Shown here piece after piece: positions 1 to 64,000 of a DNA stretch of 64,000 bases; the stretch's first letter is position 1; each line of letters starts with the position of its first letter. The notes beneath the pieces were generated by a model. The model was not told the origin of the DNA and did no database searches. It saw nothing but the letters and a program-made list of their open reading frames with translations. The position numbers were made by a program, and so were the translations under genes. This DNA comes from Chryseobacterium jejuense. GTDB lineage: Bacteria; Bacteroidota; Bacteroidia; Flavobacteriales; Weeksellaceae. The stretch spans positions 124,001 to 188,000 of the forward strand of contig NZ_JAGIPR010000001.1 in the NCBI RefSeq assembly GCF_017877355.1, given 5' to 3'.

Positions 1-1
1 A

Positions 2-907
2 GGAAAATATGTGAGCATCAGCTTTGAAGTCTACAGAAAAGATCCTGTTAATTTTGCTTCGGTCAGAGAAAAGGTGAAAAATGCAGACGTTATCGTCTTC
101 GCAGGCGGACTTTCTCCAAGTCTGGAAGGTGAAGAGATGATGGTCAATGCAGAAGGCTTCAAAGGAGGTGATAAAACTTCGATTGCTCTTCCTAAAGTTC
201 AGAGAGACCTGTTGACGGAGCTTAGAAAAGACGGAAAACCTGTTGTTTTTGTTCTTTGTACAGGAAGTGCACTGGGACTGGATCAGGATGAGAAAAATTA
301 TGATGCCTTACTGAATGCCTGGTATGGCGGACAATCTGGAGGAACTGCCGTAGCAGATGTGTTGGCAGGCGATTATAATCCTTCCGGAAAATTACCCGTT
401 ACCTTTTATAAAAATATTGAACAGCTGGACAATTCCCTTTCAAAGACAAGCAAACACCAGGGATTTGAGAATTATGATATGCAGGGAAGAACGTACCGTT
501 ATATGAAGGAAAAACCTCTTTATCCATTCGGACACGGTCTGAGTTATTCAAAATTTGTTTACGGAGATTCAAAACTGAGCAAAAATACAATCAGTACCAG
601 CGAAAATGTGACGATCACAATTCCTGTAACCAATATTTCAGAAAGGGATGGTGAAGAAGTCGTTCAGGCCTATATCAAAAGAAATAATGATTCCAAGGCA
701 CCGGTAAAAACATTAAGAGCTTTTGAAAGAGCTTTAATCAAATCTAAAGAAACAAAAAATATTCAGCTGACACTTTCCAATGACTCATTTGCATTCTATG
801 ATGAAAAAGCAGATGATTTGGTTTCAAAGCCAGGCGATTATACCATTTTTTACGGAGGAACTTCTGATGATGCAGGGTTGAAAAGTATTCCGTTAACAGT
901 AAAATAA
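2..907 (+). CDS. GH3 beta-glycosidase (beta-xylosidase/glucosidase type), C-terminal part only
   Basis: The reading frame is open to the left edge of the window, so the N-terminal TIM barrel with the catalytic aspartate lies outside and only about 300 residues are present. What remains is the GH3 C-terminal alpha/beta sandwich, with VVFVLCTGSALGL, the WYGGQSGGTAVADVL segment and NPSGKLPVTFY, followed by YPFGHGLSYSKF and a fibronectin-III-like domain of about 110 residues. The order is typical of GH3 beta-xylosidases and beta-glucosidases of Bacteroidota. It is followed after 62 nt by the GH51 arabinofuranosidase with no terminator between them, so co-transcription and a role in releasing xylose or arabinose side products are likely. 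The exact substrate cannot be read from this fragment. Confidence 0.9.
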   Translation, partial: GKYVSISFEVYRKDPVNFASVREKVKNADVIVFAGGLSPSLEGEEMMVNAEGFKGGDKTSIALPKVQRDLLTELRKDGKPVVFVLCTGSALGLDQDEKNYDALLNAWYGGQSGGTAVADVLAGDYNPSGKLPVTFYKNIEQLDNSLSKTSKHQGFENYDMQGRTYRYMKEKPLYPFGHGLSYSKFVYGDSKLSKNTISTSENVTITIPVTNISERDGEEVVQAYIKRNNDSKAPVKTLRAFERALIKSKETKNIQLTLSNDSFAFYDEKADDLVSKPGDYTIFYGGTSDDAGLKSIPLTVK

Positions 908-969
908 AAATTGATTCGGAACAATTGAAACCATTGCAAGCCTACAGTAGCTTTCAAAATATATGATCT

Positions 970-2961
970 ATGACAACAAAAAATAAAATATTTTCCATTG
1001 CGATTTCCCTTAGTGCTGCTTTTCTTTCGGCTCAGAATAATACGGTCCGTACTTTTAATCTTGATCTGAAAGAAAGCCCAGCACCTATTAAAATACAACC
1101 CACCATGTACGGGATTTTCTTTGAAGACATCAATTTTGCAGCAGACGGAGGAATATATGCCGAACTGATTAAAAACCGAAGTTTTGAATTTGACGAACCT
1201 TTTACAGGATGGAAGCAACCCAACACAAAAACGCTTTCTCCTAACCTGGATTCCGGATTTCTGACCATTTATTCCGATCCTTCTAAAACCAATAAAAATT
1301 ACGCGAGAATTACCGTTCTTAATAATAAAAATTATCTTTTGGAGAATGAAGGTTTCAGGGGAATAGGGCTTCATCAGGGAGAGCAATATGATTTCAGTTT
1401 TGATCTGGAGAATGTTTCAGGAAATATTTCAGCGGTCAATGCAAGCCTTGTTGATGAAAACGGAAAGGAAATTACTTCCGCGTCTACCCTTGTAAGAGGA
1501 AAGGGATGGCAGAAATATACATCAGTTTTCAAATCTCTTCAAACCGTTGAAAAAGCAAAACTGCGTATCACATTTACCGGAAAAGGAATTGTGAATATGG
1601 ATATGATCTCACTTTTTCCTCAGGATACCTGGAAAGGCAGAAAAGGAGGCTTACGTAAGGATTTGGTTCAGAAACTAAATGATTTGCAGCCCGGATTTTT
1701 GCGGTTTCCGGGCGGCTGTATTGTAGAAGGAAGAACTTTGGCTGAACGGTATCAGTGGAAAAAAACAGTAGGAAATGTGGCAGACCGGGAATATCTTATT
1801 AACAAATGGAGTACAGGATTTCCGCATCGTCTTACACCGGATTACGGACAGTCTTTTGGATTAGGATTTTATGAATATTTCCAGCTTTCCGAAGATCTGG
1901 GTGCAGAGCCCGTTCCTATTCTGAGCTGTGGAATGGCATGCCAGTTCAATACTGCAGAACTGGTGAAAATGGAAGACCTTGATCCTTATGTTCAGGATGC
2001 TCTGGACTTGATTGAATTTGCCAACGGAGATTACAAAACAACAAAATGGGGGAAACTCCGTGCTGAAATGGGGCATTCGCAGCCTTTTAACTTAAAATTT
2101 ATAGGAGTAGGGAATGAACAATGGGGAGCGGATTATATTGAACGCTATAAAGTGTTTGAAAAAGCCATTCACGCAAAATATCCTGATATTAAGATTATCT
2201 CCGGCAGCGGACCGTCACCCGATGGCGAATTCTTTGAATATGGCTGGAAAGAACTGAAGCAGCTTAACGCACAGATTGTAGATGAGCATTATTACAACTC
2301 TCCCGACTGGTTCATGAAAAATGCAGGCAGATATGACCACTATGACCGTTCCGGACCAAAAGTGTTTGCCGGAGAATACGCTGCCCAGTCTGTTGGAGTA
2401 GTAAAGCCTGATAATAAAAATAACTGGCTGACAGCCCTTTCAGAAGCCGCTTTTATGACCGGTCTTGAAAGAAATGCAGATGTGGTCTATATGACTTCCT
2501 ATGCACCGCTTTTTGCCCATGCTGAAGGCTGGCAGTGGACACCTGACCTGATCTGGTTCAATAATCTGAAATCTTACGCTACTCCGAATTATTATGTTCA
2601 GAAATTATTTTCCAACAATAAAGGAACTGATTTGCTGAAAATAGAAAGTAACGGAAAAGCTTTGTCCGGGCAGGAAAAGTTATATGCTACAGCAGTGAAG
2701 GATGCAAAAACAAATGAGATCATTATTAAAATGGTCAATACTGATACTCAGTCCAAAACGGTTATTATCAAACCCGGAACTCTGAAAATGGGTAAAAAAA
2801 TTACCAAAATCTCTCTGTCTGCACCATTACTTTCCACTGAAAATAGCTTTGATGCTGAACCTGTGAAACCTAAAGAAGAGATTTCTGAAGCCAAAAATGG
2901 CGAAGTCTCAACGGAAATTCCTGCCAATTCTTTAGTGGTTTTAAAAGTGAAAACGATTTAA
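970..2961 (+). CDS. GH51 alpha-L-arabinofuranosidase, secreted
   Basis: A 663-residue enzyme predicted to release terminal alpha-L-arabinofuranosyl units from arabinan or arabinoxylan. It has an N-terminal signal peptide of about 22 residues ending near FLSAQ. A CBM4_9-like sandwich insert lies at about 100-215. The GH51 barrel follows, with the acid/base glutamate E383 in VGNEQWG and the nucleophile E469 in FAGEYAAQ, and then a C-terminal beta domain ending in NSLVVLKVKTI. The architecture and length match Bacteroidota GH51 enzymes. It lies between the GH3 gene and the araB operon. The AraR operator sits downstream of it, before araB, so this gene is probably transcribed with the GH3 gene from a promoter outside the window. 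Confidence 0.93.
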   Translation: MTTKNKIFSIAISLSAAFLSAQNNTVRTFNLDLKESPAPIKIQPTMYGIFFEDINFAADGGIYAELIKNRSFEFDEPFTGWKQPNTKTLSPNLDSGFLTIYSDPSKTNKNYARITVLNNKNYLLENEGFRGIGLHQGEQYDFSFDLENVSGNISAVNASLVDENGKEITSASTLVRGKGWQKYTSVFKSLQTVEKAKLRITFTGKGIVNMDMISLFPQDTWKGRKGGLRKDLVQKLNDLQPGFLRFPGGCIVEGRTLAERYQWKKTVGNVADREYLINKWSTGFPHRLTPDYGQSFGLGFYEYFQLSEDLGAEPVPILSCGMACQFNTAELVKMEDLDPYVQDALDLIEFANGDYKTTKWGKLRAEMGHSQPFNLKFIGVGNEQWGADYIERYKVFEKAIHAKYPDIKIISGSGPSPDGEFFEYGWKELKQLNAQIVDEHYYNSPDWFMKNAGRYDHYDRSGPKVFAGEYAAQSVGVVKPDNKNNWLTALSEAAFMTGLERNADVVYMTSYAPLFAHAEGWQWTPDLIWFNNLKSYATPNYYVQKLFSNNKGTDLLKIESNGKALSGQEKLYATAVKDAKTNEIIIKMVNTDTQSKTVIIKPGTLKMGKKITKISLSAPLLSTENSFDAEPVKPKEEISEAKNGEVSTEIPANSLVVLKVKTI

Positions 2962-2989
2962 TAGGTTGTTATTTAGGTTATTATATAAA

Positions 2990-3012
2990 ATAAGTGTGTT
3001 TTTTACATTTAT
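2990..3012. promoter_or_regulatory. Predicted AraR operator in front of araB
   Basis: Inverted repeat ATAAGTGT-N7-ACATTTAT, one mismatch between the arms. The same architecture with 7-nt spacing occurs at three other promoters in the window. It lies just upstream of a TATATTTG -7 box, where a bound repressor would cover the -33 region. AraR as the binder is an inference. Confidence 0.75.
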
Positions 3013-3026
3013 TTAAAATAGAATCT

Positions 3027-3034
3027 TATATTTG
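3027..3034 (+). promoter_or_regulatory. Putative -7 promoter box of the araBADM-transporter operon
   Basis: TATATTTG fits the Bacteroidota -7 consensus TAnnTTTG and lies 56 nt before the araB start codon, directly downstream of the operator. No clear -33 TTG is visible at the usual distance. That position falls inside the operator, so activity may be weak. Confidence 0.5.
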
Positions 3035-3089
3035 TTTTTATCTCATCAGGAGAAATTTAAATCTCAATCATCAAAAACGTTTCATCACC

Positions 3090-4790
3090 ATGAAAAAATA
3101 TGTTATCGGGCTGGACTATGGTACAGATTCCGTACGGGCCGTTCTTATTGATACGGAAAACGGATCCGAAGTAACCTCTTCAGTCAGTTATTACCAGAGA
3201 TGGAAAGAAGGTAAGTTTTGTAATCCCTCAGCCAACAGCTTCAGACAGCATCCTTCAGATCATATTGAAGGTCTGGAGAAAACTATTTCAGAAGTAGTAC
3301 GGGAAAGCGGGATACCACCGGAGCAGATCGTTAGTATTTGTATTGATACCACAGGTTCTTCACCGCTTCCCATAACAAGTGAAGGAAAAGCATTAGCCCT
3401 GACTCCTGGATTTGAAGAGAATCCCAATGCCATGATGGTTTTATGGAAGGACCATACTGCTATCCGGGAAGCTGAAGAAATCAATACCCTTGCAAGAACC
3501 TGGGGTGGGGAAGATTATACAAAATATGAAGGCGGTATTTACTCTTCAGAATGGTTTTGGGCCAAAATACTACACATCAGCAGAATGGATGCAGAGGTAA
3601 AAAATGCTGCTTATACCTGGATGGAGCATTGTGATTATCTGACCTATCTTTTATCAGATCATAAAGACTTGGCTACCTTTAAAAGAAGCCGTTGTGCAGC
3701 AGGCCACAAAGCTATGTGGCATGAGTCATGGGGAGGTTTGCCCTCAGTAGAATTTTTAAACAGGCTTGATCCTTCTCTGGGAGAACTTAGAGAAAGATTA
3801 TATGAAAAAACCTATACCTCAGAAGAAATTGCCGGCCACCTGAATGAAGAATGGGCTGAAAAAACAGGACTAACAGCCAATACCATTATCACTGTTGGAA
3901 CCTTCGACGCCCATTCAGGAGCAGTGGGAGCAAAAGTGGAAGAAAACACCCTGATCAGGATCATGGGAACTTCCACTTGTGATATCATGGTAGCCTCAGG
4001 AGAAACCATCGGAGATACAACAGTAAAAGGAATCTGCGGCCAGGTTGACGGCTCTGTAATTCCCGGATTGATAGGACTTGAAGCAGGGCAGTCTGCATTT
4101 GGAGATGTGCTGGCCTGGTATAAAGACATTCTGATGTGGCCCGTTCACCAGGTTATGATGCATTCCGAAAGTATTTCAGACGAGCAGAAGACAAAGCTCG
4201 CAGAAGAAATGGAGGCTGGACTTATCAGAAAATTAACCCTTGAAGCCGAAAAAATTCCTCTTTCAGATGCCGTTCCAATTGCATTGGATTGGGTAAACGG
4301 AAGAAGAACACCGGATGCGGACCAGGAACTTAAAGCAGCCATCAGCCAGCTTTCTCTGGGAACAAAGGCGCCTCATATTTTCAAAGCCTTGGTCAATGCC
4401 ATTTGTTTCGGAGCTAAAAAGATCGTTGACCGTTTTGAAGAAGAAGGTCTGAAAATCAATAAAGTGATCGGGATCGGAGGAGTAGCAAGGAAGTCACCAT
4501 TTATCATGCAGACACTTGCTAATGTTCTGGATATGCCAATTGCTGTTGCCGCTTCAGACCAGACTCCTGCTTTGGGGGCTGCTGTTTATGCTGCCGTATC
4601 AGCAGGAATTTATCCGACAGTTCAGGAAGCAAGCATGAAAATGGGCTCCGGTTTTGAAGCGGAATACCAGCCGAAGCCTGAAGAAGTACAGCATTACAGA
4701 GAGTTAATGCAGCAATACCAGAAGCTCGCTGATTTTGTAGAATATAATACCCGATTGAAAAACAACAGGAAAGAACTTCAGAACTCCTGA
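3090..4790 (+). CDS. araB: Ribulokinase
   Basis: Phosphorylates L-ribulose to L-ribulose-5-phosphate with ATP, the second step of L-arabinose catabolism, in the cytoplasm. The 566-residue protein is an FGGY kinase of the AraB type. It has the N-terminal phosphate-binding YVIGLDYGTDSVRA, IDTTGSSPLP, the FDAHSGAVGA and MGTSTCDIM segments, and the C-terminal ATP-site IGIGGVARKSP and DQTPALGAAVYA. The open frame extends upstream to 2994, but that stretch overlaps the operator and the -7 box. The ATG at 3090, followed by MKKYVIGLDYG, is therefore the real start. It is the first gene of the arabinose operon, 33 nt before araD. Confidence 0.97.
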   Translation: MKKYVIGLDYGTDSVRAVLIDTENGSEVTSSVSYYQRWKEGKFCNPSANSFRQHPSDHIEGLEKTISEVVRESGIPPEQIVSICIDTTGSSPLPITSEGKALALTPGFEENPNAMMVLWKDHTAIREAEEINTLARTWGGEDYTKYEGGIYSSEWFWAKILHISRMDAEVKNAAYTWMEHCDYLTYLLSDHKDLATFKRSRCAAGHKAMWHESWGGLPSVEFLNRLDPSLGELRERLYEKTYTSEEIAGHLNEEWAEKTGLTANTIITVGTFDAHSGAVGAKVEENTLIRIMGTSTCDIMVASGETIGDTTVKGICGQVDGSVIPGLIGLEAGQSAFGDVLAWYKDILMWPVHQVMMHSESISDEQKTKLAEEMEAGLIRKLTLEAEKIPLSDAVPIALDWVNGRRTPDADQELKAAISQLSLGTKAPHIFKALVNAICFGAKKIVDRFEEEGLKINKVIGIGGVARKSPFIMQTLANVLDMPIAVAASDQTPALGAAVYAAVSAGIYPTVQEASMKMGSGFEAEYQPKPEEVQHYRELMQQYQKLADFVEYNTRLKNNRKELQNS

Positions 4791-4823
4791 TCTCCCATTT
4801 TAACCTTTTGAATTACGCTCAAA

Positions 4824-5534
4824 ATGAATACCTATAAAGAACTCCAAAGAGAATGCTATGAAGCCAATATGCAGCTGGATGCCCTGAAGCTGGTTGTTTA
4901 TACCTTCGGGAATGTAAGCGCTGTAGACCGTGAGAAGGGCATTTTCGCCATTAAACCAAGCGGTGTTCCGTATGACGTTTTAAAGCCGGAAGACATGGTG
5001 ATCTTAGATTTTGACGCCAATGTCATTGAAGGCAGGCTCAGACCCTCTTCCGATACAAAAACACATGCTTACCTGTACAAGAACTGGGACCATATTGGTG
5101 GGATTTCCCATACTCATGCTATCTATTCTGTAGCTTGGGCACAGGCGCAAATGGACATTCCTGTTTTCGGAACAACCCATGCAGACCATCTTACAACAGA
5201 TATTCCCTGCGCACCACCGATGCGTGATGATCTGATCGAAGGAAACTACGAATACAATACAGGAATACAGATTCTCGAATGCTTTAAAGAAAAACAGCTC
5301 TCTCCTGAAGAAGTGGAAATGGTTCTGATTGGCAATCACGGTCCCTTCACCTGGGGCAAAAATGCAGAAAAAGCCGTCTACAACAGCAAAGTGCTGGAAA
5401 CTATTGCCGAAATGGCTTATCTCACCAGGCAGATAAATCCTGATGCAGCACGCCTGAAAGACTCACTCATCAAAAAACACTATGAACGTAAACACGGCAA
5501 GAATGCCTACTACGGACAGGAATTTAAACACTAA
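4824..5534 (+). CDS. araD: L-ribulose-5-phosphate 4-epimerase
   Basis: Converts L-ribulose-5-phosphate to D-xylulose-5-phosphate, joining arabinose catabolism to the pentose-phosphate pathway. The 236 residues belong to the class II aldolase/AraD family. Zinc-binding histidines H96 and H98 sit in SHTHAIYS and H172 in IGNHGPFTWG, each one residue later than in the E. coli enzyme (H95, H97, H171). TFGNVSAVDR and KPSGVPY are the substrate-binding loops. It lies between araB and araA with short gaps, a normal Bacteroidota gene order. Confidence 0.97.
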   Translation: MNTYKELQRECYEANMQLDALKLVVYTFGNVSAVDREKGIFAIKPSGVPYDVLKPEDMVILDFDANVIEGRLRPSSDTKTHAYLYKNWDHIGGISHTHAIYSVAWAQAQMDIPVFGTTHADHLTTDIPCAPPMRDDLIEGNYEYNTGIQILECFKEKQLSPEEVEMVLIGNHGPFTWGKNAEKAVYNSKVLETIAEMAYLTRQINPDAARLKDSLIKKHYERKHGKNAYYGQEFKH

Positions 5535-5573
5535 ACACTTCAACATAAACAACTATTAACGATCAACAAAATT

Positions 5574-7070
5574 ATGTTAACACCTCTCAATACCAAAGAA
5601 ATCTGGTTCATCACAGGAAGTCAGCATTTATACGGGCCTGAAACACTGGCTCAGGTAGCAGACCACTCACAAAAAATTGTGGAAGAACTTGAAAAATCTT
5701 CTTTCATCCCGGTAAAAGTCATTGTAAAGCCAACGGTAAAAACTACCGAAGAGATATTTGAAACCATAGCATCCGCCAATCATGCAGAAAACTGTATAGG
5801 AGTGATTACATGGATGCACACCTTTTCACCTGCTAAAATGTGGATCAGAGGATTAAAAATTTTACAGAAACCTCTTCTGCATCTGCATACCCAATTCAAC
5901 AGAGATATTCCGTGGTCTACCATGGATATGGACTTTATGAATCTCAACCAGGCCGCTCATGGCGACCGTGAATTTGGTTTTATGGTAAGCAGGCTCCGAA
6001 AGAGCAGGAAAGTAGTGGTAGGACACTGGTCAGAAGAAAGAGTTCAGAAGCAGATCGGTGACTGGAGTCGTGTTGCTGCCGGCTGGGACGACTGGCAGGG
6101 AGCAAAGTTTGCACGCTTCGGAGATAATATGAGATTTGTAGCCGTTACAGATGGTGACAAAGTGGAAGCGGAAACAAAGTTCGGTTTTTCAGTCAATACC
6201 TGGGGAATCGGAGATCTTGTCGGAGTTATCAATTCTGTAAGTGAAGGAGAAATAAAAAGCCTTATGGAAGAATATGAGTTTTCTTATCACATGGCAGCAT
6301 CCCTTTTGGAAGGAGGTGCCAACAGAAGTTCATTGCACACCGCTGCAAAAATTGAATTAGGACTTGAAAAGTTTTTAAAAGATGGAGGATTTAAAGGATT
6401 CTCTGATACCTTTGAAGACCTTCACGGGCTGGAACAGCTGCCGGGAATTGCAGTTCAGCGCCTGATGCAGAAAGGATACGGATTTGCAGGAGAAGGAGAC
6501 TGGAAAACAGCGGCATTGGTACGTGCTATGAAAACAATGGGGCAGGGGCTTGAAGGAGGAAATGCTTTTATGGAAGATTATACCTATCATTTAGATCCTT
6601 CCAATCCTTCTATTTTAGGTTCCCACATGCTGGAAGTAGATCCTGTTCTGGCAGCCGGGAAACCTTCATGTGAGATTCACCCGCTCGGAATCGGAGGAAA
6701 AGCAGACCCGATTCGTCTTGTTTTTAACTCCAGAGGAAATATTGATTCTTTGAACGCTGCCCTGATGGATTTTGGAAACCATTTCAGACTGCTGATTAAC
6801 AAAACCAAAGCATTGGAAATTACAGAAGAGCTGCCAAAACTTCCGGTAGCAAGAGTGCTGTGGAAACCTCTTCCTGATTTATATACAGCTGCAGAGGCCT
6901 GGATATTGGCAGGAGGTGCCCATCATACCTGTTACAGTGAAAATATTTCAGCAGAGCAGCTGGAAGATTTTGCTGAAATAGCAGGAATTGAATCATTAGT
7001 CATTGATGAAGATACCAGAATGCGTGATTTTAAAAATACACTTCGTTGGAATGAAATGTATTATCGTTAA
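5574..7070 (+). CDS. araA: L-arabinose isomerase
   Basis: Manganese-dependent isomerase converting L-arabinose to L-ribulose, the first catabolic step. At 498 residues it is the usual length. The metal and catalytic residues are in place: E307 (AGEGDWK), E334 (FMEDYTYH), H351 (LGSHMLEV) and H451 (GGAHHTCYS), corresponding to E. coli E306, E333, H350 and H450. The N-terminus [13 protein letters not shown] is characteristic of the family. It lies 39 nt after araD and 27 nt before the mutarotase gene, within one operon. Confidence 0.98.
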
Positions 7071-7097
7071 TTAATTTTAAAAAATATGTAAATAATT

Positions 7098-8255
7098 ATG
7101 AAAAAAGCAACACATAATGGCATTTTTATTTTATTATTTTTAATTATTTTCGGCTGCACAAAAGAAAATAACAAACAGGATATTTCAGGAAAAATGGAGA
7201 ATGTTCATACTTCAGACTATGGAGTTACGCCAAAAGGCGATTCTATTAAAATATACACGTTGACCAATAAAAACGGGATGAAAGTTGAGGTCATCAACTT
7301 CGGAGGAATTATCACTTCTTTAACAGCGCCAGACAGAAACGGGAAATACGAAGATGTAGTACTTGGCTTTACAAAACCTGAAGGGTATTTCAATGGCAAC
7401 CCATATTATTTCGGCGCATTGATCGGAAGGTACGGCAACAGAATAGCCAATGCAAAATTCTCACTGGACGGTAAAACATACGAAATTGATAAAAATGATG
7501 GTCCCAACAGTCTTCACGGAGGAAAAGGAGGATTTCATACCAGATTTTGGAATATAGAACCGGTAAAAGATGCAAAATTTCCAACATTAAAGTTGACCTA
7601 TACCAGCGCAGACGGTGAAGAAGGATATCCGGGGAAATTAACAACAACCGTTTTCTACATGCTTACAGACGACAATGCACTGGAAATTTCCTATGAGGCA
7701 GAAACCGATAAGCCTACCGTGGTGAATCTTACCCAGCATTCTTATTTTAACCTATCAGGAAATTTTACCAAAACGATTACCGACCATGAATTACAGATCA
7801 ATGCAGATCATTTTCTTCCGGTAAATGAAACCCTGATTCCTACCGGTGAGCAGAAAGCAGTAAAAGGAACTCCCTTTGACTTCACTGTTTCAAAATCCAT
7901 CGGTAAAGATATCAATGCAGACGACGATCAGCTGAAAAAAGGAAAAGGATATGACCATAACTGGATCCTTAATGGAAAAGGCCTCAGAAGTATTGCCAAA
8001 GTGTATCACCAGGGAACAGGAAGACTGATGGAGGTCTTCACAGATGAACCCGGAGTGCAGTTTTATTCCGGAAATTTTCTTGACGGAAAGTTTGATACCA
8101 AAACCGGTGGTAAGAATGAATTCAGAACAGGATTCTGCCTGGAGACCCAGCATTTCCCAGATTCACCGAATCAGTCTTCTTTTCCTTCCACAGAACTGAA
8201 GCCCGGACAGAAATACCAGTCGAAAACCATCTATAAATTCTCCGTTAAAAACTAA
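7098..8255 (+). CDS. galM: Aldose 1-epimerase (mutarotase), lipoprotein
   Basis: Interconverts alpha and beta anomers of aldoses. In this operon it probably speeds supply of the arabinose anomer used by the transporter or isomerase. The 385-residue protein starts with a lipoprotein-type signal ending in IIFGC (cysteine near residue 17), so it is likely exported and lipid-anchored. Family motifs are GRYGNRIANAKF, NSLHGGKGGFH, the catalytic histidine region NLTQHSYFNL, YDHNWIL, and the C-terminal catalytic glutamate in LETQHFPDSPN. It ends 3 nt before the symporter gene, implying tight co-expression. An L-arabinose preference is inferred from context only. Confidence 0.93.
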   Translation: MKKATHNGIFILLFLIIFGCTKENNKQDISGKMENVHTSDYGVTPKGDSIKIYTLTNKNGMKVEVINFGGIITSLTAPDRNGKYEDVVLGFTKPEGYFNGNPYYFGALIGRYGNRIANAKFSLDGKTYEIDKNDGPNSLHGGKGGFHTRFWNIEPVKDAKFPTLKLTYTSADGEEGYPGKLTTTVFYMLTDDNALEISYEAETDKPTVVNLTQHSYFNLSGNFTKTITDHELQINADHFLPVNETLIPTGEQKAVKGTPFDFTVSKSIGKDINADDDQLKKGKGYDHNWILNGKGLRSIAKVYHQGTGRLMEVFTDEPGVQFYSGNFLDGKFDTKTGGKNEFRTGFCLETQHFPDSPNQSSFPSTELKPGQKYQSKTIYKFSVKN

Positions 8256-8258
8256 ACT

Positions 8259-9986
8259 ATGGGAAAATTAGCAACTATTGATATCATCATATTCCTGATC
8301 TATTTCGTAGTGGTAGCTTCCTACGGATTATGGATCTATAAAAAGAAAAAATCTGAATCTACAGGAAGCAAGGATTATTTCCTTGCGGAAGGATCTTTGA
8401 CCTGGTGGGCGATTGGAGCCAGCTTAATAGCCTCCAATATTTCTGCTGAACAGTTTATCGGGATGAGCGGTGAAGGTTTCTTTGTTGGAATTGCTGTTGC
8501 CGCTTACGAATGGATTGCTGCCGTTGCACTGATCATCATCGCAGTCTGGTTTATACCGATCTATCTTAAAAATAAGATTTATACCATGCCCCAGTTTCTG
8601 GAAAGAAGGTATAATAAATCAGTTTCACTGATCATGGCTGTATTCTGGCTGTTTCTGTATGTTATCGTAAATCTTACTTCCATTCTCTATCTTGGCGCTC
8701 TGGCCATTGATACTTTGTTGGGAGGAGAACATCTTCACAGTATTATGATTGCTCTTTTGCTTATGGCACTTCTGATCGGCCTTGGAGGGATGAAAGTGAT
8801 AGGATATACAGACGTTATACAGGTGGCAGTTCTTATTATCGGAGGTTTTGCCACGGTTTATATGGCTTTGCAGATTGTAGACCAGAGAATCAATGGAGCG
8901 GCTGTCGGGAATGCACTGGCTGGTTTCAATACCCTGATCAATGAGGCTCCGCAGCATTTTAAGCTGATTCTTGAAAAGCCGACCACCACGACGACGACTT
9001 TGGCAATGCCTCAGAATCTGGAGGTACAGAAATATGTGGTGTTACCAGGTCTGGCCATGTATTTTGCAGGTCAGTGGATTGTTAACCTGAATTATTGGGG
9101 ATGTAATCAGTATATTACCCAAAGAGCTTTAGGAGCAGATCTGAAAACAGCAAGAACAGGAATTTTATTTGCAGGCTTTCTGAAGTTATTCATGCCTGTT
9201 ATTGTGATGCTTCCTGGGATCGCTGCTTATGTATTATATTCCAAAGGACATCTTCCGGGATTCAACGGAGTGAAAGACGGGGCATACTCTGCAATATTGG
9301 GATTCTTGCCTGCAGGGCTTAAAGGATTGGCAATTGCAGCGTTGACGGCAGCGATTGTAGCCTCACTGGCAGGAAAAGTAAACAGTATCTCAACCATTTT
9401 TACCCTGGATATCTATAAGAAATACCTTAAAACAGATGCTACCGAAATCCAGATGGTGAGAACAGGCCGCTGGGTAATTATTATTGCAATGATGGCAGCA
9501 TTGGCCTTCACCTGGACAGATGTTTTGGGAATTGGCGGAGAAGGAGGTTTCACATTTATTCAAAAATATACAGGCTTCATCAGCCCCGGAGTTTTTGCCA
9601 TGTTCCTTTTGGGAATGTTCTGGAAAAGAACGACTGGCACGGCCGCTTTGGTAGGCGTGATTTTAGGCTTTGTCCTTGCGGTCTTCTTCAATAGTTTTGC
9701 TGTAGAAATTTTCGGAAAAGAGACCTGGATGTATACAGCTTTTACTTATGAAAAACTGGAGAATGGAGTAGTTCATACCATTACCGAAATTCCTTTCCTG
9801 ATCAATATGGGATGGTCGTTTTTTATCACCATAATCGCCATGATACTGATCAGTCTTGCAGGTCCGAAAATTAACCCTAAAGCCTTTGCTATTGATGCAA
9901 CAATGTTTAAAGTGGACAACAGAACTTTAGTCTTGATTGTGATGACACTGCTTTTACTGACTGCTTTGTATGTAAGGTTTTGGTAA
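8259..9986 (+). CDS. SSS-family sodium:sugar symporter (probable L-arabinose importer)
   Basis: A 575-residue inner-membrane protein of the sodium:solute symporter family, with about 14 hydrophobic helices. Typical features are the N-terminal DYFLAEGSLTWWAIGASLIASNISAEQFIGMSGEGF, given here as the region around residues 38-68, and NYWGCNQYITQRALGA in the middle. The C-terminal part has KYTGFISPGVFAMFLLGMFWKR. It resembles the SGLT-like branch used by Bacteroidota for monosaccharides. Position as last gene of the ara operon, 3 nt after the mutarotase, points to L-arabinose as substrate; this is inference. Its final 60 bases and the following terminator region recur as a fossil copy at about 10182. 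Confidence 0.92.
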   Translation: MGKLATIDIIIFLIYFVVVASYGLWIYKKKKSESTGSKDYFLAEGSLTWWAIGASLIASNISAEQFIGMSGEGFFVGIAVAAYEWIAAVALIIIAVWFIPIYLKNKIYTMPQFLERRYNKSVSLIMAVFWLFLYVIVNLTSILYLGALAIDTLLGGEHLHSIMIALLLMALLIGLGGMKVIGYTDVIQVAVLIIGGFATVYMALQIVDQRINGAAVGNALAGFNTLINEAPQHFKLILEKPTTTTTTLAMPQNLEVQKYVVLPGLAMYFAGQWIVNLNYWGCNQYITQRALGADLKTARTGILFAGFLKLFMPVIVMLPGIAAYVLYSKGHLPGFNGVKDGAYSAILGFLPAGLKGLAIAALTAAIVASLAGKVNSISTIFTLDIYKKYLKTDATEIQMVRTGRWVIIIAMMAALAFTWTDVLGIGGEGGFTFIQKYTGFISPGVFAMFLLGMFWKRTTGTAALVGVILGFVLAVFFNSFAVEIFGKETWMYTAFTYEKLENGVVHTITEIPFLINMGWSFFITIIAMILISLAGPKINPKAFAIDATMFKVDNRTLVLIVMTLLLLTALYVRFW

Positions 9987-10085
9987 ACGTTGAATATGCT
10001 ATAAGTGAATAGTCAATAGTGAGTTCGTTTCACTGTCAATTTTAGAATTAACTTGTGAAGCAAAATTGGCTTTTCACACATTATT

Positions 10086-10120
10086 AAAAATAGGATGCTT
10101 TTTGAGCATCCTATTTTTTT
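10086..10120 (+). terminator. Intrinsic terminator after the symporter gene
   Basis: Hairpin TAGGATGCT / AGCATCCTA with a 5-nt loop, flanked by A and T runs. It is probably bidirectional and closes the ara operon. It is the copy-A member of the duplicated junction. Confidence 0.8.
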
Positions 10121-10338
10121 GTTTCAGAATTAGCTATATGCACTTCTATGGCGCTTAGTTCATCTCAATATATTTGAATCTGAACTTTGGTTTTGATCGT
10201 GATGGCAATGCTTTTACTGATTATTTTGTGTAGATTGAATATATGACAAAAGTGAATGGTCAATAGTAAATTCGTTTCACTGTCAATTTTGGAAATTCAC
10301 CATTGACTTGCGAAGCAAAATTGACTTTTTACATAAAT

Positions 10339-10377
10339 AAAAAAACCAGAATGCTTAAAAAGCATCCTGGTTTTTTT
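10339..10377. terminator. Bidirectional terminator, downstream of the GH5-lectin gene
   Basis: Hairpin AACCAGAATGCT / AGCATCCTGGTT with one internal mismatch, an A-run before it and a T7 run after it. It works on paper in both directions and is the copy-B counterpart of the hairpin at 10086-10120. Confidence 0.75.
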
Positions 10378-10394
10378 ATTATATCTTCTGACAA

Positions 10395-12122
10395 TTAGTT
10401 CATTCCAATATATTTGAACTTAAACAATTGACATGAAGTACCGTAATAATCCCAAAGGTGTAAGTTTGAATTGCCATCCATGGTACAGTTGGGAATGTCC
10501 CAGCCACGTGTAGGGTCCACCTTGGAAAGGATTTTATAATAACCATTGGAAACAGCAACTACCTGCCATGTCTGTGCATCATTACCATAGTTCTGCCAAA
10601 GCCTGATCGAAGTTCCCAGTGTATTACTATTGCTGGCCAGATCAATACAGCGGTTTGTTGCACTCGCTTTGGATACAAAACGCCAGTATCCATTGCCGGC
10701 GTCAATTGCAACCCAGCGTTGTGCAGCAGCACCATTTCTTGTCCATGGTCTTAACACTGCGCCATTGGCATCTTCTCCGGATTTTAGATCAAGTACTTTA
10801 TTGGCATCGGTCTGAAACTCGATCTCGTAAATACCATTATTGACCAGACTGCTGGTTGTGTTACAGTTTCCAACAGGATAATTTGAGGATGAGTATTGCT
10901 GGAACCACTGTTTAACTGGTGCGGCGCAGGCTTCCCAATCGTTGTTGTAGGCTGTTCCTGCATTAGGATCGCCTTTGTGTAGGAGATTATCCGGGGCAAG
11001 AACATTCCAGCTCACATTGCCCGATTGATCCACAATATATTTTAAATTGGCGCCAAAGCCGTTTCCGCCTGCCGTCCCGGTTGTGCCGATGCCGAAGGTT
11101 CCATATCCCTGAGGTGCCCAATCGGTCTCAGTAATAGCGATTGGCGCAATGTCTGCAACCGGTTTAACATTGATATTCCATGCATTTTGAAAGGATTGAT
11201 AATTGTTGACACCACCCCAGTAAGCAGGGTAAATGTGAACAGCATAGCCAATATTACCACCTGTGATCGGGTTATTGACATAGCCTTGGTAATGGGATTG
11301 CCAGCCCGTACCCGGTATCCAGCAAACATTGTTGGCCCCGTTGTTACGGATGATATTGACTAATGGCTGGAAGAAATTTTTAAGCGCTGCAAAATGTTCA
11401 TTTCCTGTAGTACCCCATGTACCATTGGTCCCCAGGATTTCAACAGGTTCGTTGGCTAATTCGAACATCACGTTGTCAGCATTCTTTAAGCCCGGATGCT
11501 GCGACAAAAAGGTCCATACGGTTTTAAGGTAACTATGATAGGCATCATTGACTGCGATACGATGTGGGCATACACCAGGTGGGCGTAGGATGACATACAT
11601 ACCTCGGCTTCGTGCGTGGTTGATTAAAGGAATAATGACTTGATCAGTGTAGGTAACCAAGCGGTTATAATTGAATCGTGAGATATCATTCTCGGGGATA
11701 GCCGGGCCGGGATCATTGGTCCAATACGGATCGATGTGAAGGCGAATGTAATTAAGGTTCCAGCCATCAGCAGTGCTGCTGAGCTTGTTCATGACTGCTT
11801 TGTTATAGTTCAGAGCTCCCTGTACATTATAATTGTCCCAGGTACAGTAGCCGGAGTTCGAACCATATTGACAGCCATTGAACCAAGGGCTGGGTGTTAT
11901 GGCAACCCCATGTAAGACAACGTTATTGCCACAGGGATCTTTGAGGTACTTGCCGCCGACATGCAGGGTAGGTGTTGTTGCCAATGCCAATGCAGAAGCA
12001 TCTTTATTGGTCCTTAGGTTTATTTCAGATTCTTCTAGTAAAGTTTTTTCTTCTATCCGTGAGCAGCTGGAAAGAATGGTCAGTAGAAAGGCCAGAAGTA
12101 GCCACATTTTGTTTGTTCTCAT
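10395..12122 (-). CDS. GH5-family glycanase lipoprotein with C-terminal ricin-type (CBM13) lectin
   Basis: A 575-residue surface or periplasmic lipoprotein; the lipobox is ILSSC with C20. Residues about 50-412 form a GH5 (clan A) barrel. It has NYIRLHIDP, the acid/base E225 in FELANEP, HIYPAYWGG and the nucleophile E332 in AITETDW, so it should be an active endo-beta-glycanase; cellulose, mannan or xyloglucan cannot be told apart by eye. Residues about 425-575 are a beta-trefoil with QRW, QTW and QLF repeats, a carbohydrate-binding lectin. Base composition is richer than its neighbours: by hand count 35 of 60 bases at 11041-11100 and 32 of 60 at 11101-11160 are G or C, against 21 of 60 at 8281-8340. 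This suggests acquisition by transfer. Confidence 0.88.
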   Translation of the reverse strand: MRTNKMWLLLAFLLTILSSCSRIEEKTLLEESEINLRTNKDASALALATTPTLHVGGKYLKDPCGNNVVLHGVAITPSPWFNGCQYGSNSGYCTWDNYNVQGALNYNKAVMNKLSSTADGWNLNYIRLHIDPYWTNDPGPAIPENDISRFNYNRLVTYTDQVIIPLINHARSRGMYVILRPPGVCPHRIAVNDAYHSYLKTVWTFLSQHPGLKNADNVMFELANEPVEILGTNGTWGTTGNEHFAALKNFFQPLVNIIRNNGANNVCWIPGTGWQSHYQGYVNNPITGGNIGYAVHIYPAYWGGVNNYQSFQNAWNINVKPVADIAPIAITETDWAPQGYGTFGIGTTGTAGGNGFGANLKYIVDQSGNVSWNVLAPDNLLHKGDPNAGTAYNNDWEACAAPVKQWFQQYSSSNYPVGNCNTTSSLVNNGIYEIEFQTDANKVLDLKSGEDANGAVLRPWTRNGAAAQRWVAIDAGNGYWRFVSKASATNRCIDLASNSNTLGTSIRLWQNYGNDAQTWQVVAVSNGYYKILSKVDPTRGWDIPNCTMDGNSNLHLWDYYGTSCQLFKFKYIGMN

Positions 12123-12228
12123 AATTTATATATTTAAAGGGTTATTGATCTTATTTTTTAGCCATCAATATCTCGGTTCCCTAACCTGCGCAGGAGTATT
12201 GGGGTGGATAAGTGAAACTTCTTAATCT

Positions 12229-12480
12229 TTATTGACGCTGGATTTTGATGAGGCTTGATGTCATATTTTCTATTACACTGACTAACCTGCTTGTCTCCCG
12301 GTTTTCTTTATCTAATTCTCCAACACTAGTTTCGGACAGGATAATGGAATGATCTCTATTCAGTTTCGGATTTGAAAACCTTTTCTTCTCTTTTTCTGGG
12401 TTTACCATGTATGTAAGCATGGAGTTGTGAAAATTTGATTTACTATTAAATATGGTTATTAGTTTTGTATAAAAATACAT
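12229..12480 (-). CDS. Doubtful small hypothetical protein
   Basis: An 83-codon frame, or 59 codons from the internal start MVNPEKEKKRF. It is rich in K, E, S and N with no recognisable domain, signal peptide or membrane segment. It lies about 105 nt upstream of the GH5 gene on the same strand and may be only leader DNA that happens to be open. Confidence 0.15.
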   Translation of the reverse strand: MYFYTKLITIFNSKSNFHNSMLTYMVNPEKEKKRFSNPKLNRDHSIILSETSVGELDKENRETSRLVSVIENMTSSLIKIQRQ

Positions 12481-12679
12481 ATATTATTAAATATAAACCA
12501 ATGTTTTATTAAAAATTAACATAAAAATCAATATCATAAATAAGATAATTGACAAATAGTTGTAATGCTTTCTGTAATAGGACAAAATAAAAGACCTTAT
12601 CATAAATTTTCATTGACATACTCATAAAAAAGACGAAATGACTGTTTGGCTTGCCTGAAATTTGTCCATATAAGCATAA

Positions 12680-12705
12680 AAAAATCTCACAGAAGTGAGA
12701 TTTTT
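12680..12705 (-). terminator. Terminator downstream of araR
   Basis: Perfect 11-bp hairpin AAAAATCTCAC / GTGAGATTTTT with a 4-nt loop, about 135 nt past the araR stop codon on the minus strand. Confidence 0.75.
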
Positions 12706-12838
12706 ATTATTCATCGTAAAATCATAGACGTATGTGGAGATGCGGAAAGTTGATGATGAGTTTTTTGGTTTTAGTTTTTTCAATCTTAAAATGCAACTTT
12801 TCTGAAAACATTTTTATTCAAAAAAAATTAAATAGATT

Positions 12839-13525
12839 TTAAATTTTAAACATAAATCCTTGTGAGATTTTTTTGTTATATTTTTTTTCGTCAAAGCGGT
12901 AAAGAAAAGAACCTTTTCTGGATGAGGTCATGTCCTTTTTATTGGTATTGACAAGGATATCCATACTATTGATCTTGCTGGTGAAATTCCGCTTGTCGAA
13001 TTTTTCATCAAAAATAGCCTCATATAGATTCTGAAGATCTTTCATCGTGAATTTTTCAGGAAGAAGCTCAAACCCTATAGGCCCGGTGGAAGCTCTTCTT
13101 CTCAGTCTGGCCACAGCATCTTTTACCATTTCATTATGATCGAAAATAAGGTCAGGTGCTTTCTGAAGTTCAACCCATTTTGCACTGTACTGCTCATTGA
13201 TCTGAATATCTTTCTCTATATTGATCAGTGCATAATAAGAAATTGACATGATTCTGGCTGTTGGTTCACGTTTGATTTCCGTATAACATTTCAGCTGCTC
13301 AAGATAAATATTCTCAAGACCGGTCAACGTATACAAAACCCTGTTGGCTGCCTCATCAGAAGTCTCGTCACTACCAATAAAGCCACCCATCAACGACCAT
13401 TCACCCATCTGCGGTTCAAAATTTCTTTTTACCAAAAGGATTTTAAGATTTTCGCCGTCAAAACCGAAAATAATACAGTCAACAGCAACAAGGTGTTTGG
13501 GATATTGGGAGTAATCCTCAGTCAT
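12839..13525 (-). CDS. araR: Nudix-fold transcriptional regulator of arabinose utilisation (AraR/NrtR type)
   Basis: The 228 residues comprise an N-terminal Nudix fold (about 1-145) and a C-terminal winged helix-turn-helix (about 150-228, with EKFTMKDLQNLYEAIFDEKFDKRNF). This is the architecture of the Bacteroides AraR regulator, in which L-arabinose is the effector. The Nudix box is degenerate: GFIGSDE keeps the G-x5-E start, but the catalytic REUxEE part reads RVLYTL. Hydrolase activity is therefore not expected and the fold should act as a sugar sensor. The gene diverges from the arabinoxylan operon. The intergenic region carries two copies of the inverted repeat also found before araB, one in front of araR itself, implying autoregulation. 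The alternative, NrtR controlling NAD synthesis, is unsupported by context. Confidence 0.88.
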   Translation of the reverse strand: MTEDYSQYPKHLVAVDCIIFGFDGENLKILLVKRNFEPQMGEWSLMGGFIGSDETSDEAANRVLYTLTGLENIYLEQLKCYTEIKREPTARIMSISYYALINIEKDIQINEQYSAKWVELQKAPDLIFDHNEMVKDAVARLRRRASTGPIGFELLPEKFTMKDLQNLYEAIFDEKFDKRNFTSKINSMDILVNTNKKDMTSSRKGSFLYRFDEKKYNKKISQGFMFKI

Positions 13526-13541
13526 CTTTTATATTTTAATA

Positions 13542-13549
13542 CAAAGGTA
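13542..13549 (-). promoter_or_regulatory. Putative -7 box of araR
   Basis: TACCTTTG on the minus strand matches TAnnTTTG and lies 16 nt before the araR start codon. The operator at 13574-13596 is upstream, at and above the expected -33 position. Confidence 0.45.
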
Positions 13550-13573
13550 AAGCTTTTATAGATATAATTTTAT

Positions 13574-13596
13574 ATAAATGTAATTTATACACTTTT
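13574..13596. promoter_or_regulatory. Predicted AraR operator in front of araR
   Basis: ATAAATGT-N7-ACACTTTT, same arm length and spacing as the araB and transaldolase sites, with two changes from the perfect palindrome. It suggests autoregulation. Confidence 0.65.
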
Positions 13597-13986
13597 AAAT
13601 CTGAATCATTTATTTCATTAAAATTATGGCTAAAGGATATTTTGGGAGTTGAAACAGTCATCAAAACTGGAAAATACCATTGAAATCAGGTTAATTGTAT
13701 ATGAATTGGATGTTAAAATTGTGTTAAAATTAAAATTTGAGTTAATAATAGTCAAACAAAATAGCTTGGCGTTAAAAATACGATAAGGTAATTGTTATAT
13801 TATTGAAATTATTGCTAAAACATATCCTGAAATCATTTTCATTGGGAATCGCGTGATTGTATGATTTTATCTTTCTGTAAATTGATTATCTTATTTTTTA
13901 TGATAAGGGTGCGCTTTTTTTGTTATTTTTAGGGCTTTAATAAAGGTTTTAAAAGAAAAAATGGATGGCACGGGTTCAAAAAATGT

Positions 13987-14016
13987 TTGGTATATTGATT
14001 CTTTCCATTATTTTAG
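13987..14016 (+). promoter_or_regulatory. Putative promoter of the arabinoxylan operon
   Basis: TTG at 13987-13989, 19 nt, then TATTTTAG at 14009-14016, one change from TAnnTTTG. The operator at 14015-14037 overlaps the -7 box and the expected transcription start, a classical repressor position. The leader would be very short, about 15-20 nt. Confidence 0.45.
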
Positions 14017-14037
14017 AAATGTTGAATTAACATTTAT
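14015..14037. promoter_or_regulatory. Predicted AraR operator in front of the arabinoxylan operon
   Basis: AGAAATGT-N7-ACATTTAT. It ends 2 nt before the GH127/146 start codon and shares arm length and spacing with the other three sites. Confidence 0.7.
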
Positions 14038-14039
14038 CC

Positions 14040-16412
14040 ATGACCCCAAGACTTTCGGTTCTTTTATTGTGTTTTGCTTCATTTACCTCAGCTCAGGTGA
14101 AGGAGAAAATTCATTATTTTCCTTTGGAAACTGTTCAGTTATCAGAGGGTGTTTTCAATAAAGCCATGATGGCAGACAGGAAATATCTCATGGCTATAGA
14201 ACCGGATAGGTTGCTGGCTCCTTACCTTAAAGAAGCCGGACTGAAACCAAAGGCAGGGAATTATCCCAATTGGGAAAATACAGGATTGGACGGGCACATA
14301 GGAGGACACTATATTTCTGCTTTATCCCTGATGTATGCCTCTACAGGAGATTCTGCAATAAAACAGAGGATTGATTATATGGTTAACGAGCTGGAACGCT
14401 GTCAGAATACCTCTCCGGATGGATATATCTCAGGAATTCCGGATGGAAAAAAAATATGGAAAGAGATTAAACAGGGAAACATACGTGCTTCAGGCTTCGG
14501 TTTGAACGATCGGTGGGTACCTTTATATAATATTCACAAGCTGTATGCAGGATTACGCGATGCTTATTGGTATGCAAAAAGTGAAAAAGCAAAGACAATG
14601 CTTACCAGGCTTACGGATTGGATGATGAGTGAAGTCGCAGATCTTTCTGATGAACAGATACAGGATATGCTGCGCAGTGAACATGGAGGCCTCAATGAAG
14701 TTTTTGCTGACGTCTATGATATTACTCACGATAAAAAATATCTGCAGCTGGCTCACCGTTTTTCCCATCAGGCTATCCTTACTCCTCTTTTGTCAGGAGA
14801 AGATAAGCTTACAGGTCTCCATGCCAATACACAGATTCCAAAAGTAATCGGATACAAACGTATTGCTGATCTTGAAAACAATAAATCATGGAGTAATGCC
14901 GCTGATTTTTTCTGGCATAATATTACAGAGAAAAGATCATCAGTTATCGGAGGGAACAGCGTTAGTGAGCATTTTAATCCTGTCAATGATTTCGGCAGCA
15001 TGATAAAAGGTATTGAAGGTCCGGAAACCTGCAATACCTACAATATGCTCAAGCTTACTAAAGAGCTTTATGCAACGCTGCCCGAATCATACTATATAGA
15101 TTATTACGAAAAAGCATTGTACAATCATATCCTTTCCACGGAAAATCATGATCAGGGAGGGTTCGTTTACTTTACCCCGATGCGTCCCGGGCATTACCGT
15201 GTTTATTCACAGCCTCAGACTAGTTTCTGGTGCTGTGTAGGTTCAGGAATGGAAAATCATGCCAAATATGGGGAGATGATCTATGCCCGGTCGGATAAGG
15301 ATTTATATGTGAACCTGTTTATTCCTTCCACGCTTACATGGAAACAGCAACGGGTAGTGCTCCGTCAGGTCAATAACTTCCCGGAAGTTCCTGAAACAAC
15401 ATTGATCTTTGATGCTGCAGGAAAGTCAGAATTTAATTTAAAACTGAGATGCCCGGAATGGACAACACCTTCGGAAGTGAAAATCCTGATCAACGGAAAA
15501 CTAGAAAAAGTACAACGTGGTTCCGACGGCTATTTTACACTGACTAAAAAATGGAAAAAAGGAGATGTCGTGAAAATGACTTTACCCATGCATCTTTCCG
15601 CAGAACAACTACCTGACCGCTCCAGTTATTATGCATTCAAATACGGACCTGTAGTGCTTGCTGCAGAATACGGAACCGAAAATCAGCAGGGACTTCTTGC
15701 TGATGACAGCAGAGGCGGTCATATTGCTCACGGTCCGCAGATTCCTTTAAACGAAATTCCCGTTATCCTTGGAAATCCTTCCGAGGTAGTCAATCATGTT
15801 AAACCGGATAATAAAAGTCTGAATTTTATCCTTACAGGACTTTATCCGTCTGAAAAATTTAAAGAAGGCTTACGTCTTGTGCCGTTTTACAGTATTCAGG
15901 CAAAAAGATATATCCTGTACTGGCCGCAGGCTGATAAAAATGGGATAGAAAATACATTGAAGCAGAGAGCAAAAGAGGAAGCGGAAACCAGAAAGCTGGA
16001 TATGATCACCGCAGATAAGATCCAGCTGGGTGAACAGCAGCCGGAATCAGATCATTTTATAGAAAGCAAAGACTCAGGCACAGGATATAGGGAAGACCGT
16101 CATTTCCGTGATGCCAAAGGCTGGTTCAGTTATCAGATGAAAAATAACGGAAAAAATGCTTCATACCTTTACCTCCTGTATTTTGATGCCAATACCAACT
16201 GTACGCTGAATGTTGAGATCAATGGTAAAAAAATCATCACTCAAAATCTGGAAGGGAAGTCTGGAAGCTCACCTCAATATCTTGTCTTTCCGATACCGGA
16301 TTCAGAGAAGAATAAAGAAAATCTTACTGTAAAGTTCCTGGCAGAGGAAAAACTAATGACTGCTAAAGTCATCGAAGTCCGTTTACTGACAGGAAATTAC
16401 GAAAAGAAATAA
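14040..16412 (+). CDS. GH127/GH146 beta-L-arabinofuranosidase-type enzyme (DUF1680), secreted
   Basis: A 790-residue exported protein of the DUF1680 superfamily, which contains GH127 and GH146 beta-L-arabinofuranosidases. The signal peptide is short (MTPRLSVLLLCFASFTSAQ). An (alpha/alpha)6 barrel carries the zinc-cysteine centre of the family: E329 and C331 in GPETCNTY, and C398-C399 in SFWCCVGSG, where the first cysteine of the pair corresponds to the nucleophile of HypBA1. C-terminal beta domains follow, with an extra segment at about 700-790. The start at 14040 is the only ATG that retains the signal peptide, since an in-frame stop lies 10 nt upstream. It is the first gene of a six-gene operon. 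Assignment to GH127 or GH146 needs a profile search. Confidence 0.88.
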   Translation: MTPRLSVLLLCFASFTSAQVKEKIHYFPLETVQLSEGVFNKAMMADRKYLMAIEPDRLLAPYLKEAGLKPKAGNYPNWENTGLDGHIGGHYISALSLMYASTGDSAIKQRIDYMVNELERCQNTSPDGYISGIPDGKKIWKEIKQGNIRASGFGLNDRWVPLYNIHKLYAGLRDAYWYAKSEKAKTMLTRLTDWMMSEVADLSDEQIQDMLRSEHGGLNEVFADVYDITHDKKYLQLAHRFSHQAILTPLLSGEDKLTGLHANTQIPKVIGYKRIADLENNKSWSNAADFFWHNITEKRSSVIGGNSVSEHFNPVNDFGSMIKGIEGPETCNTYNMLKLTKELYATLPESYYIDYYEKALYNHILSTENHDQGGFVYFTPMRPGHYRVYSQPQTSFWCCVGSGMENHAKYGEMIYARSDKDLYVNLFIPSTLTWKQQRVVLRQVNNFPEVPETTLIFDAAGKSEFNLKLRCPEWTTPSEVKILINGKLEKVQRGSDGYFTLTKKWKKGDVVKMTLPMHLSAEQLPDRSSYYAFKYGPVVLAAEYGTENQQGLLADDSRGGHIAHGPQIPLNEIPVILGNPSEVVNHVKPDNKSLNFILTGLYPSEKFKEGLRLVPFYSIQAKRYILYWPQADKNGIENTLKQRAKEEAETRKLDMITADKIQLGEQQPESDHFIESKDSGTGYREDRHFRDAKGWFSYQMKNNGKNASYLYLLYFDANTNCTLNVEINGKKIITQNLEGKSGSSPQYLVFPIPDSEKNKENLTVKFLAEEKLMTAKVIEVRLLTGNYEKK

Positions 16413-16445
16413 ATGCTGAAATAAAACTAACAACAGATTTTTCCC

Positions 16446-18350
16446 ATGAAAAACAGAACTTTATACTTATTACTTTTTTTGGCGGCAATTTGCAGTTTTC
16501 ATGCAAAAGTAAGGCTTCCCGCTTTGGTTTCAGACGGAATGATCCTTCAGAGAAACCAGGATCTGAAGATCTGGGGATATGCAGATGCAGGAGAAAAAAT
16601 TACCATTAAGTTTATCAATAAAACTTATAATACCACAGCTGATCAGAATGGCAACTGGGCTCTTATGCTTCCAAAGCTTAATGCCGGCGGTCCATTTACC
16701 ATGATGATTAATGAGATCACGCTTAAAGATATTCTTATTGGCGATGTGTGGGTAGCCTCAGGACAATCTAATATGGAACTTCCGATGCGCAGACTGACGC
16801 CTCTGTATGAAAATGAAATTAAAAATGCGAATAATCAGAATATAAGATTCTTCACTGTCCCGCAGAAATACAATTTTAAAGCTCCGCAAAATGATCTTGA
16901 CGGAGGAAAGTGGGAAAGTACAAACCCTCAAACCATTCTTAATTTTTCAGGGGTTGCTTATTTTTTTGCCAAAGAACTGAACGAAAAAAATAAAGTTCCT
17001 GTAGGAATCATTCATACCAGTCTGGGAGGCTCTCCGGTTCAGGCCTGGATGGATGAAAAATCACTGAAAAAATATCCGGAATATCTTGCTGAAGCAGAAA
17101 AATGGAAAAATGACGCCCTGATACAATCTACGGAATCCCAGGAAAGATCATTGAGCAAAGCATGGTATGCAGAGCTTGATCAGAGCGATATCGGGCTGAA
17201 TCAGCACTGGGAAAAAGATAATGCAAACGATTCCGGATGGAAAACGATGATAGTACCTGGATCATGGGAGGATCAGGAAGGCTCGTTTGACGGTTCAGTA
17301 TGGGTCCGCAAAGAAATTGTCCTGCCCAAAGGAGCAGATCAGAAAACAGCATTTTTAAATCTGGGAAGGATAAAAGATGCTGATGTTACTTACATCAATG
17401 GAATTAAAGTAGGAAATGTAACTTATGAATATCCGCCACGCTGGTATGACATTCCGAAAGGTGTTTTAAAAGAAGGGAAAAATACGATTACGGTAAGAGT
17501 AATGAATGGCAGCGGAAAAGGACAATTTATTGCTGATAAACCCTATTACCTTGAAATTGACGGACAAAAAACAGACCTGAAAGGCGAGTGGAAATATAAA
17601 ATAGGAGCCAAAATGGAAAAAATGGCTCCGGGACAAACATTTATCCGCTGGAAACCGGTAGGACTTTATAATGCCATGATTCATCCGCTGATCAATTATA
17701 AAATCAAAGGATTTATCTGGTACCAAGGAGAAAGCAATACAGGAAAACCAAAAGAATACGGAGATTTGCTGTCGACAATGATCTCAGACTGGCGCTCAAA
17801 ATGGAACAAGAATGATTTACCTTTCCTGATTGTACAGCTGGCCAATTTTATGGAGAAAAAAGATCAACCATTGGATAGCGGCTGGGCTGAGCTGAGAGAA
17901 CAGCAGAGACAGGTTTCTCTCCATGTTCCTTATGCTGGGCTTGCAGTAACCATTGATCTGGGAGAATGGAATGATATTCATCCGCTCAATAAAAAAACAG
18001 TGGGTGACAGGCTTGCTTTACAGGCCCTTAAAATCGGTGAAGACAAAAAAATAATTGCTGACGGCCCTGTTTATCAGTCGATGAAAACAGAAGGAAATAC
18101 CATTATTCTATCCTTTAAACCCGGTACAGATCATCTGATACAGGGAGACCTCAAAGGTTTTGCCATACAGCAGAAAGACGGCAGCTACCAGTGGGCAAAA
18201 GCAAAAACAAAAGGCAATAAGGTCATTGTATGGAATGATCAGGTAACCAGCCCAGTTAATGTACGCTATGATTGGGCTGATAACCCGGATGGAAATCTTA
18301 AAAGCAAAAGCGGACTTCCTGCTTCACCTTTTACAACAGAAGAAAATTAA
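16446..18350 (+). CDS. SGNH-type carbohydrate esterase (sialate O-acetylesterase-like)
   Basis: A 634-residue secreted protein with a signal peptide of about 20 residues. It has the SASA/DUF303 organisation: the nucleophile S108 in VASGQSNMELPM and IIHTSLGGSPVQAWM. A GH2-like jelly-roll sandwich is inserted at about 275-380 (SWEDQEGSFDGSVWVRKE onward). KGFIWYQGESNTG follows, and the catalytic histidine region NDIHPLNKKTVGDR near the C-terminus. In a xylan operon it most likely removes acetyl groups from xylan or its oligosaccharides. Members are often annotated as 9-O-acetylesterase, but sialic acid is unlikely here. It lies 33 nt after the GH127/146 gene. Confidence 0.87.
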   Translation: MKNRTLYLLLFLAAICSFHAKVRLPALVSDGMILQRNQDLKIWGYADAGEKITIKFINKTYNTTADQNGNWALMLPKLNAGGPFTMMINEITLKDILIGDVWVASGQSNMELPMRRLTPLYENEIKNANNQNIRFFTVPQKYNFKAPQNDLDGGKWESTNPQTILNFSGVAYFFAKELNEKNKVPVGIIHTSLGGSPVQAWMDEKSLKKYPEYLAEAEKWKNDALIQSTESQERSLSKAWYAELDQSDIGLNQHWEKDNANDSGWKTMIVPGSWEDQEGSFDGSVWVRKEIVLPKGADQKTAFLNLGRIKDADVTYINGIKVGNVTYEYPPRWYDIPKGVLKEGKNTITVRVMNGSGKGQFIADKPYYLEIDGQKTDLKGEWKYKIGAKMEKMAPGQTFIRWKPVGLYNAMIHPLINYKIKGFIWYQGESNTGKPKEYGDLLSTMISDWRSKWNKNDLPFLIVQLANFMEKKDQPLDSGWAELREQQRQVSLHVPYAGLAVTIDLGEWNDIHPLNKKTVGDRLALQALKIGEDKKIIADGPVYQSMKTEGNTIILSFKPGTDHLIQGDLKGFAIQQKDGSYQWAKAKTKGNKVIVWNDQVTSPVNVRYDWADNPDGNLKSKSGLPASPFTTEEN

Positions 18351-18379
18351 ATTTAACATAGAAAATCTTATCAAATTCA

Positions 18380-19825
18380 ATGGATAATCAGCCACAAAAA
18401 ATATCGGTAATAGAGAAAGTGGGGTACAGCTTAGGAGATCTGGCGGCCAACCTTGTTTTTCAGACCTTAGTTACCTATCTGACCTATTTTTACACAGATA
18501 TTTACGGACTCAAAGCAGAGGATGCCTCTCTGATCACTCTTACCGTAGGTTTAATTGCCGGTTTTGGCTTTAACCCGCTTATCGGAGCGCTGGCAGACCG
18601 TACAAGTTCACGATGGGGGAAATTCCGTCCATGGATTTTATTTACTGCTGTACCCCTTGGTATTGCAGCACTGCTAGCCTTCAGCACACCTCACTTTTCC
18701 TATCAGGGTAAAATGATCTATGCTGCAGTTACCTATTCATTACTACTTTTATTATACGCATCCAATAACTTACCATATGCTGCTTTGAGCGGTGTTATTA
18801 CGGGAGATATGGGAGAAAGAAACAGTATTTCTTCCTATCGTTTTGTAGCAGTAATGTTTGCACAGTTCTTTGTACAGGTATTTATGCTTCCTATCATCTT
18901 ATATGTGGGTCATGGAGACAAGGCACAGGGAATTGAGACCGTTATGACATGGCTCGCTGTAATCGGATCCATCATGCTTTTGATTACCTTTTTTACCACC
19001 AAAGAAAGAATCATTCCCAAGCCGGAGCAGAAATCAAGTCTGAAAGAGGATTTAAAAGATTTATTCCAAAACAGGCCATGGATTATTATGCTTACCGTGA
19101 CAGCATTTATATTTATCACGTTGGCCATGAAAGGAGGATCTTATGTATACTATTTTAACAATTATGTGGATGAAAATGCGCTGAAAAGTTTTATCTCACC
19201 CATTACAGCATTTTTTAATGCTGCCGGAATGAATTTCTTCGGAGAAGATCCAAAGTCTGCAGGATTCGGATTGTTTAATGCAGGAGGAATTGTGATGATG
19301 ATCGTCGGAATTACCTTCTCTAAAAGACTGGCAGACAGATTTGGAAAACGTGACACTTTTATTGCTTCATTATTCATCTCTACACTGTTTATCCTGTCTT
19401 TTATATTTTATCCGCCGAAAGCGGTAGGAATCATGTTCTTGTCACAGGTATTACACGGATTTTTTTACGGAATCAGTACTCCGCTTTTATGGGCTATGAT
19501 TGCTGATGTTGCCGATTATTCGGAATGGAAGAACAATCGTAGGGCAACTGCTATTATTTTTTCTGCGATGATGGTAGGATTGAAAGTAGGTCTCAGCATC
19601 GGAAGCTCTTTAGTAGCATTGATCATAGGAAAATACGGATATGTTTCGGTACATGGCAACGAACAGATTATTCAGCCCGAAACAGTGGCTGCAGGAGCCA
19701 AAATGCTGGTGAGTATATTTCCGTCCATACCGTTTTTCATTGCCTGCGGACTGCTTTTATTGTATAAGATCAACAAAAAAATGGAAGTTCAGATTGAAAA
19801 GGATCTGGCTGAAAGAAGAAAATAA
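18380..19825 (+). CDS. GPH-family MFS transporter for xylosides/pentosides
   Basis: A 481-residue, roughly 12-helix inner-membrane symporter of the glycoside-pentoside-hexuronide (MelB/XynP-like) family. Recognisable parts are EKVGYSLGDLAANLVFQ at the N-terminus, NPLIGALADRTSSRWGKFRPW between helices 2 and 3, and LLWAMIADVADYSEWKNNRRATA in the second half, which carries the conserved acidic ADYSEWK motif. Within this operon it should import xylo- or arabinoxylo-oligosaccharides released by GH10. It sits 29 nt after the esterase gene and 10 nt before the GH10 gene. Confidence 0.93.
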   Translation: MDNQPQKISVIEKVGYSLGDLAANLVFQTLVTYLTYFYTDIYGLKAEDASLITLTVGLIAGFGFNPLIGALADRTSSRWGKFRPWILFTAVPLGIAALLAFSTPHFSYQGKMIYAAVTYSLLLLLYASNNLPYAALSGVITGDMGERNSISSYRFVAVMFAQFFVQVFMLPIILYVGHGDKAQGIETVMTWLAVIGSIMLLITFFTTKERIIPKPEQKSSLKEDLKDLFQNRPWIIMLTVTAFIFITLAMKGGSYVYYFNNYVDENALKSFISPITAFFNAAGMNFFGEDPKSAGFGLFNAGGIVMMIVGITFSKRLADRFGKRDTFIASLFISTLFILSFIFYPPKAVGIMFLSQVLHGFFYGISTPLLWAMIADVADYSEWKNNRRATAIIFSAMMVGLKVGLSIGSSLVALIIGKYGYVSVHGNEQIIQPETVAAGAKMLVSIFPSIPFFIACGLLLLYKINKKMEVQIEKDLAERRK

Positions 19826-19835
19826 AAACTATAAT

Positions 19836-20945
19836 ATGAAACGTATTTTAATTGGTTTGGCAGTTATTACTGCTTCCGGTCTGTCGGCGCAGAAATCTGA
19901 CGGATCTTTGAAAAAAGCATTTCAGGATAAATTCTACATCGGAACCGCTATGAGCCTTCCCCAGATTGATGGCAAAGATCAGAAAGCAGTAGCGATCATC
20001 AGAAAACAGTTCAGTTCCATTGTGGCTGAAAACTGCATGAAATCCATGTTTTTGCAGCCTCAGGAAGGAAAGTTCTTTTTTGATGATGCCGATAAATTTG
20101 TTGATTTCGGGATGAAAAACAATATGTTCATCATCGGGCATACTTTAATCTGGCATTCACAGCTGCCAAAATGGTTTTTTTCAGATAACAATGGCAAAGA
20201 TGTCTCTCCGGAAGTATTAAAACAACGCATGAAAACTCATATTACAACTGTAGTTTCCCGTTATAAAGGAAAAGTAAAAGGATGGGATGTGGTGAACGAA
20301 GCTATTCTTGAAGATGGATCCTATAGAAAAAGTAAATTTTACGAAATCCTGGGTGAAGATTTTATTCCTTTGGCATTTCAGTATGCACAGGAAGCCGATC
20401 CCAATGCCGAATTATACTATAACGATTATAATGAATGGTATCCTGAAAAGATAAAAACAGTCATTAAAATGGTTGAAAAGCTTAAATCAAAAGGAATCCG
20501 TATTGATGGAGTAGGAATGCAGGCCCACGTTGGCATGGATACACCTTCCATGGATGAATATGAAAAAGCGATTCTGGCTTATTCCAATGCAGGCGTTAAG
20601 GTCAATATTACAGAGCTGGAAATTAGTGCACTGCCTTCTCCTTGGGGAAGCTCTGCCAATGTTTCAGATACTGTTGCCTATCAGAAAGAAATGAATCCTT
20701 ACACAAAAGGGCTTCCCAATGAGGTAGAAATGAAATGGGAAAAACGTTACCTCGATTTCTTTGGTTTGTTTTTGAAATACAAGGATAAAATAAGAAGAGT
20801 AACCTTGTGGGGTGTTACCGATAAGCAGTCCTGGAAAAACGATTTTCCGGTGAAAGGAAGGACAGATTACCCGTTACTTTTTGACAGGAAAGACAAGGAA
20901 AAGCCTGTGGTACAAAAAATAATAAAGCTTGCAGAGAAAAATTAA
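19836..20945 (+). CDS. GH10 endo-1,4-beta-xylanase
   Basis: A 369-residue xylanase cleaving the xylan backbone. The signal peptide is MKRILIGLAVITASGLSAQ. The GH10 barrel has GHTLIWHSQLPKW, the acid/base E155 in WDVVNEAI and the nucleophile E260 in ITELEISA, and WGVTDKQSW near the C-terminus. There are no carbohydrate-binding modules. The frame is open from 19740 but overlaps the transporter gene; the ATG at 19836 follows that gene by 10 nt and is the one that begins a signal peptide. Fourth gene of the arabinoxylan operon. Confidence 0.95.
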   Translation: MKRILIGLAVITASGLSAQKSDGSLKKAFQDKFYIGTAMSLPQIDGKDQKAVAIIRKQFSSIVAENCMKSMFLQPQEGKFFFDDADKFVDFGMKNNMFIIGHTLIWHSQLPKWFFSDNNGKDVSPEVLKQRMKTHITTVVSRYKGKVKGWDVVNEAILEDGSYRKSKFYEILGEDFIPLAFQYAQEADPNAELYYNDYNEWYPEKIKTVIKMVEKLKSKGIRIDGVGMQAHVGMDTPSMDEYEKAILAYSNAGVKVNITELEISALPSPWGSSANVSDTVAYQKEMNPYTKGLPNEVEMKWEKRYLDFFGLFLKYKDKIRRVTLWGVTDKQSWKNDFPVKGRTDYPLLFDRKDKEKPVVQKIIKLAEKN

Positions 20946-20966
20946 AATCAACAGAATTTTTACTTA

Positions 20967-21941
20967 ATGAAAAAATCAAAATATTTATTCCCGGAAGATT
21001 ATATGGCAGACCCTTCCGTTCACGTTTTTGAAGATAAAATCTATATCTATCCTTCTCACGACCGCGAAAGCGGAATTGAAGAAAACGACAATGGAGACCA
21101 TTTCGATATGAATGATTACCATGTATTCTCAATGGATGATGTGGGTAGCGGAGAAATTAAAGACCATGGCGTAGTACTTTCAGTAAAAGATATTCCATGG
21201 GCGGGGAGACAGCTTTGGGATTGCGATGTAGCCTTCAAAGACGGGAAATATTACATGTATTTTCCACTCAAAGATCAGAATGATATTTTCAGGATTGGGG
21301 TTGCAGTAAGCGATAAACCTTATGGCCCATTTATTCCTGAAAAACATCCGATGATGGGAAGTTACAGCATCGATCCCTGTATTTTTGAAGATAACGGAAA
21401 ATATTATATGTACTTCGGAGGAATCTGGGGTGGACAATTACAGCGCTACAGAGATAATAAAGCACTTGAATCTGCTGTAATTCCTGAAAATGATGAACCT
21501 GCGATCCATTCAAAGGTGGCTCTGCTGAGCGATGATATGCTGGAATTTGCCGAAGCCCCTAAAGATATTATCATTATCGATGAAAACGGGAAACCACTGC
21601 TTCATGGAGATAAACACCGCTTTTTTGAAGCGTCATGGATGCATCAGTACAATGGTAAATATTATTTTTCTTATTCTACGGGAGACACTCATCTGATTTG
21701 CTATGCAACCGGAGATAATCCTTACGGTCCGTTTACTTTTCAGGGTGAAATTCTTACTCCGGTGATAGGGTGGACTACCCATCACAGTATTGTGGAGTTC
21801 AAAGGAAAGTGGTACCTGTTTTTCCATGATTCTGTTCCGAGTGGCGGCAAAACATGGTTAAGAAGTATGAAAGTAATTGAACTGGAATACGATGATGAAG
21901 GCAAAATCAACACCATTGAAGGTCTGGAAGGCCAGTCATAG
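20967..21941 (+). CDS. GH43 beta-xylosidase/alpha-L-arabinofuranosidase, apparently cytoplasmic
   Basis: 324 residues of a five-bladed GH43 propeller. It has the three acidic residues: base D15 in MADPSVHVF, pKa modulator D136 in SIDPCIF and acid E221 in FFEASWMHQ. No signal peptide is present; the protein begins MKKSKYLFPEDY, so it probably works on oligosaccharides after uptake by the GPH transporter encoded two genes upstream. The short single-domain form resembles the GH43_1 branch, which contains beta-xylosidases. Xylose against arabinose specificity cannot be decided here. Confidence 0.9.
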   Translation: MKKSKYLFPEDYMADPSVHVFEDKIYIYPSHDRESGIEENDNGDHFDMNDYHVFSMDDVGSGEIKDHGVVLSVKDIPWAGRQLWDCDVAFKDGKYYMYFPLKDQNDIFRIGVAVSDKPYGPFIPEKHPMMGSYSIDPCIFEDNGKYYMYFGGIWGGQLQRYRDNKALESAVIPENDEPAIHSKVALLSDDMLEFAEAPKDIIIIDENGKPLLHGDKHRFFEASWMHQYNGKYYFSYSTGDTHLICYATGDNPYGPFTFQGEILTPVIGWTTHHSIVEFKGKWYLFFHDSVPSGGKTWLRSMKVIELEYDDEGKINTIEGLEGQS

Positions 21942-21969
21942 TGATTCTTTAATAACTTAAAATTTTTCA

Positions 21970-24003
21970 ATGCGATATTTGAGATTATACATTCTATTTT
22001 TTCTGATCATTCCGTTACTCGCTTTCGCGGAGGACGGAAGTCAGTTATGGCTTCGGTTTCCTGCAAAAAACGGCATATCAGCAGATAAAATCATTTCCAA
22101 AGGAAACAGTTCCACGCTGAACATTGCCAGAAAAGAGCTAATTAGCCACTGGCAGGGACAAACGGTGGAACTTCGTACGGAAAATAAAGAGAAAAATCTG
22201 AAAGACGGCTACAGAATTGTTTCCACACCTGATAAAATCGTTATTTCTGCAGGTAAAGAAATAGGATTGTTGTATGGCGTTTATCATATTTTACGATTAC
22301 AGCAGACAAAAGCTGATCTGTCTCATTTAAATAGTATTGAAAAACCTTCATATGATGTAAGGATTCTGGACCATTGGGATAATCTCGACGGAAGTATTGA
22401 AAGGGGCTATGCCGGAAGATCCCTTTGGAAATGGGAAGATCTGCCCGGAAAAATTTCTCCGCGCTACGAAGAATATGCAAGAGCGAATGCTTCTGTGGGA
22501 ATCAATTCCGTTGTTTTGAATAATGTCAATGCATCTCCCAATATGCTTAGGGAAGATTATCTTAAAAAAGTCAGAGTTCTGGCTGATATTTTCAGACCGT
22601 ACGGGATAAAGGTATATCTTTCCGTGAATTTTTCTTCACCTAAAGTCCTGGGTGGATTACAAAACTCAGACCCATTAAATAAAGACGTACAAAAATGGTG
22701 GAAAGATAAAGCAGCCGAAATTTACAGGCTGATTCCCGATTTCGGTGGATTTCTGGTAAAAGCCAATTCCGAAGGACAGCCGGGACCTCAGGATTACGGA
22801 AGAACTCATGCAGAGGGAGCCAATATGATGGCTGATGCCTTGAAACCTTATAATGGAATCGTGATGTGGAGAGCATTTGTTTACAGTCCGAGCAAAGATG
22901 ACAGAGCCAAACAGGCTTATCTGGAATTTGTTCCTCTGGACGGGAAATTCAGGGATAATGTGATTATCCAGATCAAAAATGGTCCTGTTGATTTTCAGCC
23001 CCGTGAAGCGTTTAATCCTCTTTTCGGCGCTTTGAAGAAAACTTCAGAAATGGTAGAGTTTCAGATCACACAGGAATATCTGGGCTTTTCAAATCATCTG
23101 GTTTTTCTGGCTCCTTTATTCAAAGAAACATTGGAAAGTGATACGTATTCAGACGGACAGGGATCTACCATTGCTAAAATCACAGACGGTACATTAAGAC
23201 CTGTAAAAATTACGGCTATTTCTGCCGTTGCCAATATTGGGGAAGATACGAACTGGACAGGCCATCATTTTGCACAGGCCAACTGGTATGCATTCGGCAG
23301 ATTAGCATGGAACCATCAGCTGAGTTCAGAACAGATTGCAGATGAATGGATTAAAATGACGTTTACCGATGATCAGAACTTCCTGAATCCGGTAAAGGAA
23401 ATCATGCTTTCCTCCAGGGAAACTGCCGTGGATTATATGATGCCGTTAGGGTTACACCATATCTTTGCAGGAGGACATCATTACGGCCCTGAACCATGGG
23501 GAGATTATAAAGGCGGAAGACCGGATTGGTCACCTGTCTATTACCATCAGGCTGATGCTCAGGGAGTGGGTTTTAACAGAACAAAAACAGGAAGTAATGC
23601 TGTCTCACAGTATTTTCCGCCACTTAATGAAAAGTATGGGAATATTTCAACCTGTCCGGAAAACCTTATCCTTTGGTTTCATCATGTTCCATGGGATTAT
23701 AAAATGAAAGACGGAAAAGCGTTGTGGGACGAACTGTGCTACAACTACGATTCTGGGGTGAAAAAGGTAAGGGATTATCAGAAAATATGGGATAGAATGG
23801 AACCTTATATAGACGAACAGAGGTTTGCTGATGTTCAGTCAAAGCTCAGAATTCAGTCCAGAGATGCAGTATGGTGGAAAGATGCCTGCCTGCTATACTT
23901 CCAGACTTTTTCTAAAAAGCCGATTCCTTATGACATAGAACGCCCCGTTCATGAACTGGAAGATCTTAAGAAAATCAAACTGGATATGACCCATCATAAC
24001 TAA
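21970..24003 (+). CDS. GH67 alpha-glucuronidase
   Basis: A 677-residue exported enzyme that removes 4-O-methyl-glucuronic acid from the non-reducing end of glucuronoxylo-oligosaccharides. The signal peptide ends near LLAFAEDG. Family motifs are RILDHWDNLDGSIERGYAG, the acid E268 in VKANSEGQPGP, TQEYLGFSNHLVFL, TNWTGHHFAQANWYAFGRLAW and a C-terminal helical domain. Length is normal for GH67. It is the last gene of the operon; a hairpin follows at 24009. Confidence 0.95.
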   Translation: MRYLRLYILFFLIIPLLAFAEDGSQLWLRFPAKNGISADKIISKGNSSTLNIARKELISHWQGQTVELRTENKEKNLKDGYRIVSTPDKIVISAGKEIGLLYGVYHILRLQQTKADLSHLNSIEKPSYDVRILDHWDNLDGSIERGYAGRSLWKWEDLPGKISPRYEEYARANASVGINSVVLNNVNASPNMLREDYLKKVRVLADIFRPYGIKVYLSVNFSSPKVLGGLQNSDPLNKDVQKWWKDKAAEIYRLIPDFGGFLVKANSEGQPGPQDYGRTHAEGANMMADALKPYNGIVMWRAFVYSPSKDDRAKQAYLEFVPLDGKFRDNVIIQIKNGPVDFQPREAFNPLFGALKKTSEMVEFQITQEYLGFSNHLVFLAPLFKETLESDTYSDGQGSTIAKITDGTLRPVKITAISAVANIGEDTNWTGHHFAQANWYAFGRLAWNHQLSSEQIADEWIKMTFTDDQNFLNPVKEIMLSSRETAVDYMMPLGLHHIFAGGHHYGPEPWGDYKGGRPDWSPVYYHQADAQGVGFNRTKTGSNAVSQYFPPLNEKYGNISTCPENLILWFHHVPWDYKMKDGKALWDELCYNYDSGVKKVRDYQKIWDRMEPYIDEQRFADVQSKLRIQSRDAVWWKDACLLYFQTFSKKPIPYDIERPVHELEDLKKIKLDMTHHN

Positions 24004-24008
24004 AAAAA

Positions 24009-24049
24009 TGAGGCAGCTCTTTTTCCGGATCGGAAATGGGGCTGCCTCA
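24009..24049 (-). terminator. Terminator between convergent GH67 and secreted-protein genes
   Basis: Stem TGAGGCAGC / GCTGCCTCA with a 23-nt loop. On the minus strand it is followed by a T7 run, so it best serves the minus-strand gene; it may also stop the GH67 transcript. Confidence 0.6.
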
Positions 24050-24129
24050 AAAACGATAACTATAAGTAAAATTTTAATCCAAAATAATTGTAATGATCGG
24101 TATGTCAATCTATCTGTACATATTCCGGT

Positions 24130-24726
24130 TTATCGGAGAAAAATCATTTTGTTAAAAACATTTCCGTTTTCTTCAACACGGATGATGTATTGATCTGCTG
24201 TTTTTGGGTCCAGATCAAAAGTAATATCCACTTTGCCGTCAGCATATTCTTTGTTCGAAGTATAATAAGTTGTATTGGAAAGATCATATACTGAAATGCT
24301 TACCGGCCCTGTTACCTCAGACATGCGCAGCTTTGCCATGTGCCCGGAAACGGAATATTCAGGCTTGTTGATTGTGTTTACTGGCGTTTTTTCCACTTCC
24401 ATTTCATTTCCGTCACTGATTTTTATTCTGTATTTTTCTATTTTCACTTCCGATTCTGCTACCAGATAATATGTTCCCGGCTCAAAACTCTGAAGATCAT
24501 AGGTCTTCGTCACATGATCCCCATCGGCAAGATTTTCGGAAAATAACTCGTCATGTGCACTGTTGTAAACAAAAACGGATACACTTCTGGCATTTGAAAG
24601 CTCAAAGTTTAAAGTTTTGGCTTGTACGTTTCCAAAGGAAAGGGAAAAATCTCTGTCCTTACTCATTACATTTGCTGAGAACAATAAGGCCCCTGCAAAA
24701 AATACGGCTTTTAATAATGTGCTCAT
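24130..24726 (-). CDS. Secreted protein of unknown function, two beta-sandwich-like repeats
   Basis: 198 residues with a signal peptide (MSTLLKAVFFAGALLFSANVMS). The mature part seems to have two similar halves, about 30-105 and 118-198. Each half has a SVSVFVYN or VSISVYD strand, a TYDLQSFEPGTYYLV or TFDLDPKTADQYII strand and an end resembling T9SS-type C-terminal sandwiches. I do not recognise a named family. It may be a small periplasmic or secreted binding protein. It diverges from the AraC-type regulator gene at 24883, which could hint at common control. Confidence 0.75.
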   Translation of the reverse strand: MSTLLKAVFFAGALLFSANVMSKDRDFSLSFGNVQAKTLNFELSNARSVSVFVYNSAHDELFSENLADGDHVTKTYDLQSFEPGTYYLVAESEVKIEKYRIKISDGNEMEVEKTPVNTINKPEYSVSGHMAKLRMSEVTGPVSISVYDLSNTTYYTSNKEYADGKVDITFDLDPKTADQYIIRVEENGNVFNKMIFLR

Positions 24727-24814
24727 GGGTGAAGGCTTTTAGAATTAATACTACAAAGCTATGGCAGCAATAGTTCTCAGGCTATAATTAAATTTTCATA
24801 TTTATGCACTATAT

Positions 24815-24856
24815 TAACTTTGTTTACTGTTATTAATGTGTTATTTGTTAATTTTG
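24815..24856 (+). promoter_or_regulatory. Promoter-like elements before the AraC-type gene
   Basis: Two TAnnTTTG matches, TAACTTTG at 24815-24822 and TAATTTTG at 24849-24856, lie upstream of the start chosen at 24883. The possible ATG at 24820 lies inside the first of these, an argument for the later start. Confidence 0.4.
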
Positions 24857-24882
24857 CATATGAAATTATTTATTCTTGGCCT

Positions 24883-25755
24883 ATGAAACATGTAAATCCT
24901 TCTTTTGAAGCTATAAGGCCTACTGTAGGAAGTAGTTTTACCAGCCTGAAGTTTCTTACCAATGAGAATATAAAATCTCACGTATGGCACTATCATCCCG
25001 AGATTGAACTGATCTTTGTCTACAAAGGTTCCGGGAAAAGACAGATCGGGAGCAGCATTACCTATTTTTCAGATGGAGATCTGGCTCTGATAGGAAGTAA
25101 TCTTCCCCACTGCGGGCTTACCAATGAAAATACCCATAACGACTATGAAATGGTTATTCAGTTCAAGCCCGATTTTTTGGGAGAACCCATCTGGAGCATA
25201 CCGGAAATGCAACGGATCTCTGCTTTACTTGAAAAGTCAAAGGCAGGAATAGTATTTGGAGAAGAAGTGAAGAAAAAGATCGGAAAAGAAATTGTTGAAA
25301 TGCATGACGCTTCCTCTCTGGATAAGCTGTGCAGATTTCTGAAGATATTGGATGAGCTTTCCGTTACTCAGGATTACAGAATTTTAAATGCAGGAAAATA
25401 TTATCTTCAGACCCAGGTTGAAGACAACGAAAGGATTAATCTTATATTTAATTATGTCAAAGACCATTTCAAGGATGCCATAACCCTCGAAGAAGTGGCT
25501 GATCTTGCCCATATGAAAGTGCCGTCTTTTTGCCGCTACTTTAAAAAAATTACAAATAAAACCTTCACCCGGTTTGTTAATGAGTACAGGATTACCCACG
25601 CTCTTAAGCTTCTTGCAGAACAGCCTTTAAGCATTACAGAAGTCTGCTTTGAGTCCGGCTTTAATAATTTCAGCTATTTTAATAAAACTTTTAAGGAATA
25701 TATCCAAAAAAGCCCTTCTCAATATCGGAAAGAATTTAATTACTTCATGGAATAA
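24883..25755 (+). CDS. AraC-family transcriptional regulator with cupin sensor domain
   Basis: 290 residues. The N-terminal cupin has HVWHYHPEIELIFVYKGSG, FSDGDLALIGSNLPHC and the following strands, a sugar-sensing type. The C-terminal double helix-turn-helix, about 190-290, includes ITLEEVADLAHMKVPSFCRYFKKITNKTF and LSITEVCFESGFNNFSYFNKTFKEYIQKSPSQYR. The frame opens at 24820, but promoter-like sequence there favours the ATG at 24883 (MKHVNPSFEA). It sits between the xylan operon and the transaldolase-galKT genes and may regulate either. No binding site repeat was found that I can link to it. Confidence 0.88.
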   Translation: MKHVNPSFEAIRPTVGSSFTSLKFLTNENIKSHVWHYHPEIELIFVYKGSGKRQIGSSITYFSDGDLALIGSNLPHCGLTNENTHNDYEMVIQFKPDFLGEPIWSIPEMQRISALLEKSKAGIVFGEEVKKKIGKEIVEMHDASSLDKLCRFLKILDELSVTQDYRILNAGKYYLQTQVEDNERINLIFNYVKDHFKDAITLEEVADLAHMKVPSFCRYFKKITNKTFTRFVNEYRITHALKLLAEQPLSITEVCFESGFNNFSYFNKTFKEYIQKSPSQYRKEFNYFME

Positions 25756-25804
25756 TTTTTTTGCGGACCATAAAATTTACCTACTCATGATGATTTATTA
25801 AAAT

Positions 25805-25827
25805 ATAAGTGTAAATTTAACACTTAT
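25805..25827. promoter_or_regulatory. Predicted AraR operator in front of the transaldolase gene
   Basis: Perfect inverted repeat ATAAGTGT-N7-ACACTTAT, the best of the four sites, ending 17 nt before the transaldolase start codon. Confidence 0.78.
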
Positions 25828-25844
25828 AAATAATAGTTACATTT

Positions 25845-26498
25845 ATGAAATTTTTTATTGATACCGCCAACCTGGCGATGATAGAGGAGGCCAATGCCCT
25901 TGGAGTTCTGGACGGAGTAACCACCAATCCTTCGCTTATGGCGAAAGAGGGAATTTCCGGAAAGCAAAATATACATCATCATTATCTTGATATCTGTAAA
26001 ATTGTGGACGGGGATATAAGCGCGGAAGTATTGGGAATTACTTTCGAAGAAATGGTTAAAGAAGGTGAAGAGCTTGCTGCATTACATCCAAGAATTGTTG
26101 TAAAAGTTCCAATGACTAAAGATGGAATCAAAGCCATCCGTTATTTTTCTGAAAAAGGAATAAAGACAAACTGTACACTTGTCTTCTCTTCCGGGCAGGC
26201 ACTACTGGCTGCCAAAGCAGGAGCTACCTATGTATCTCCGTTTCTGGGAAGGCTGGATGATGTTTCTACAGACGGTCTTCATCTGATATCGGAAATCAGA
26301 GAGATTTATGACAATTACGCATTTGCTACCCAGATACTCGCAGCTTCAGTCCGACACAGCATGCATATTATAAACTGTGCAAAGATCGGAGCTGATGTTG
26401 TGACATGTCCTTTGGCTCCCATACTCTCTCTTCTTAAACATCCGCTGACAGATTCAGGATTAGATCAGTTCATCAAAGATTCACAAAAAATGAAATAA
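25845..26498 (+). CDS. tal: Transaldolase (small TalC/FSA-type, transaldolase subgroup)
   Basis: 217-residue class I aldolase of the decameric MipB/TalC/FSA family. The Schiff-base lysine is K87 in VVKVPMT; the phosphate end is ASVRHSMHI. Residues separating transaldolase from fructose-6-phosphate aldolase favour transaldolase: E61 where E. coli FSA has Q59, S131 where it has A129, and F133 where it has Y131. It should act in the non-oxidative pentose-phosphate pathway, dealing with xylulose-5-phosphate from AraBAD. The AraR-type operator directly upstream supports that link. galK follows after 90 nt. Confidence 0.9.
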
Positions 26499-26588
26499 GA
26501 TTGGCCAGAAAAAGTATAATCTCTGTTATAAATTCTGTAGTTTTATTCTTTAGATCACCTAAGATCTGTTTTATCAGACAAGATTGAT

Positions 26589-27773
26589 ATGCATGAACAG
26601 TTAATCAACCCAACTATAAAAAAGTTTAAGGCCGAATTCAACGCAGAGCCCGAACACATTTTTCTTTCGCCGGGAAGAATTAATATTATCGGCGAACATG
26701 TAGATTACAGTGACGGTTTTGTGTTGCCTGCTGCCATAGACAAATACATCTGTTTTGCTGTCAGAAAGCTGCCACAGACCAATTTCTGTACGATCATTGC
26801 GAAAGACCTCGGAGAAGAATATACATTTGATGTTACGATGGAGGTAAAACCGGTTCAGCAGATGTGGATGAACTATATTCTGGGCGTTTTCAGCCAGTTA
26901 CAGAAGCCGGAAAACCAGTTTTTCGGAATGGAAATTGTCTTCAGCAGTACCATCCCGATGGGAGCCGGGCTTTCTTCTTCGGCAGCCCTTGAATGCGGTT
27001 TTGCCTATATCCTCAATAAGCTTTTTGATCTTCGGCTATCCAAAAAAGAGATTGCAGTGATCGGGCAAAAATCAGAACATACTTTTGCAGGAGTCCAGTG
27101 CGGAATTATGGATCAGTTTGCTTCCATTTTCGGAAAGGAAAATAAGGTGATTATGCTCGACTGTCATTCCCTGGAACATCAATACTTTGATGCAGACCTT
27201 AAAGGGTACAGCCTGTTGCTTTTTGACAGCTGTGTAAAGCATACCCATTTGACATCCGGCTACAATGAAAGACGTAAAGATGTTGAACACGGTAAAAAAG
27301 TTTTATGGAAAAACTTCCCCGAAGTAGAGAAGTACAGGGATTTTACCATAGCAATGCTTGATCGTGCAAAAGAAGAAATGGGAAGCGTTTCATACAAAAG
27401 ATGTCTTTACCTGCTGAAAGAAATTCAGAGGGTAGAAATGGCAGCAAAAGCTATTTCAGAAGGAAATATGGAATATCTGGGAATTCTTCTCACAGAAACC
27501 CATGCCGGGCTTTCAACTGAATTTGAGGTCAGCTGTGATGAACTTGATTTTTTAGTGGAAAATGCATTACGACAGGAAGGAGTATTGGGATCAAGAATTA
27601 TGGGTGGCGGTTTCGGAGGCTGCAGCATCAACCTTATTCAGGAAAATAAAGCTGAAGAAGTGATCCGGGCCATCACTGAAAAATATCTTGAACATTTTAA
27701 TATTCAGATGAAAGTTTATCAAGTTAAAATTTCCGATGGGATAAAAGAATATACCAATGAATACATCATTTGA
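26589..27773 (+). CDS. galK: Galactokinase
   Basis: 394-residue GHMP kinase phosphorylating alpha-D-galactose at C1 in the Leloir pathway. It shows the galactokinase signature SPGRINIIGEHVDYSDG (E36, H37 and D39 contact the sugar), the ATP loop GAGLSSSAALE, CGIMDQFASIFG with the catalytic aspartate, and GGGFGGCSI near the C-terminus. Its stop codon lies inside galT (17-nt overlap), so the two genes are translationally coupled. Galactose may come from arabinogalactan side chains handled by the neighbouring glycanases. Confidence 0.97.
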   Translation: MHEQLINPTIKKFKAEFNAEPEHIFLSPGRINIIGEHVDYSDGFVLPAAIDKYICFAVRKLPQTNFCTIIAKDLGEEYTFDVTMEVKPVQQMWMNYILGVFSQLQKPENQFFGMEIVFSSTIPMGAGLSSSAALECGFAYILNKLFDLRLSKKEIAVIGQKSEHTFAGVQCGIMDQFASIFGKENKVIMLDCHSLEHQYFDADLKGYSLLLFDSCVKHTHLTSGYNERRKDVEHGKKVLWKNFPEVEKYRDFTIAMLDRAKEEMGSVSYKRCLYLLKEIQRVEMAAKAISEGNMEYLGILLTETHAGLSTEFEVSCDELDFLVENALRQEGVLGSRIMGGGFGGCSINLIQENKAEEVIRAITEKYLEHFNIQMKVYQVKISDGIKEYTNEYII

Positions 27774-28806
27774 CCGTAATAAGCATCCCCACAGAAGATA
27801 CAATCCTCTATTGGATGAATGGATACTGGTTTCTCCACAACGGGCCAACAGGCCATGGCAGGGACAGAGAGAGGAAACAGCAGAAGAAAACCGTCCTGCA
27901 TACGATCCGGACTGCTATCTCTGTTCCGGAAATAAGCGTGCTAACGGAGCCCGGAACCCTGCGTATAAAGGAACTTATGTTTTTAATAATGATTTTGGGG
28001 CATTGCTGAATGAAGAAGTTGATTTTTCTGAAGAATTTTCAGGATTTTTTACCCTTCTTCCGGAACGCGGAATCAACAGGGTAGTCTGTTTTTCTGATAA
28101 CCACAGTCTTACCTTACCGGAAATGTCTGTGGAACAGATAAAAAATGTAGTAGATGTATGGCAGGAGCAGTTCAATGAATTGGCCGCTCTGGATCATATC
28201 AACTATGTGCAGATTTTTGAAAATAAAGGAAGCATCATGGGCTGCAGCAATCCTCATCCGCACGGCCAGATATGGGCACAGTCGTCAATTCCGGCCATGG
28301 TTCAGAAAACCCAGGATCAATTAAAATCTTATTTTGAAAAGAATAAAAGAACATTGCTGGAAGACTATCTTCAGCAGGAAATTTCAGCTGTAGAGCGCAT
28401 AGTAACAGAAAATGAACATTTTGCCGCATTGGTACCATTTTGGGCATCATGGCCCTATGAAACGATGATTATCAGTAAACAGAAAAGGGAGAATATTTCA
28501 GCATTCTCTGAGGAAGAAAAAAAATCTCTTGCAGTTATTCTCAAGAATCTGACTACGATATATGATAATCTTTTTGAAACTTCATTTCCTTATTCTGCGG
28601 GAATTCACCAATCCCCTACAGATGGAAAGGAACATCCGGAATGGCATTTTCATATGCATTTTTATCCCCCGTTGCTCAGAAGCGCGGAAATAAAAAAATT
28701 TATGGTAGGATATGAAATGCTGGCAGAACCACAGCGGGATATTACCCCGGAACAAAGTGCAGCAATATTAAGAAACCTTCCCACCATTCATTACAAGAAA
28801 AAATAA
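27757..28806 (+). CDS. galT: Galactose-1-phosphate uridylyltransferase
   Basis: 349 residues, class I GalT of the Leloir pathway, exchanging galactose-1-phosphate and UDP-glucose. NPLLDEWILVSPQRANRPW is the N-terminal signature, CYLCSGN supplies zinc cysteines, and NPHPHGQIWAQ holds the uridylylated nucleophile H169 in the HPH motif. A late HFHMHFYPP segment is also typical. Translation probably starts at 27757 inside the end of galK. Confidence 0.97.
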   Translation: MNTSFDRNKHPHRRYNPLLDEWILVSPQRANRPWQGQREETAEENRPAYDPDCYLCSGNKRANGARNPAYKGTYVFNNDFGALLNEEVDFSEEFSGFFTLLPERGINRVVCFSDNHSLTLPEMSVEQIKNVVDVWQEQFNELAALDHINYVQIFENKGSIMGCSNPHPHGQIWAQSSIPAMVQKTQDQLKSYFEKNKRTLLEDYLQQEISAVERIVTENEHFAALVPFWASWPYETMIISKQKRENISAFSEEEKKSLAVILKNLTTIYDNLFETSFPYSAGIHQSPTDGKEHPEWHFHMHFYPPLLRSAEIKKFMVGYEMLAEPQRDITPEQSAAILRNLPTIHYKKK

Positions 28807-28815
28807 TAAAATCAA

Positions 28816-28823
28816 TATCTTTG
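28816..28823 (+). promoter_or_regulatory. Putative -7 box of the HAD phosphatase gene
   Basis: TATCTTTG matches TAnnTTTG exactly and lies 62 nt before the HAD start codon, suggesting the gene can be transcribed apart from galKT. Confidence 0.4.
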
Positions 28824-28885
28824 GAAAAGAATAAGCAAATTGTTATTCTGATACCTAACAGAATAATACTTTTCCCAATAAAATT

Positions 28886-29686
28886 ATGGAACAGATTAAA
28901 TTAATTGTGACGGACATGGATGGGACATTTCTCAATTCAAGCCATGAAATGAGTCCTGAGTTTTCAGAGGTCTACAAAGAACTGAAAAAAAGAAACATTC
29001 TGTTTGTGCCTGCAAGCGGCAGACAAATGCCGGGGATTACCCATTATTTCGGAGAGATAGAAAGCGAGATTGGTTTTATTGCAGAAAATGGAGGTTATGT
29101 CATCTATAAAGATCAGGAGCTTTTTGCCGATATACTGGAATATCAATATATTGTTGAGATCATCAAAGCGGTCCGTGAAATACCGGGTGCGAAAGCTGTA
29201 CTGTCAGCTAAAAAAATGGCTTATTACGAAACCGAAGATCAGCAGTTTGTAGATTTTTTCTCGAAGTATTATACCGAAAATATGAAAAAGGATGATTTGA
29301 CAGAAAAAATTGATGACACCGCCTTTAAAATAGCGGTCTACCATCCAGATGGCTCCGAAAAACATCTGTATCCGGTTCTTAAAAGATTTGAACAATTCGG
29401 TCTGGAAGTAGTTGTTTCCGGGGAGTATTGGCTTGACGTTATGAATAAGGATATTAATAAAGGGAATGCTCTGAAAATCCTTCAGAAATCTTTAGGCATA
29501 TCTCCGGAAAACACGATGGCTTTCGGAGATTATATGAACGATATAGAAATGCTGAAGAATGCCAAATATTCTTACGCCATGAAAAATGCCCATCCGAACG
29601 TAAAGCAGGTAGCCAATTTTGAGGCCTCTACCAATGACAGCTTTGGAGTCCTGAAAACAATTAAGGATTACCTCCATTTGAATTAA
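28886..29686 (+). CDS. HAD-superfamily Cof-type sugar phosphatase
   Basis: 266 residues of the Cof/YidA class IIB HAD hydrolases. Motif I is VTDMDGTFLNS (nucleophile and acid/base aspartates), motif II is PASGR, the cap runs from about 85 to 190, motif III is the lysine in DINKGNALKIL, and motif IV is MAFGDYMNDIEML. Such enzymes dephosphorylate sugar phosphates and related metabolites. Next to galKT and transaldolase it may relieve sugar-phosphate build-up, but the substrate is unknown. Confidence 0.9.
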   Translation: MEQIKLIVTDMDGTFLNSSHEMSPEFSEVYKELKKRNILFVPASGRQMPGITHYFGEIESEIGFIAENGGYVIYKDQELFADILEYQYIVEIIKAVREIPGAKAVLSAKKMAYYETEDQQFVDFFSKYYTENMKKDDLTEKIDDTAFKIAVYHPDGSEKHLYPVLKRFEQFGLEVVVSGEYWLDVMNKDINKGNALKILQKSLGISPENTMAFGDYMNDIEMLKNAKYSYAMKNAHPNVKQVANFEASTNDSFGVLKTIKDYLHLN

Positions 29687-29732
29687 TTCATCCTTATAAA
29701 AAACTATAATACCAAAAACACTCACTTACTCT

Positions 29733-29945
29733 ATGAATATAAACAAATCAACCGAAAGAAAACCGGCTAAACCCTGCTATGAGCATATTGGCGGAAAATT
29801 AGGACAGCTTCTTTTAGAGCAATTCGTTGAGAAGGGATGGATTGCCAAGGATCATCCTGCAGACCGCAATTATTATATTACAGATAAAGGACAGGAAGAG
29901 TTTACGAAACTGGGCCTTGATCTCTCACAAATAAAGGCAGAATAA
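29733..29945 (+). CDS. Small stand-alone winged-helix-like domain (resembles the C-terminus of ArsR-family regulators)
   Basis: 70 residues. CYEHIGGKLGQLLLEQFVEKGWI and YYITDKGQEEFTKLGLDL resemble the C-terminal extension of long ArsR-family regulators, where a LDWxERRPHLxGxLGxxL segment is followed by a xLTxxGxxxLxxLGL segment. The HTH part itself is missing. It may be a stand-alone ligand or dimerisation domain. It follows the HAD gene by 46 nt. The family link is my pattern match and needs a profile search. Confidence 0.6.
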   Translation: MNINKSTERKPAKPCYEHIGGKLGQLLLEQFVEKGWIAKDHPADRNYYITDKGQEEFTKLGLDLSQIKAE

Positions 29946-29956
29946 TAGTTGCCATA

Positions 29957-30347
29957 TTACTTTTTCGGGACCGCAATTTTATAGCTTTCACGTAAACAGT
30001 TATTTTGCTTGATGTAAATCTGTGCCTGATAAACATAGGCACAAGCTTTTCTTCTGAAAACACGGTTTAATGAGAGATATTGAGCTTCAGGAATTTCTTC
30101 AGCTAGCTTAATAGATTTGCGCAGAATCATATTTCTTAGTTTTGGTGTAGCAGTCTGCCATCCACATATAGATTCTGTAAACAAAAAGTTTCGATTCTGC
30201 ATTTTTATCTGGATCAACAAGTTTTAATACTTCTCTATTTTCTTTCCTTTCTTGTGGAAGCATATATAAATGGGAGTAATAATTGCTTGTGAGCTCTTTG
30301 TATAATGCAAGTAGAAATTTATCAGTTTTCACAGCTTCTTCATTCAT
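29957..30347 (-). pseudogene. Frameshifted remnant of a TPR-type protein
   Basis: Two overlapping minus-strand frames together read as one helical-repeat protein. The first (from 30347) gives EEAVKTDKFLLALYKELTSN and ends with MADCYTKTKKYDSAQIY before a stop near 30108. The other frame carries on with KSIKLAEEIPEAQYLSLN, KACAYVYQAQIYIKQ and a stop at 29957. KYDSA-QIY then KSIKLAEEI looks like a TPR unit broken by a frameshift near 30106-30126. The missing 5' part suggests a long-dead gene, possibly a TPR-containing flavobacterial regulator. Confidence 0.5.
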
Positions 30348-30513
30348 GCCTTTCTTAATAATAGATTTTACTAAATCTTAAAAACGATACATATATCCAC
30401 AATTTTAGTTGCAATTAAAATAAGTCAAGTTGGTGAAAAAAATTATTGAATTTTGTCTTTAATTAAATTCCTATTGAGCTAGACAAAGTTATGAGTTGAA
30501 TTTTTTTAGTGAG

Positions 30514-30575
30514 AAAAAGTACAATTCAAAGCGAAATTTGTCCATTGTTGAGTGCGAAGAATTAAGTCAACTTTG
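30514..30575 (+). promoter_or_regulatory. Promoter cassette P1 (cupin gene)
   Basis: Box at 30514-30536 with CAATTCAAAGCGAAA, 4 nt, TCCATTG at 30541-30547 (-33), exactly 20 nt, CAACTTTG at 30568-30575 (-7). Box, spacing and both promoter elements are repeated at P2 and P3. Confidence 0.75.
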
Positions 30576-30613
30576 GACTATCAAAAATAACAACAAATAA
30601 ATATTTAAAGAAC

Positions 30614-31003
30614 ATGAAAAATTTAATTTTAACCGTAGGATTATTTACAACATTAATATCCGGCACTGTACATGGGCAACAATCAGGGGTGAAGCGAACA
30701 GATCTTCAAAGACATACTATTGAAGCTGCTGGTTATGAAACTATTCAGGCACGCATAGACTTGGAGCCAGGCATATCTGTCGGTATGCATTCCCATCCCG
30801 GAGAAGAGGTTATTTATGTGCTAGAAGGTATATTCGAATACCAGTTAGAAGGTGAGAAGCCCGTTGTTTTGAAAGCTGGTGAAGTACTTTTTATTCCGGC
30901 CGGAAGAAATCATTCTGCAAAGAATATTGGTGAAGCTAAAGCCTCTGAGCTCGCAACTTATATCGTTAAGAAGGATCATTCTCTTCTCTTATTTAAGAAA
31001 TAA
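30614..31003 (+). CDS. Secreted cupin-domain protein
   Basis: 129 residues: signal peptide MKNLILTVGLFTTLISGTVHGQ, then a single small cupin barrel. The metal-type motif is GMHSHPGEEVIYVLEG followed by GEVLFIPAGRNHSAKN, giving the histidine/glutamate/histidine set of metal-binding cupins. The protein should be periplasmic or extracellular; its substrate is unknown. The signal peptide and promoter are nearly identical to those of the alpha/beta hydrolase at 33335. Transcription likely depends on promoter cassette P1. Confidence 0.85.
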   Translation: MKNLILTVGLFTTLISGTVHGQQSGVKRTDLQRHTIEAAGYETIQARIDLEPGISVGMHSHPGEEVIYVLEGIFEYQLEGEKPVVLKAGEVLFIPAGRNHSAKNIGEAKASELATYIVKKDHSLLLFKK

Positions 31004-31382
31004 TCTGATTTCACCAGAAACTCTTCGGCTGTTGAGATTAAAGTCCGACTTTATTTTCATTCGAAAAAGCTGTACTTAGTGTAGGGTAAGGTACTAACAA
31101 ATGTCTAATAAACTGTCACTAGGTCATTCTTAGCTTAATAAATTAAGAGCTATCCATTTTATTTTCATGTAAATTGGCAAATGGTCCGAAACAGACGGAA
31201 TAATCTCATGTTGCTTGGGCAGGTGGTTTACGGCATAAGAGCTGAAGGGTAGGATATTTAGAATCGAGAATTAAAATCTTAATAAACAAAGAAAAATCAG
31301 TTGCATTACTGCTTTTGAATTTCTTAATTTTACCAACAGAGGTTTAAAATAAGAAATTAACAACAATCTTTCAATCTTATAA
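31004..31382. other. Intergenic region before the AraC-type regulator
   Basis: About 380 bases. The last part has a promoter-like TTG at 31301-31303, 21 nt, TAATTTTA at 31325-31332. Cassette P1-P3 is not present here, so the regulator seems not to be under the same control. The middle has no frame longer than about 24 codons that I would support. Confidence 0.5.
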
Positions 31383-32207
31383 ATGATAAAGGAATTTTCA
31401 TACAAAAAATTTGGCAACTTAGAATTCAGTAAAACCTCAATTCAAAACGATTCTCTCACAACAATAAATGAGCATATCAAAGTCCTCTTTATTCCCAAAA
31501 ATGCTATTATTCAGGTGGATTTTCAGGAAATCGAAATGAATACTGACACATTGTTATTCATTAATCCGCATGTCATTTTAAAGCCCTGTGAAACTATCGG
31601 GGGCCAGCTGATGCATTTTAACCGGGATTTTTACTGTGTGGAAATCCATGATCAGGAAGTTGCCTGCGATGGTATTTTATATAATAATGTGTTTGAAATC
31701 CCTTTTATAAATCTAAACGAAGAACAGTCCGCTGAAATTCAAAAGATCATTAGAGATATCCAGTCTGAATTGAACGATGAAGATTCCGGTACGGAAGAGA
31801 TGCTAAGGACATTGTTAAAACTAATTATCCTGAAATCTACGCGCATCTGGAAAAAGCAGCATAAATTATCTGACAAAGAACAACAGGCTGATGTTCAGTT
31901 TTTAAGAAAATTCAGCAAATTGGTCGAACAACATTATAAAGCGCTTCATACCGTTGCCGATTATGCTGATTTGATGTGCGTTACCCCAAAAAATTTGAGT
32001 AAAAAAATAGGATTAGTAAGTAAAGATACTCCCAATGAAATTATAAAAAACCGTATTATGCTTGAAAGTAAACGTCTTTTAGCACATACACAACTGAGCG
32101 TTAAAGAAATTGCGTATAGTCTGAATTATGAAGACGATGCTTATTTTGTTCGCTTTTTTACAAAACATTCGGGGATGTCACCGACTAGTTTCAGAAAACA
32201 GTTCTAA
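31383..32207 (+). CDS. AraC-family transcriptional regulator, candidate controller of the P1-P3 promoters
   Basis: 274 residues. The N-terminal half (about 1-150) is a cupin-like sensor domain with KVLFIPKNAIIQVDFQEI and TLLFINPHVILKP. The C-terminal double helix-turn-helix, about 175-274, contains TVADYADLMCVTPKNLSKKIG and LSVKEIAYSLNYEDDAYFVRFFTKHSGMSPTSFRKQF. It lies between the cupin gene and two hydrolase genes, all with the same promoter cassette, which fits activation by this protein. A strong hairpin ends the gene. Confidence 0.9.
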   Translation: MIKEFSYKKFGNLEFSKTSIQNDSLTTINEHIKVLFIPKNAIIQVDFQEIEMNTDTLLFINPHVILKPCETIGGQLMHFNRDFYCVEIHDQEVACDGILYNNVFEIPFINLNEEQSAEIQKIIRDIQSELNDEDSGTEEMLRTLLKLIILKSTRIWKKQHKLSDKEQQADVQFLRKFSKLVEQHYKALHTVADYADLMCVTPKNLSKKIGLVSKDTPNEIIKNRIMLESKRLLAHTQLSVKEIAYSLNYEDDAYFVRFFTKHSGMSPTSFRKQF

Positions 32208-32235
32208 AAGTCCATTTTTGTATCTCATTCCCCAT

Positions 32236-32267
32236 AAAAAGCACAATCTGCAGATTGTGCTTTTTTT
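32236..32267 (+). terminator. Terminator of the AraC-type gene
   Basis: Perfect hairpin AAAAAGCACAATC / GATTGTGCTTTTT with TGCA loop and a T7 run. Confidence 0.88.
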
Positions 32268-32295
32268 CATGTATACCCCCAAAACTCAATGAGGC

Positions 32296-32357
32296 AAAAA
32301 GTGCAATTCAAAGCGAAAACTATCCATTGATGTGCCTTTAAAATTAACCCAACTTTG
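32296..32357 (+). promoter_or_regulatory. Promoter cassette P2 (first alpha/beta hydrolase)
   Basis: Box at 32296-32318 with CAATTCAAAGCGAAA, 4 nt, TCCATTG at 32323-32329, 20 nt, CAACTTTG at 32350-32357. The start codon is 41 nt downstream. Confidence 0.75.
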
Positions 32358-32398
32358 CCATAACAAAAAGAAAGTAATAACAATTAAATATTAAAGAC

Positions 32399-33220
32399 AT
32401 GAACAAGTTTACAGTAAAAGACGGAACAGAGATTTATTTCAAAGACCTAGGTGAAGGACAGCCGATATTCTTTCACCATGGATGGCCACTATCATCAGAT
32501 GACTGGGATACGCAAATGATGTTTTTTTTAGAAAAGGGCTTTAGGGTAATTTCTCACGATCGGAGAGGTCACGGAAGATCTACTCAAACATATAAGGGTA
32601 ATGATATGGACACTTATGCAGCAGATGTAGCAGAATTGGTTGAGTTTCTGGATCTGAAAGATACTATCCATGTAGGCCATTCAACCGGTGGTGGTGAAGC
32701 TATAAGATATGCGGCACAATATGGAAAAGGTAGGGTTGCCAAAGTAGTTTTGATAAGTGCGATTACTCCTTATATGATAGCCGATAAGAATAATGCGGAA
32801 GGAGTTCCCCTTGCAATCTTTGATGATATCCGGCATAATACACTTAACAACAGACAGCAATTCTATCAGGATCTTACAGTACCATTCTACGGCTACAATA
32901 GAGAAGGTGCTGTCATAAAAAAAGGAATACAGGACAACTGGTGGCGACAAGGAATGATGGGAGGTATAAAAGCACAATATGATTGTATCAAAGTATTTTC
33001 TGAAACGGATTTTACTGAAGATCTAAAAAGTGTAGAAATACCTGTTTTGGTTCTTCATGGTGACGACGATCAGATTGTACCTTATGCAACAACAGCTGTA
33101 AAAGCTGCAGAAATTTTAAAACATAGTACACTGATTATCTATCCAGGTTTCTCTCATGGTATGCCCACGATCAATGCTGATATAATTAATGAAGATATTT
33201 TATCATTTATAAAAGAATAA
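32399..33220 (+). CDS. Alpha/beta hydrolase of the non-heme chloroperoxidase/arylesterase type, cytoplasmic
   Basis: 273 residues, no signal peptide. The oxyanion segment is FFHHGWPLSSDDWD. The nucleophile is S95 in VGHSTGGGEA, a motif typical of bacterial cofactor-free haloperoxidases and related esterases. The aspartate lies in LHGDDDQIVPY and the histidine in GFSHGMPT. The natural activity is probably ester or lactone hydrolysis; perhydrolysis is a side reaction known in the family. It is expressed from cassette P2. Confidence 0.92.
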   Translation: MNKFTVKDGTEIYFKDLGEGQPIFFHHGWPLSSDDWDTQMMFFLEKGFRVISHDRRGHGRSTQTYKGNDMDTYAADVAELVEFLDLKDTIHVGHSTGGGEAIRYAAQYGKGRVAKVVLISAITPYMIADKNNAEGVPLAIFDDIRHNTLNNRQQFYQDLTVPFYGYNREGAVIKKGIQDNWWRQGMMGGIKAQYDCIKVFSETDFTEDLKSVEIPVLVLHGDDDQIVPYATTAVKAAEILKHSTLIIYPGFSHGMPTINADIINEDILSFIKE

Positions 33221-33233
33221 AAAATTAACTGGG

Positions 33234-33296
33234 TAAAAAATGCAATTCAAAGCGAAAGCCGTCCATTGTAATGCCTGAAGAATTAAGCCAACTTTG
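33234..33296 (+). promoter_or_regulatory. Promoter cassette P3 (secreted alpha/beta hydrolase)
   Basis: Box at 33234-33256 with CAATTCAAAGCGAAA, 4 nt, TCCATTG at 33262-33268, 20 nt, CAACTTTG at 33289-33296. It starts only 13 nt after the upstream gene. Similarity to P1 continues through the leader into the signal peptide codons. Confidence 0.75.
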
Positions 33297-33334
33297 TCGT
33301 ATCAAAAAATAACAACAATAAATATTTAAAGATC

Positions 33335-34243
33335 ATGAAAAATTTAATTTTAACAATCGGATTATTTACAACGCTGATATCCAGCTCTTTATTTTCACAA
33401 GCTAAAAGAACTCCGGCGTCCTTTGGAAGAGAAGAATATGTTGAAGTCGAAAAAAATGTTAGACTTCATGTAACCGATCTTGGTGAAGGTGAGCCTGTAG
33501 TTTTAATTCACGGATGGCCATTAAGCGATGCAATGTACGAATATCAATATGCTGATTTTATTCAAAAGGGTTACCGGGTGATTGGGATTACTTTAAGAGG
33601 ATTTGGCTTATCTGATAAACCTGGAGGCAAATATAATTATGATGTTTTTGCGGATGATATTAAGGTTGTTTTAGATAAATTGGAAATCAAGAATGCAACA
33701 ATCGGCGGATTTTCCATGGGAGGTGCAACGGTCATTCATTATGTAGCCAAATACAATGCGGCCCATGTTTCCAAAATGGCGCTGTTTGGAGCAGCAGCAC
33801 CTATCTGGACAAAACGTGCAGACTTTAATTATGGTTTATGGACCAAAGACGATGTTAACGGATTGATTAATCTTAACAATAAAAACCGTCCCGAGCTATT
33901 CGCCACATTTGGTAAAATCTTCCCGGCCAATGAAACCAGTGTATCTCCGGGGCATGGGGCATGGTTGGGAAATATTCAGGCTCAGGCATCACCTTATGCA
34001 ATGGCTGAAGGACTTAAAACTTTACGGGATAGTGACTTGCGCAATGATTTAAAGAAAATAACAATTCCAACACTGATCCTGCATGGTAAGTTAGATAAAA
34101 TCTGCTCATACGACCTTGCTGAACAAATGAAGGTTTTGCTTAAAAACTCAACTTTGGTTCCATTCGAAAAAAGCGGTCATGCACTTTTCATCGAAGAATT
34201 GGAAAAATTCAATGCTGAATTATTCAACTTCATTAAAAAATAA
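33335..34243 (+). CDS. Secreted alpha/beta hydrolase
   Basis: 302 residues with signal peptide MKNLILTIGLFTTLISSSLFSQ, so periplasmic or exported. The fold shows VVLIHGWPLSDAMYEY, the nucleophile S127 in GGFSMGGA, an aspartate in LILHGKLDKICS and a histidine in FEKSGHALFIEE. It is related to, but clearly diverged from, the cytoplasmic hydrolase encoded just upstream. Its first 17 residues match those of the cupin protein at 30614 except at one position. A terminator follows at 34254. Confidence 0.9.
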   Translation: MKNLILTIGLFTTLISSSLFSQAKRTPASFGREEYVEVEKNVRLHVTDLGEGEPVVLIHGWPLSDAMYEYQYADFIQKGYRVIGITLRGFGLSDKPGGKYNYDVFADDIKVVLDKLEIKNATIGGFSMGGATVIHYVAKYNAAHVSKMALFGAAAPIWTKRADFNYGLWTKDDVNGLINLNNKNRPELFATFGKIFPANETSVSPGHGAWLGNIQAQASPYAMAEGLKTLRDSDLRNDLKKITIPTLILHGKLDKICSYDLAEQMKVLLKNSTLVPFEKSGHALFIEELEKFNAELFNFIKK

Positions 34244-34253
34244 GTGAAACTAG

Positions 34254-34285
34254 AAAAGAGGTTAGCTGTCGCTAGCCTCTTTTTT
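34254..34285 (+). terminator. Terminator after the secreted hydrolase
   Basis: Hairpin AAGAGGTTAGC / GCTAGCCTCTT with TGTC loop (one G-T pair) and a T6 run. Confidence 0.85.
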
Positions 34286-34302
34286 AATCATAATCAATTA
34301 GA

Positions 34303-34743
34303 ATGAACAAATTTATATTATTTCTGTTTTCATTGACATTAGTGTCATGCAGTTTAAAAAAAGAAATTGGGGCGGTAAAGCATACCCACTTACCAAGACC
34401 AATAGGTCCCTATAGCCATTCAACCAATTATGGTGATTTGATATTTATATCGGGTCAAATTGGATTGGATCAAAAAACAAACAGCATAAAACCTGGCATT
34501 GAGGCGCAAACAGTTCAGATTTTTGAAAACTTAAAGGTAATCCTTGAGAATAATGATTCTGATTTTAACCATATTGTGAAGACAACTATTTTTATTACAG
34601 ATATGAAGCAGTTCGAAATGGTCAATAAAATATATAGCCGTTATTTCAATAATCGTTTTCCAGCGCGAAGTACCGTTGAAGTGATTTCATTACCCAAAAA
34701 TGCAAGTATAGAAATAGAATGTATTGCCGTTAAAAATAAATAG
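34303..34743 (+). CDS. Exported RidA-family (YjgF/YER057c) lipoprotein
   Basis: 146 residues. The mature domain is RidA-like: PRPIGPYSHSTNYGDLIFISGQIG, then R122 in FPARSTVEV, the arginine that binds the carboxylate of imine substrates, and a C-terminal IEIECIAV strand. Unusually it begins with a lipoprotein signal, SLTLVSC with C16, so it would sit in the periplasm or outer membrane. RidA proteins normally deaminate reactive enamines and imines in the cytoplasm. It follows the hydrolase after a terminator and lacks cassette P1-P3. Confidence 0.88.
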   Translation: MNKFILFLFSLTLVSCSLKKEIGAVKHTHLPRPIGPYSHSTNYGDLIFISGQIGLDQKTNSIKPGIEAQTVQIFENLKVILENNDSDFNHIVKTTIFITDMKQFEMVNKIYSRYFNNRFPARSTVEVISLPKNASIEIECIAVKNK

Positions 34744-34832
34744 TATAAATAGATCATATTTAGCACAAAATACTGTAATTAAAAATTGCCTGTCTGCAAC
34801 ATCTTTATTAATATTGTGTTAATATGTTAACA

Positions 34833-37592
34833 ATGAAATTTTTGAAAGTTTTCGGTTTTCCTAAGGCTTATAGAATGTTATTTCTTCTGTTTTTCCTTGT
34901 TTTTTTTTCTTGTAAAGAATCTCAGAAAACGTCAGACAAAATTAGTATCGGATTTTCGCAGGGCCTGGGAAATCATCCCTGGAGATTGGCAATGAACCAT
35001 TCTATGGAGATACAGGCATCGCTTCATTCCGAAGTAGAGCTGAATATACAGAAAGCAGAAAATTCTGTTAATAAACAGGTTAAGGATATACAAAAAATGA
35101 TTGATCGTAAGGTGGATGTGATTATCATCTCACCCATTGACCCCGAATCCTTAGTTCCTGTGGTGGAAAAAGCGGCTGCCAAAAATATTCCGGTTATTTT
35201 GCTTGACAGGAAGATCAATTCAGAAAAATATACAACCTACATAGGCGCCGACAACTTGGAGATTGGTAAAGAAGCGGCCAATTACATTCTTTCAGATTCC
35301 AAAAATTATAAAAAAATAATTGAAATAAAAGGCGATGACCAATCTTCTCCAACCATAGAAAGAAGTCTCGGCTTTCAGGAAATCATTAAAAACAATCCCA
35401 ATACAAAGCTGATAAAAACCTTTAAAGGTCTTCCGGCAGACGCTTTCAGGAGAACGCTGGATTCCTTGGGAAATCAAAGTCTGTATGTTTTTGCTTTTAA
35501 CGATGAGCTTGCGGCCATTGCGTGGCAGGCTGCACGGAATAAAGGGTTGGAAAATCAAATCAAATTTATCGGAGTTGACGGACTGAATACAAAAGACGGC
35601 GGAATACAAATGGTGTTAGATGGAAAGCTGAATGCTACTTTACTGTATCCGACTGGTGGAGCAGAAGCGATAGAGACTGCGATTAAGATTCATAACGGTG
35701 TTGCTGTTCCCAAAAGAATTAAGCTCAGCACAACGATCATTGACCGGATGAATGCAGAAATTATGCGCAATCAGTTTGATAAAATCATTGAACAGCAGGG
35801 TGTTATAGAAAGTCAGGTACAGGCGGTTAAAAAACAGATTGAGCTATATTCTTCTCAAAAAGAATTGTTCCGATGGTCTATCATATTGTTGATATTGATG
35901 TTTTGCCTGGTTGCCTATTCTATTTACCTTATTTATGCAATCAAGATAAAAAATAAGCAGCTTATGCTTACCAATGAGAGAATTACTATTCAAAGAAATC
36001 AGATTGAAACCATTGCCAATGAGTTGAAAGACAGCAATGAAGCGAGAGTTAATTTTTTTACGGGATTGTCTCACGAATTTAAAACACCCATTACGCTTAT
36101 TCTCAGTTCATTGGAGTCTTTGATGGATTCAGGCAAATCCAAAGGCACAAAACCAACATATGAGCTGGAGCTGATCAATAAAAACTCCAACAGATTATTA
36201 CGATTGGTGGATAACTTATTGGACTTTAGGAAAATAGAAAATCAAACTTTTAACCTAAGAGTTTCCAAGACGAATATTTACGATTTTACTTATTCAATTT
36301 TTCGTGATTTTGAAAATGAAGCTAAGAAAAGAAATATCAAATTCGAAATTCATTCACAGAATAAAAATCTTGAGCTCTACATCGACAGAAACCTGATGGA
36401 TAAAGTCTATTTCAACCTTTTGTCCAATGCTTTCAAATTTACGCCGGACAATGGAAAGATTGAAATTACGATTCAGGAAAAAGGAAATCAGGCAGTCATC
36501 AGCTTCAGAGATAATGGAATCGGAATACCTGAAAAAGAGATCAGCAACGTCTTTGAAGCGTATTTCAAAGGTTCCAACAACAGAAAAAACAGTTCAGGAA
36601 TCGGGCTTCATCTTAGCAGGCAGTTCATTGGGCTTCATCTTGGGAAGATAGAAGTGAGCTCTTTTCAGGGAACCGAGTTTGTCATCAGTCTTTATAAGGG
36701 AAACAAGCATTTCAACGAAGACCAAATGGTAAAAGAGCTCAGTCTTGCAGATGCCGAAAGTCTGGCAAAAGATGCTGTTTTTGCAGGATTGGAAGAAGAG
36801 ACAATTACCCAAAATCAGGAATCTCAGGGCGAACGTTATTCGCTGCTTTTGGTCGAAGATAATTCGGATTTGTCTTTCTTTTTAAGCAAAAAACTTAATA
36901 ATGAGTTTGAGGTGATGGTTTCTGACGGTACGGATGCGATTGATAAGGCTTTGAGCGAAATTCCGGATGTTATTGTCTGTGACGTCAATCTTCCGGATAA
37001 AAATGGTTTTGAAATCTGTGAAATTCTAAAAAATGACCTTCGTACATCACATATTCCGGTCATTCTTCTGACAGCTCTGGACAATAAAGAATCTTATCTG
37101 CAGGGGCTGAAATCCGGCGTTGATCTTTATCTCACAAAACCTTTCAGTTACCCGATTCTGATACAGTCGCTGCGTGCACTGCTTTACAACCGCGAAAAAC
37201 TACGATATTACTATACAAACAATATCGGCAGAATTGCGGACAGCAAGTCGTTTGGAAGCATAGAACAAACCTTTGTGAACAATCTGAATCACTTGATCAA
37301 AACCAATATCGACAATCCTGATTTTTCAGTAGAAAATCTTGCAGACCTGCTTAATATTTCCAGAATTCAGCTTTATAGAAAGATAAAAGCGATGTTTGAT
37401 GTAAACGTGAGCGATTATATCAACAATTTCCGTCTGGAACAGGCCAAATCAATGCTGCAAAATCCTGAACTGACGATTTCTGAGATTGCATACAAAACAG
37501 GTTTTTCTTCCCCGAATTATTTTTCCACTGTTTTTAAAAATAAATTTGGCATATCCCCAAATGCCTTTAGAAAGTCTGCAGGGAAGGAGTGA
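34833..37592 (+). CDS. Hybrid two-component system sensor/regulator with periplasmic sugar-binding domain (fructan type)
   Basis: A single-chain sensor, kinase and transcription factor. Residue numbers here count from the earlier ATG at 34824. A hydrophobic start ends in FFSC (C30). A type I periplasmic-binding-protein domain spans about 38-305 (KISIGFSQGLGNHPWRLAM, DVIIISPIDPESLVP, PVILLDRKI), like the fructose-binding sensor of the Bacteroides levan locus. A membrane helix spans about 350-373. HisKA has H417 in LSHEFKTP; the ATPase has DNGIGIP and SGIGLHLSRQF. The receiver has D720 in VIVCDVNLPDKNG, and an AraC-type double HTH ends the protein. Starts at 34824, 34833 and 34875 are possible; a promoter-like TAATATTG at 34809-34816 disfavours 34824. 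The ligand is probably fructose or a fructan oligosaccharide, from context. Confidence 0.93.
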   Translation: MKFLKVFGFPKAYRMLFLLFFLVFFSCKESQKTSDKISIGFSQGLGNHPWRLAMNHSMEIQASLHSEVELNIQKAENSVNKQVKDIQKMIDRKVDVIIISPIDPESLVPVVEKAAAKNIPVILLDRKINSEKYTTYIGADNLEIGKEAANYILSDSKNYKKIIEIKGDDQSSPTIERSLGFQEIIKNNPNTKLIKTFKGLPADAFRRTLDSLGNQSLYVFAFNDELAAIAWQAARNKGLENQIKFIGVDGLNTKDGGIQMVLDGKLNATLLYPTGGAEAIETAIKIHNGVAVPKRIKLSTTIIDRMNAEIMRNQFDKIIEQQGVIESQVQAVKKQIELYSSQKELFRWSIILLILMFCLVAYSIYLIYAIKIKNKQLMLTNERITIQRNQIETIANELKDSNEARVNFFTGLSHEFKTPITLILSSLESLMDSGKSKGTKPTYELELINKNSNRLLRLVDNLLDFRKIENQTFNLRVSKTNIYDFTYSIFRDFENEAKKRNIKFEIHSQNKNLELYIDRNLMDKVYFNLLSNAFKFTPDNGKIEITIQEKGNQAVISFRDNGIGIPEKEISNVFEAYFKGSNNRKNSSGIGLHLSRQFIGLHLGKIEVSSFQGTEFVISLYKGNKHFNEDQMVKELSLADAESLAKDAVFAGLEEETITQNQESQGERYSLLLVEDNSDLSFFLSKKLNNEFEVMVSDGTDAIDKALSEIPDVIVCDVNLPDKNGFEICEILKNDLRTSHIPVILLTALDNKESYLQGLKSGVDLYLTKPFSYPILIQSLRALLYNREKLRYYYTNNIGRIADSKSFGSIEQTFVNNLNHLIKTNIDNPDFSVENLADLLNISRIQLYRKIKAMFDVNVSDYINNFRLEQAKSMLQNPELTISEIAYKTGFSSPNYFSTVFKNKFGISPNAFRKSAGKE

Positions 37593-37708
37593 TAAGAAAT
37601 GTATGAAATCAAATGATCACCTATTTGAAAGTAATAGGGTAATAACAAAATCTAAAGCTTACTCTATATTAAATATCAATTTTCACATCTAGTATTTTAC
37701 AATATTCA

Positions 37709-37735
37709 GCAGCAGTAAATCAAACTGCTGCTTTT
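37709..37735 (+). terminator. Terminator of the hybrid sensor gene
   Basis: Hairpin GCAGCAGT / ACTGCTGC with a 7-nt loop and a T4 run. Confidence 0.7.
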
Positions 37736-37738
37736 CTA

Positions 37739-37897
37739 TTACACTTTTTTCAACAACGCACCTTCATTCGGACGAATAAACAGCTTCCTGAACGATTGAT
37801 GACAGTACTTGTACGTATTACCCACATATGATAATTCCAAAAAGTTACTGACCCAAAAAGCATCCACCTTGCCCCGTTTTTCAGTTAAAACTTTCAT
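37739..37897 (-). CDS. Possible small protein, 52 residues, unknown
   Basis: A minus-strand frame beginning MKVLTEKRGKVDAFWVSN and ending in NEGALLKKV, basic and with several aromatic residues. It has no signal peptide or membrane helix. I cannot name a family. It could be a short gene or the surviving end of a larger one. Confidence 0.3.
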   Translation of the reverse strand: MKVLTEKRGKVDAFWVSNFLELSYVGNTYKYCHQSFRKLFIRPNEGALLKKV

Positions 37898-37938
37898 AAC
37901 ACTACTTGTTGTTGAATCTTAAAAATATCAAAATACAC

Positions 37939-37975
37939 GTAACATTTTTATAAAACGATGTTACAATTTTGTAAC
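37939..37975. promoter_or_regulatory. GTAAC-type inverted repeats, candidate hybrid-sensor binding site
   Basis: GTAACAT at 37939-37945, ATGTTAC at 37958-37964, and a second palindrome GTTACAA-TT-TTGTAAC at 37960-37975 that shares its left arm. It lies about 55 nt upstream of the -33 element of the transporter promoter, a usual place for an activator. Confidence 0.5.
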
Positions 37976-38028
37976 CTGATGAAACTTTAATAAAATTATT
38001 TTAAATTAATCTATTGATTTTTAACTAG

Positions 38029-38058
38029 TTGTGTTTTCTTAATAAATAATTAACCTTG
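38029..38058 (+). promoter_or_regulatory. Promoter of the fructan locus transporter
   Basis: TTG at 38029-38031, 19 nt, TAACCTTG at 38051-38058, one change from TAnnTTTG. Confidence 0.5.
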
Positions 38059-38140
38059 CTGAAATATTTAGTTACATAATTAGACCTTCGGATTGCCGCC
38101 CCGGGATATATTAGCCACAAACAAATAAATATTTTAACAG

Positions 38141-39451
38141 ATGAATAAAATTCTTATGTGGTCTATCACGGCAGCTTTGGCAGGATTTCTTTTCGGGTTT
38201 GATGTTGTAGTGATTTCCGGCGCAGACAAAAAATTGCAGACACTCTGGAACAGCTCAGATGCATTTCACGGAGCGGTCGTGATGGGGATGGCATTATGGG
38301 GTACAGTAATAGGGGCTATTTTCGGCGGAATCCCGACTAATACATTAGGACGGAAAAAAACGCTCTTAATCATTGGTGTCTTATATGCGTTTTCTGCCAT
38401 AGGAACGGCACTTTCCAATGATCCTTATCTGTTTGCATTTTTCAGGTTTATGGGCGGTTTGGGTGTTGGTGCTTCTACGATTGCTGCACCGGCCTATATT
38501 TCAGAGATTGCGCCTGCAAAAGATCGTGGCAGAATGGTCTCCTTATATCAGTTCAATATTGTTCTGGGGATTTTAATTGCATTTTTATCAAATTATTTAT
38601 TAAGCGGTATTGGCGACAACGACTGGAGATGGATGCTTGGAGTACAGGCAATTCCCGCAGCTATCTATACATTGTGTGTGTTTACCATTCCGGAAAGTCC
38701 AAGATGGCTGGTTTCCCATTCTCGAATAGAAGAAGCGAAAAAAGTGATGAAAATCCTGAGTCCGGATCAGGATTCTGAAACTTTGATCACCCAGATGGAA
38801 GATGACCACGCTGAATCGCCAAAGGAAAATATCTTTATGAAAAAATACCGTTTTCCTTTGATGTTGGCTTTTCTCGTAGCCTTCTTCAATCAGATGTCGG
38901 GAATCAACGCATTCCTGTATTACGCACCAAGGATTTTTGGTGAGGCAGGTTTGGGTGAGAAAACAGCACTGCTCAGCAGTATAGGAATTGGTGTTGTGAA
39001 TATGGTTTTCACTCTCGTTGGAGTCAATCTTATTGATAAAGTCGGGAGAAGAACACTGATGTATTTGGGTTCTGTAGGGTATATCATTTCTCTGGGATTG
39101 GTTTCTATGGCATTTTATTTCCATTGGTCGGGATTGGCGATTCCTATTTTCCTGTTTCTTTTTATTGCTTCTCACGCTATTGGTCAGGGAACGGTAATTT
39201 GGGTATTTATTTCGGAGATTTTTCCAAATCATCTTCGTGCATCGGGACAGGCTTTCGGCAGTTCCACACACTGGCTTCTGGCAGCGATTATTCCATCACT
39301 GATTCCTACATTATTTTCCACTATCGGAGCAGGGACCGTGTTTTTAGTCTTTACCATTGCAATGGTATTCCAATTATTATTCGTGATGTTTATGATGCCG
39401 GAAACCAAAGGTATATCATTGGAAAAATTAAGCAAAACACTGACGAAATAG
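38141..39451 (+). CDS. MFS sugar porter, probable fructose importer
   Basis: 436 residues, 12 predicted helices, sugar porter (SP) family. It has GFLFGFDVVVISGA in helix 1, GGIPTNTLGRKK between helices 2 and 3, PAYISEIAPAKDRGRMVSLYQ, PESPRWLVS after helix 6, NQMSGINAFLYYAPRIF in helix 7 and PETKGISLE at the C-terminus. Position between the hybrid sensor and the GH32 gene matches the fructose transporter of the Bacteroides levan locus. Substrate assignment is by context. Confidence 0.92.
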   Translation: MNKILMWSITAALAGFLFGFDVVVISGADKKLQTLWNSSDAFHGAVVMGMALWGTVIGAIFGGIPTNTLGRKKTLLIIGVLYAFSAIGTALSNDPYLFAFFRFMGGLGVGASTIAAPAYISEIAPAKDRGRMVSLYQFNIVLGILIAFLSNYLLSGIGDNDWRWMLGVQAIPAAIYTLCVFTIPESPRWLVSHSRIEEAKKVMKILSPDQDSETLITQMEDDHAESPKENIFMKKYRFPLMLAFLVAFFNQMSGINAFLYYAPRIFGEAGLGEKTALLSSIGIGVVNMVFTLVGVNLIDKVGRRTLMYLGSVGYIISLGLVSMAFYFHWSGLAIPIFLFLFIASHAIGQGTVIWVFISEIFPNHLRASGQAFGSSTHWLLAAIIPSLIPTLFSTIGAGTVFLVFTIAMVFQLLFVMFMMPETKGISLEKLSKTLTK

Positions 39452-39544
39452 ATATCAAATCAATATAATCATCGGGAAGAAAACCTATATAAATTGAATA
39501 AAGTGTTTTTAAATAATTCAAAAATTTCCTATTAAATAATCATA

Positions 39545-41107
39545 ATGAAGAAAATCATATCAACTTTAATCATCGCTTCCACGTTTTATTCCGGGCTCAA
39601 TGCACAATCGGATTCGAAAACGTCTGAAGAGCAGCTTTACAGGCCCAACTATCACTTCACGCCTCAAAAAGGCTGGATGAATGATCCGAACGGACTGTTT
39701 TATCTCAACGGAACTTATCACTTATTTTTCCAGTATACACCGTTTCAGAGTGTTCCGGATTTTGGTAAGATGCATTGGGGACACGCCATGAGTAAAGATC
39801 TCATAAAATGGGAAGAATTGGCTCCTGCAATTGCCTATGATGAAAAGGGGGCAATATTCTCCGGAAGTGCAGTTGTGGATAAGGATAATACATCGGGATT
39901 TGGCGATGGGAAGAATGTTCCGTTAGTAGCAATTTTTACCTACCATGATATGAAGAAAGAGAAAGCAGGGGAAATTGACGCACAGTCTCAGGCAATCGCT
40001 TATTCTTTGGATAATGGAAAAACCTGGACCAAATACAGCAATAATCCGGTATTGAAAAATCCCGGAATAAAAGATTTTAGGGATCCCAAAGTGTTTTGGG
40101 ATGCTAAAAGAAAACAATGGGTAATGGGATTGGCGGTACAGGACAGACAGCATTTTTATGCCTCAAAAAACCTGAAAGACTGGACCTTCCTTTCAGAATT
40201 TGGTAAAGATTTCGGCGGACACGGCGGCGTTTGGGAATGTCCGGATCTTTTCCCGATAAAGGTAGAAGGAACCAATGAAGAAAAATGGGTGCTTATCGTT
40301 AACATCAATCCGGGTGGCCCAAATGGAGGTTCTGCTGCCCAGTATTTTGTAGGAGATTTTGACGGAAAAACATTCAAAATGGATGATATTTTTACAAAGC
40401 AGCTCGAAAAAGAAAAAGTGGTCTGGCTGGATTGGGGACGTGATAATTATGCGAGTGTTTCTTTTGATAATGTTCCGGATAACAAAAGAGTAATAATAGG
40501 TTGGATGTCAAACTGGGACTATTCACCGGATGTGCCGACGGAAAAATGGAGAGGAAGTTCCACTATTCCCCGTGAAGTAACATTGAAAAGGACCAAAGAT
40601 GGTTACACTCTGAGAAATACTCCCGTTTCCCAGCTTAAAAATTACGAAGGAAAGACCGTTAAAAAAGTAATTAACCTTGTTTCGGATAAAAAGCTCATCA
40701 GCAAAGGAGAAATAGATCTTTCCAAAGCAGTTATCGATGCTGATCTCAAAAAAATGACGAAAGGCGTTTACACTTTTGCGTTGAAAAATTCATTGGGAGA
40801 ACAGGTTGTTTTCGGAATTGATAATAACAAACAGGAACTTTTTATTGACCGTACCCAATCCGGGAAAACCGATTTTAAGAACAATTTTGCAGACAGGATT
40901 TCAAAAGCACCATTAGCAAAAAACTACCAAAACATAACGTTCAAAATTGTATTGGATAAAACTTCCATCGAAATTTTCTTCAATGACGGCGAAAAGGTAA
41001 TGACCGAAATCTTCTTCCCTAATGAAAGCTTTTCGGAGCTGAGCTTATCCACAGATACCAAAGGAAGTACAGTGAACTTCAATGCTCATCAGATTAATAT
41101 CAAATAA
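39545..41107 (+). CDS. GH32 fructan/sucrose hydrolase, exported
   Basis: 520 residues; signal peptide MKKIISTLIIASTFYSGLNAQ. A GH32 five-bladed propeller carries the nucleophile D47 in GWMNDPNGLF, FRDPKVF and the acid/base E231 in WECPDLF. A C-terminal beta-sandwich (about 370-520) ends with KTSIEIFFNDGEKVMTEIFFP. Lack of a lipobox suggests a periplasmic exo-acting fructanase or invertase releasing fructose for the MFS porter encoded upstream. It lies 10 nt before the susC start. Confidence 0.95.
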   Translation: MKKIISTLIIASTFYSGLNAQSDSKTSEEQLYRPNYHFTPQKGWMNDPNGLFYLNGTYHLFFQYTPFQSVPDFGKMHWGHAMSKDLIKWEELAPAIAYDEKGAIFSGSAVVDKDNTSGFGDGKNVPLVAIFTYHDMKKEKAGEIDAQSQAIAYSLDNGKTWTKYSNNPVLKNPGIKDFRDPKVFWDAKRKQWVMGLAVQDRQHFYASKNLKDWTFLSEFGKDFGGHGGVWECPDLFPIKVEGTNEEKWVLIVNINPGGPNGGSAAQYFVGDFDGKTFKMDDIFTKQLEKEKVVWLDWGRDNYASVSFDNVPDNKRVIIGWMSNWDYSPDVPTEKWRGSSTIPREVTLKRTKDGYTLRNTPVSQLKNYEGKTVKKVINLVSDKKLISKGEIDLSKAVIDADLKKMTKGVYTFALKNSLGEQVVFGIDNNKQELFIDRTQSGKTDFKNNFADRISKAPLAKNYQNITFKIVLDKTSIEIFFNDGEKVMTEIFFPNESFSELSLSTDTKGSTVNFNAHQINIK

Positions 41108-41117
41108 AAACTATAGT

Positions 41118-44100
41118 ATGAAGAAATACAAAATAGCCATCGCCTTTTGCCTTTTGCCTTTTTCGTATGTATTTGCGCAGGAAGTCATTAAAGGTAAGGT
41201 AGTTTCCTCAAATCAGAAACCGTTGAGCGGGGTTATCGTAACTGTTTCGGAAACAGGAGCCAATACCACAACAGACAGCAGCGGTGCATTTCAGATCAAT
41301 GATCTGCAAAAAGGGAATACTTTGATTTTCACTTATCCGGATTATTCCACTCGTGAAGTCGTGGTGGATGAAAAGACGGTTCTTAACATCGTATTAGCTG
41401 CAGAGAAAATAAAAAGCATAGATGAGGTGATCGTAACCGGATATACCAAGCAGAAAAAAGCAGACATTACCGGTGCGGTTTCCGTGGTGGAGATGAAAGA
41501 CCTGAATAAGCAGGCCGAACCCAATCCGATCAAATCTTTGCAGGGAAGAGTAGCAGGGGTTAACATTACAGCAGATGGATCTCCTTCCGGCAGTAATACA
41601 AAAGTGCTGATTCGTGGGGTTGGAACCCTGAACAATACGGATCCGTTGTACGTAATAGACGGTGTTCCCACAAAAGCCGGAATGCACGAGCTTAATTCAA
41701 GTGACATCGAAACAATGCAGGTACTGAAAGATGCTTCTTCAGCAAGTATCTATGGTTCCAGGGCTGCCAATGGTGTAATCATTATCACTACCAAAAAAGG
41801 AAAAAAAGGGAAGATGAGAATCGACCTCAATTATTATACGGCATATTCACAATATGCAAAGAAAACAGAAGTTCTGAATGCCAAACAATTCGGACAGGTG
41901 CTTTGGCAGGCCAATATCAATGACGGACTGAACCCGAATAGCAACAATCTCAGCTACAGTTTTGACTGGGGTGTTCAGAATGGCATTCCGACTTTATACA
42001 ACAGCTATGTTCCAGAATATCTGGATGCCGGAAAAACGATTAAATCAGCCAATACTAACTGGTACGATGAGGTTTCGCAGGCCGGGGTTGCCAATTCGCT
42101 GGATGTTTCTGCTTCGAGTGCTTCGGACAAAGGTTCTTACTTTTTCTCTCTGGGATATTATGACAATGATGGAATTGTGAAACTTACCAATTTCAAAAGG
42201 TTGTCTGCCCGTGTCAATACCTCCTATAACTTTTTCGATGGAAAACTGAAAATTGGTGAAAATTTCACCTTCAATAAAACCAATGAACTGATGGATCCGG
42301 GCGTTTTGGATCCTGCTTTACGTGCTTTGCCCATCATTCCGGTTCATACTGTAGACGGAATGGGGTGGGGCGGACCGGTTGGCGGAATGAATGACAGACA
42401 GAACCCTGTCCGGCTTTTGGAATACAATAAAGACAACGGCTACGAATACCAAAGATTCTTTGGAAATGTTTATGCCGAATTGCAGCCTGTGAAAAATCTG
42501 ATCTTAAAATCAAGCTTTGGAATAGATCTTTCCAATTATTACAAAAGAATGCTGCAAAGAAGCTATGTTTCGGGTTATCTGCAAAACAAAACCAATGCAG
42601 TGAATATCGACCAGTCAGACACCGAGAAATGGACCTGGTCCAATACCGCACAATATACCGCAAAAGCAGGAAAACATCATTTTGATGTGTTGGGCGGAAT
42701 GGAAATGTACAAGGATACGTTTAAAAATACCTGGCTGAGAAAAGAAGGATTCCTGATAGAAACACCAGATTATATGTATCCCGATGCGGGAACAGGAGAT
42801 GCTTTCAACGGCGGAAGCTCCACGTATTACAGCCTGTTGTCCTACTTCGGGAAATTCTCTTATGATTATGACAACCGTTATCTTTTCTCTGCAACAATGC
42901 GTTATGACGGCTCTTCAAGATTCGGTAAAAATAACCGTTTCGGAACTTTCCCTGCATTCTCGGCAGGATGGAGAATCAATAAAGAACATTTTGCAGAAAA
43001 TCTGATTCCGTTTTTCTCAGATTTGCGATTAAGAGCAGGTTGGGGGCAAACAGGGAACCAGGAAATCAGCAATTCGGCGGTGTATTCGCTGTATATCGCA
43101 AATTATGCAGGAGGAAATCCAACGTGGGCAACATCTTATGGCACGGCTTACGATATTTCCGGTGTCGGAAGCGGATTACTGCCATCAGGATTTATTGCAA
43201 CACAGACAAAAAATGACGACCTGAGATGGGAAACCACCACGCAGACCAATCTCGGTTTAGATTTCGGATTTTTTAATCAAAAACTGACGGGTAGTATCGA
43301 TGTATATAAAAAAGCAACAAAAGATATCCTGGTATTACCGCCTTATCTGGGTGTGATCGGAGAAGGAGGAGACCGATGGATCAATGGTGCATCGATGGAG
43401 AATAAAGGGATTGAAGTTGCATTGTCTTATCAGAATGAAACCGCAGGAGGTTTCCGCTACGAAGTTTCAGGGAACATCTCGATGAACCGCAACAAAATTA
43501 CTGCACTTCCACAATCCGTTATCAACAATTACGGTGGAAACGGAACAACAGATAATATTCTGGGACGCCCAGTCAACTCAATGTACGGTTATGTTGCAGA
43601 CGGACTTTTCAGGACTCAGGCAGAGGTGGATAATTCTGCAAGTCAGTCAGGTAAAGGCTTAGGGAGAATCCGCTATGCAGATCTAAATGGTGATGGAATA
43701 ATTGATGACAAAGATAGAACGTGGATTGGAAATCCGAATCCCGGATTTATGTATGGTATCAACCTCAACTTTTCATACAAGAACTTTGATCTTTCGACAT
43801 TCTGGCAGGGCGTCGGTGATGTGGATGTGATTAATTCAAAAAAATATCAGACTGACTTCTGGAGTGTGGATGATGTAGGTTCCAATAAAGGAACAAGGCT
43901 TCTGAATGCGTGGTCTCCGCAGAATCCCAATTCGGATATTCCTGCGCTTACGACAGTGGACAGCAATGCAGAATCCAGATTCTCATCGTATTATGTGGAA
44001 AGCGGGAGTTATCTGAAGCTGAGAGTTTTACAGTTGGGCTATACTTTTCCGAAATCTTTAACGGAACATTACAATATTGTTAATTTCAGAATGTATGCAA

Positions 44101-44219
44101 GCGTTCAGAATCTTTGGACGATAAAATCGAAAAGCTTTACAGGAATAGATCCTGAAACGCCGGCATTTGGTTACCCATTACCGCTGATGTTTAATTTTGG
44201 AGTTAATTTTTCCCTATAA
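41118..44219 (+). CDS. susC: SusC/RagA-type TonB-dependent outer-membrane fructan transporter
   Basis: 1033 residues. The signal peptide is MKKYKIAIAFCLLPFSYVFAQ. A CarboxypepD_reg-like domain (about 22-95) is followed by the TonB-box region IDEVIVTGYTKQKKADITGAV, a plug with LQGRVAGVNIT, VLIRGVGTLNNTDPLYVIDGVP and IYGSRAANGVIIITTKKG, and a 22-stranded barrel ending in FNFGVNFSL. It imports fructo-oligosaccharides with its SusD partner. The frame is open from 41082, but that overlaps the GH32 gene; the ATG at 41118 starts the signal peptide. Confidence 0.96.
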   Translation: MKKYKIAIAFCLLPFSYVFAQEVIKGKVVSSNQKPLSGVIVTVSETGANTTTDSSGAFQINDLQKGNTLIFTYPDYSTREVVVDEKTVLNIVLAAEKIKSIDEVIVTGYTKQKKADITGAVSVVEMKDLNKQAEPNPIKSLQGRVAGVNITADGSPSGSNTKVLIRGVGTLNNTDPLYVIDGVPTKAGMHELNSSDIETMQVLKDASSASIYGSRAANGVIIITTKKGKKGKMRIDLNYYTAYSQYAKKTEVLNAKQFGQVLWQANINDGLNPNSNNLSYSFDWGVQNGIPTLYNSYVPEYLDAGKTIKSANTNWYDEVSQAGVANSLDVSASSASDKGSYFFSLGYYDNDGIVKLTNFKRLSARVNTSYNFFDGKLKIGENFTFNKTNELMDPGVLDPALRALPIIPVHTVDGMGWGGPVGGMNDRQNPVRLLEYNKDNGYEYQRFFGNVYAELQPVKNLILKSSFGIDLSNYYKRMLQRSYVSGYLQNKTNAVNIDQSDTEKWTWSNTAQYTAKAGKHHFDVLGGMEMYKDTFKNTWLRKEGFLIETPDYMYPDAGTGDAFNGGSSTYYSLLSYFGKFSYDYDNRYLFSATMRYDGSSRFGKNNRFGTFPAFSAGWRINKEHFAENLIPFFSDLRLRAGWGQTGNQEISNSAVYSLYIANYAGGNPTWATSYGTAYDISGVGSGLLPSGFIATQTKNDDLRWETTTQTNLGLDFGFFNQKLTGSIDVYKKATKDILVLPPYLGVIGEGGDRWINGASMENKGIEVALSYQNETAGGFRYEVSGNISMNRNKITALPQSVINNYGGNGTTDNILGRPVNSMYGYVADGLFRTQAEVDNSASQSGKGLGRIRYADLNGDGIIDDKDRTWIGNPNPGFMYGINLNFSYKNFDLSTFWQGVGDVDVINSKKYQTDFWSVDDVGSNKGTRLLNAWSPQNPNSDIPALTTVDSNAESRFSSYYVESGSYLKLRVLQLGYTFPKSLTEHYNIVNFRMYASVQNLWTIKSKSFTGIDPETPAFGYPLPLMFNFGVNFSL

Positions 44220-44236
44220 TTTTTAAATAATAAAAA

Positions 44237-45934
44237 ATGAAAAAGAATATACTTTTAATAATAGCTTTTGCCTTTTTGCTTGGAACTACTTCCTGCAACG
44301 ATTTTCTGGACAATGAGCCGAGGGGTGTCCTGTCGGAAGCTGATGTGGTAACACCTCAGAACGTGGATGGTTTTGTGGTTGCAGCCTATGCATCTCTTGG
44401 AAACGACCATTATGATACTCCTTTCAGTCTTTGGCCTTATGGAAACGTACGTTCTGATGATGCGTACAAAGGAGGAAGCGGAACCAATGATATCCAGACC
44501 TTTCACTTTTTTGAAATTTCAAACAATATCCGTTCAGATTTCGGTGAATTAGACAGATTATGGTATCTCAATTATGTAGGGATTTCCAGATGTAACAAGG
44601 CGATTGCCGCACTTAAGCAGCTTTCAGATTCCGAATATCCGAACAAGCAAAAGCGTATCGCTGAAATGAGTTTTGTAAGAGGGCATTACTACTTTTTGCT
44701 AAAAACGTTATTTAAATATGTGCCTTATGTGGATGAAAATACACCTATTGATGATTATCCGAAAATCTCCAACAAGGCAAAGACAGACCAGCAGTTATGG
44801 GAGGCTATTGCTTCTAATTTTGAATTCGCAGCTGCTAATCTTCCTGCAACACAGTCGGAAGTTGGAAGACCAAAGAAAAGCGCGGCTTATGCTTATCTTG
44901 CTAAAGTAAGGCTGTATCAGGCTTATGAGCAGGATGATAACTATACAGTAATGCAGGTAAATCCTGTCACCCTTCAGAAATCTATTGATGCTGCCAATCA
45001 GGTGATCGGAAATTACACATTGGAGCCTGACTTCGGGTATAATTTCCTGCCGGGAACACACGAGAACGGTCCGGAGGCAGTCTTTTCCATTCAATATTCT
45101 GACAATGACGGAACGCTTTTCGGAAGGCTCAATTACGGTGATATGCTTTCTCTGCCGCAAGGTCTGGGATGCTGCGATTTTCATAAACCAAGCCAGAATC
45201 TGGTCAACGCATTCAAAACGACACCGCAGGGACTACCGATGTTCGATACTTTTAATGATGTGGATCTTAATTACAATCAACTAAACAGTTACAAAGTAGA
45301 TCCGAGATTGTATCACACCGTTGCCCTGCCCGGACTGCCTTGGAAATACGAAGAAAACAAAATCTTTCAGGAAAGCTGGAGCAGAAGTCCGGGAACTTAT
45401 GGGTATTATTCTTCATTGAAGGAAAATGTACCTGTAGGATGTGGCTGTACCGTGAATGTAGACCCTTTCTATGGAAATTCCAAAAACAGAATCATCATAA
45501 GATATTCCGATGTTTTGCTGATGAAAGCTGAAGCGCTTATAGAACTGGGACAATATAATGAGGCTTTACCACTAATTAATCAGGTGAGACAGCGAGCTGC
45601 CAATAGTACCGTTCTTACAGGAAGTTACACCACCAACAATCTGATCAGCAAGTATGAGCCGGGAGTGAACTGCACTTGGAACCAGGATTTTGCAAGAAAA
45701 GCGTTGCGATGGGAGAGAAGGATGGAGTTTGCCATGGAAGGAAGCCGTTTCTTTGACCTTGTAAGATGGGGCGTTACAGCAGGAACGATGAACAGTTATT
45801 ATTCTGTTGAGAAAACTAAAAGATCTTACTACTCGCAGGCGGGATTTGACCACGGAATTGAGGAATACTGTCCTATTCCTTTGGCACAAATCAATTTCAG
45901 CCAGGGACTGTACAAACAAAATAACGGATATTAA
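44237..45934 (+). CDS. susD: SusD/RagB-type fructan-binding lipoprotein
   Basis: 565 residues with lipobox LLGTTSC and the typical CNDFLDNEPRG start. TPR-like helices and the RagB/SusD C-terminal domain are visible: NRIIIRYSDVLLMKAEALIELGQ, LINQVRQRA, RWERRMEFAMEGSRFFDLVRWG and YCPIPLAQINFSQGLYKQNNGY at the end. It forms the lid of the SusC transporter at the cell surface. The gap to susC is 17 nt. Confidence 0.96.
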   Translation: MKKNILLIIAFAFLLGTTSCNDFLDNEPRGVLSEADVVTPQNVDGFVVAAYASLGNDHYDTPFSLWPYGNVRSDDAYKGGSGTNDIQTFHFFEISNNIRSDFGELDRLWYLNYVGISRCNKAIAALKQLSDSEYPNKQKRIAEMSFVRGHYYFLLKTLFKYVPYVDENTPIDDYPKISNKAKTDQQLWEAIASNFEFAAANLPATQSEVGRPKKSAAYAYLAKVRLYQAYEQDDNYTVMQVNPVTLQKSIDAANQVIGNYTLEPDFGYNFLPGTHENGPEAVFSIQYSDNDGTLFGRLNYGDMLSLPQGLGCCDFHKPSQNLVNAFKTTPQGLPMFDTFNDVDLNYNQLNSYKVDPRLYHTVALPGLPWKYEENKIFQESWSRSPGTYGYYSSLKENVPVGCGCTVNVDPFYGNSKNRIIIRYSDVLLMKAEALIELGQYNEALPLINQVRQRAANSTVLTGSYTTNNLISKYEPGVNCTWNQDFARKALRWERRMEFAMEGSRFFDLVRWGVTAGTMNSYYSVEKTKRSYYSQAGFDHGIEEYCPIPLAQINFSQGLYKQNNGY

Positions 45935-45947
45935 AAACAAGATAAGA

Positions 45948-47342
45948 ATGAAATCGATATTCAAAAAAACTTATATTATCATCATTCTGCTGATTTCTGC
46001 GGCCTTTATCTGGTCTTGCGACAATCAGATAGAAGATGGACTTGTTACGGATGTTTCAGTCAATATTTCTTCTTTCAGGGTAAACGGTGTTTCTGGGGAA
46101 ATTGATCATAAAAATGATAAAATCACAGTCACGCTTCCTTATGGAACAAGCGTTAAGATCTTAACTCCGGTTATTGAAATTCCACAGGGTGCCGTAGTTT
46201 TGCCGGCTTCAGGAGCAATGATTGATTTTTCACAGCCGGTTAAATTCAAAGTAAAAAATGGCAACATCTACAAAGATTATCAGGTAACTGTAAAAGCTCA
46301 GGACCCGATTATCAGCTTTAAGATCAACGGATTATCTGCTACCATCAATAATTCGGGCAAAACCATTTCTCTTACAATGCCGGAAGGAACCAATCTTACC
46401 GCATTGCAGCCCGTAATAGAAACAGGAAATGGCGTCAGCATCAATCCTGCTTCGGGAGCAACTCTTAACTTTACCAGTCCGGTTTCGTTTACTGTTTCTA
46501 ATGGCAGTCTTACGGAAGTATATACGGCTAAAGTAACAACGCCTGTTTCCGGACCGTCCGTTGCATTCCTTGGAACGGCTGCTACAAGAACAGGATTGAC
46601 AAACCCGGATGAGATTGCAGCTTCTGACTGGCTTTTCGGCAAATTTTCAGGGGCAGTGTATGTTTCGGTTACTGATGTCGCAAGTGGTGCGGCAAACCTC
46701 AACAATATTGATGTGATCTGGTGGCATTTCGATTCTGCGGTCACTTTACCGGCAGATGCGATGAGCCAGAATGTGACTTCTAAAATAAAGACGTATCTGA
46801 ATGGCGGAGGAAATATTTTGCTTACAAGCTTTGCGGCGCAATATGTTGATGCATTGGAAATAGTTCCTGCCGGAAAAGGACCGAATAATGTTTTCGGAGA
46901 TTTTCTTCCCAACGGATTTATAGATACAGGAAGTGATTGGGGAATCTCTTTCAAAGGATATGAGAATCATCCTGTTTTCGATGGTCTTCAGACCTACGAA
47001 TCAGGAAAAGCCAATCTGCTTGAGAAAGGTACATTCCGTCTGAATCATACAGCCTGGTGGTTCCTTCCGGATTGGGGTGGATATGTAAATGGTGCTGGCT
47101 GGAGAAACCAGACAGGGGGCAATAATCTTGCCAGTGAAGCCTGGGACAATACTTTGGACGGGCGTGTTGCTATCGCTGAATTTCCTGGCGGAACAGCCAA
47201 CAAAAAATGTGTGGTTATCTGTACGGGTGCCTACGACTGGTACAATGAAACCGTGAACGGAAACCCGAGCCAGCCCAACTCGTTTCAGGATAACATCAAA
47301 AAGATGACGGAGAACAGTCTCAATTATCTTGTAACCCATTAA
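45948..47342 (+). CDS. DUF4960-type surface lipoprotein with DUF5018-like repeats, putative fructan-binding protein
   Basis: 464 residues, lipobox SAAFIWSC. Two similar beta domains at about 25-115 and 116-200 (ISSFRVNGVSGEI; ISFKINGLSATI) resemble DUF5018 repeats. The C-terminal half is a DUF4960-like domain with VAFLGTAATR, VIWWHFDSAV, GGNILLTSFAAQYVDAL and VVICTGAYDWYNE. It corresponds to the surface glycan-binding protein following SusD in the Bacteroides levan locus. The frame is open from 45807 inside susD; the ATG at 45948 begins the lipoprotein signal. Confidence 0.85.
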   Translation: MKSIFKKTYIIIILLISAAFIWSCDNQIEDGLVTDVSVNISSFRVNGVSGEIDHKNDKITVTLPYGTSVKILTPVIEIPQGAVVLPASGAMIDFSQPVKFKVKNGNIYKDYQVTVKAQDPIISFKINGLSATINNSGKTISLTMPEGTNLTALQPVIETGNGVSINPASGATLNFTSPVSFTVSNGSLTEVYTAKVTTPVSGPSVAFLGTAATRTGLTNPDEIAASDWLFGKFSGAVYVSVTDVASGAANLNNIDVIWWHFDSAVTLPADAMSQNVTSKIKTYLNGGGNILLTSFAAQYVDALEIVPAGKGPNNVFGDFLPNGFIDTGSDWGISFKGYENHPVFDGLQTYESGKANLLEKGTFRLNHTAWWFLPDWGGYVNGAGWRNQTGGNNLASEAWDNTLDGRVAIAEFPGGTANKKCVVICTGAYDWYNETVNGNPSQPNSFQDNIKKMTENSLNYLVTH

Positions 47343-47353
47343 TATCAGAACCC

Positions 47354-48895
47354 ATGTCAATTAAAAAAATATATGCAGCAGCCGTACTTGCGCTGGCAAC
47401 ATTCTCCTGTCAGAATCACGATTCGGATACAGAGGTGAATCCGGAAGATATTTACAGTAAAACCAATATCTTTCCTCAGCCGCCCAACCAGTGGATGGGC
47501 GAGAACAATCCTTATTATACAGAAGGCTATGCAGGCGATGTAATGCCTTATTATGAAAACGGGAAGTTCCATCTTTTCTTTCTCCACGATGCAAAAACAA
47601 AACCTGCAGGAGAAGGATTTCACGATATTCATAGCTTTGAGACAAGCAATTTCACAGATTTTACTTATCAGGGAAGACAGATTCCTTACGGAACTTCATC
47701 AGAAGCTGATTTTGGAGTAGGAACGGGAAGCCTTGTAAAGGTGGGGAATACTTATTATTACTATTATACGGGCCATAATGAAGTAGCTTCGTTTCTTTCA
47801 GGTAATCCACGGGAGAGTGTTCTGTTGGCAACAAGTACGGATATGAAAAACTGGACGAAAATCAGGAATTTTAAAATCACTGCTCCGGCAGGATATTATG
47901 ATTATGAATTCCGTGACCCGCACGTTTTCTTTAATTCCGAAGACGGAAAATATTGGATGCTGGTCTCTGCTCAGACCTCTGACAAGAAAGCAGTCGTACT
48001 GAAATTTACCACCACCAATCCGGCAACCGGAAACTGGACCGTAGAAAATCCGATTTATACAACCAGCTCTTCCGAAAATTATATAATGCTGGAATGTCCG
48101 GATCTTTTCAAGATGGGCAATTATTGGTATCTTGTTTTTTCTGAAAACTGGAGCAGCAATACCGGAACGCATTACCGCATTTCGACTTCACCAAACGGCC
48201 CTTGGACTACACCTCAAAATGACCGTCTTGATGGCTCTTATCTCTATGCAGCCAAAACGGTTTCGGATAATACAAACCGTTATCTGGTAGGATGGACGGC
48301 AAGAAAAACTCCTGAAAATAATACCGGTGGAAAAGACTGGGCAGGAAATATTGTTGCGCACAGACTGGTTCAGAATTCAGACGGAACACTGGCTGTGAAA
48401 CCGGTTTCAGGATTACCATCTGTATTTGGTCAGAATGCTGTGCTGACCGTTGATAAAATCACTGGAAACGCTTCTCAGAATGGAAGTAGTTTTAATTTAT
48501 CCGCCAATTCCCAGGTCACTTTTTCGAAACTTCAGAAAGCCAATCAGATTAACTTTACATTGAATGTATCTGCCGGAAAAGCAGGAATTATTCTGGCACA
48601 AGATACCGACGCCGGAAGCGGAGTTAAGATTGCGCTTGAACCTGGAAATAACAGAATTGCAGCTTATGCAATGAATTCCGGTTCGGAGGATCTTATGAAT
48701 TCTTATTCGTTAAGTTCGGTTTCAGGAACATCATATACTGTAACGGCTTCCATAAGCAACGATGTTTGTGTGATCTATATCAATGATAAAATAGCTTTCA
48801 CCAATAGAATTTATACTATTGTTAATAAAAAATGGAGTATTTTTAGTTCTTCAGAGAGTTCATTCAGTAATATCAATATCAAAAACCCCAATTAA
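47354..48895 (+). CDS. GH32 surface lipoprotein, endo-levanase-like
   Basis: 513 residues; lipobox ATFSC with C19, so probably surface-exposed. The propeller has a variant of the usual start: D62 in AGDVMPYYENGKFHLFFLHD instead of WMNDPNG. It keeps YEFRDPHVF and the acid/base E247 in LECPDLF. A C-terminal sandwich (about 375-513) follows. By position and anchoring it matches the surface endo-acting levanase of the Bacteroides levan locus, cutting polymer for SusCD. Linkage preference (levan or inulin) cannot be read. It overlaps the fructokinase gene by 1 nt (TAATG). Confidence 0.9.
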   Translation: MSIKKIYAAAVLALATFSCQNHDSDTEVNPEDIYSKTNIFPQPPNQWMGENNPYYTEGYAGDVMPYYENGKFHLFFLHDAKTKPAGEGFHDIHSFETSNFTDFTYQGRQIPYGTSSEADFGVGTGSLVKVGNTYYYYYTGHNEVASFLSGNPRESVLLATSTDMKNWTKIRNFKITAPAGYYDYEFRDPHVFFNSEDGKYWMLVSAQTSDKKAVVLKFTTTNPATGNWTVENPIYTTSSSENYIMLECPDLFKMGNYWYLVFSENWSSNTGTHYRISTSPNGPWTTPQNDRLDGSYLYAAKTVSDNTNRYLVGWTARKTPENNTGGKDWAGNIVAHRLVQNSDGTLAVKPVSGLPSVFGQNAVLTVDKITGNASQNGSSFNLSANSQVTFSKLQKANQINFTLNVSAGKAGIILAQDTDAGSGVKIALEPGNNRIAAYAMNSGSEDLMNSYSLSSVSGTSYTVTASISNDVCVIYINDKIAFTNRIYTIVNKKWSIFSSSESSFSNINIKNPN

Positions 48896-49806
48896 TGTTT
48901 ATCAATAAGAAAATTAATGTAATAAGTTTTGGAGAAGTACTTTTCGATGTTTTCGGAGAAGAGAAAAAAATTGGAGGAGCGCCTCTCAATCTGGCTCTCA
49001 GAACGGCTTCGTATGGACTTCCCGTTACAATAATCAGTGCTGTAGGAAATGATGAAGACGGAAAGGTAATTCTGGATTATAGCAAAGAAAATGCTCTTGA
49101 AACTGCCGGAATCATTGTCTCTCCAGAATACGAGACAGGAATTGTTCAGGTTTCTTTAAATGAACGTGGCTCTGCAACTTACGAAATCAGGTTTCCTTCT
49201 GCGTGGGATTTTATTTGTGCTGATGAGAAAATAATGGATATTGTTAAAGAGGCCGATGTTTTTTTCTATGGAAGTCTCGCTTGCAGAAATGAGGTTTCCC
49301 AAAAGACGCTTTTCTCTCTATTAGATTCCAATGATACAATGTTTAAAGTGTTCGATGTAAATCTCAGAAAACCCTTTTACAATATTCAGCTTCTGGAAAA
49401 GCTTATGAGAAGGGCGGACTTTATCAAATTCAATGATGAGGAAATATTGGAAATTGCTGCCGGAATGGGATTTGAATCCGATGATCTGGAGTCAAATATC
49501 AAATTTATATCAGAAAAAACAAGCACGCAGGCAATCTGTGTAACTCTAGGAAAACATGGGTCTATCCTGCTGTGGAATGGTCAATTGTACAGACACGAAG
49601 GGTATCCTGTGAAAGTAGCAGATACAGTAGGGGCAGGAGATTCTTTTCTGGCAAGCCTGATTGCGAAACTGCTTTCAGATCAAAATCCGGATGAAGCTCT
49701 AAATTTTGCCAGCGCTGTCGGTGCCTTGGTCGCAAGTTATTCCGGTGCAAACCCTAAGATTGAAAATTCTGAAATAGAGATATTTCTTAAGCAGAACGCT
49801 TATTGA
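48895..49806 (+). CDS. Fructokinase, PfkB/ribokinase family
   Basis: 303 residues. Features are SFGEVLFDVFGEEKKIGGAPLNLA at the N-terminus and ADTVGAGDSFLASLIAKL with the catalytic aspartate and anion hole near the C-terminus. It phosphorylates imported fructose to fructose-6-phosphate. The start codon overlaps the stop of the GH32 gene, indicating coupled translation at the end of the fructan operon. Confidence 0.94.
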   Translation: MFINKKINVISFGEVLFDVFGEEKKIGGAPLNLALRTASYGLPVTIISAVGNDEDGKVILDYSKENALETAGIIVSPEYETGIVQVSLNERGSATYEIRFPSAWDFICADEKIMDIVKEADVFFYGSLACRNEVSQKTLFSLLDSNDTMFKVFDVNLRKPFYNIQLLEKLMRRADFIKFNDEEILEIAAGMGFESDDLESNIKFISEKTSTQAICVTLGKHGSILLWNGQLYRHEGYPVKVADTVGAGDSFLASLIAKLLSDQNPDEALNFASAVGALVASYSGANPKIENSEIEIFLKQNAY

Positions 49807-49837
49807 TTTAATAATTAATTTTCAATATTCCAATAGT

Positions 49838-49873
49838 AAAAGAAAACTCCTGTGTTTATGGGAGTTTTCTTTT
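49838..49873 (+). terminator. Terminator of the fructan operon
   Basis: Long hairpin AAAAGAAAACTCC / GGAGTTTTCTTTT with a 10-nt loop; the T-rich arm serves as the termination tail. Confidence 0.85.
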
Positions 49874-50002
49874 GTTTAGATTCTATTATAGTCCAAACTG
49901 AGAAATTTGTTCAAGAAAAAGATAGTTACAAGCCTTCTTTTTTATTTAAATTAAATTTTGCCTGAAAAATAGTTACAAGTTCATAAATCTATAATTCACA
50001 AA

Positions 50003-50629
50003 TTAAAACTTCTCGCAGAGCATGGTGTAGAAATATTGATCAACCCCCATATTTCTTGCTAAAAAAGTTACTCTGTAAAGATTAGTATCTCCCGGATAAG
50101 CCATATAGAACTCGTCAAGAGTATTGTTCGAATATGATGGATCCAGAGTTAACCATGTGTTTGCAGTAGTATATGCGGCAGTTATATTTGAGGTCACATT
50201 ATTTGGGGCTATAAAAGTATTAACATTACTATTCGCTTTTTGAATTCTTGTATAATAAATTGTTGTATTGTCAGGATTAACTAATCTCATTTGTGGCAAA
50301 GGCCCGACTTCAAATCTGTACTGCATTTTTCCACAATCCATAACATTACCAATAGTTGGAGAATTTGAAAAATAAACAATTTTTTTATTCTCTATAGCCA
50401 GATCTTTCACTGTATTTAATAAGCTTGCTTTGTCCCAAGCATCTATATCACCATTTGGATTTGCAACGATTATATTATTATAATTAGAGTCTGTACTTTT
50501 ATCAGTTAACGTTCTAATTCGCAAATCTCCATTAACGTCCAAAACTTTAGTTGGTATGGTTGTTCCTATGCCTACTTGCGCGTTAATGTAAAATGATATT
50601 AATGTAAAAAATAAAGAGATATTTTTCAT
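50003..50629 (-). CDS. Secreted protein of the tandem VGIGT family, paralog 3
   Basis: 208 residues, signal peptide ending FYINAQ, then VGIGTTIPTKVLDVNGDLRIRTL, a motif common at the start of secreted flavobacterial proteins and tail-fibre-like heads. The rest is predicted beta-rich, with DCGKMQYRFEVG and a C-terminus ending in LCEKF. It starts 2 nt after the stop of paralog 2. It has no typical T9SS sorting tail. Function unknown. Confidence 0.82.
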   Translation of the reverse strand: MKNISLFFTLISFYINAQVGIGTTIPTKVLDVNGDLRIRTLTDKSTDSNYNNIIVANPNGDIDAWDKASLLNTVKDLAIENKKIVYFSNSPTIGNVMDCGKMQYRFEVGPLPQMRLVNPDNTTIYYTRIQKANSNVNTFIAPNNVTSNITAAYTTANTWLTLDPSYSNNTLDEFYMAYPGDTNLYRVTFLARNMGVDQYFYTMLCEKF

Positions 50630-50631
50630 AT

Positions 50632-51303
50632 TTATAGAGTTTGTATATAAAATTTTTCACAAATAAGACCGTATGTAAAATTAGTACTTGTATTACTGAT
50701 ACGGGATAGAGTTAGCCTATATAAGTTATTCTGTTTAGGAGGTACAATGGTATAGATTCTGATCGTATAATTAGGGCCGGTGGTAAATATAGCTGGATCT
50801 AGTGACTGATAAGTTGAATAATTCAAATCTGTAAATGCAATTGTTCTATTGACAAAATTGTACGAATCATTTATCCATCTTTTAATTCCATAGCCTAAGT
50901 TAAAGTTTGTAATGTTTCCATTTGTTACAAAAGTGGTGAGAGAATTAAGTTTAATTTCAGCAGTATCCAGATTATTAATCCGGAAAGTGATATCTCCACA
51001 ACTACACTCTTTAGTCTCGTCCGGCAGGGGGCTATTATAAACTAAACGTTTTACTTCAACATTGTTTGTTTCTGATTGTGCAATAGCAGATATATTGATA
51101 TAATCTATATTACCTGTTGCATTACTTCCGGTTACAATTCTGTCATAGGAGGCATTATTAGTTACATCGTTTGTAGAAGTGACCCTTAAATCTCCGTTTA
51201 TATCTAATTTCCTTGTGGGCATATTTGTATCTATACCAAACTTTTGATCCTGAGCCATTACAAGACCATTAAGCCCAATAACTAAAAATAATATATTCCT
51301 CAT
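50632..51303 (-). CDS. Secreted protein of the tandem VGIGT family, paralog 2
   Basis: 223 residues, signal peptide MRNILFLVIGLNGLVMAQ, then FGIDTNMPTRKLDINGDLRVTS. In place of CGKM it has CSCGDITFRI. The C-terminus is LICEKFYIQTL, six residues longer than its siblings. Low overall identity to paralogs 1 and 3 but the same order of motifs. It starts 2 nt after paralog 1. Function unknown. Confidence 0.82.
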   Translation of the reverse strand: MRNILFLVIGLNGLVMAQDQKFGIDTNMPTRKLDINGDLRVTSTNDVTNNASYDRIVTGSNATGNIDYINISAIAQSETNNVEVKRLVYNSPLPDETKECSCGDITFRINNLDTAEIKLNSLTTFVTNGNITNFNLGYGIKRWINDSYNFVNRTIAFTDLNYSTYQSLDPAIFTTGPNYTIRIYTIVPPKQNNLYRLTLSRISNTSTNFTYGLICEKFYIQTL

Positions 51304-51305
51304 AT

Positions 51306-51980
51306 TTAAAATTTTTCACAAGAAGCAACAAAATCCCAACTATCTATTCCGGTATTCTGCTTTACCTTATAAATAGTCAACCTATAAAAATCTGTATCAT
51401 TCGGGTATTGAAAATGCATAATATTCTGTTCATAATCTGCTAAATTAGCCCGGGCAAATTCTTGATTAACATTCCAGTTAGAGGTGGTGAATATAAAGGG
51501 AACAGTGGAGGAGTCAGTTGGATTTTTTCCTTGATAAAACTGAAAGCCATTGGCATTAAAATTCTGCTCCATACTCATATAAATATTAACATCAGTTCCC
51601 GGATTTTCTGCTAACCTAAAATTGATCCGTGATTGATCTGTACTTTCAAAGACAAATAAAAATTTACCACATTTTAATGTTCTGGTAGGATCTCCGTTAG
51701 GACCAGGCATGTTATAGACTAAACTATAACTTTCTTTGTTGGAAGCCCCGGGTTCTATTGGCGGTTGCATGCTTGATTTTGTAACATAGTCTACATTACC
51801 GTTTATATCGGATGACAATATGCGATCGTACGCTGCAGTTTCCGATTTATTGGTCATTACTTGCACACGCATATTACCAACAACATGTAATTTTCGTGTT
51901 GGGGTTACTGTATTAATTCCGACCTGGGCTAAAAACATACCAGGTATAATAAATAATGATATAAGAATTTTATTTATCAT
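51306..51980 (-). CDS. Secreted protein of the tandem VGIGT family, paralog 1
   Basis: 224 residues and first in transcription order. The signal peptide is MINKILISLFIIPGMFLAQ, followed by VGINTVTPTRKLHVVGNMRVQVM, a central LKCGKFLFVFEST and the C-terminal VASCEKF. The two conserved cysteines (CGK and CEKF) may form a disulfide in all three paralogs. I do not recognise a named family beyond the N-terminal motif. Confidence 0.82.
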   Translation of the reverse strand: MINKILISLFIIPGMFLAQVGINTVTPTRKLHVVGNMRVQVMTNKSETAAYDRILSSDINGNVDYVTKSSMQPPIEPGASNKESYSLVYNMPGPNGDPTRTLKCGKFLFVFESTDQSRINFRLAENPGTDVNIYMSMEQNFNANGFQFYQGKNPTDSSTVPFIFTTSNWNVNQEFARANLADYEQNIMHFQYPNDTDFYRLTIYKVKQNTGIDSWDFVASCEKF

Positions 51981-52532
51981 AAGAAAATTTTTATAAAACC
52001 ATAAGCTTAAAAATCCAAAAACGTAGTATGATGATGTTGTATAGTAGAAAGCTATTCTGATAGACTGAATTATTTAACTTTCAAATACATATCTAAATTA
52101 CAAAATTATAATAAATTTTAAATAAATTATTTAAATTATTTTGTTTGTATTAGTACAGATATGATAATTTACATGAATTTAATAATTTTTCATTAGTCCG
52201 TAATTAGATTTCAAATTCCAGAGTTGTGTTCTCATCAGTAAGCTCTGTTAATAGGTTTAAAACTTTGAATATAACTTGGATGCATTTACATTATCTGGCT
52301 TTTTCAGATGGACTAAATATTTATTGTGAAAAAAATCAAACCATAAAATATAAGGCTGTAAAAGTTTGATATATAGCTTTTTATGGGTGTAAAAAAGAGA
52401 TAACTATCAAATAGTTGTCTCCTTCAGCTTGGGCGCTATCCAAACTCTTTTTATACTGATATGGAAAATGTTTTGATTTTATTTTGTTGATAATGAAGTT
52501 TTTGTATGCTGTTGTTTTTAGTTTGTGTGGGT
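51981..52532. other. AT-rich intergenic region
   Basis: About 550 bases containing the upstream region of the three-paralog operon and the S41 gene's terminator (52391-52421). Otherwise I see no gene or repeat. Confidence 0.6.
52391..52421 (-). terminator. Terminator of the S41 peptidase gene
   Basis: Hairpin with arms GAGATAACTAT / ATAGTTGTCTC (one G-T pair), 3-nt loop and a T6 run on the minus strand. Confidence 0.75.
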
Positions 52533-53789
52533 TTATTCTGATGGGATACTTTCCACTTTCTTAATCATTGCTTTTATAGAACCTGAATAAGGATCTAATT
52601 CTAAAGCTTTTTTATAGGATTTAAGCGCATTTGTTTTATCTTTTTTTGTGAAATAAGCTTCACCCAGGCTATCCCAGGAATTGGCACTCGTTGGAAATAG
52701 TTTTGTGTTTTCTTCAAAGATGATGATCGCATTTTCAACGGATTTTTCGTTTAAAAAAGCGTATCCTATTTTATTTAAAAGAACATCTTTCTTTCCTTTA
52801 AAGGTTGTATTGAGAGCATTAAGGTAAGCATAAACAAAAGCATTTTTTTCAGTAGTTTCTATATTCGGTTGTATTCCTTTTCCTTCCCAATTCGTTTTTG
52901 TAACCGGATGAATAGGCTTGATATAAGGAACCGAAATTGTAAATTCCTCATTCAGATGGATACGTTTAGCTCGATTAGCTCCTCCTTGTGTTGCTTCACC
53001 AACCACTACAGCTTTACCCCAGTGCTGTAATGTATAGGCCAATGCTTCCGCAGCAGAAAATGTTTGTTTACTTGTTAAAATGTAAATGGGTTTATTTTTA
53101 AATTTCTTTCCTTTTACATTGGGAAGTGAATAGAGTTGTGTCTTTGCTTGGTTTTCCCGCTCATAGAATTCACTTAATAATACAGGAGTTTCATCAAAGA
53201 AATAGCTTGATAATAATTGCATCATACTGGGAACTCCACCACCGTTTGTCCTTAAATCAATAATGATAGAGTTGGTGTTGCTTAGAAAATTCATGGCAGC
53301 TGTAGCCGTTTCTTCCGCATACTTTATATCAGCAAACAGGCGTAAATTTAAATATCCGATATTGCCATCCAGAATTTTGGACTCAATGAAACCATAATTT
53401 ATCTCTGCCATTTGCATAGCTATTTTCCTCTCAGATTCCAGCTTCAAGATGTCGGTAGAGTTTCGTTTTTCTTTTGAGATATATTCCGGTTCAAACCTAA
53501 CTTTAAGATGAGGATCATTGCTGACAGACTGAAGGTCCTTAGTCAGTAGTTTAGCAAATTCAGAAGGGTCTGTAAGCTTTTCATACTTGTTGGATCTGAA
53601 GTTTTTATCCAATTCGGTATTCATTTTTTTTGACAGTTCCAGGTCAATATAAGATTTTTCAAGATGTGTTTTTACGGAATTCAGTATCAAAGCTTTATCG
53701 TTAGGCTGTAATATTCTCTTTTTGTCCTGAGCCTTGAGAATTTGTACCATTGTCAATAGTATTAGTAATGTTTTCAAATACTTGTTCAT
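52533..53789 (-). CDS. S41-family (IRBP-like) peptidase with C-terminal TPR repeats, secreted
   Basis: 418 residues, signal peptide MNKYLKTLLILLTMVQILKAQ. A helical N-terminal region contains DPHLKVRF. The tail-specific protease core has NIGYLNLRLF, SIIIDLRTNGGG, YILTSKQTFSAAEALAYTLQHWGKAVVVGEATQGGA with the nucleophile serine in TFSAAEA, and IQPNIE. At about 345-415 two TPR-like units occur (SWDSLGEAYFTKKDKTNALKSYKKALELDP). There is no PDZ domain. Substrate unknown. It diverges from the LytS-type kinase gene at 53992. Confidence 0.9.
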   Translation of the reverse strand: MNKYLKTLLILLTMVQILKAQDKKRILQPNDKALILNSVKTHLEKSYIDLELSKKMNTELDKNFRSNKYEKLTDPSEFAKLLTKDLQSVSNDPHLKVRFEPEYISKEKRNSTDILKLESERKIAMQMAEINYGFIESKILDGNIGYLNLRLFADIKYAEETATAAMNFLSNTNSIIIDLRTNGGGVPSMMQLLSSYFFDETPVLLSEFYERENQAKTQLYSLPNVKGKKFKNKPIYILTSKQTFSAAEALAYTLQHWGKAVVVGEATQGGANRAKRIHLNEEFTISVPYIKPIHPVTKTNWEGKGIQPNIETTEKNAFVYAYLNALNTTFKGKKDVLLNKIGYAFLNEKSVENAIIIFEENTKLFPTSANSWDSLGEAYFTKKDKTNALKSYKKALELDPYSGSIKAMIKKVESIPSE

Positions 53790-53858
53790 AATATGATAAT
53801 TTTCTACAAACGTATGGCCTCACTGGGAATGAGGTGTACTGTTTTTCATAAACCCTTT

Positions 53859-53882
53859 AATTGGCATCGTACATAACCAATT
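53859..53882. promoter_or_regulatory. Inverted repeat between divergent S41 and kinase genes
   Basis: AATTGG-N12-CCAATT, perfect 6-bp arms in the divergent promoter region. It could be an operator, but only this one copy was seen. Confidence 0.25.
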
Positions 53883-53991
53883 CAGGGCTATAAATGATAC
53901 TTGTACGGGATTTAATAATGTTTGCGCTATTTCCGGGGGAGTTTATGCGTGTTTTAACAAAAATAAGCTTGATTATCATTAATTTCGAACA

Positions 53992-55116
53992 ATGATTTCT
54001 TTTCTCAAAAAATACAAAGGTTTTATATACGGACTACTGATTCATCGGGTGATACTGATGGTTTTACTGCATTTCGGTCTTATTCATATTGATCATTCGG
54101 CTGTCTTAGCTAATATATTGAGCTTTATTTTTAGTTGGTTATTGATTTCTTTGCCCATCCAATATTTTCCTTTTTTAAAACAGCATGCAAGAATAAGCGT
54201 AAAGCTGCTTATGCTGATATTTGTTCTTTTTACAGTTATTGTAAACGATATGAACTCTAAAATACCTGATAATCCAATAACATTTGTGGGGTTAGTAGGT
54301 GTCGGGTTGTATTTTTTTTCAATCATAATGCCTTCCTATTTTAAGAAATATGCATTGAGCATCATTGGATTTTACATTTTATCATTAAGCTATTTTTATT
54401 ATTTGAGAGTTTATACTAATGATGAGAAGATATACTTTGAGCAGGAAAAAGAAATTAAAATTATCTTAACAATTCCTTTTATCGCTTTAATTCTGGGATG
54501 GTTTTACCAGCAATGGAAAGGAATGAAAACACTTGAGTTAAAAAAATCACAGGCCGAGCTTTCGTTATTAAAGAGCCAGATTAATCCCCATTTCTTTTTC
54601 AATACTTTAAATAATTTGTATGGTTTAATTATTGAAAAATCTGCTGAAGCCCCTAATGTTGTTTTAAAATTATCAGATCTGATGCGTTATACCATTTATA
54701 TGGGAAAAGAAGACCTTGTCCCATTGAGGGAAGAAATAGAATATTTAAAGAATTACATTGATCTGCATAGGATACGCTATCAGAAAAGTGTAGATATTAT
54801 TTTAAATGATTCTCAATGTGAGGATTGTCAGATCGCTCCGTTAATTTTTATCATTCCTTTGGAGAATGCATTTAAGCATGGTGTAGAAAGCCTAACGAAA
54901 GATGCTTATATTCGTATGGATATAGAAGTTGCCCATGGGGTTATTCATTTTAGGATTGAAAATAATTTTGAAATGAAAGCAGAAAGCCAAACTGTTGGTA
55001 TTGGGATTGAAAACTTGAAACAGCGTTTACAATTATTATATCCTAATCAACATCAATTACAAATTGAGGTTAAAAATTCTGTTTATCAATTAGACCTAAC
55101 AATAGAAACCAGATGA
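53992..55116 (+). CDS. LytS/YehU-type sensor histidine kinase, pair A
   Basis: 374 residues. About five to six hydrophobic helices occupy 1-175, followed by the His_kinase domain (PF06580 type) with SQINPHFFFNTLNNLYGLI holding the phospho-accepting histidine. LSDLMRYTIYMG, PLIFIIPLENAFKHGVE and VGIGIENLKQRLQLLYP follow as the ATPase part. The stop overlaps the response-regulator start (ATGA). The kinase at 58150-58947 is a paralog with a nearly identical H-box. Confidence 0.93.
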   Translation: MISFLKKYKGFIYGLLIHRVILMVLLHFGLIHIDHSAVLANILSFIFSWLLISLPIQYFPFLKQHARISVKLLMLIFVLFTVIVNDMNSKIPDNPITFVGLVGVGLYFFSIIMPSYFKKYALSIIGFYILSLSYFYYLRVYTNDEKIYFEQEKEIKIILTIPFIALILGWFYQQWKGMKTLELKKSQAELSLLKSQINPHFFFNTLNNLYGLIIEKSAEAPNVVLKLSDLMRYTIYMGKEDLVPLREEIEYLKNYIDLHRIRYQKSVDIILNDSQCEDCQIAPLIFIIPLENAFKHGVESLTKDAYIRMDIEVAHGVIHFRIENNFEMKAESQTVGIGIENLKQRLQLLYPNQHQLQIEVKNSVYQLDLTIETR

Positions 55117-55817
55117 TCCACTATTTAATTGTTGATGATGAGCCTATTGCCCATCGTATTATAGAAAATTACTGTGAAAATTTACCCTATCTGAAAAAGA
55201 AAGGAAATTGCTTTAATGCCTTTGAGGCGATGCAGTTTTTAAATGAAAATACGGTGGATCTGTTGTTTCTGGATATTAATATGCCCAAACTTTCCGGTTT
55301 TGAGTTTCTGAAAACGCTGTCTAATTCTCCTAAAATAATTGTGACAACGGCTTATAAAGAATACGCATTAGAAGGTTATGAGCTTAATATTGTAGATTAT
55401 CTGTTGAAGCCATTTAGTTTTGAACGCTTTATTAAAGCAGTAAACAAAGTGATTGATATCCCGGGCAATAAAAAACAGATGCCTTCATCTTATTTAATTG
55501 AAAATGAGGCAAATGTAGCAAGCTTCTTTCTGAGCAGCGACAAAAAGCATCACCAGATTCATTTTGAGGATTTATTATTTATTGAAGCTTATGGACATTA
55601 TTCCAAAGTGTACCTTAAGAATGAAATGATTCTTGTCCATCAAAAAATTTCAGATTTTGAAGAACAGCTTCCCAAAGGTGATTTTATAAGAACGCATAAA
55701 TCATTTATTGTTTCCAGAAGCAAGATTAAGCATATTGAAGGGAATAGAGTAGTGATTGAGCAGCATACAATACCAATAGGACAAACTTATAAGATGAATA
55801 TCAGTAAGCTTTTTTAA
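55113..55817 (+). CDS. LytTR-family response regulator, pair A
   Basis: 234 residues. The receiver domain has the phospho-acceptor D54 in LLFLDINMPKLSGFEFLKTL and YLLKPFSFERFIKAV. A LytTR DNA-binding domain at about 135-234 contains LLFIEAYGHYSKVYL, FIRTHKSFIVSR and NRVVIEQHTIPIGQTYK. It pairs with the kinase just upstream by a 4-nt overlap. Targets are unknown; the divergent S41 gene is the nearest candidate. Confidence 0.93.
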   Translation: MIHYLIVDDEPIAHRIIENYCENLPYLKKKGNCFNAFEAMQFLNENTVDLLFLDINMPKLSGFEFLKTLSNSPKIIVTTAYKEYALEGYELNIVDYLLKPFSFERFIKAVNKVIDIPGNKKQMPSSYLIENEANVASFFLSSDKKHHQIHFEDLLFIEAYGHYSKVYLKNEMILVHQKISDFEEQLPKGDFIRTHKSFIVSRSKIKHIEGNRVVIEQHTIPIGQTYKMNISKLF

Positions 55818-55907
55818 AACCCATTCTATACTGGAAGATGTATTTTTCTAATATTTAATGGATAAAGTGCATGCACTAAAAAGCTACAACATGTTTCAGT
55901 TATGCTC

Positions 55908-56819
55908 TCAGAGTTTTATCTTGACTTTATATATTTTGCTTAAACCATTTTCTCCGGATGAAATATACTTTTGAAAGTCATTGGTCTTATTAAATCTTTG
56001 AGGAACCAGACTGTTTCTTCTGCTGGTAAAGTAAAGTGTGCCCGTTTTGCTGTTGTAAAAAGGACAGTATTCCATATACTTGGAATTGATTTCGTTACCC
56101 ATGTGCTGTGCAGGTTGCCATTCACCGTGATTGTCTTTTTTTGATAGATAAAGATCTCCACTCCCCAAACCATCTTTTGCATTGTATTTTGTATAGATAA
56201 GCATCTGTTCATCTGCTGAAATAAAAGCATTGAATTCATAGCCTTCACTATTGATACTGTTACTCAATAATACTGGTTTTGAATACTCCTTGCCGTTCCA
56301 TGAGCTGTAGTAAATATCATCTTTTCCAAGACCCAATTTGGCATCCATGGTTAAATAAAGGTTGTTATTATCTGATAAAGTCGGATAAAATTCATTGTTC
56401 TCACTGTTTACAATATTACCCATATTGATGGGCTTAGACCATTGATCTCTAAGGCTCTTCCTTTTTACAAACCAGATATCAAAATCACTTTTTATCGTTC
56501 CGGATTCCGATTTAGGTCTGTCTGAAGCAAAATACAGCCTCAGCCCATCACGGGATAAAAAAGGTTCCAGATAAGAGTATCCGTCACAAAATGGCAATAA
56601 TATTGGTTTTTTCCATTTTTTATTTTTTACACATACGATTTGTGATAAATCCTGCCCCGGGCTCTGAATGGTAAAGTAGGCTTCTTTTTCATCATCAGTA
56701 ATGTAAAAATCCCTTACATTCTGAAACTGATCCAAATAAGGACTTACTATTTCAATTTTCTGTCCTGATAGAGTACCGGAGATAAGAATTAATGCGGTTA
56801 AGAATTGCTGTGCTTTCAT
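55908..56819 (-). CDS. Secreted PD40-type beta-propeller protein
   Basis: 303 residues, signal peptide ending TLSGQ. Repeats with EPFLSRDGLRLYFASDRP, FYPTLSDNNNLYLTMDA, FNAFISADEQMLIYTKYNA and YCPFYNSKTGTLYFTSRRN match the PD40/TolB-like propeller motif. Such proteins are common in Bacteroidota envelopes; no catalytic residues are evident. It lies between the two regulator pairs, convergent with pair A. Confidence 0.85.
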   Translation of the reverse strand: MKAQQFLTALILISGTLSGQKIEIVSPYLDQFQNVRDFYITDDEKEAYFTIQSPGQDLSQIVCVKNKKWKKPILLPFCDGYSYLEPFLSRDGLRLYFASDRPKSESGTIKSDFDIWFVKRKSLRDQWSKPINMGNIVNSENNEFYPTLSDNNNLYLTMDAKLGLGKDDIYYSSWNGKEYSKPVLLSNSINSEGYEFNAFISADEQMLIYTKYNAKDGLGSGDLYLSKKDNHGEWQPAQHMGNEINSKYMEYCPFYNSKTGTLYFTSRRNSLVPQRFNKTNDFQKYISSGENGLSKIYKVKIKL

Positions 56820-56863
56820 GGTTTGAAAATATGGTAATGTGTTGAATTTTATTTGATTGAGTT

Positions 56864-57271
56864 TTAATTATCAAGCAGTCTTCTATAATAATTGATCTGT
56901 CCTAAATGATAATCAAGATGTGCAATATAATGAATCAGAAAATGAATTGTTGATATTTTCTCTTCACCCGGAGCACGGGAATATTCATTTTTTAAAGACG
57001 CTTCGGTTAATGTGCTGAGAATACGATCTACCATAACAGCAGTAGCCTGAATTTTTTCTATAAGTTCATTTCTGGGAATGTTTTTTAAAGAGAATTCTAA
57101 ATCCCGTTGCCTTATATAATCTGTATTTCCAAGCTGTGCTCCAATGAAATGATTGAGATTACCAATCAAATGCAGACAGAGGTTGCCTGCGGAATTGCTG
57201 ATATTCTTCTCTGTTTTCCACATATTGATTTCATATTGATAAGCTTCTATTTCTGATTCTAATCTGTTCAA
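56864..57271 (-). CDS. DinB-like (DUF1572) protein with uncertain start
   Basis: 135 residues from a TTG start. LCLHLIGNLNHFIGAQLG, RQRDLEF and FLIHYIAHLDYHLGQINYYRRLL match the DUF1572 branch of the DinB four-helix superfamily; the spaced histidines suggest metal binding. The frame stays open upstream through IIESLRSLFTRDLNRLE, which looks like genuine family N-terminus, back to a stop near 57321, yet no ATG, GTG or other TTG occurs there. Either TTG is used and the N-terminus is short, or an original start codon has been lost. Confidence 0.7.
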   Translation of the reverse strand: MNRLESEIEAYQYEINMWKTEKNISNSAGNLCLHLIGNLNHFIGAQLGNTDYIRQRDLEFSLKNIPRNELIEKIQATAVMVDRILSTLTEASLKNEYSRAPGEEKISTIHFLIHYIAHLDYHLGQINYYRRLLDN

Positions 57272-57442
57272 ATCACGGGTGAAAAGAGACCTTAGGCTTT
57301 CTATTATCGTGTTTAAAAATTATTTTTTTCGGGATGCCTTCAATGTGAATTCAATTCATAACTGATAGTTCCATTGGCTATATAAAATTAGCTGTTTTAA
57401 TCTTGAAATTATGATAAAATATTCCTTTATAGCTTTTCAATT

Positions 57443-58153
57443 TTAATCCTGTTTTAAGATGGTATCTATCTGATTCTTAAATGATTTTCCAATGGGTATG
57501 GTATACTTGTCTATCAGTATCTGATTTCCTTCTATGCTCCTGATATGCTTTTGAACCACCATAAAAGATCTGTGTACCTGAATAAAATTGTCTGTTGGAA
57601 TCAATTCATTGAGAGCTAATAAATTTCCACGTATGGAAAGAATATCTTCTTTAAGCACAATCTTGACATAGTTTCCAGAAGCTTCTACAAACAAAATATC
57701 ATCAATATCTATTTGTATATGTTTGTTGTTTGTCCGTAGGAAAACCTTCTCTGGTTTTTCATTGTGTTTTTCCTGTGGTACTGTGGTGGGGATTTTAGAT
57801 GTATTTATAAATGCTTTATTGATGGCTTTTAAAAAACGATCGAATGAAAAGGGTTTAAGCAGGTAATCTACAATATTCAGCTCATAGCCTTCCAATGCGT
57901 ACTCTTTATAAGCAGTCGTTACTATGACTTTGGGCTGATTGGGAAGGGTTTTCAGAAACTCAAACCCTTTTATCTTGGGCATATTAAGATCGAGAAAGAT
58001 CAAATCAACAGTATGATCATTGAGGTATTCAATGGCTTCAATTGCATCGTAACAGTTCTGCATTAGCTGCATATTGGGTAATAATGAACAATACTTACTG
58101 ATGATGTCATGGGCTACGGATTCGTCATCTACTATTATATATTTAAGACTCAT
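57443..58153 (-). CDS. LytTR-family response regulator, pair B
   Basis: 236 residues. The receiver has D55 in LIFLDLNMPKIKGFEFLKTL; the LytTR domain has ILFVEASGNYVKIVL, FIQVHRSFMVVQKHIRS and IPIGKSFKNQIDTI. It is strongly similar to the pair A regulator over the receiver (TTAYKEYALEGYELNIVDYLLKPFSF region). The start overlaps the end of its kinase gene by 4 nt. Confidence 0.93.
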   Translation of the reverse strand: MSLKYIIVDDESVAHDIISKYCSLLPNMQLMQNCYDAIEAIEYLNDHTVDLIFLDLNMPKIKGFEFLKTLPNQPKVIVTTAYKEYALEGYELNIVDYLLKPFSFDRFLKAINKAFINTSKIPTTVPQEKHNEKPEKVFLRTNNKHIQIDIDDILFVEASGNYVKIVLKEDILSIRGNLLALNELIPTDNFIQVHRSFMVVQKHIRSIEGNQILIDKYTIPIGKSFKNQIDTILKQD

Positions 58154-58947
58154 AAGCTAAGTTTTAGTTGGACTTGATAGATGCTGTCTGCATAATTGGG
58201 GGATATTTTCAATTCATATTTTTTCAAATAGACTAATTCTAGCCGTTGCTTGAGATTTTGCAGTCCAATACCTTCTTGATCATCCACTTCCTCCTTATCA
58301 AAATTGTTTTCAATTTCAAAATCAATATGCTGCTTGTTAGCCTTTAACTGAATATGAACAAATGCATCTTTTCTTAGCTTTTCTACACCGTGTTTAAAAG
58401 CATTCTCTACCATAATGATGAACAGTAACGGCATTATTTTAATATTCCTGTCCTCCACATCTATATCAAAGCGAATATCAATGGTCTTATGATATCTCGT
58501 TCGATGTAAATCCATGTAGTTTTCTAAATAGGTGATTTCTTCGGCTAATGTTACCCAGTCATTTTGTCCCTCATAGATACTGTAACGCATCATATCTGAT
58601 AAGGTAAGGATCATCTGTTGGGCTTTAGCGGTGTCTTGCTCTACTAGGCCATATAAATTATTTAAAGTATTGAAAAAAAAGTGAGGATTAACCTGGCTTT
58701 TCAAATGCATTAATTCTGCCTGCTTTTTTTCTTTTTTAAGTCTAAGAATGAGTTTGATCTGAACAATAATCCAGCGTAATACCCAGAGCGCCATAAAAGT
58801 AAAAAATAACAGACTGAAAACAACAAATCCATCCTCCTCTCCGAAAACATCGTTGAAAACCATAATTAAAATGGTTGTCACGATGAAAAAGTAGGGTATC
58901 AGTCGTTGAGTTAATCGGTTATTGAATAGCTTTTTAAAAAAGGTCAT
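58150..58947 (-). CDS. LytS/YehU-type sensor histidine kinase, pair B
   Basis: 265 residues, shorter than pair A. Two hydrophobic helices occupy about 15-65, then the His_kinase domain with SQVNPHFFFNTLNNLYGLV, LSDMMRYSIYEG, PLLFIIMVENAFKHGVE and EGIGLQNLKQRLELVY. The few membrane segments suggest it senses the membrane or a partner protein. It diverges from the ABC/peptidase genes at 59152, which makes them likely targets. Confidence 0.93.
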   Translation of the reverse strand: MTFFKKLFNNRLTQRLIPYFFIVTTILIMVFNDVFGEEDGFVVFSLLFFTFMALWVLRWIIVQIKLILRLKKEKKQAELMHLKSQVNPHFFFNTLNNLYGLVEQDTAKAQQMILTLSDMMRYSIYEGQNDWVTLAEEITYLENYMDLHRTRYHKTIDIRFDIDVEDRNIKIMPLLFIIMVENAFKHGVEKLRKDAFVHIQLKANKQHIDFEIENNFDKEEVDDQEGIGLQNLKQRLELVYLKKYELKISPNYADSIYQVQLKLSL

Positions 58948-59124
58948 ACCACAAAACTACCAAAAAATATCAAGTGACATATCATTGTTGTTATAGACAT
59001 ATCTTTAGAGGTGATGAATGTATATTTTATAGGTATCAAGAGCTTTCATAACCACATACAGATCATCCGGACCTGATCAAAAGTTATCCGCCCCCAGATC
59101 TTTTTTTAATCCTTTACTCTACCA

Positions 59125-59132
59125 TACTTTTG
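59125..59132 (+). promoter_or_regulatory. Putative -7 box of the ABC transporter operon
   Basis: TACTTTTG matches TAnnTTTG and lies 19 nt before the ATPase start codon. Confidence 0.4.
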
Positions 59133-59151
59133 GATCAAAAGAATAGTAATC

Positions 59152-60024
59152 ATGGACAATCTGATCATTTCAAATCTTTCTAAAACATACAATAACGGAG
59201 TTAAAGCACTTCAAAATATTTCGTTGCAGATCCCCAAAGGTATGTTTGGCCTCCTGGGACCCAATGGAGCTGGTAAATCAACACTTATGCGTACAATAGC
59301 AACATTACAGGAAGCTGATCAGGGAGAGATTCACCTGGGAGGTCTCAATATTAAAATACATCCCAATGAACTTCGAAAAGTGTTAGGTTATCTGCCTCAG
59401 CAATTTGGGGTATATCCTGCAATATCCGCTGAGATGTTATTGAATCATTTGGCTGTGCTGAAAGGAATCATGAACCCAAAAGAACGTAAGGAAATTGTAC
59501 GTGCGCTGCTTTATAAAGTAAATCTATATGAGGTACGGGCACAGAAGCTCGGTGGGTTTTCTGGAGGAATGAAGCAGCGTTTTGGTATTGCACAGGCATT
59601 GCTGAATAATCCTAAACTATTAATTGTAGATGAACCCACAGCAGGTTTAGATCCTGTAGAGCGGAATCGTTTTTATAACCTTCTTAGTGAAATAGGGGAG
59701 GAGACCATCGTGATCCTCTCCACCCATATTGTGGATGATGTAAAAGAATTATGTACTAGTATGGCTATCATTAATAAAGGAGAAGTGATAATTCAGGGAA
59801 ATCCCATTCAAATTATAGAAAGTCTTAAAGGGCAATTGTATGAGGCGACCATACACAAAAATCAATTGGAACAATATAAAAAAGAATATCAGGTCATTAG
59901 CGAACGATTGTATTTGGGAAAACAGATTGTTCATGTGATGAGTGATAGCCATCCCGGCTCTTCGTTCAGGCCTATTGATGCCAATCTTGAAGATGTTTAT
60001 ATGTCTCAAATTTTTAATGCTTAA
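59152..60024 (+). CDS. ABC transporter ATP-binding protein
   Basis: 290 residues. Walker A is GLLGPNGAGKST, the signature is LGGFSGGMKQRFG, Walker B is LLIVDEPTAGLDP and the switch histidine is in ILSTHIVDD. It resembles ATPases of ABC-2-type exporters. The gap to the permease-peptidase gene is 12 nt, so they form one complex. Confidence 0.95.
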   Translation: MDNLIISNLSKTYNNGVKALQNISLQIPKGMFGLLGPNGAGKSTLMRTIATLQEADQGEIHLGGLNIKIHPNELRKVLGYLPQQFGVYPAISAEMLLNHLAVLKGIMNPKERKEIVRALLYKVNLYEVRAQKLGGFSGGMKQRFGIAQALLNNPKLLIVDEPTAGLDPVERNRFYNLLSEIGEETIVILSTHIVDDVKELCTSMAIINKGEVIIQGNPIQIIESLKGQLYEATIHKNQLEQYKKEYQVISERLYLGKQIVHVMSDSHPGSSFRPIDANLEDVYMSQIFNA

Positions 60025-60036
60025 TCTCAATACATT

Positions 60037-63000
60037 ATGCTATACGAGTTTTTTATATTCGAATTTAAATACAGACTGAAACGACCTGAAACATATGTAT
60101 TCTTTCTGCTTCTACTTTTGTTTTCAGCAGTAGGCGTTGAATTTATATTTCAGGGAATAGATTTAGGATTAATGAAGAAGAATTCTCCACTTGTGATTGC
60201 TAAAACCATGGGTGCTATTGCGGGATTGTCCATGGTTTTTGTTTCTATGATAATGGGTGTTTCTGTACTGCGGGACTTTCAGTACGACGTTACTTCACTT
60301 ATTTATGTCAATCCTGTTTCCAAAAAAAGTTACTTATTGGGACGGTTTTTAGGATCTTTTGCTGTATTGCTTTTTATTTTCAGTGGTGTGCTCTGGGGAA
60401 TGATTATCGGAGAATTTTTTCCTTGGAATGACCCGGATGAATTTCTACCTTTTCAATTCATCAATTATCTGCAGCCTTTTCTTTGGGTAGTTTTACCCAA
60501 TGTGTTTTTTGGTGCTTCCATGTTTTTTGTGACGGGTGCTCTCAGCAAAAACCTGATGGTTGTATATACCCAGGGAGTGGTCATTTTTGTTTTATTTATG
60601 ATTACTAAGGGTATTACCAATGAAACACTTCAGGCGTTACTTGATCCATTTTCTCTTACGACATTAACTAAAGTAAGTAAGGAATGGACGGTAACTGAAA
60701 GGAATTCATTATTGGTTCCTATATCAGGAATTATGCTGTTCAACAGGCTTTTATGGATAGGATTAGGTATTTTGATATTAGCGGTTGGTTACATTAAATT
60801 TAAGTTGATAGTAATAAATGAAAAGACCCTCAATAAAAAAAAGAAGCAAAAAGTTAGAATGCAGCCGGCTGCATTCCCTGCTGCCATACCTTCTGTTACA
60901 CCTGTTTATCATATCAGGGCGAAGTTCCAACAATTACTTCTCAATGCATGGTTTCATAGCTTATCTATTTTAAAACTCATTTCCTTTTGGGCGATTATTA
61001 TATGTTGCTTCCTTATTATTATTGTCAATTCAGTGAGTTTAGGAACCTCTCATGGGGTTGATAGCTATCCAGCCACATATCTTATTGTTGAAGAACTGAG
61101 GGAGATGTCCATTTACTTCTTCATGATTATTTTAGTTTTTTACTCTGGCGAAATGATGTGGAAGGAAAGAGATGTAAAACTCGATCAAATTCACGATACC
61201 ACACCTTTCTCCGGCTTTGTAAATGTAAGCAGCAGATTTTTGGGATTACTGCTTATCTATGCCATTTTCATGATTGCACTTATTATTGCTGGTATCCTGT
61301 TTCAAACATTCAACGGTTACTATCACTATGAATTAGATGTTTATTTCTTTGGATTTTTTTTAGAAATATTTCCATTTCTGGCATTGTACACATCCGCAGC
61401 ATTATTTTTTCAGGCGCTCACCGGAAACAAGTTTGTGGGGATGCTTACCACCATTACATTCGCTATTATTAACGTAGCTATTGGCATATTTGGTTTGGAA
61501 CATGTATTAGTCAATTTTAGTGGAAATTCGTTGGCTGCTTATTCGGATATGAATGGCTATGGACATTTTCTAGTGGGGTATCTCTGGGTCAAAATCTATT
61601 GGGTGTTGTTTGGGATGATGTTCATGATTTTCGCCAGTATCTTGATGGTGAAGGGAGTTAAGACGGGACTTAGAAAACGATGGATAAATGGAGTAACCCA
61701 AATTGGAAAACCTTTAGCAACATTTGGTATAATATGCTTAGTTTTTTTCGTTGGAACAGGAGGGTATATTTTCTACAACACGAATGTATTAAATGAATTC
61801 TGGACAAAGAATGAACAGAATAACTTTAGAGCTGACTACGAAAAGTCACTGAAGCAGTTTGAATATATTCCACAGCCGAAAATTATAGATATTAATCTGA
61901 AAATTGATCTGTCACCTTCGCAAAGGTCCTATGAAATTTCAGGCTATTATCTGGTTGCTAATACATCACAGATACCTATTCGGGAGATTCATGTGCAAAA
62001 ATTAATTGCATCAAACGTGGAATTGACGGATATAACCTTTGATCGTAAAGTAACAACGAAAAATATCTATAAAAAATATCATTATACTATTTACGAACTG
62101 AGCCGATCGTTAGCACCGGGTGACACTCTAAAAATGAACTTCAAACAAACCTTGAAACCTAAAGGCTTTGAAAATAAAAATTCCGATTTCGAAGTGATCT
62201 ATAACGGAACTTTCTTTGATAATGCAGTGTTACCTGGTTTTGGTTATCGGAACAAATATGAATTGCAGGATGAGGATGATCGAAGAGAACTTGGACTGGC
62301 TCCACGACTGCAAAAAAACAAGCGTGATGATGTAAAAGAGTTAACGAATGCAAGAAACGGAAGTGACTCGGATGGGATTACTCTTGAAATAATATTAAGT
62401 ACGGAAGCTCCACAAACTGTACTGACTTCAGGTGATTTGGTGGCTAAATGGAGTAAAGATGGTCGCAACTATTTCCATTATAAAACTAATCAGCCAATCA
62501 TCAATTTTTATCCTGTTGTTTCAGCCAATTATGAAGTGATGAAGAATACCTGTATTCCGTCCGGAAATGCTCCAAACGGGTTTGTTGATTTAGAAATTTA
62601 TTATCATAAAGGACACGAATACAATCTCCATCGAATGATGGAATCCATGAAAATGTCTTTGGATTATTACAGCACCCATTTCAGCTCATATCCATACAAA
62701 CAGCTTCGTATTGTGGAGTTTCCAAGGTATCGCACATTTGCCCAGTCTTTTCCGGGTATTATCCCTTTTTCTGAGGCTATTGGCTTTATGATGAATATTA
62801 AGGATGAAAAAGATGTTGACATGGCATTTTATATTACCGCACATGAAGTGGCGCATCAATGGTGGGGATTGCAACTGGAGGCTGCCAATGTACAGGGACA
62901 AAAGATGATTTTGGAAACGCTGGCTCAATATTCTGCCATGATGGTGTTTAAGAAAAAATATCCGGATAAAAAAGTTCAGCAATTTCTGAAACTCCAAAGA

Positions 63001-63312
63001 GATGCTTATGGTGAAGGCTTATTAAAGTCAAAAAAAAATGAGTTACCATTAGCTTTGGTTGAAAATGAAAGCCATATTTATTATAACAAAGGAGCACTTA
63101 ATATGTATGAACTACAGAAACATATTGGAGAAAAAAATATCAATAGGGCTTTACATAATTACCTTCAAGACTGGCGTTCTTTTGATAATCCTAAAAAACA
63201 GGATCGATATTCGACAACTTTAGACTTAATACCATATTTTCGAAGGGTAACTCCAGATTCTTTGCAATATAAAATAACGGATTTATTTGAACGGGTAAAT
63301 AATCCTAAATAG
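60037..63312 (+). CDS. ABC permease fused to an M1-family metallopeptidase domain
   Basis: 1091 residues. The N-terminal ~590 residues hold about 12 hydrophobic helices in two six-helix groups (1-260 and 315-590), an ABC-2-like permease. From about 610 an extracytoplasmic region has M1 N-terminal-like beta structure. At 936-940 is the zinc motif HEVAH, with the third ligand E960 in ILETLAQYS. The canonical GAMEN motif is absent; FPRYRTFAQSFPG stands in that place, as I recall for this fused family. A peptide exported or processed at the membrane is likely; the substrate is unknown. Confidence 0.92.
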   Translation: MLYEFFIFEFKYRLKRPETYVFFLLLLLFSAVGVEFIFQGIDLGLMKKNSPLVIAKTMGAIAGLSMVFVSMIMGVSVLRDFQYDVTSLIYVNPVSKKSYLLGRFLGSFAVLLFIFSGVLWGMIIGEFFPWNDPDEFLPFQFINYLQPFLWVVLPNVFFGASMFFVTGALSKNLMVVYTQGVVIFVLFMITKGITNETLQALLDPFSLTTLTKVSKEWTVTERNSLLVPISGIMLFNRLLWIGLGILILAVGYIKFKLIVINEKTLNKKKKQKVRMQPAAFPAAIPSVTPVYHIRAKFQQLLLNAWFHSLSILKLISFWAIIICCFLIIIVNSVSLGTSHGVDSYPATYLIVEELREMSIYFFMIILVFYSGEMMWKERDVKLDQIHDTTPFSGFVNVSSRFLGLLLIYAIFMIALIIAGILFQTFNGYYHYELDVYFFGFFLEIFPFLALYTSAALFFQALTGNKFVGMLTTITFAIINVAIGIFGLEHVLVNFSGNSLAAYSDMNGYGHFLVGYLWVKIYWVLFGMMFMIFASILMVKGVKTGLRKRWINGVTQIGKPLATFGIICLVFFVGTGGYIFYNTNVLNEFWTKNEQNNFRADYEKSLKQFEYIPQPKIIDINLKIDLSPSQRSYEISGYYLVANTSQIPIREIHVQKLIASNVELTDITFDRKVTTKNIYKKYHYTIYELSRSLAPGDTLKMNFKQTLKPKGFENKNSDFEVIYNGTFFDNAVLPGFGYRNKYELQDEDDRRELGLAPRLQKNKRDDVKELTNARNGSDSDGITLEIILSTEAPQTVLTSGDLVAKWSKDGRNYFHYKTNQPIINFYPVVSANYEVMKNTCIPSGNAPNGFVDLEIYYHKGHEYNLHRMMESMKMSLDYYSTHFSSYPYKQLRIVEFPRYRTFAQSFPGIIPFSEAIGFMMNIKDEKDVDMAFYITAHEVAHQWWGLQLEAANVQGQKMILETLAQYSAMMVFKKKYPDKKVQQFLKLQRDAYGEGLLKSKKNELPLALVENESHIYYNKGALNMYELQKHIGEKNINRALHNYLQDWRSFDNPKKQDRYSTTLDLIPYFRRVTPDSLQYKITDLFERVNNPK

Positions 63313-64000
63313 AACAATCTTCCAGGCGATCAGCATATTTAAAAACTAAAATATTATATAGGAAAAATACAGTTTCAGTTATGACTCATGTTTTTTCTGC
63401 TTAATGGCTATAAATACCTTATATTCAATAGTAATAAGAAATATAATCACAGCAATTTCTATTGAAAAATACAGGATTCCTAAAAATTTTAACCTAAAAA
63501 TCAAATAAGATGAAATTTTCTTTTCCCATACATTTTTTAATAATAGTTTGGAATTAACACATCCCAAAAAATATAGATATAAAAATTATAATTAAATAAT
63601 CATGATATAGTAGAAATTTTTAATTTGCTCAGCTATATAAAATGAGGAGTTAATATACTTTAATGTACCATATTAGAAGCACATTAAACCACAGGTTCTA
63701 TTCTAGAAAGGTTATACAAGATTTTGTAGGTTCTCTTATAAAAACTCATTTTATAACCTAACTGGTACATTTGAGTATATCATTGCCTAATTTATATATT
63801 ACAAAAATTAGATTGTATAATTTCTGTATTGGTATCACTGCTATACTTGGAAATAAATAAGAGAGATTGATTTGGTTGAATTGATAATGAAATAAGGAAA
63901 TACAAAAAAAATGACTATATTAATAGCTGCTTATGGAATTATTGAAACTTTTCCTTTCGTTGTTCCTTGTGATTTAAAATCATAGAACCCAATAAACTTT
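63313..64000. other. AT-rich region with no supportable gene
   Basis: About 690 bases to the window edge. One minus-strand frame of 62 codons (63379-63567) with a hydrophobic stretch and a 24-codon plus-strand frame near 63911 are present, but base composition and lack of motifs do not support either. No terminator, repeat or RNA gene recognised. Confidence 0.5.

What the first reader, a model, noticed from the sequence alone, without database searches (positions are those of the whole stretch)
30514..33296. Three near-identical promoter cassettes define an uncharacterised AraC-controlled regulon
At 30514-30575, 32296-32357 and 33234-33296 the same 23-bp box ending in CAATTCAAAGCGAAA is followed by exactly 4 nt, TCCATTG, exactly 20 nt and CAACTTTG. 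TTG and CAACTTTG fit the Bacteroidota -33/-7 elements. The box therefore directly abuts the -33 element, a standard activator position. The three genes encode a secreted cupin, a cytoplasmic alpha/beta hydrolase and a secreted alpha/beta hydrolase, interleaved with one AraC-type regulator gene that lacks the cassette. It looks like a small module that meets an unknown ester-, lactone- or oxidant-type compound on both sides of the inner membrane.
Basis: partly seen in the sequence, partly recalled or inferred. Interest (0 to 1): 0.78.

Follow-up and report, generated by a model that had tools for sequence, protein, structure and literature searches.

The report
AraC-controlled stress regulon with shared promoters
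Three neighbouring genes of a Chryseobacterium share one promoter design that recurs beside the same regulator gene in many Bacteroidota, marking a small regulon that probably answers oxidising or peroxide-type chemical stress.

Summary
Three exact cassettes occur and no others with up to 3 mismatches in the 5.35 Mb genome; by profile they score 57-69 bits, the next site 16.6. Of 40 orthologous regulator loci from named Bacteroidota genomes, 38 carry one to three cassettes. In the genus 8 of 8 sampled genomes with the regulator carry cassettes, 1 of 140 without. Orthologues of the cytoplasmic hydrolase have it in 7 of 7 fetched loci, 70-73% paralogues in 0 of 23. One correction: box and TCCATTG form one ~37-bp operator, a degenerate direct repeat in 21-bp register whose proximal half contains the -33 TTG: a class-II-like AraC layout. 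Targets elsewhere include Dps-like ferritins (8 of 69 genes) and, unlinked, an Ohr peroxiredoxin. The sensor domain has an invariant C-x3-H-D-x-E-x2-C-D loop, kept in sister AraC proteins, of which 7 of 12 examined lie beside OsmC genes. Best reading: a Cys-based, oxidant-responsive activator; the stimulus is inferred. Against: three genomes have a cassette but no close regulator.

The parts
30511..30547 (+). Operator 1 (two half-sites in 21-bp register; proximal half contains the -33 TTG at 30545-30547), upstream of the cupin gene
   Evidence: 56.8 bits for the cassette
30568..30575 (+). -7 element CAACTTTG of promoter 1; predicted transcription start A30580 (if the -7 box spans -12 to -5, as in PMC9723704)
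30614..31003 (+). Cupin (Cupin_2) protein with signal-peptide-like N-terminus, 129 aa
31383..32207 (+). AraC-type regulator, 274 aa; cupin-like N-domain with invariant C85-x3-H89-D90-x-E92-x2-C95-D96; C-terminal double HTH; no cassette of its own
32236..32265 (+). Strong hairpin with T-run after the regulator gene (likely terminator), separating it from promoter 2
   Evidence: -15.3 kcal/mol, z -5.27; not reported by the consensus scan
32293..32329 (+). Operator 2 (-33 TTG at 32327-32329), upstream of the cytoplasmic hydrolase
   Evidence: 69.2 bits for the cassette
32350..32357 (+). -7 element CAACTTTG of promoter 2; predicted start A32362
32399..33220 (+). Cytoplasmic alpha/beta hydrolase of the cofactor-free chloroperoxidase/arylesterase family, 273 aa
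   Evidence: 366.8 bits to chloroperoxidase L, 1a88
33232..33268 (+). Operator 3 (-33 TTG at 33266-33268), upstream of the secreted hydrolase
   Evidence: 62.7 bits for the cassette
33289..33296 (+). -7 element CAACTTTG of promoter 3; predicted start A33301
33335..34243 (+). Alpha/beta hydrolase with signal-peptide-like N-terminus, 302 aa; promoter, leader and first ~20 codons similar to those of the cupin gene
34251..34286 (+). Strong hairpin with T-run (likely terminator) between the hydrolase and the RidA-like gene
   Evidence: -22.4 kcal/mol for the 56-nt stretch, z -6.56; not reported by the consensus scan
34303..34743 (+). RidA/YjgF-family protein with lipoprotein-like N-terminus (by eye), no cassette; cluster found in 21 of 41 loci; regulon membership uncertain

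Best explanation
The three cassettes are the high-scoring promoter set, in this genome, of the AraC-type regulator at 31383-32207. A dimer binds a ~37-bp operator, GGnAAAAAGTGCAATTCAAAGCGAAAnnnnTCCATTG, as two half-sites in direct orientation with 21-bp register. The promoter-proximal half-site contains the -33 TTG, so the protein sits against RNA polymerase like a class II AraC activator. The -7 element is conserved as a sub-optimal CAnnTTTG, which should make transcription depend on the activator. The signal is proposed to be a thiol-reactive oxidant (organic hydroperoxide, peracid or hypohalite type), read through the invariant Cys85/Cys95 loop in the cupin-like N-domain. Induction yields a cytoplasmic haloperoxidase/arylesterase-type hydrolase, a secreted relative and a secreted cupin; in other species also a Dps-like ferritin and Ohr peroxiredoxin. 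Shown: anatomy, conservation, linkage and co-occurrence. Inferred: binding, activation, redox sensing and stimulus.
For: Cassette-regulator tie: 38 of 40 orthologous loci carry at least one cassette; 70 fuzzy hits against 0 in reversed sequence. In the genus 8 of 8 regulator-positive genomes versus 1 of 140 others. Hydrolase orthologues 7 of 7 versus 0 of 23 paralogues among 30 loci fetched. Own genome: 3 sites at 56.8-69.2 bits, next 16.6 (150 of 3154 candidates scored). Operator form: PWM self-similarity peaks at offset 21; 0 of 2000 column permutations reach it at that offset, 15 of 2000 at some offset 8-24. AraC-type HTCS operators in Bacteroides average 21 bp between tandem sites (PMC3878776, passages). 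Fold: HTH domain Z 14.4, 12.3 and 12.2 to MarA, SoxS and AraC DNA-binding domains; N-domain Z 14.0 to RhaR and 10.3 to AraC. Stress theme: 8 of 69 distinct target genes are Dps-like ferritins, all 8 with Pfam Ferritin above cut-off. An unlinked cassette in G112, which has the regulator, precedes an Ohr-family gene (TIGR03561, 151.1 bits, cut-off 88.85). Sister AraC proteins (41-47%) keep the loop; 7 of 12 sister loci examined have an OsmC-family gene next to them, all 7 above the TIGR03562 cut-off. Precedent: EstR controls an organic-hydroperoxide-inducible esterase by Cys oxidation (PMC5201249, abstract and passages); RclR is an HOCl-responsive AraC protein with two oxidised Cys (PMC7464077, passages).
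Against: No expression or binding data. Three genomes (G146, G361, G454) have a cassette but no close regulator, only 43-45% sister proteins; in G361 the cassette is 165 bp from a contig end. In the phylum sample only 1 of 3 cassette genomes has the regulator (few candidates scored per genome). Two loci have a regulator gene without a cassette: L032 intact, L055 degraded. The direct repeat is weak in single sites: 7, 8 and 7 of 14 positions in the window's three. The Cys loop is modelled at pLDDT under 50, so no disulfide geometry is supported. A similar loop occurs in more distant AraC proteins beside other kinds of genes, so it need not be an oxidant sensor. 5 of 12 sister loci have no OsmC gene beside them. 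In the EstR precedent, losing the esterase raised resistance to organic hydroperoxides, so such a hydrolase need not protect. Dps-like proteins score below the NCBIfam Dps cut-off (L034: 87.5 against 114). No Dps or Ohr gene is linked in the window.
Confidence: 0.55

Rival explanations
1. The regulator binds the operator as described, but senses a small organic ligand (ester, lactone, aromatic or lipid-derived) in its cupin-like pocket, and the hydrolases degrade that compound; the Cys/His/Glu loop is structural or metal-binding.
For: N-domain fold is that of ligand-binding AraC proteins (RhaR, AraC; ToxT entries with fatty acid). The targets are hydrolases whose family includes esterases and a gamma-lactamase. 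A similar loop also occurs in distant AraC relatives beside other genes.
Against: Dps-like and Ohr genes under the same cassette fit oxidant defence better than catabolism; by eye no transporter or catabolic pathway was recognised among the clusters found in five or more loci.
Confidence: 0.3
2. A different or additional regulator reads the cassette, for example the 43-45% sister AraC proteins, and linkage to this gene is partly historical.
For: Three cassette-bearing genomes lack a close orthologue but have sister proteins; weak operator-like sites (19-27 bits) lie near OsmC, DsrE-like and OYE-like genes.
Against: 8 of 8 versus 1 of 140 association in the genus; recognition-helix residues of the sisters differ by eye; in the window's genome the next AraC-like match scores 114 bits (30%) against 604.
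Confidence: 0.11
3. The cassettes look alike mainly because promoter, leader and signal peptide were copied between neighbouring genes recently, not because a regulator constrains them.
For: Promoter, leader and signal-peptide codons of the cupin and secreted-hydrolase genes are strongly similar.
Against: The operator is conserved across many genera and in front of unrelated genes (Dps-like, Ohr, cytoplasmic hydrolase): 22 of 34 positions (-8 to 25) hold 1.48 bits or more, while spacer positions 29-37 hold 0.01-0.65; spacer positions 38-42 are again partly conserved (0.56-1.65). Duplication may explain the leader, not the operator.
Confidence: 0.04

Closest known systems
AraC-type hybrid two-component operators of Bacteroides (PMC3878776, passages)
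   Same: Direct-repeat operator, about 21 bp between tandem sites, Bacteroidota, AraC-type DNA-binding domain
   Different: Those belong to membrane-bound sensors of glycan loci; this is a one-component regulator of stress-type enzymes
RclR of Escherichia coli / Pseudomonas aeruginosa (PMC7464077 and PMC13423671, passages)
   Same: AraC family, two Cys proposed for oxidant sensing, small regulon at its own locus
   Different: RclR Cys are at 21 and 89 and targets are rclABC or rclX; here the Cys are at 85 and 95 in one loop and the targets are hydrolases, cupin, Dps-like ferritin, Ohr
EstR-EstC of Agrobacterium (PMC5201249, abstract and passages) and OhrR-Ohr (listing only)
   Same: Cys-based regulator adjacent to an esterase gene or to Ohr; organic hydroperoxides as inducers
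   Different: MarR-family repressors, not AraC-type activators
Cofactor-free chloroperoxidase / arylesterase (perhydrolase) family: chloroperoxidase L and F, arylesterase
   Same: The cytoplasmic hydrolase aligns over nearly its full length, including the GHSTGGG nucleophile motif
   Different: Natural substrate and regulation here unknown; the secreted relative is more distant (best 232.3 bits to 5h3h)
E. coli AraC at araI1/araI2 (half-site sequence recalled; PMC6018408 passages for the site names)
   Same: Tandem half-sites next to the promoter; TCCAT-like B-box (recalled)
   Different: No distal looping site was looked for or seen; no sugar genes in the module

Membership tests
AraC/XylS family regulator | C-terminal double helix-turn-helix DNA-binding domain | tested here: met
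   HTH_18 E 2.7e-17, 63.2 bits against cut-off 33.6; Z 14.4, 12.3, 12.2 to MarA, SoxS, AraC DNA-binding domains
AraC/XylS family regulator | Cupin-like N-terminal regulatory/dimerisation domain | tested here: met
   Z 14.0 to RhaR (rmsd 2.6 over 142) and 10.3 to AraC (rmsd 3.1 over 134) regulatory domains; model mean pLDDT 76
AraC/XylS family regulator | Directly repeated half-sites, proximal one overlapping the upstream promoter element (class II layout) | tested here: met
   PWM self-similarity peak at offset 21; TTG lies inside the proximal half. Weak in single sites
AraC/XylS family regulator | Activates its target promoters | not testable with these tools
   No expression data; the conserved sub-optimal -7 element is only suggestive
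RclR | Controls rclA/rclB/rclC-type genes | tested here: not met
   Pfam matches of six window genes show cupin, AraC, hydrolases, RidA and a hybrid sensor; none is a flavoprotein disulfide reductase. Genes elsewhere in the genome were not tested
RclR | Oxidation of two Cys (21 and 89 in RclR) activates the protein | tested here: inconclusive
   Two invariant Cys exist but at 85 and 95; no alignment to RclR was made and redox chemistry cannot be tested
OhrR/EstR (MarR family) | MarR-type winged-helix repressor | tested here: not met
   The regulator is AraC-type
Cofactor-free haloperoxidase/arylesterase family (cytoplasmic hydrolase) | Ser-Asp-His triad in an alpha/beta hydrolase fold, full-length homology | tested here: met
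   366.8 bits to chloroperoxidase L over residues 4-272; GHSTGGG, the DDQ Asp region and the HG His region align (triad roles recalled)
Cofactor-free haloperoxidase/arylesterase family (cytoplasmic hydrolase) | Perhydrolase/halogenation or esterase activity | not testable with these tools
   Needs an enzyme assay
Bacteroidota sigma-A promoter | TAnnTTTG -7 element with upstream TTG | tested here: inconclusive
   CAnnTTTG: TTTG and A at position 2 conserved, first base C in 57 of 67 and T in 0 of 67; consensus from PMC9723704; TTG and its spacing recalled

The most novel reading that the evidence does not exclude
A Bacteroidota AraC subfamily marked by a C-x3-H-x2-E-x2-C loop is a one-component oxidant sensor, possibly with a metal bound to the loop, and a functional counterpart of OhrR, RclR or OxyR; its regulon (haloperoxidase-type hydrolases, cupin, Dps-like ferritin, Ohr, perhaps RidA) moves between orders as a unit with a portable promoter cassette, so peroxide or hypohalite defence in this phylum has a sensor class that has gone unrecognised.
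Probability: 0.28. Interest if true: 0.68.

Novelty: new member of a known kind. Interest (0 to 1): 0.52.

Why it matters
If true it names a regulator, its operator and its targets for a stress response in a phylum whose one-component regulators are little studied (my judgement), and it gives a physiological setting (induced defence) for a much-used biocatalyst family, the cofactor-free chloroperoxidases/perhydrolases. The operator sequence makes the regulon searchable in any Bacteroidota genome, and the two invariant Cys make redox sensing testable by single substitutions.

Tried and rejected
Tried: box and -33 as separate abutting elements; rejected because TCCATTG is as conserved as the box and matches the upstream half at 21-bp register. 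Offset 20 was my first alignment; the PWM prefers 21 (0.73 against 0.56). Recent duplication as sole cause of cassette similarity; rejected for the operator, kept for the leader and signal peptide. RidA-like gene as a target of cassette 3 by read-through; left uncertain because of the hairpin at 34251-34286. OsmC in the window's genome as a further target: no operator found upstream. Weak sites (19-27 bits) near OYE-like, DsrE-like and OsmC genes may be operators of other AraC proteins; not pursued. The consensus promoter/terminator scan gave near-chance numbers (26 against 19.9 and 3 against 3.0), missed the two strong hairpins, and was not relied on. Literature: the listings of searches showed no paper on this regulon; the library lacks most subscription journals.

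Rows dropped and limits: one of 70 fuzzy hits (L046, minus strand) was judged spurious; 67 unique of 72 cassettes entered the matrix; 62 sequences entered alignment A1 and profile R1. 71 cassettes with a following gene are 69 distinct genes, because in L036 and L039 two cassettes precede one gene; one cassette (L040) had no gene before its contig end. L034/L035, L036/L039 and L030/L031 are near-identical pairs. Genome searches scored only part of their candidates (for example 17 per genome, 14, 7). In one search, L199 had only 76 nt of upstream sequence.
Full report
OBSERVATION. The three cassettes are exactly as described, apart from a one-base slip at the third (33235, not 33234). The full pattern with up to 3 mismatches occurs 3 times in the 5,345,646-base genome, always without mismatch, with 0 in the reversed control. 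The genome is a Chryseobacterium by inference: genus member G004 has the same three cassette sequences as the locus of C. elymi (L020).

CONSERVATION AND LINKAGE. A scan of named genomes with the regulator protein returned 40 loci (Chryseobacterium, Epilithonimonas, Sphingobacterium, Pedobacter, Flavobacterium, Runella, Algoriphagus, Allomuricauda, a Chitinophaga MAG and others) at 62-94% identity. A fuzzy operator search found 70 hits in these loci and 0 in the reversed sequence; one minus-strand hit was dropped. 38 of 40 loci have at least one cassette (15 with one, 15 with two, 8 with three). The two without are L032 (intact regulator; no hydrolase of the module in the fetched stretch) and L055 (degraded regulator, 12 stops). 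None lies within 400 bp upstream of the regulator gene. Counting the window, the cassettes precede 69 distinct genes: 30 cytoplasmic hydrolases, 26 secreted hydrolases, 8 Dps-like proteins and 5 cupins. All 8 Dps-like proteins match Pfam Ferritin above cut-off; the one tested against NCBIfam (L034) has Dps as best match but below its cut-off (87.5 against 114 bits).

CO-OCCURRENCE. In 148 genomes of the genus, 9 have the cassette pattern and 8 have the regulator at 82-100% identity; all 8 are among the 9. The ninth, G146, has only a 43% relative, and its cassette precedes an Ohr-family gene followed by a hydrolase. In G112, which has the regulator, the same kind of operon, about 1.2 Mb from the regulator, also carries the cassette (54.4 bits), and its first gene is Ohr-family (151.1 bits, cut-off 88.85). 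In 345 genomes of the phylum the profile found 3 (the window's own, G361, G454), while the regulator was found only in the window's own. With all candidates scored, G361 and G454 have relatives at 45 and 44% only. In G361 the cassette precedes the secreted hydrolase and lies 165 bp from the contig end; in G454 it precedes the cytoplasmic hydrolase. So 3 of the 11 genomes with a high-scoring cassette (48.9 bits or more) lack a close regulator: a real exception, perhaps read by sister proteins or orphaned.

SPECIFICITY CONTROL. The cytoplasmic hydrolase family is nearly universal in the genus (133 of 148 genomes). Of 30 loci fetched, the 7 orthologues at 90-100% all have the cassette 89-95 nt before the start codon; of 23 paralogues at 70-73% none does (a 4-mismatch hit in L188 lacks TCCATTG; L199 has only 76 nt upstream). 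The remaining paralogues were not fetched. The cassette therefore follows the regulator module, not the enzyme family.

OPERATOR ANATOMY. From 67 unique sites the consensus is GGnAAAAAGTGCAATTCAAAGCGAAAnnnnTCCATTG-N20-CAACTTTG, followed by a conserved start region around TATCAAA. The matrix resembles itself best at an offset of 21 (0.73), next 20 (0.56); in 2000 column permutations none reached the value at offset 21, and 15 reached it at some offset between 8 and 24. In consensus form GnAAAAAGTGCAAT is repeated as GAAAACCGTCCATT, about 10 of 14 positions alike; single sites are weaker (7, 8 and 7 of 14 in the window). A 21-bp distance is the mean reported for AraC-type HTCS operators in Bacteroides (PMC3878776, passages). 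AraC-family proteins are named among the few that bind direct repeats (PMC9723621, abstract and passages). The -33 TTG is the end of the proximal half-site. The -7 box is CAnnTTTG (first base C 57, G 8, A 2, T 0 of 67), away from the TAnnTTTG consensus of F. psychrophilum (PMC9723704, passages). If, as that paper places it, the -7 box spans -12 to -5, transcripts start at A30580, A32362 and A33301, giving leaders of 34-37 nt.

TRANSCRIPT UNITS. Strong hairpins follow the regulator (32236-32265) and the secreted hydrolase (34251-34286). Between the cupin gene and the regulator, 45-nt windows reach at most -9.6 kcal/mol against -15.3 and -22.0 for those two hairpins, so read-through from promoter 1 could feed the regulator; this is inference.

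REGULATOR. HTH_18 (63.2 bits, cut-off 33.6) and HTH_AraC (26.6, at cut-off) match. The model (mean pLDDT 76) aligns with MarA, SoxS and AraC DNA-binding domains and with RhaR and AraC regulatory domains. Cys85 and Cys95 are present in 41 of 41 aligned sequences, the degraded L055 included. C85, H89, D90, E92, C95, D96 and G97 are invariant in 34 of those sequences plus 6 sister proteins. Residues 86-99 are modelled with pLDDT under 50. Of 21 further AraC-like matches in the genome 19 were examined; one (L121, 31%) shows C-x3-H-x2-E-x2-C in an alignment. Of 12 sister loci looked at, 7 have an OsmC-family gene next to the regulator (L070, L072, L074, L076, L143, L144, L145; all above cut-off), one a second secreted hydrolase (L146, 59% to the window's), and four other genes (L069, L071, L078, L142). 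More distant proteins with a similar loop lie beside other genes, so the loop is not proof of oxidant sensing.

TARGET PROTEINS. The cytoplasmic hydrolase is a nearly full-length relative of chloroperoxidase L (366.8 bits) and arylesterases; the secreted one matches 5h3h (232.3 bits) and arylesterases. The cupin's nearest solved relatives are weak (best 44 bits). A RidA-family gene belongs to the neighbourhood in 21 of 41 loci clustered; RidA is described as an HOCl-activated chaperone in E. coli (PMC7464077, passages). In 12 loci there is also an HxlR-like gene (by eye) whose only NCBIfam matches in the one copy tested, below cut-off, are the redox regulators RrpA and RrpB. Together with Dps-like and Ohr targets this favours an oxidant stimulus, about two to one over a plain small-molecule ligand in my judgement. 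A caution from the precedent: the estC mutant was more, not less, resistant to organic hydroperoxides (PMC5201249, passages).

MOBILITY. Regulators of three Sphingobacterium loci (85, 86, 88%) are as close to the window's as those of two other Chryseobacterium (86%), although two further Sphingobacterium are at 81 and 75%; flanking genes differ between many loci. That suggests horizontal movement of the module with its cassettes between orders (taxonomic rank recalled); no tree was built.

VERDICT. A real, conserved regulon; a new member of a known kind (AraC-type one-component regulation), with an unproven but testable redox-sensor reading. Confidence that this regulator is the cognate one is about 0.87; that the stimulus is an oxidant or peroxide about 0.55-0.6.

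Noticed in passing
window 30510-30690 and 33231-33411: Promoter, leader and first ~20 codons (signal peptide) of the cupin and secreted-hydrolase genes are strongly similar although the mature proteins are of different families: a promoter-plus-secretion-signal unit seems to have been copied between genes.
   Followed up: partly
window 34303-34743: A RidA/YjgF-family protein with a lipoprotein-like N-terminus (by eye), unusual for a family usually described as cytosolic (recalled); its cluster is in 21 of 41 loci.
   Followed up: partly
L055 6001-6813; L068; G069 contig 47: A degraded regulator copy (63% identity, the same counts of 12 stop codons in G069 and G143, and 12 in L055 of C. cucumeris) lies in a locus with genes that look like nitric-oxide reductase and RIC/DUF542 proteins (by eye).
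   Followed up: no
L115 8262-9456 and L116 7774-8968: Cassette in front of an Ohr-hydrolase operon: without a close regulator in G146, unlinked to the regulator in G112.
   Followed up: partly
L099, L100, L101, L111, L114: Weaker operator-like sites (19-27 bits) near OYE-like, DsrE-like and OsmC genes in other Chryseobacterium: possibly related operators of other AraC proteins.
   Followed up: partly
window 34824-37592: Hybrid two-component protein with a periplasmic sugar-binding-type domain, kinase, receiver and AraC-type HTH directly downstream of the module.
   Followed up: no
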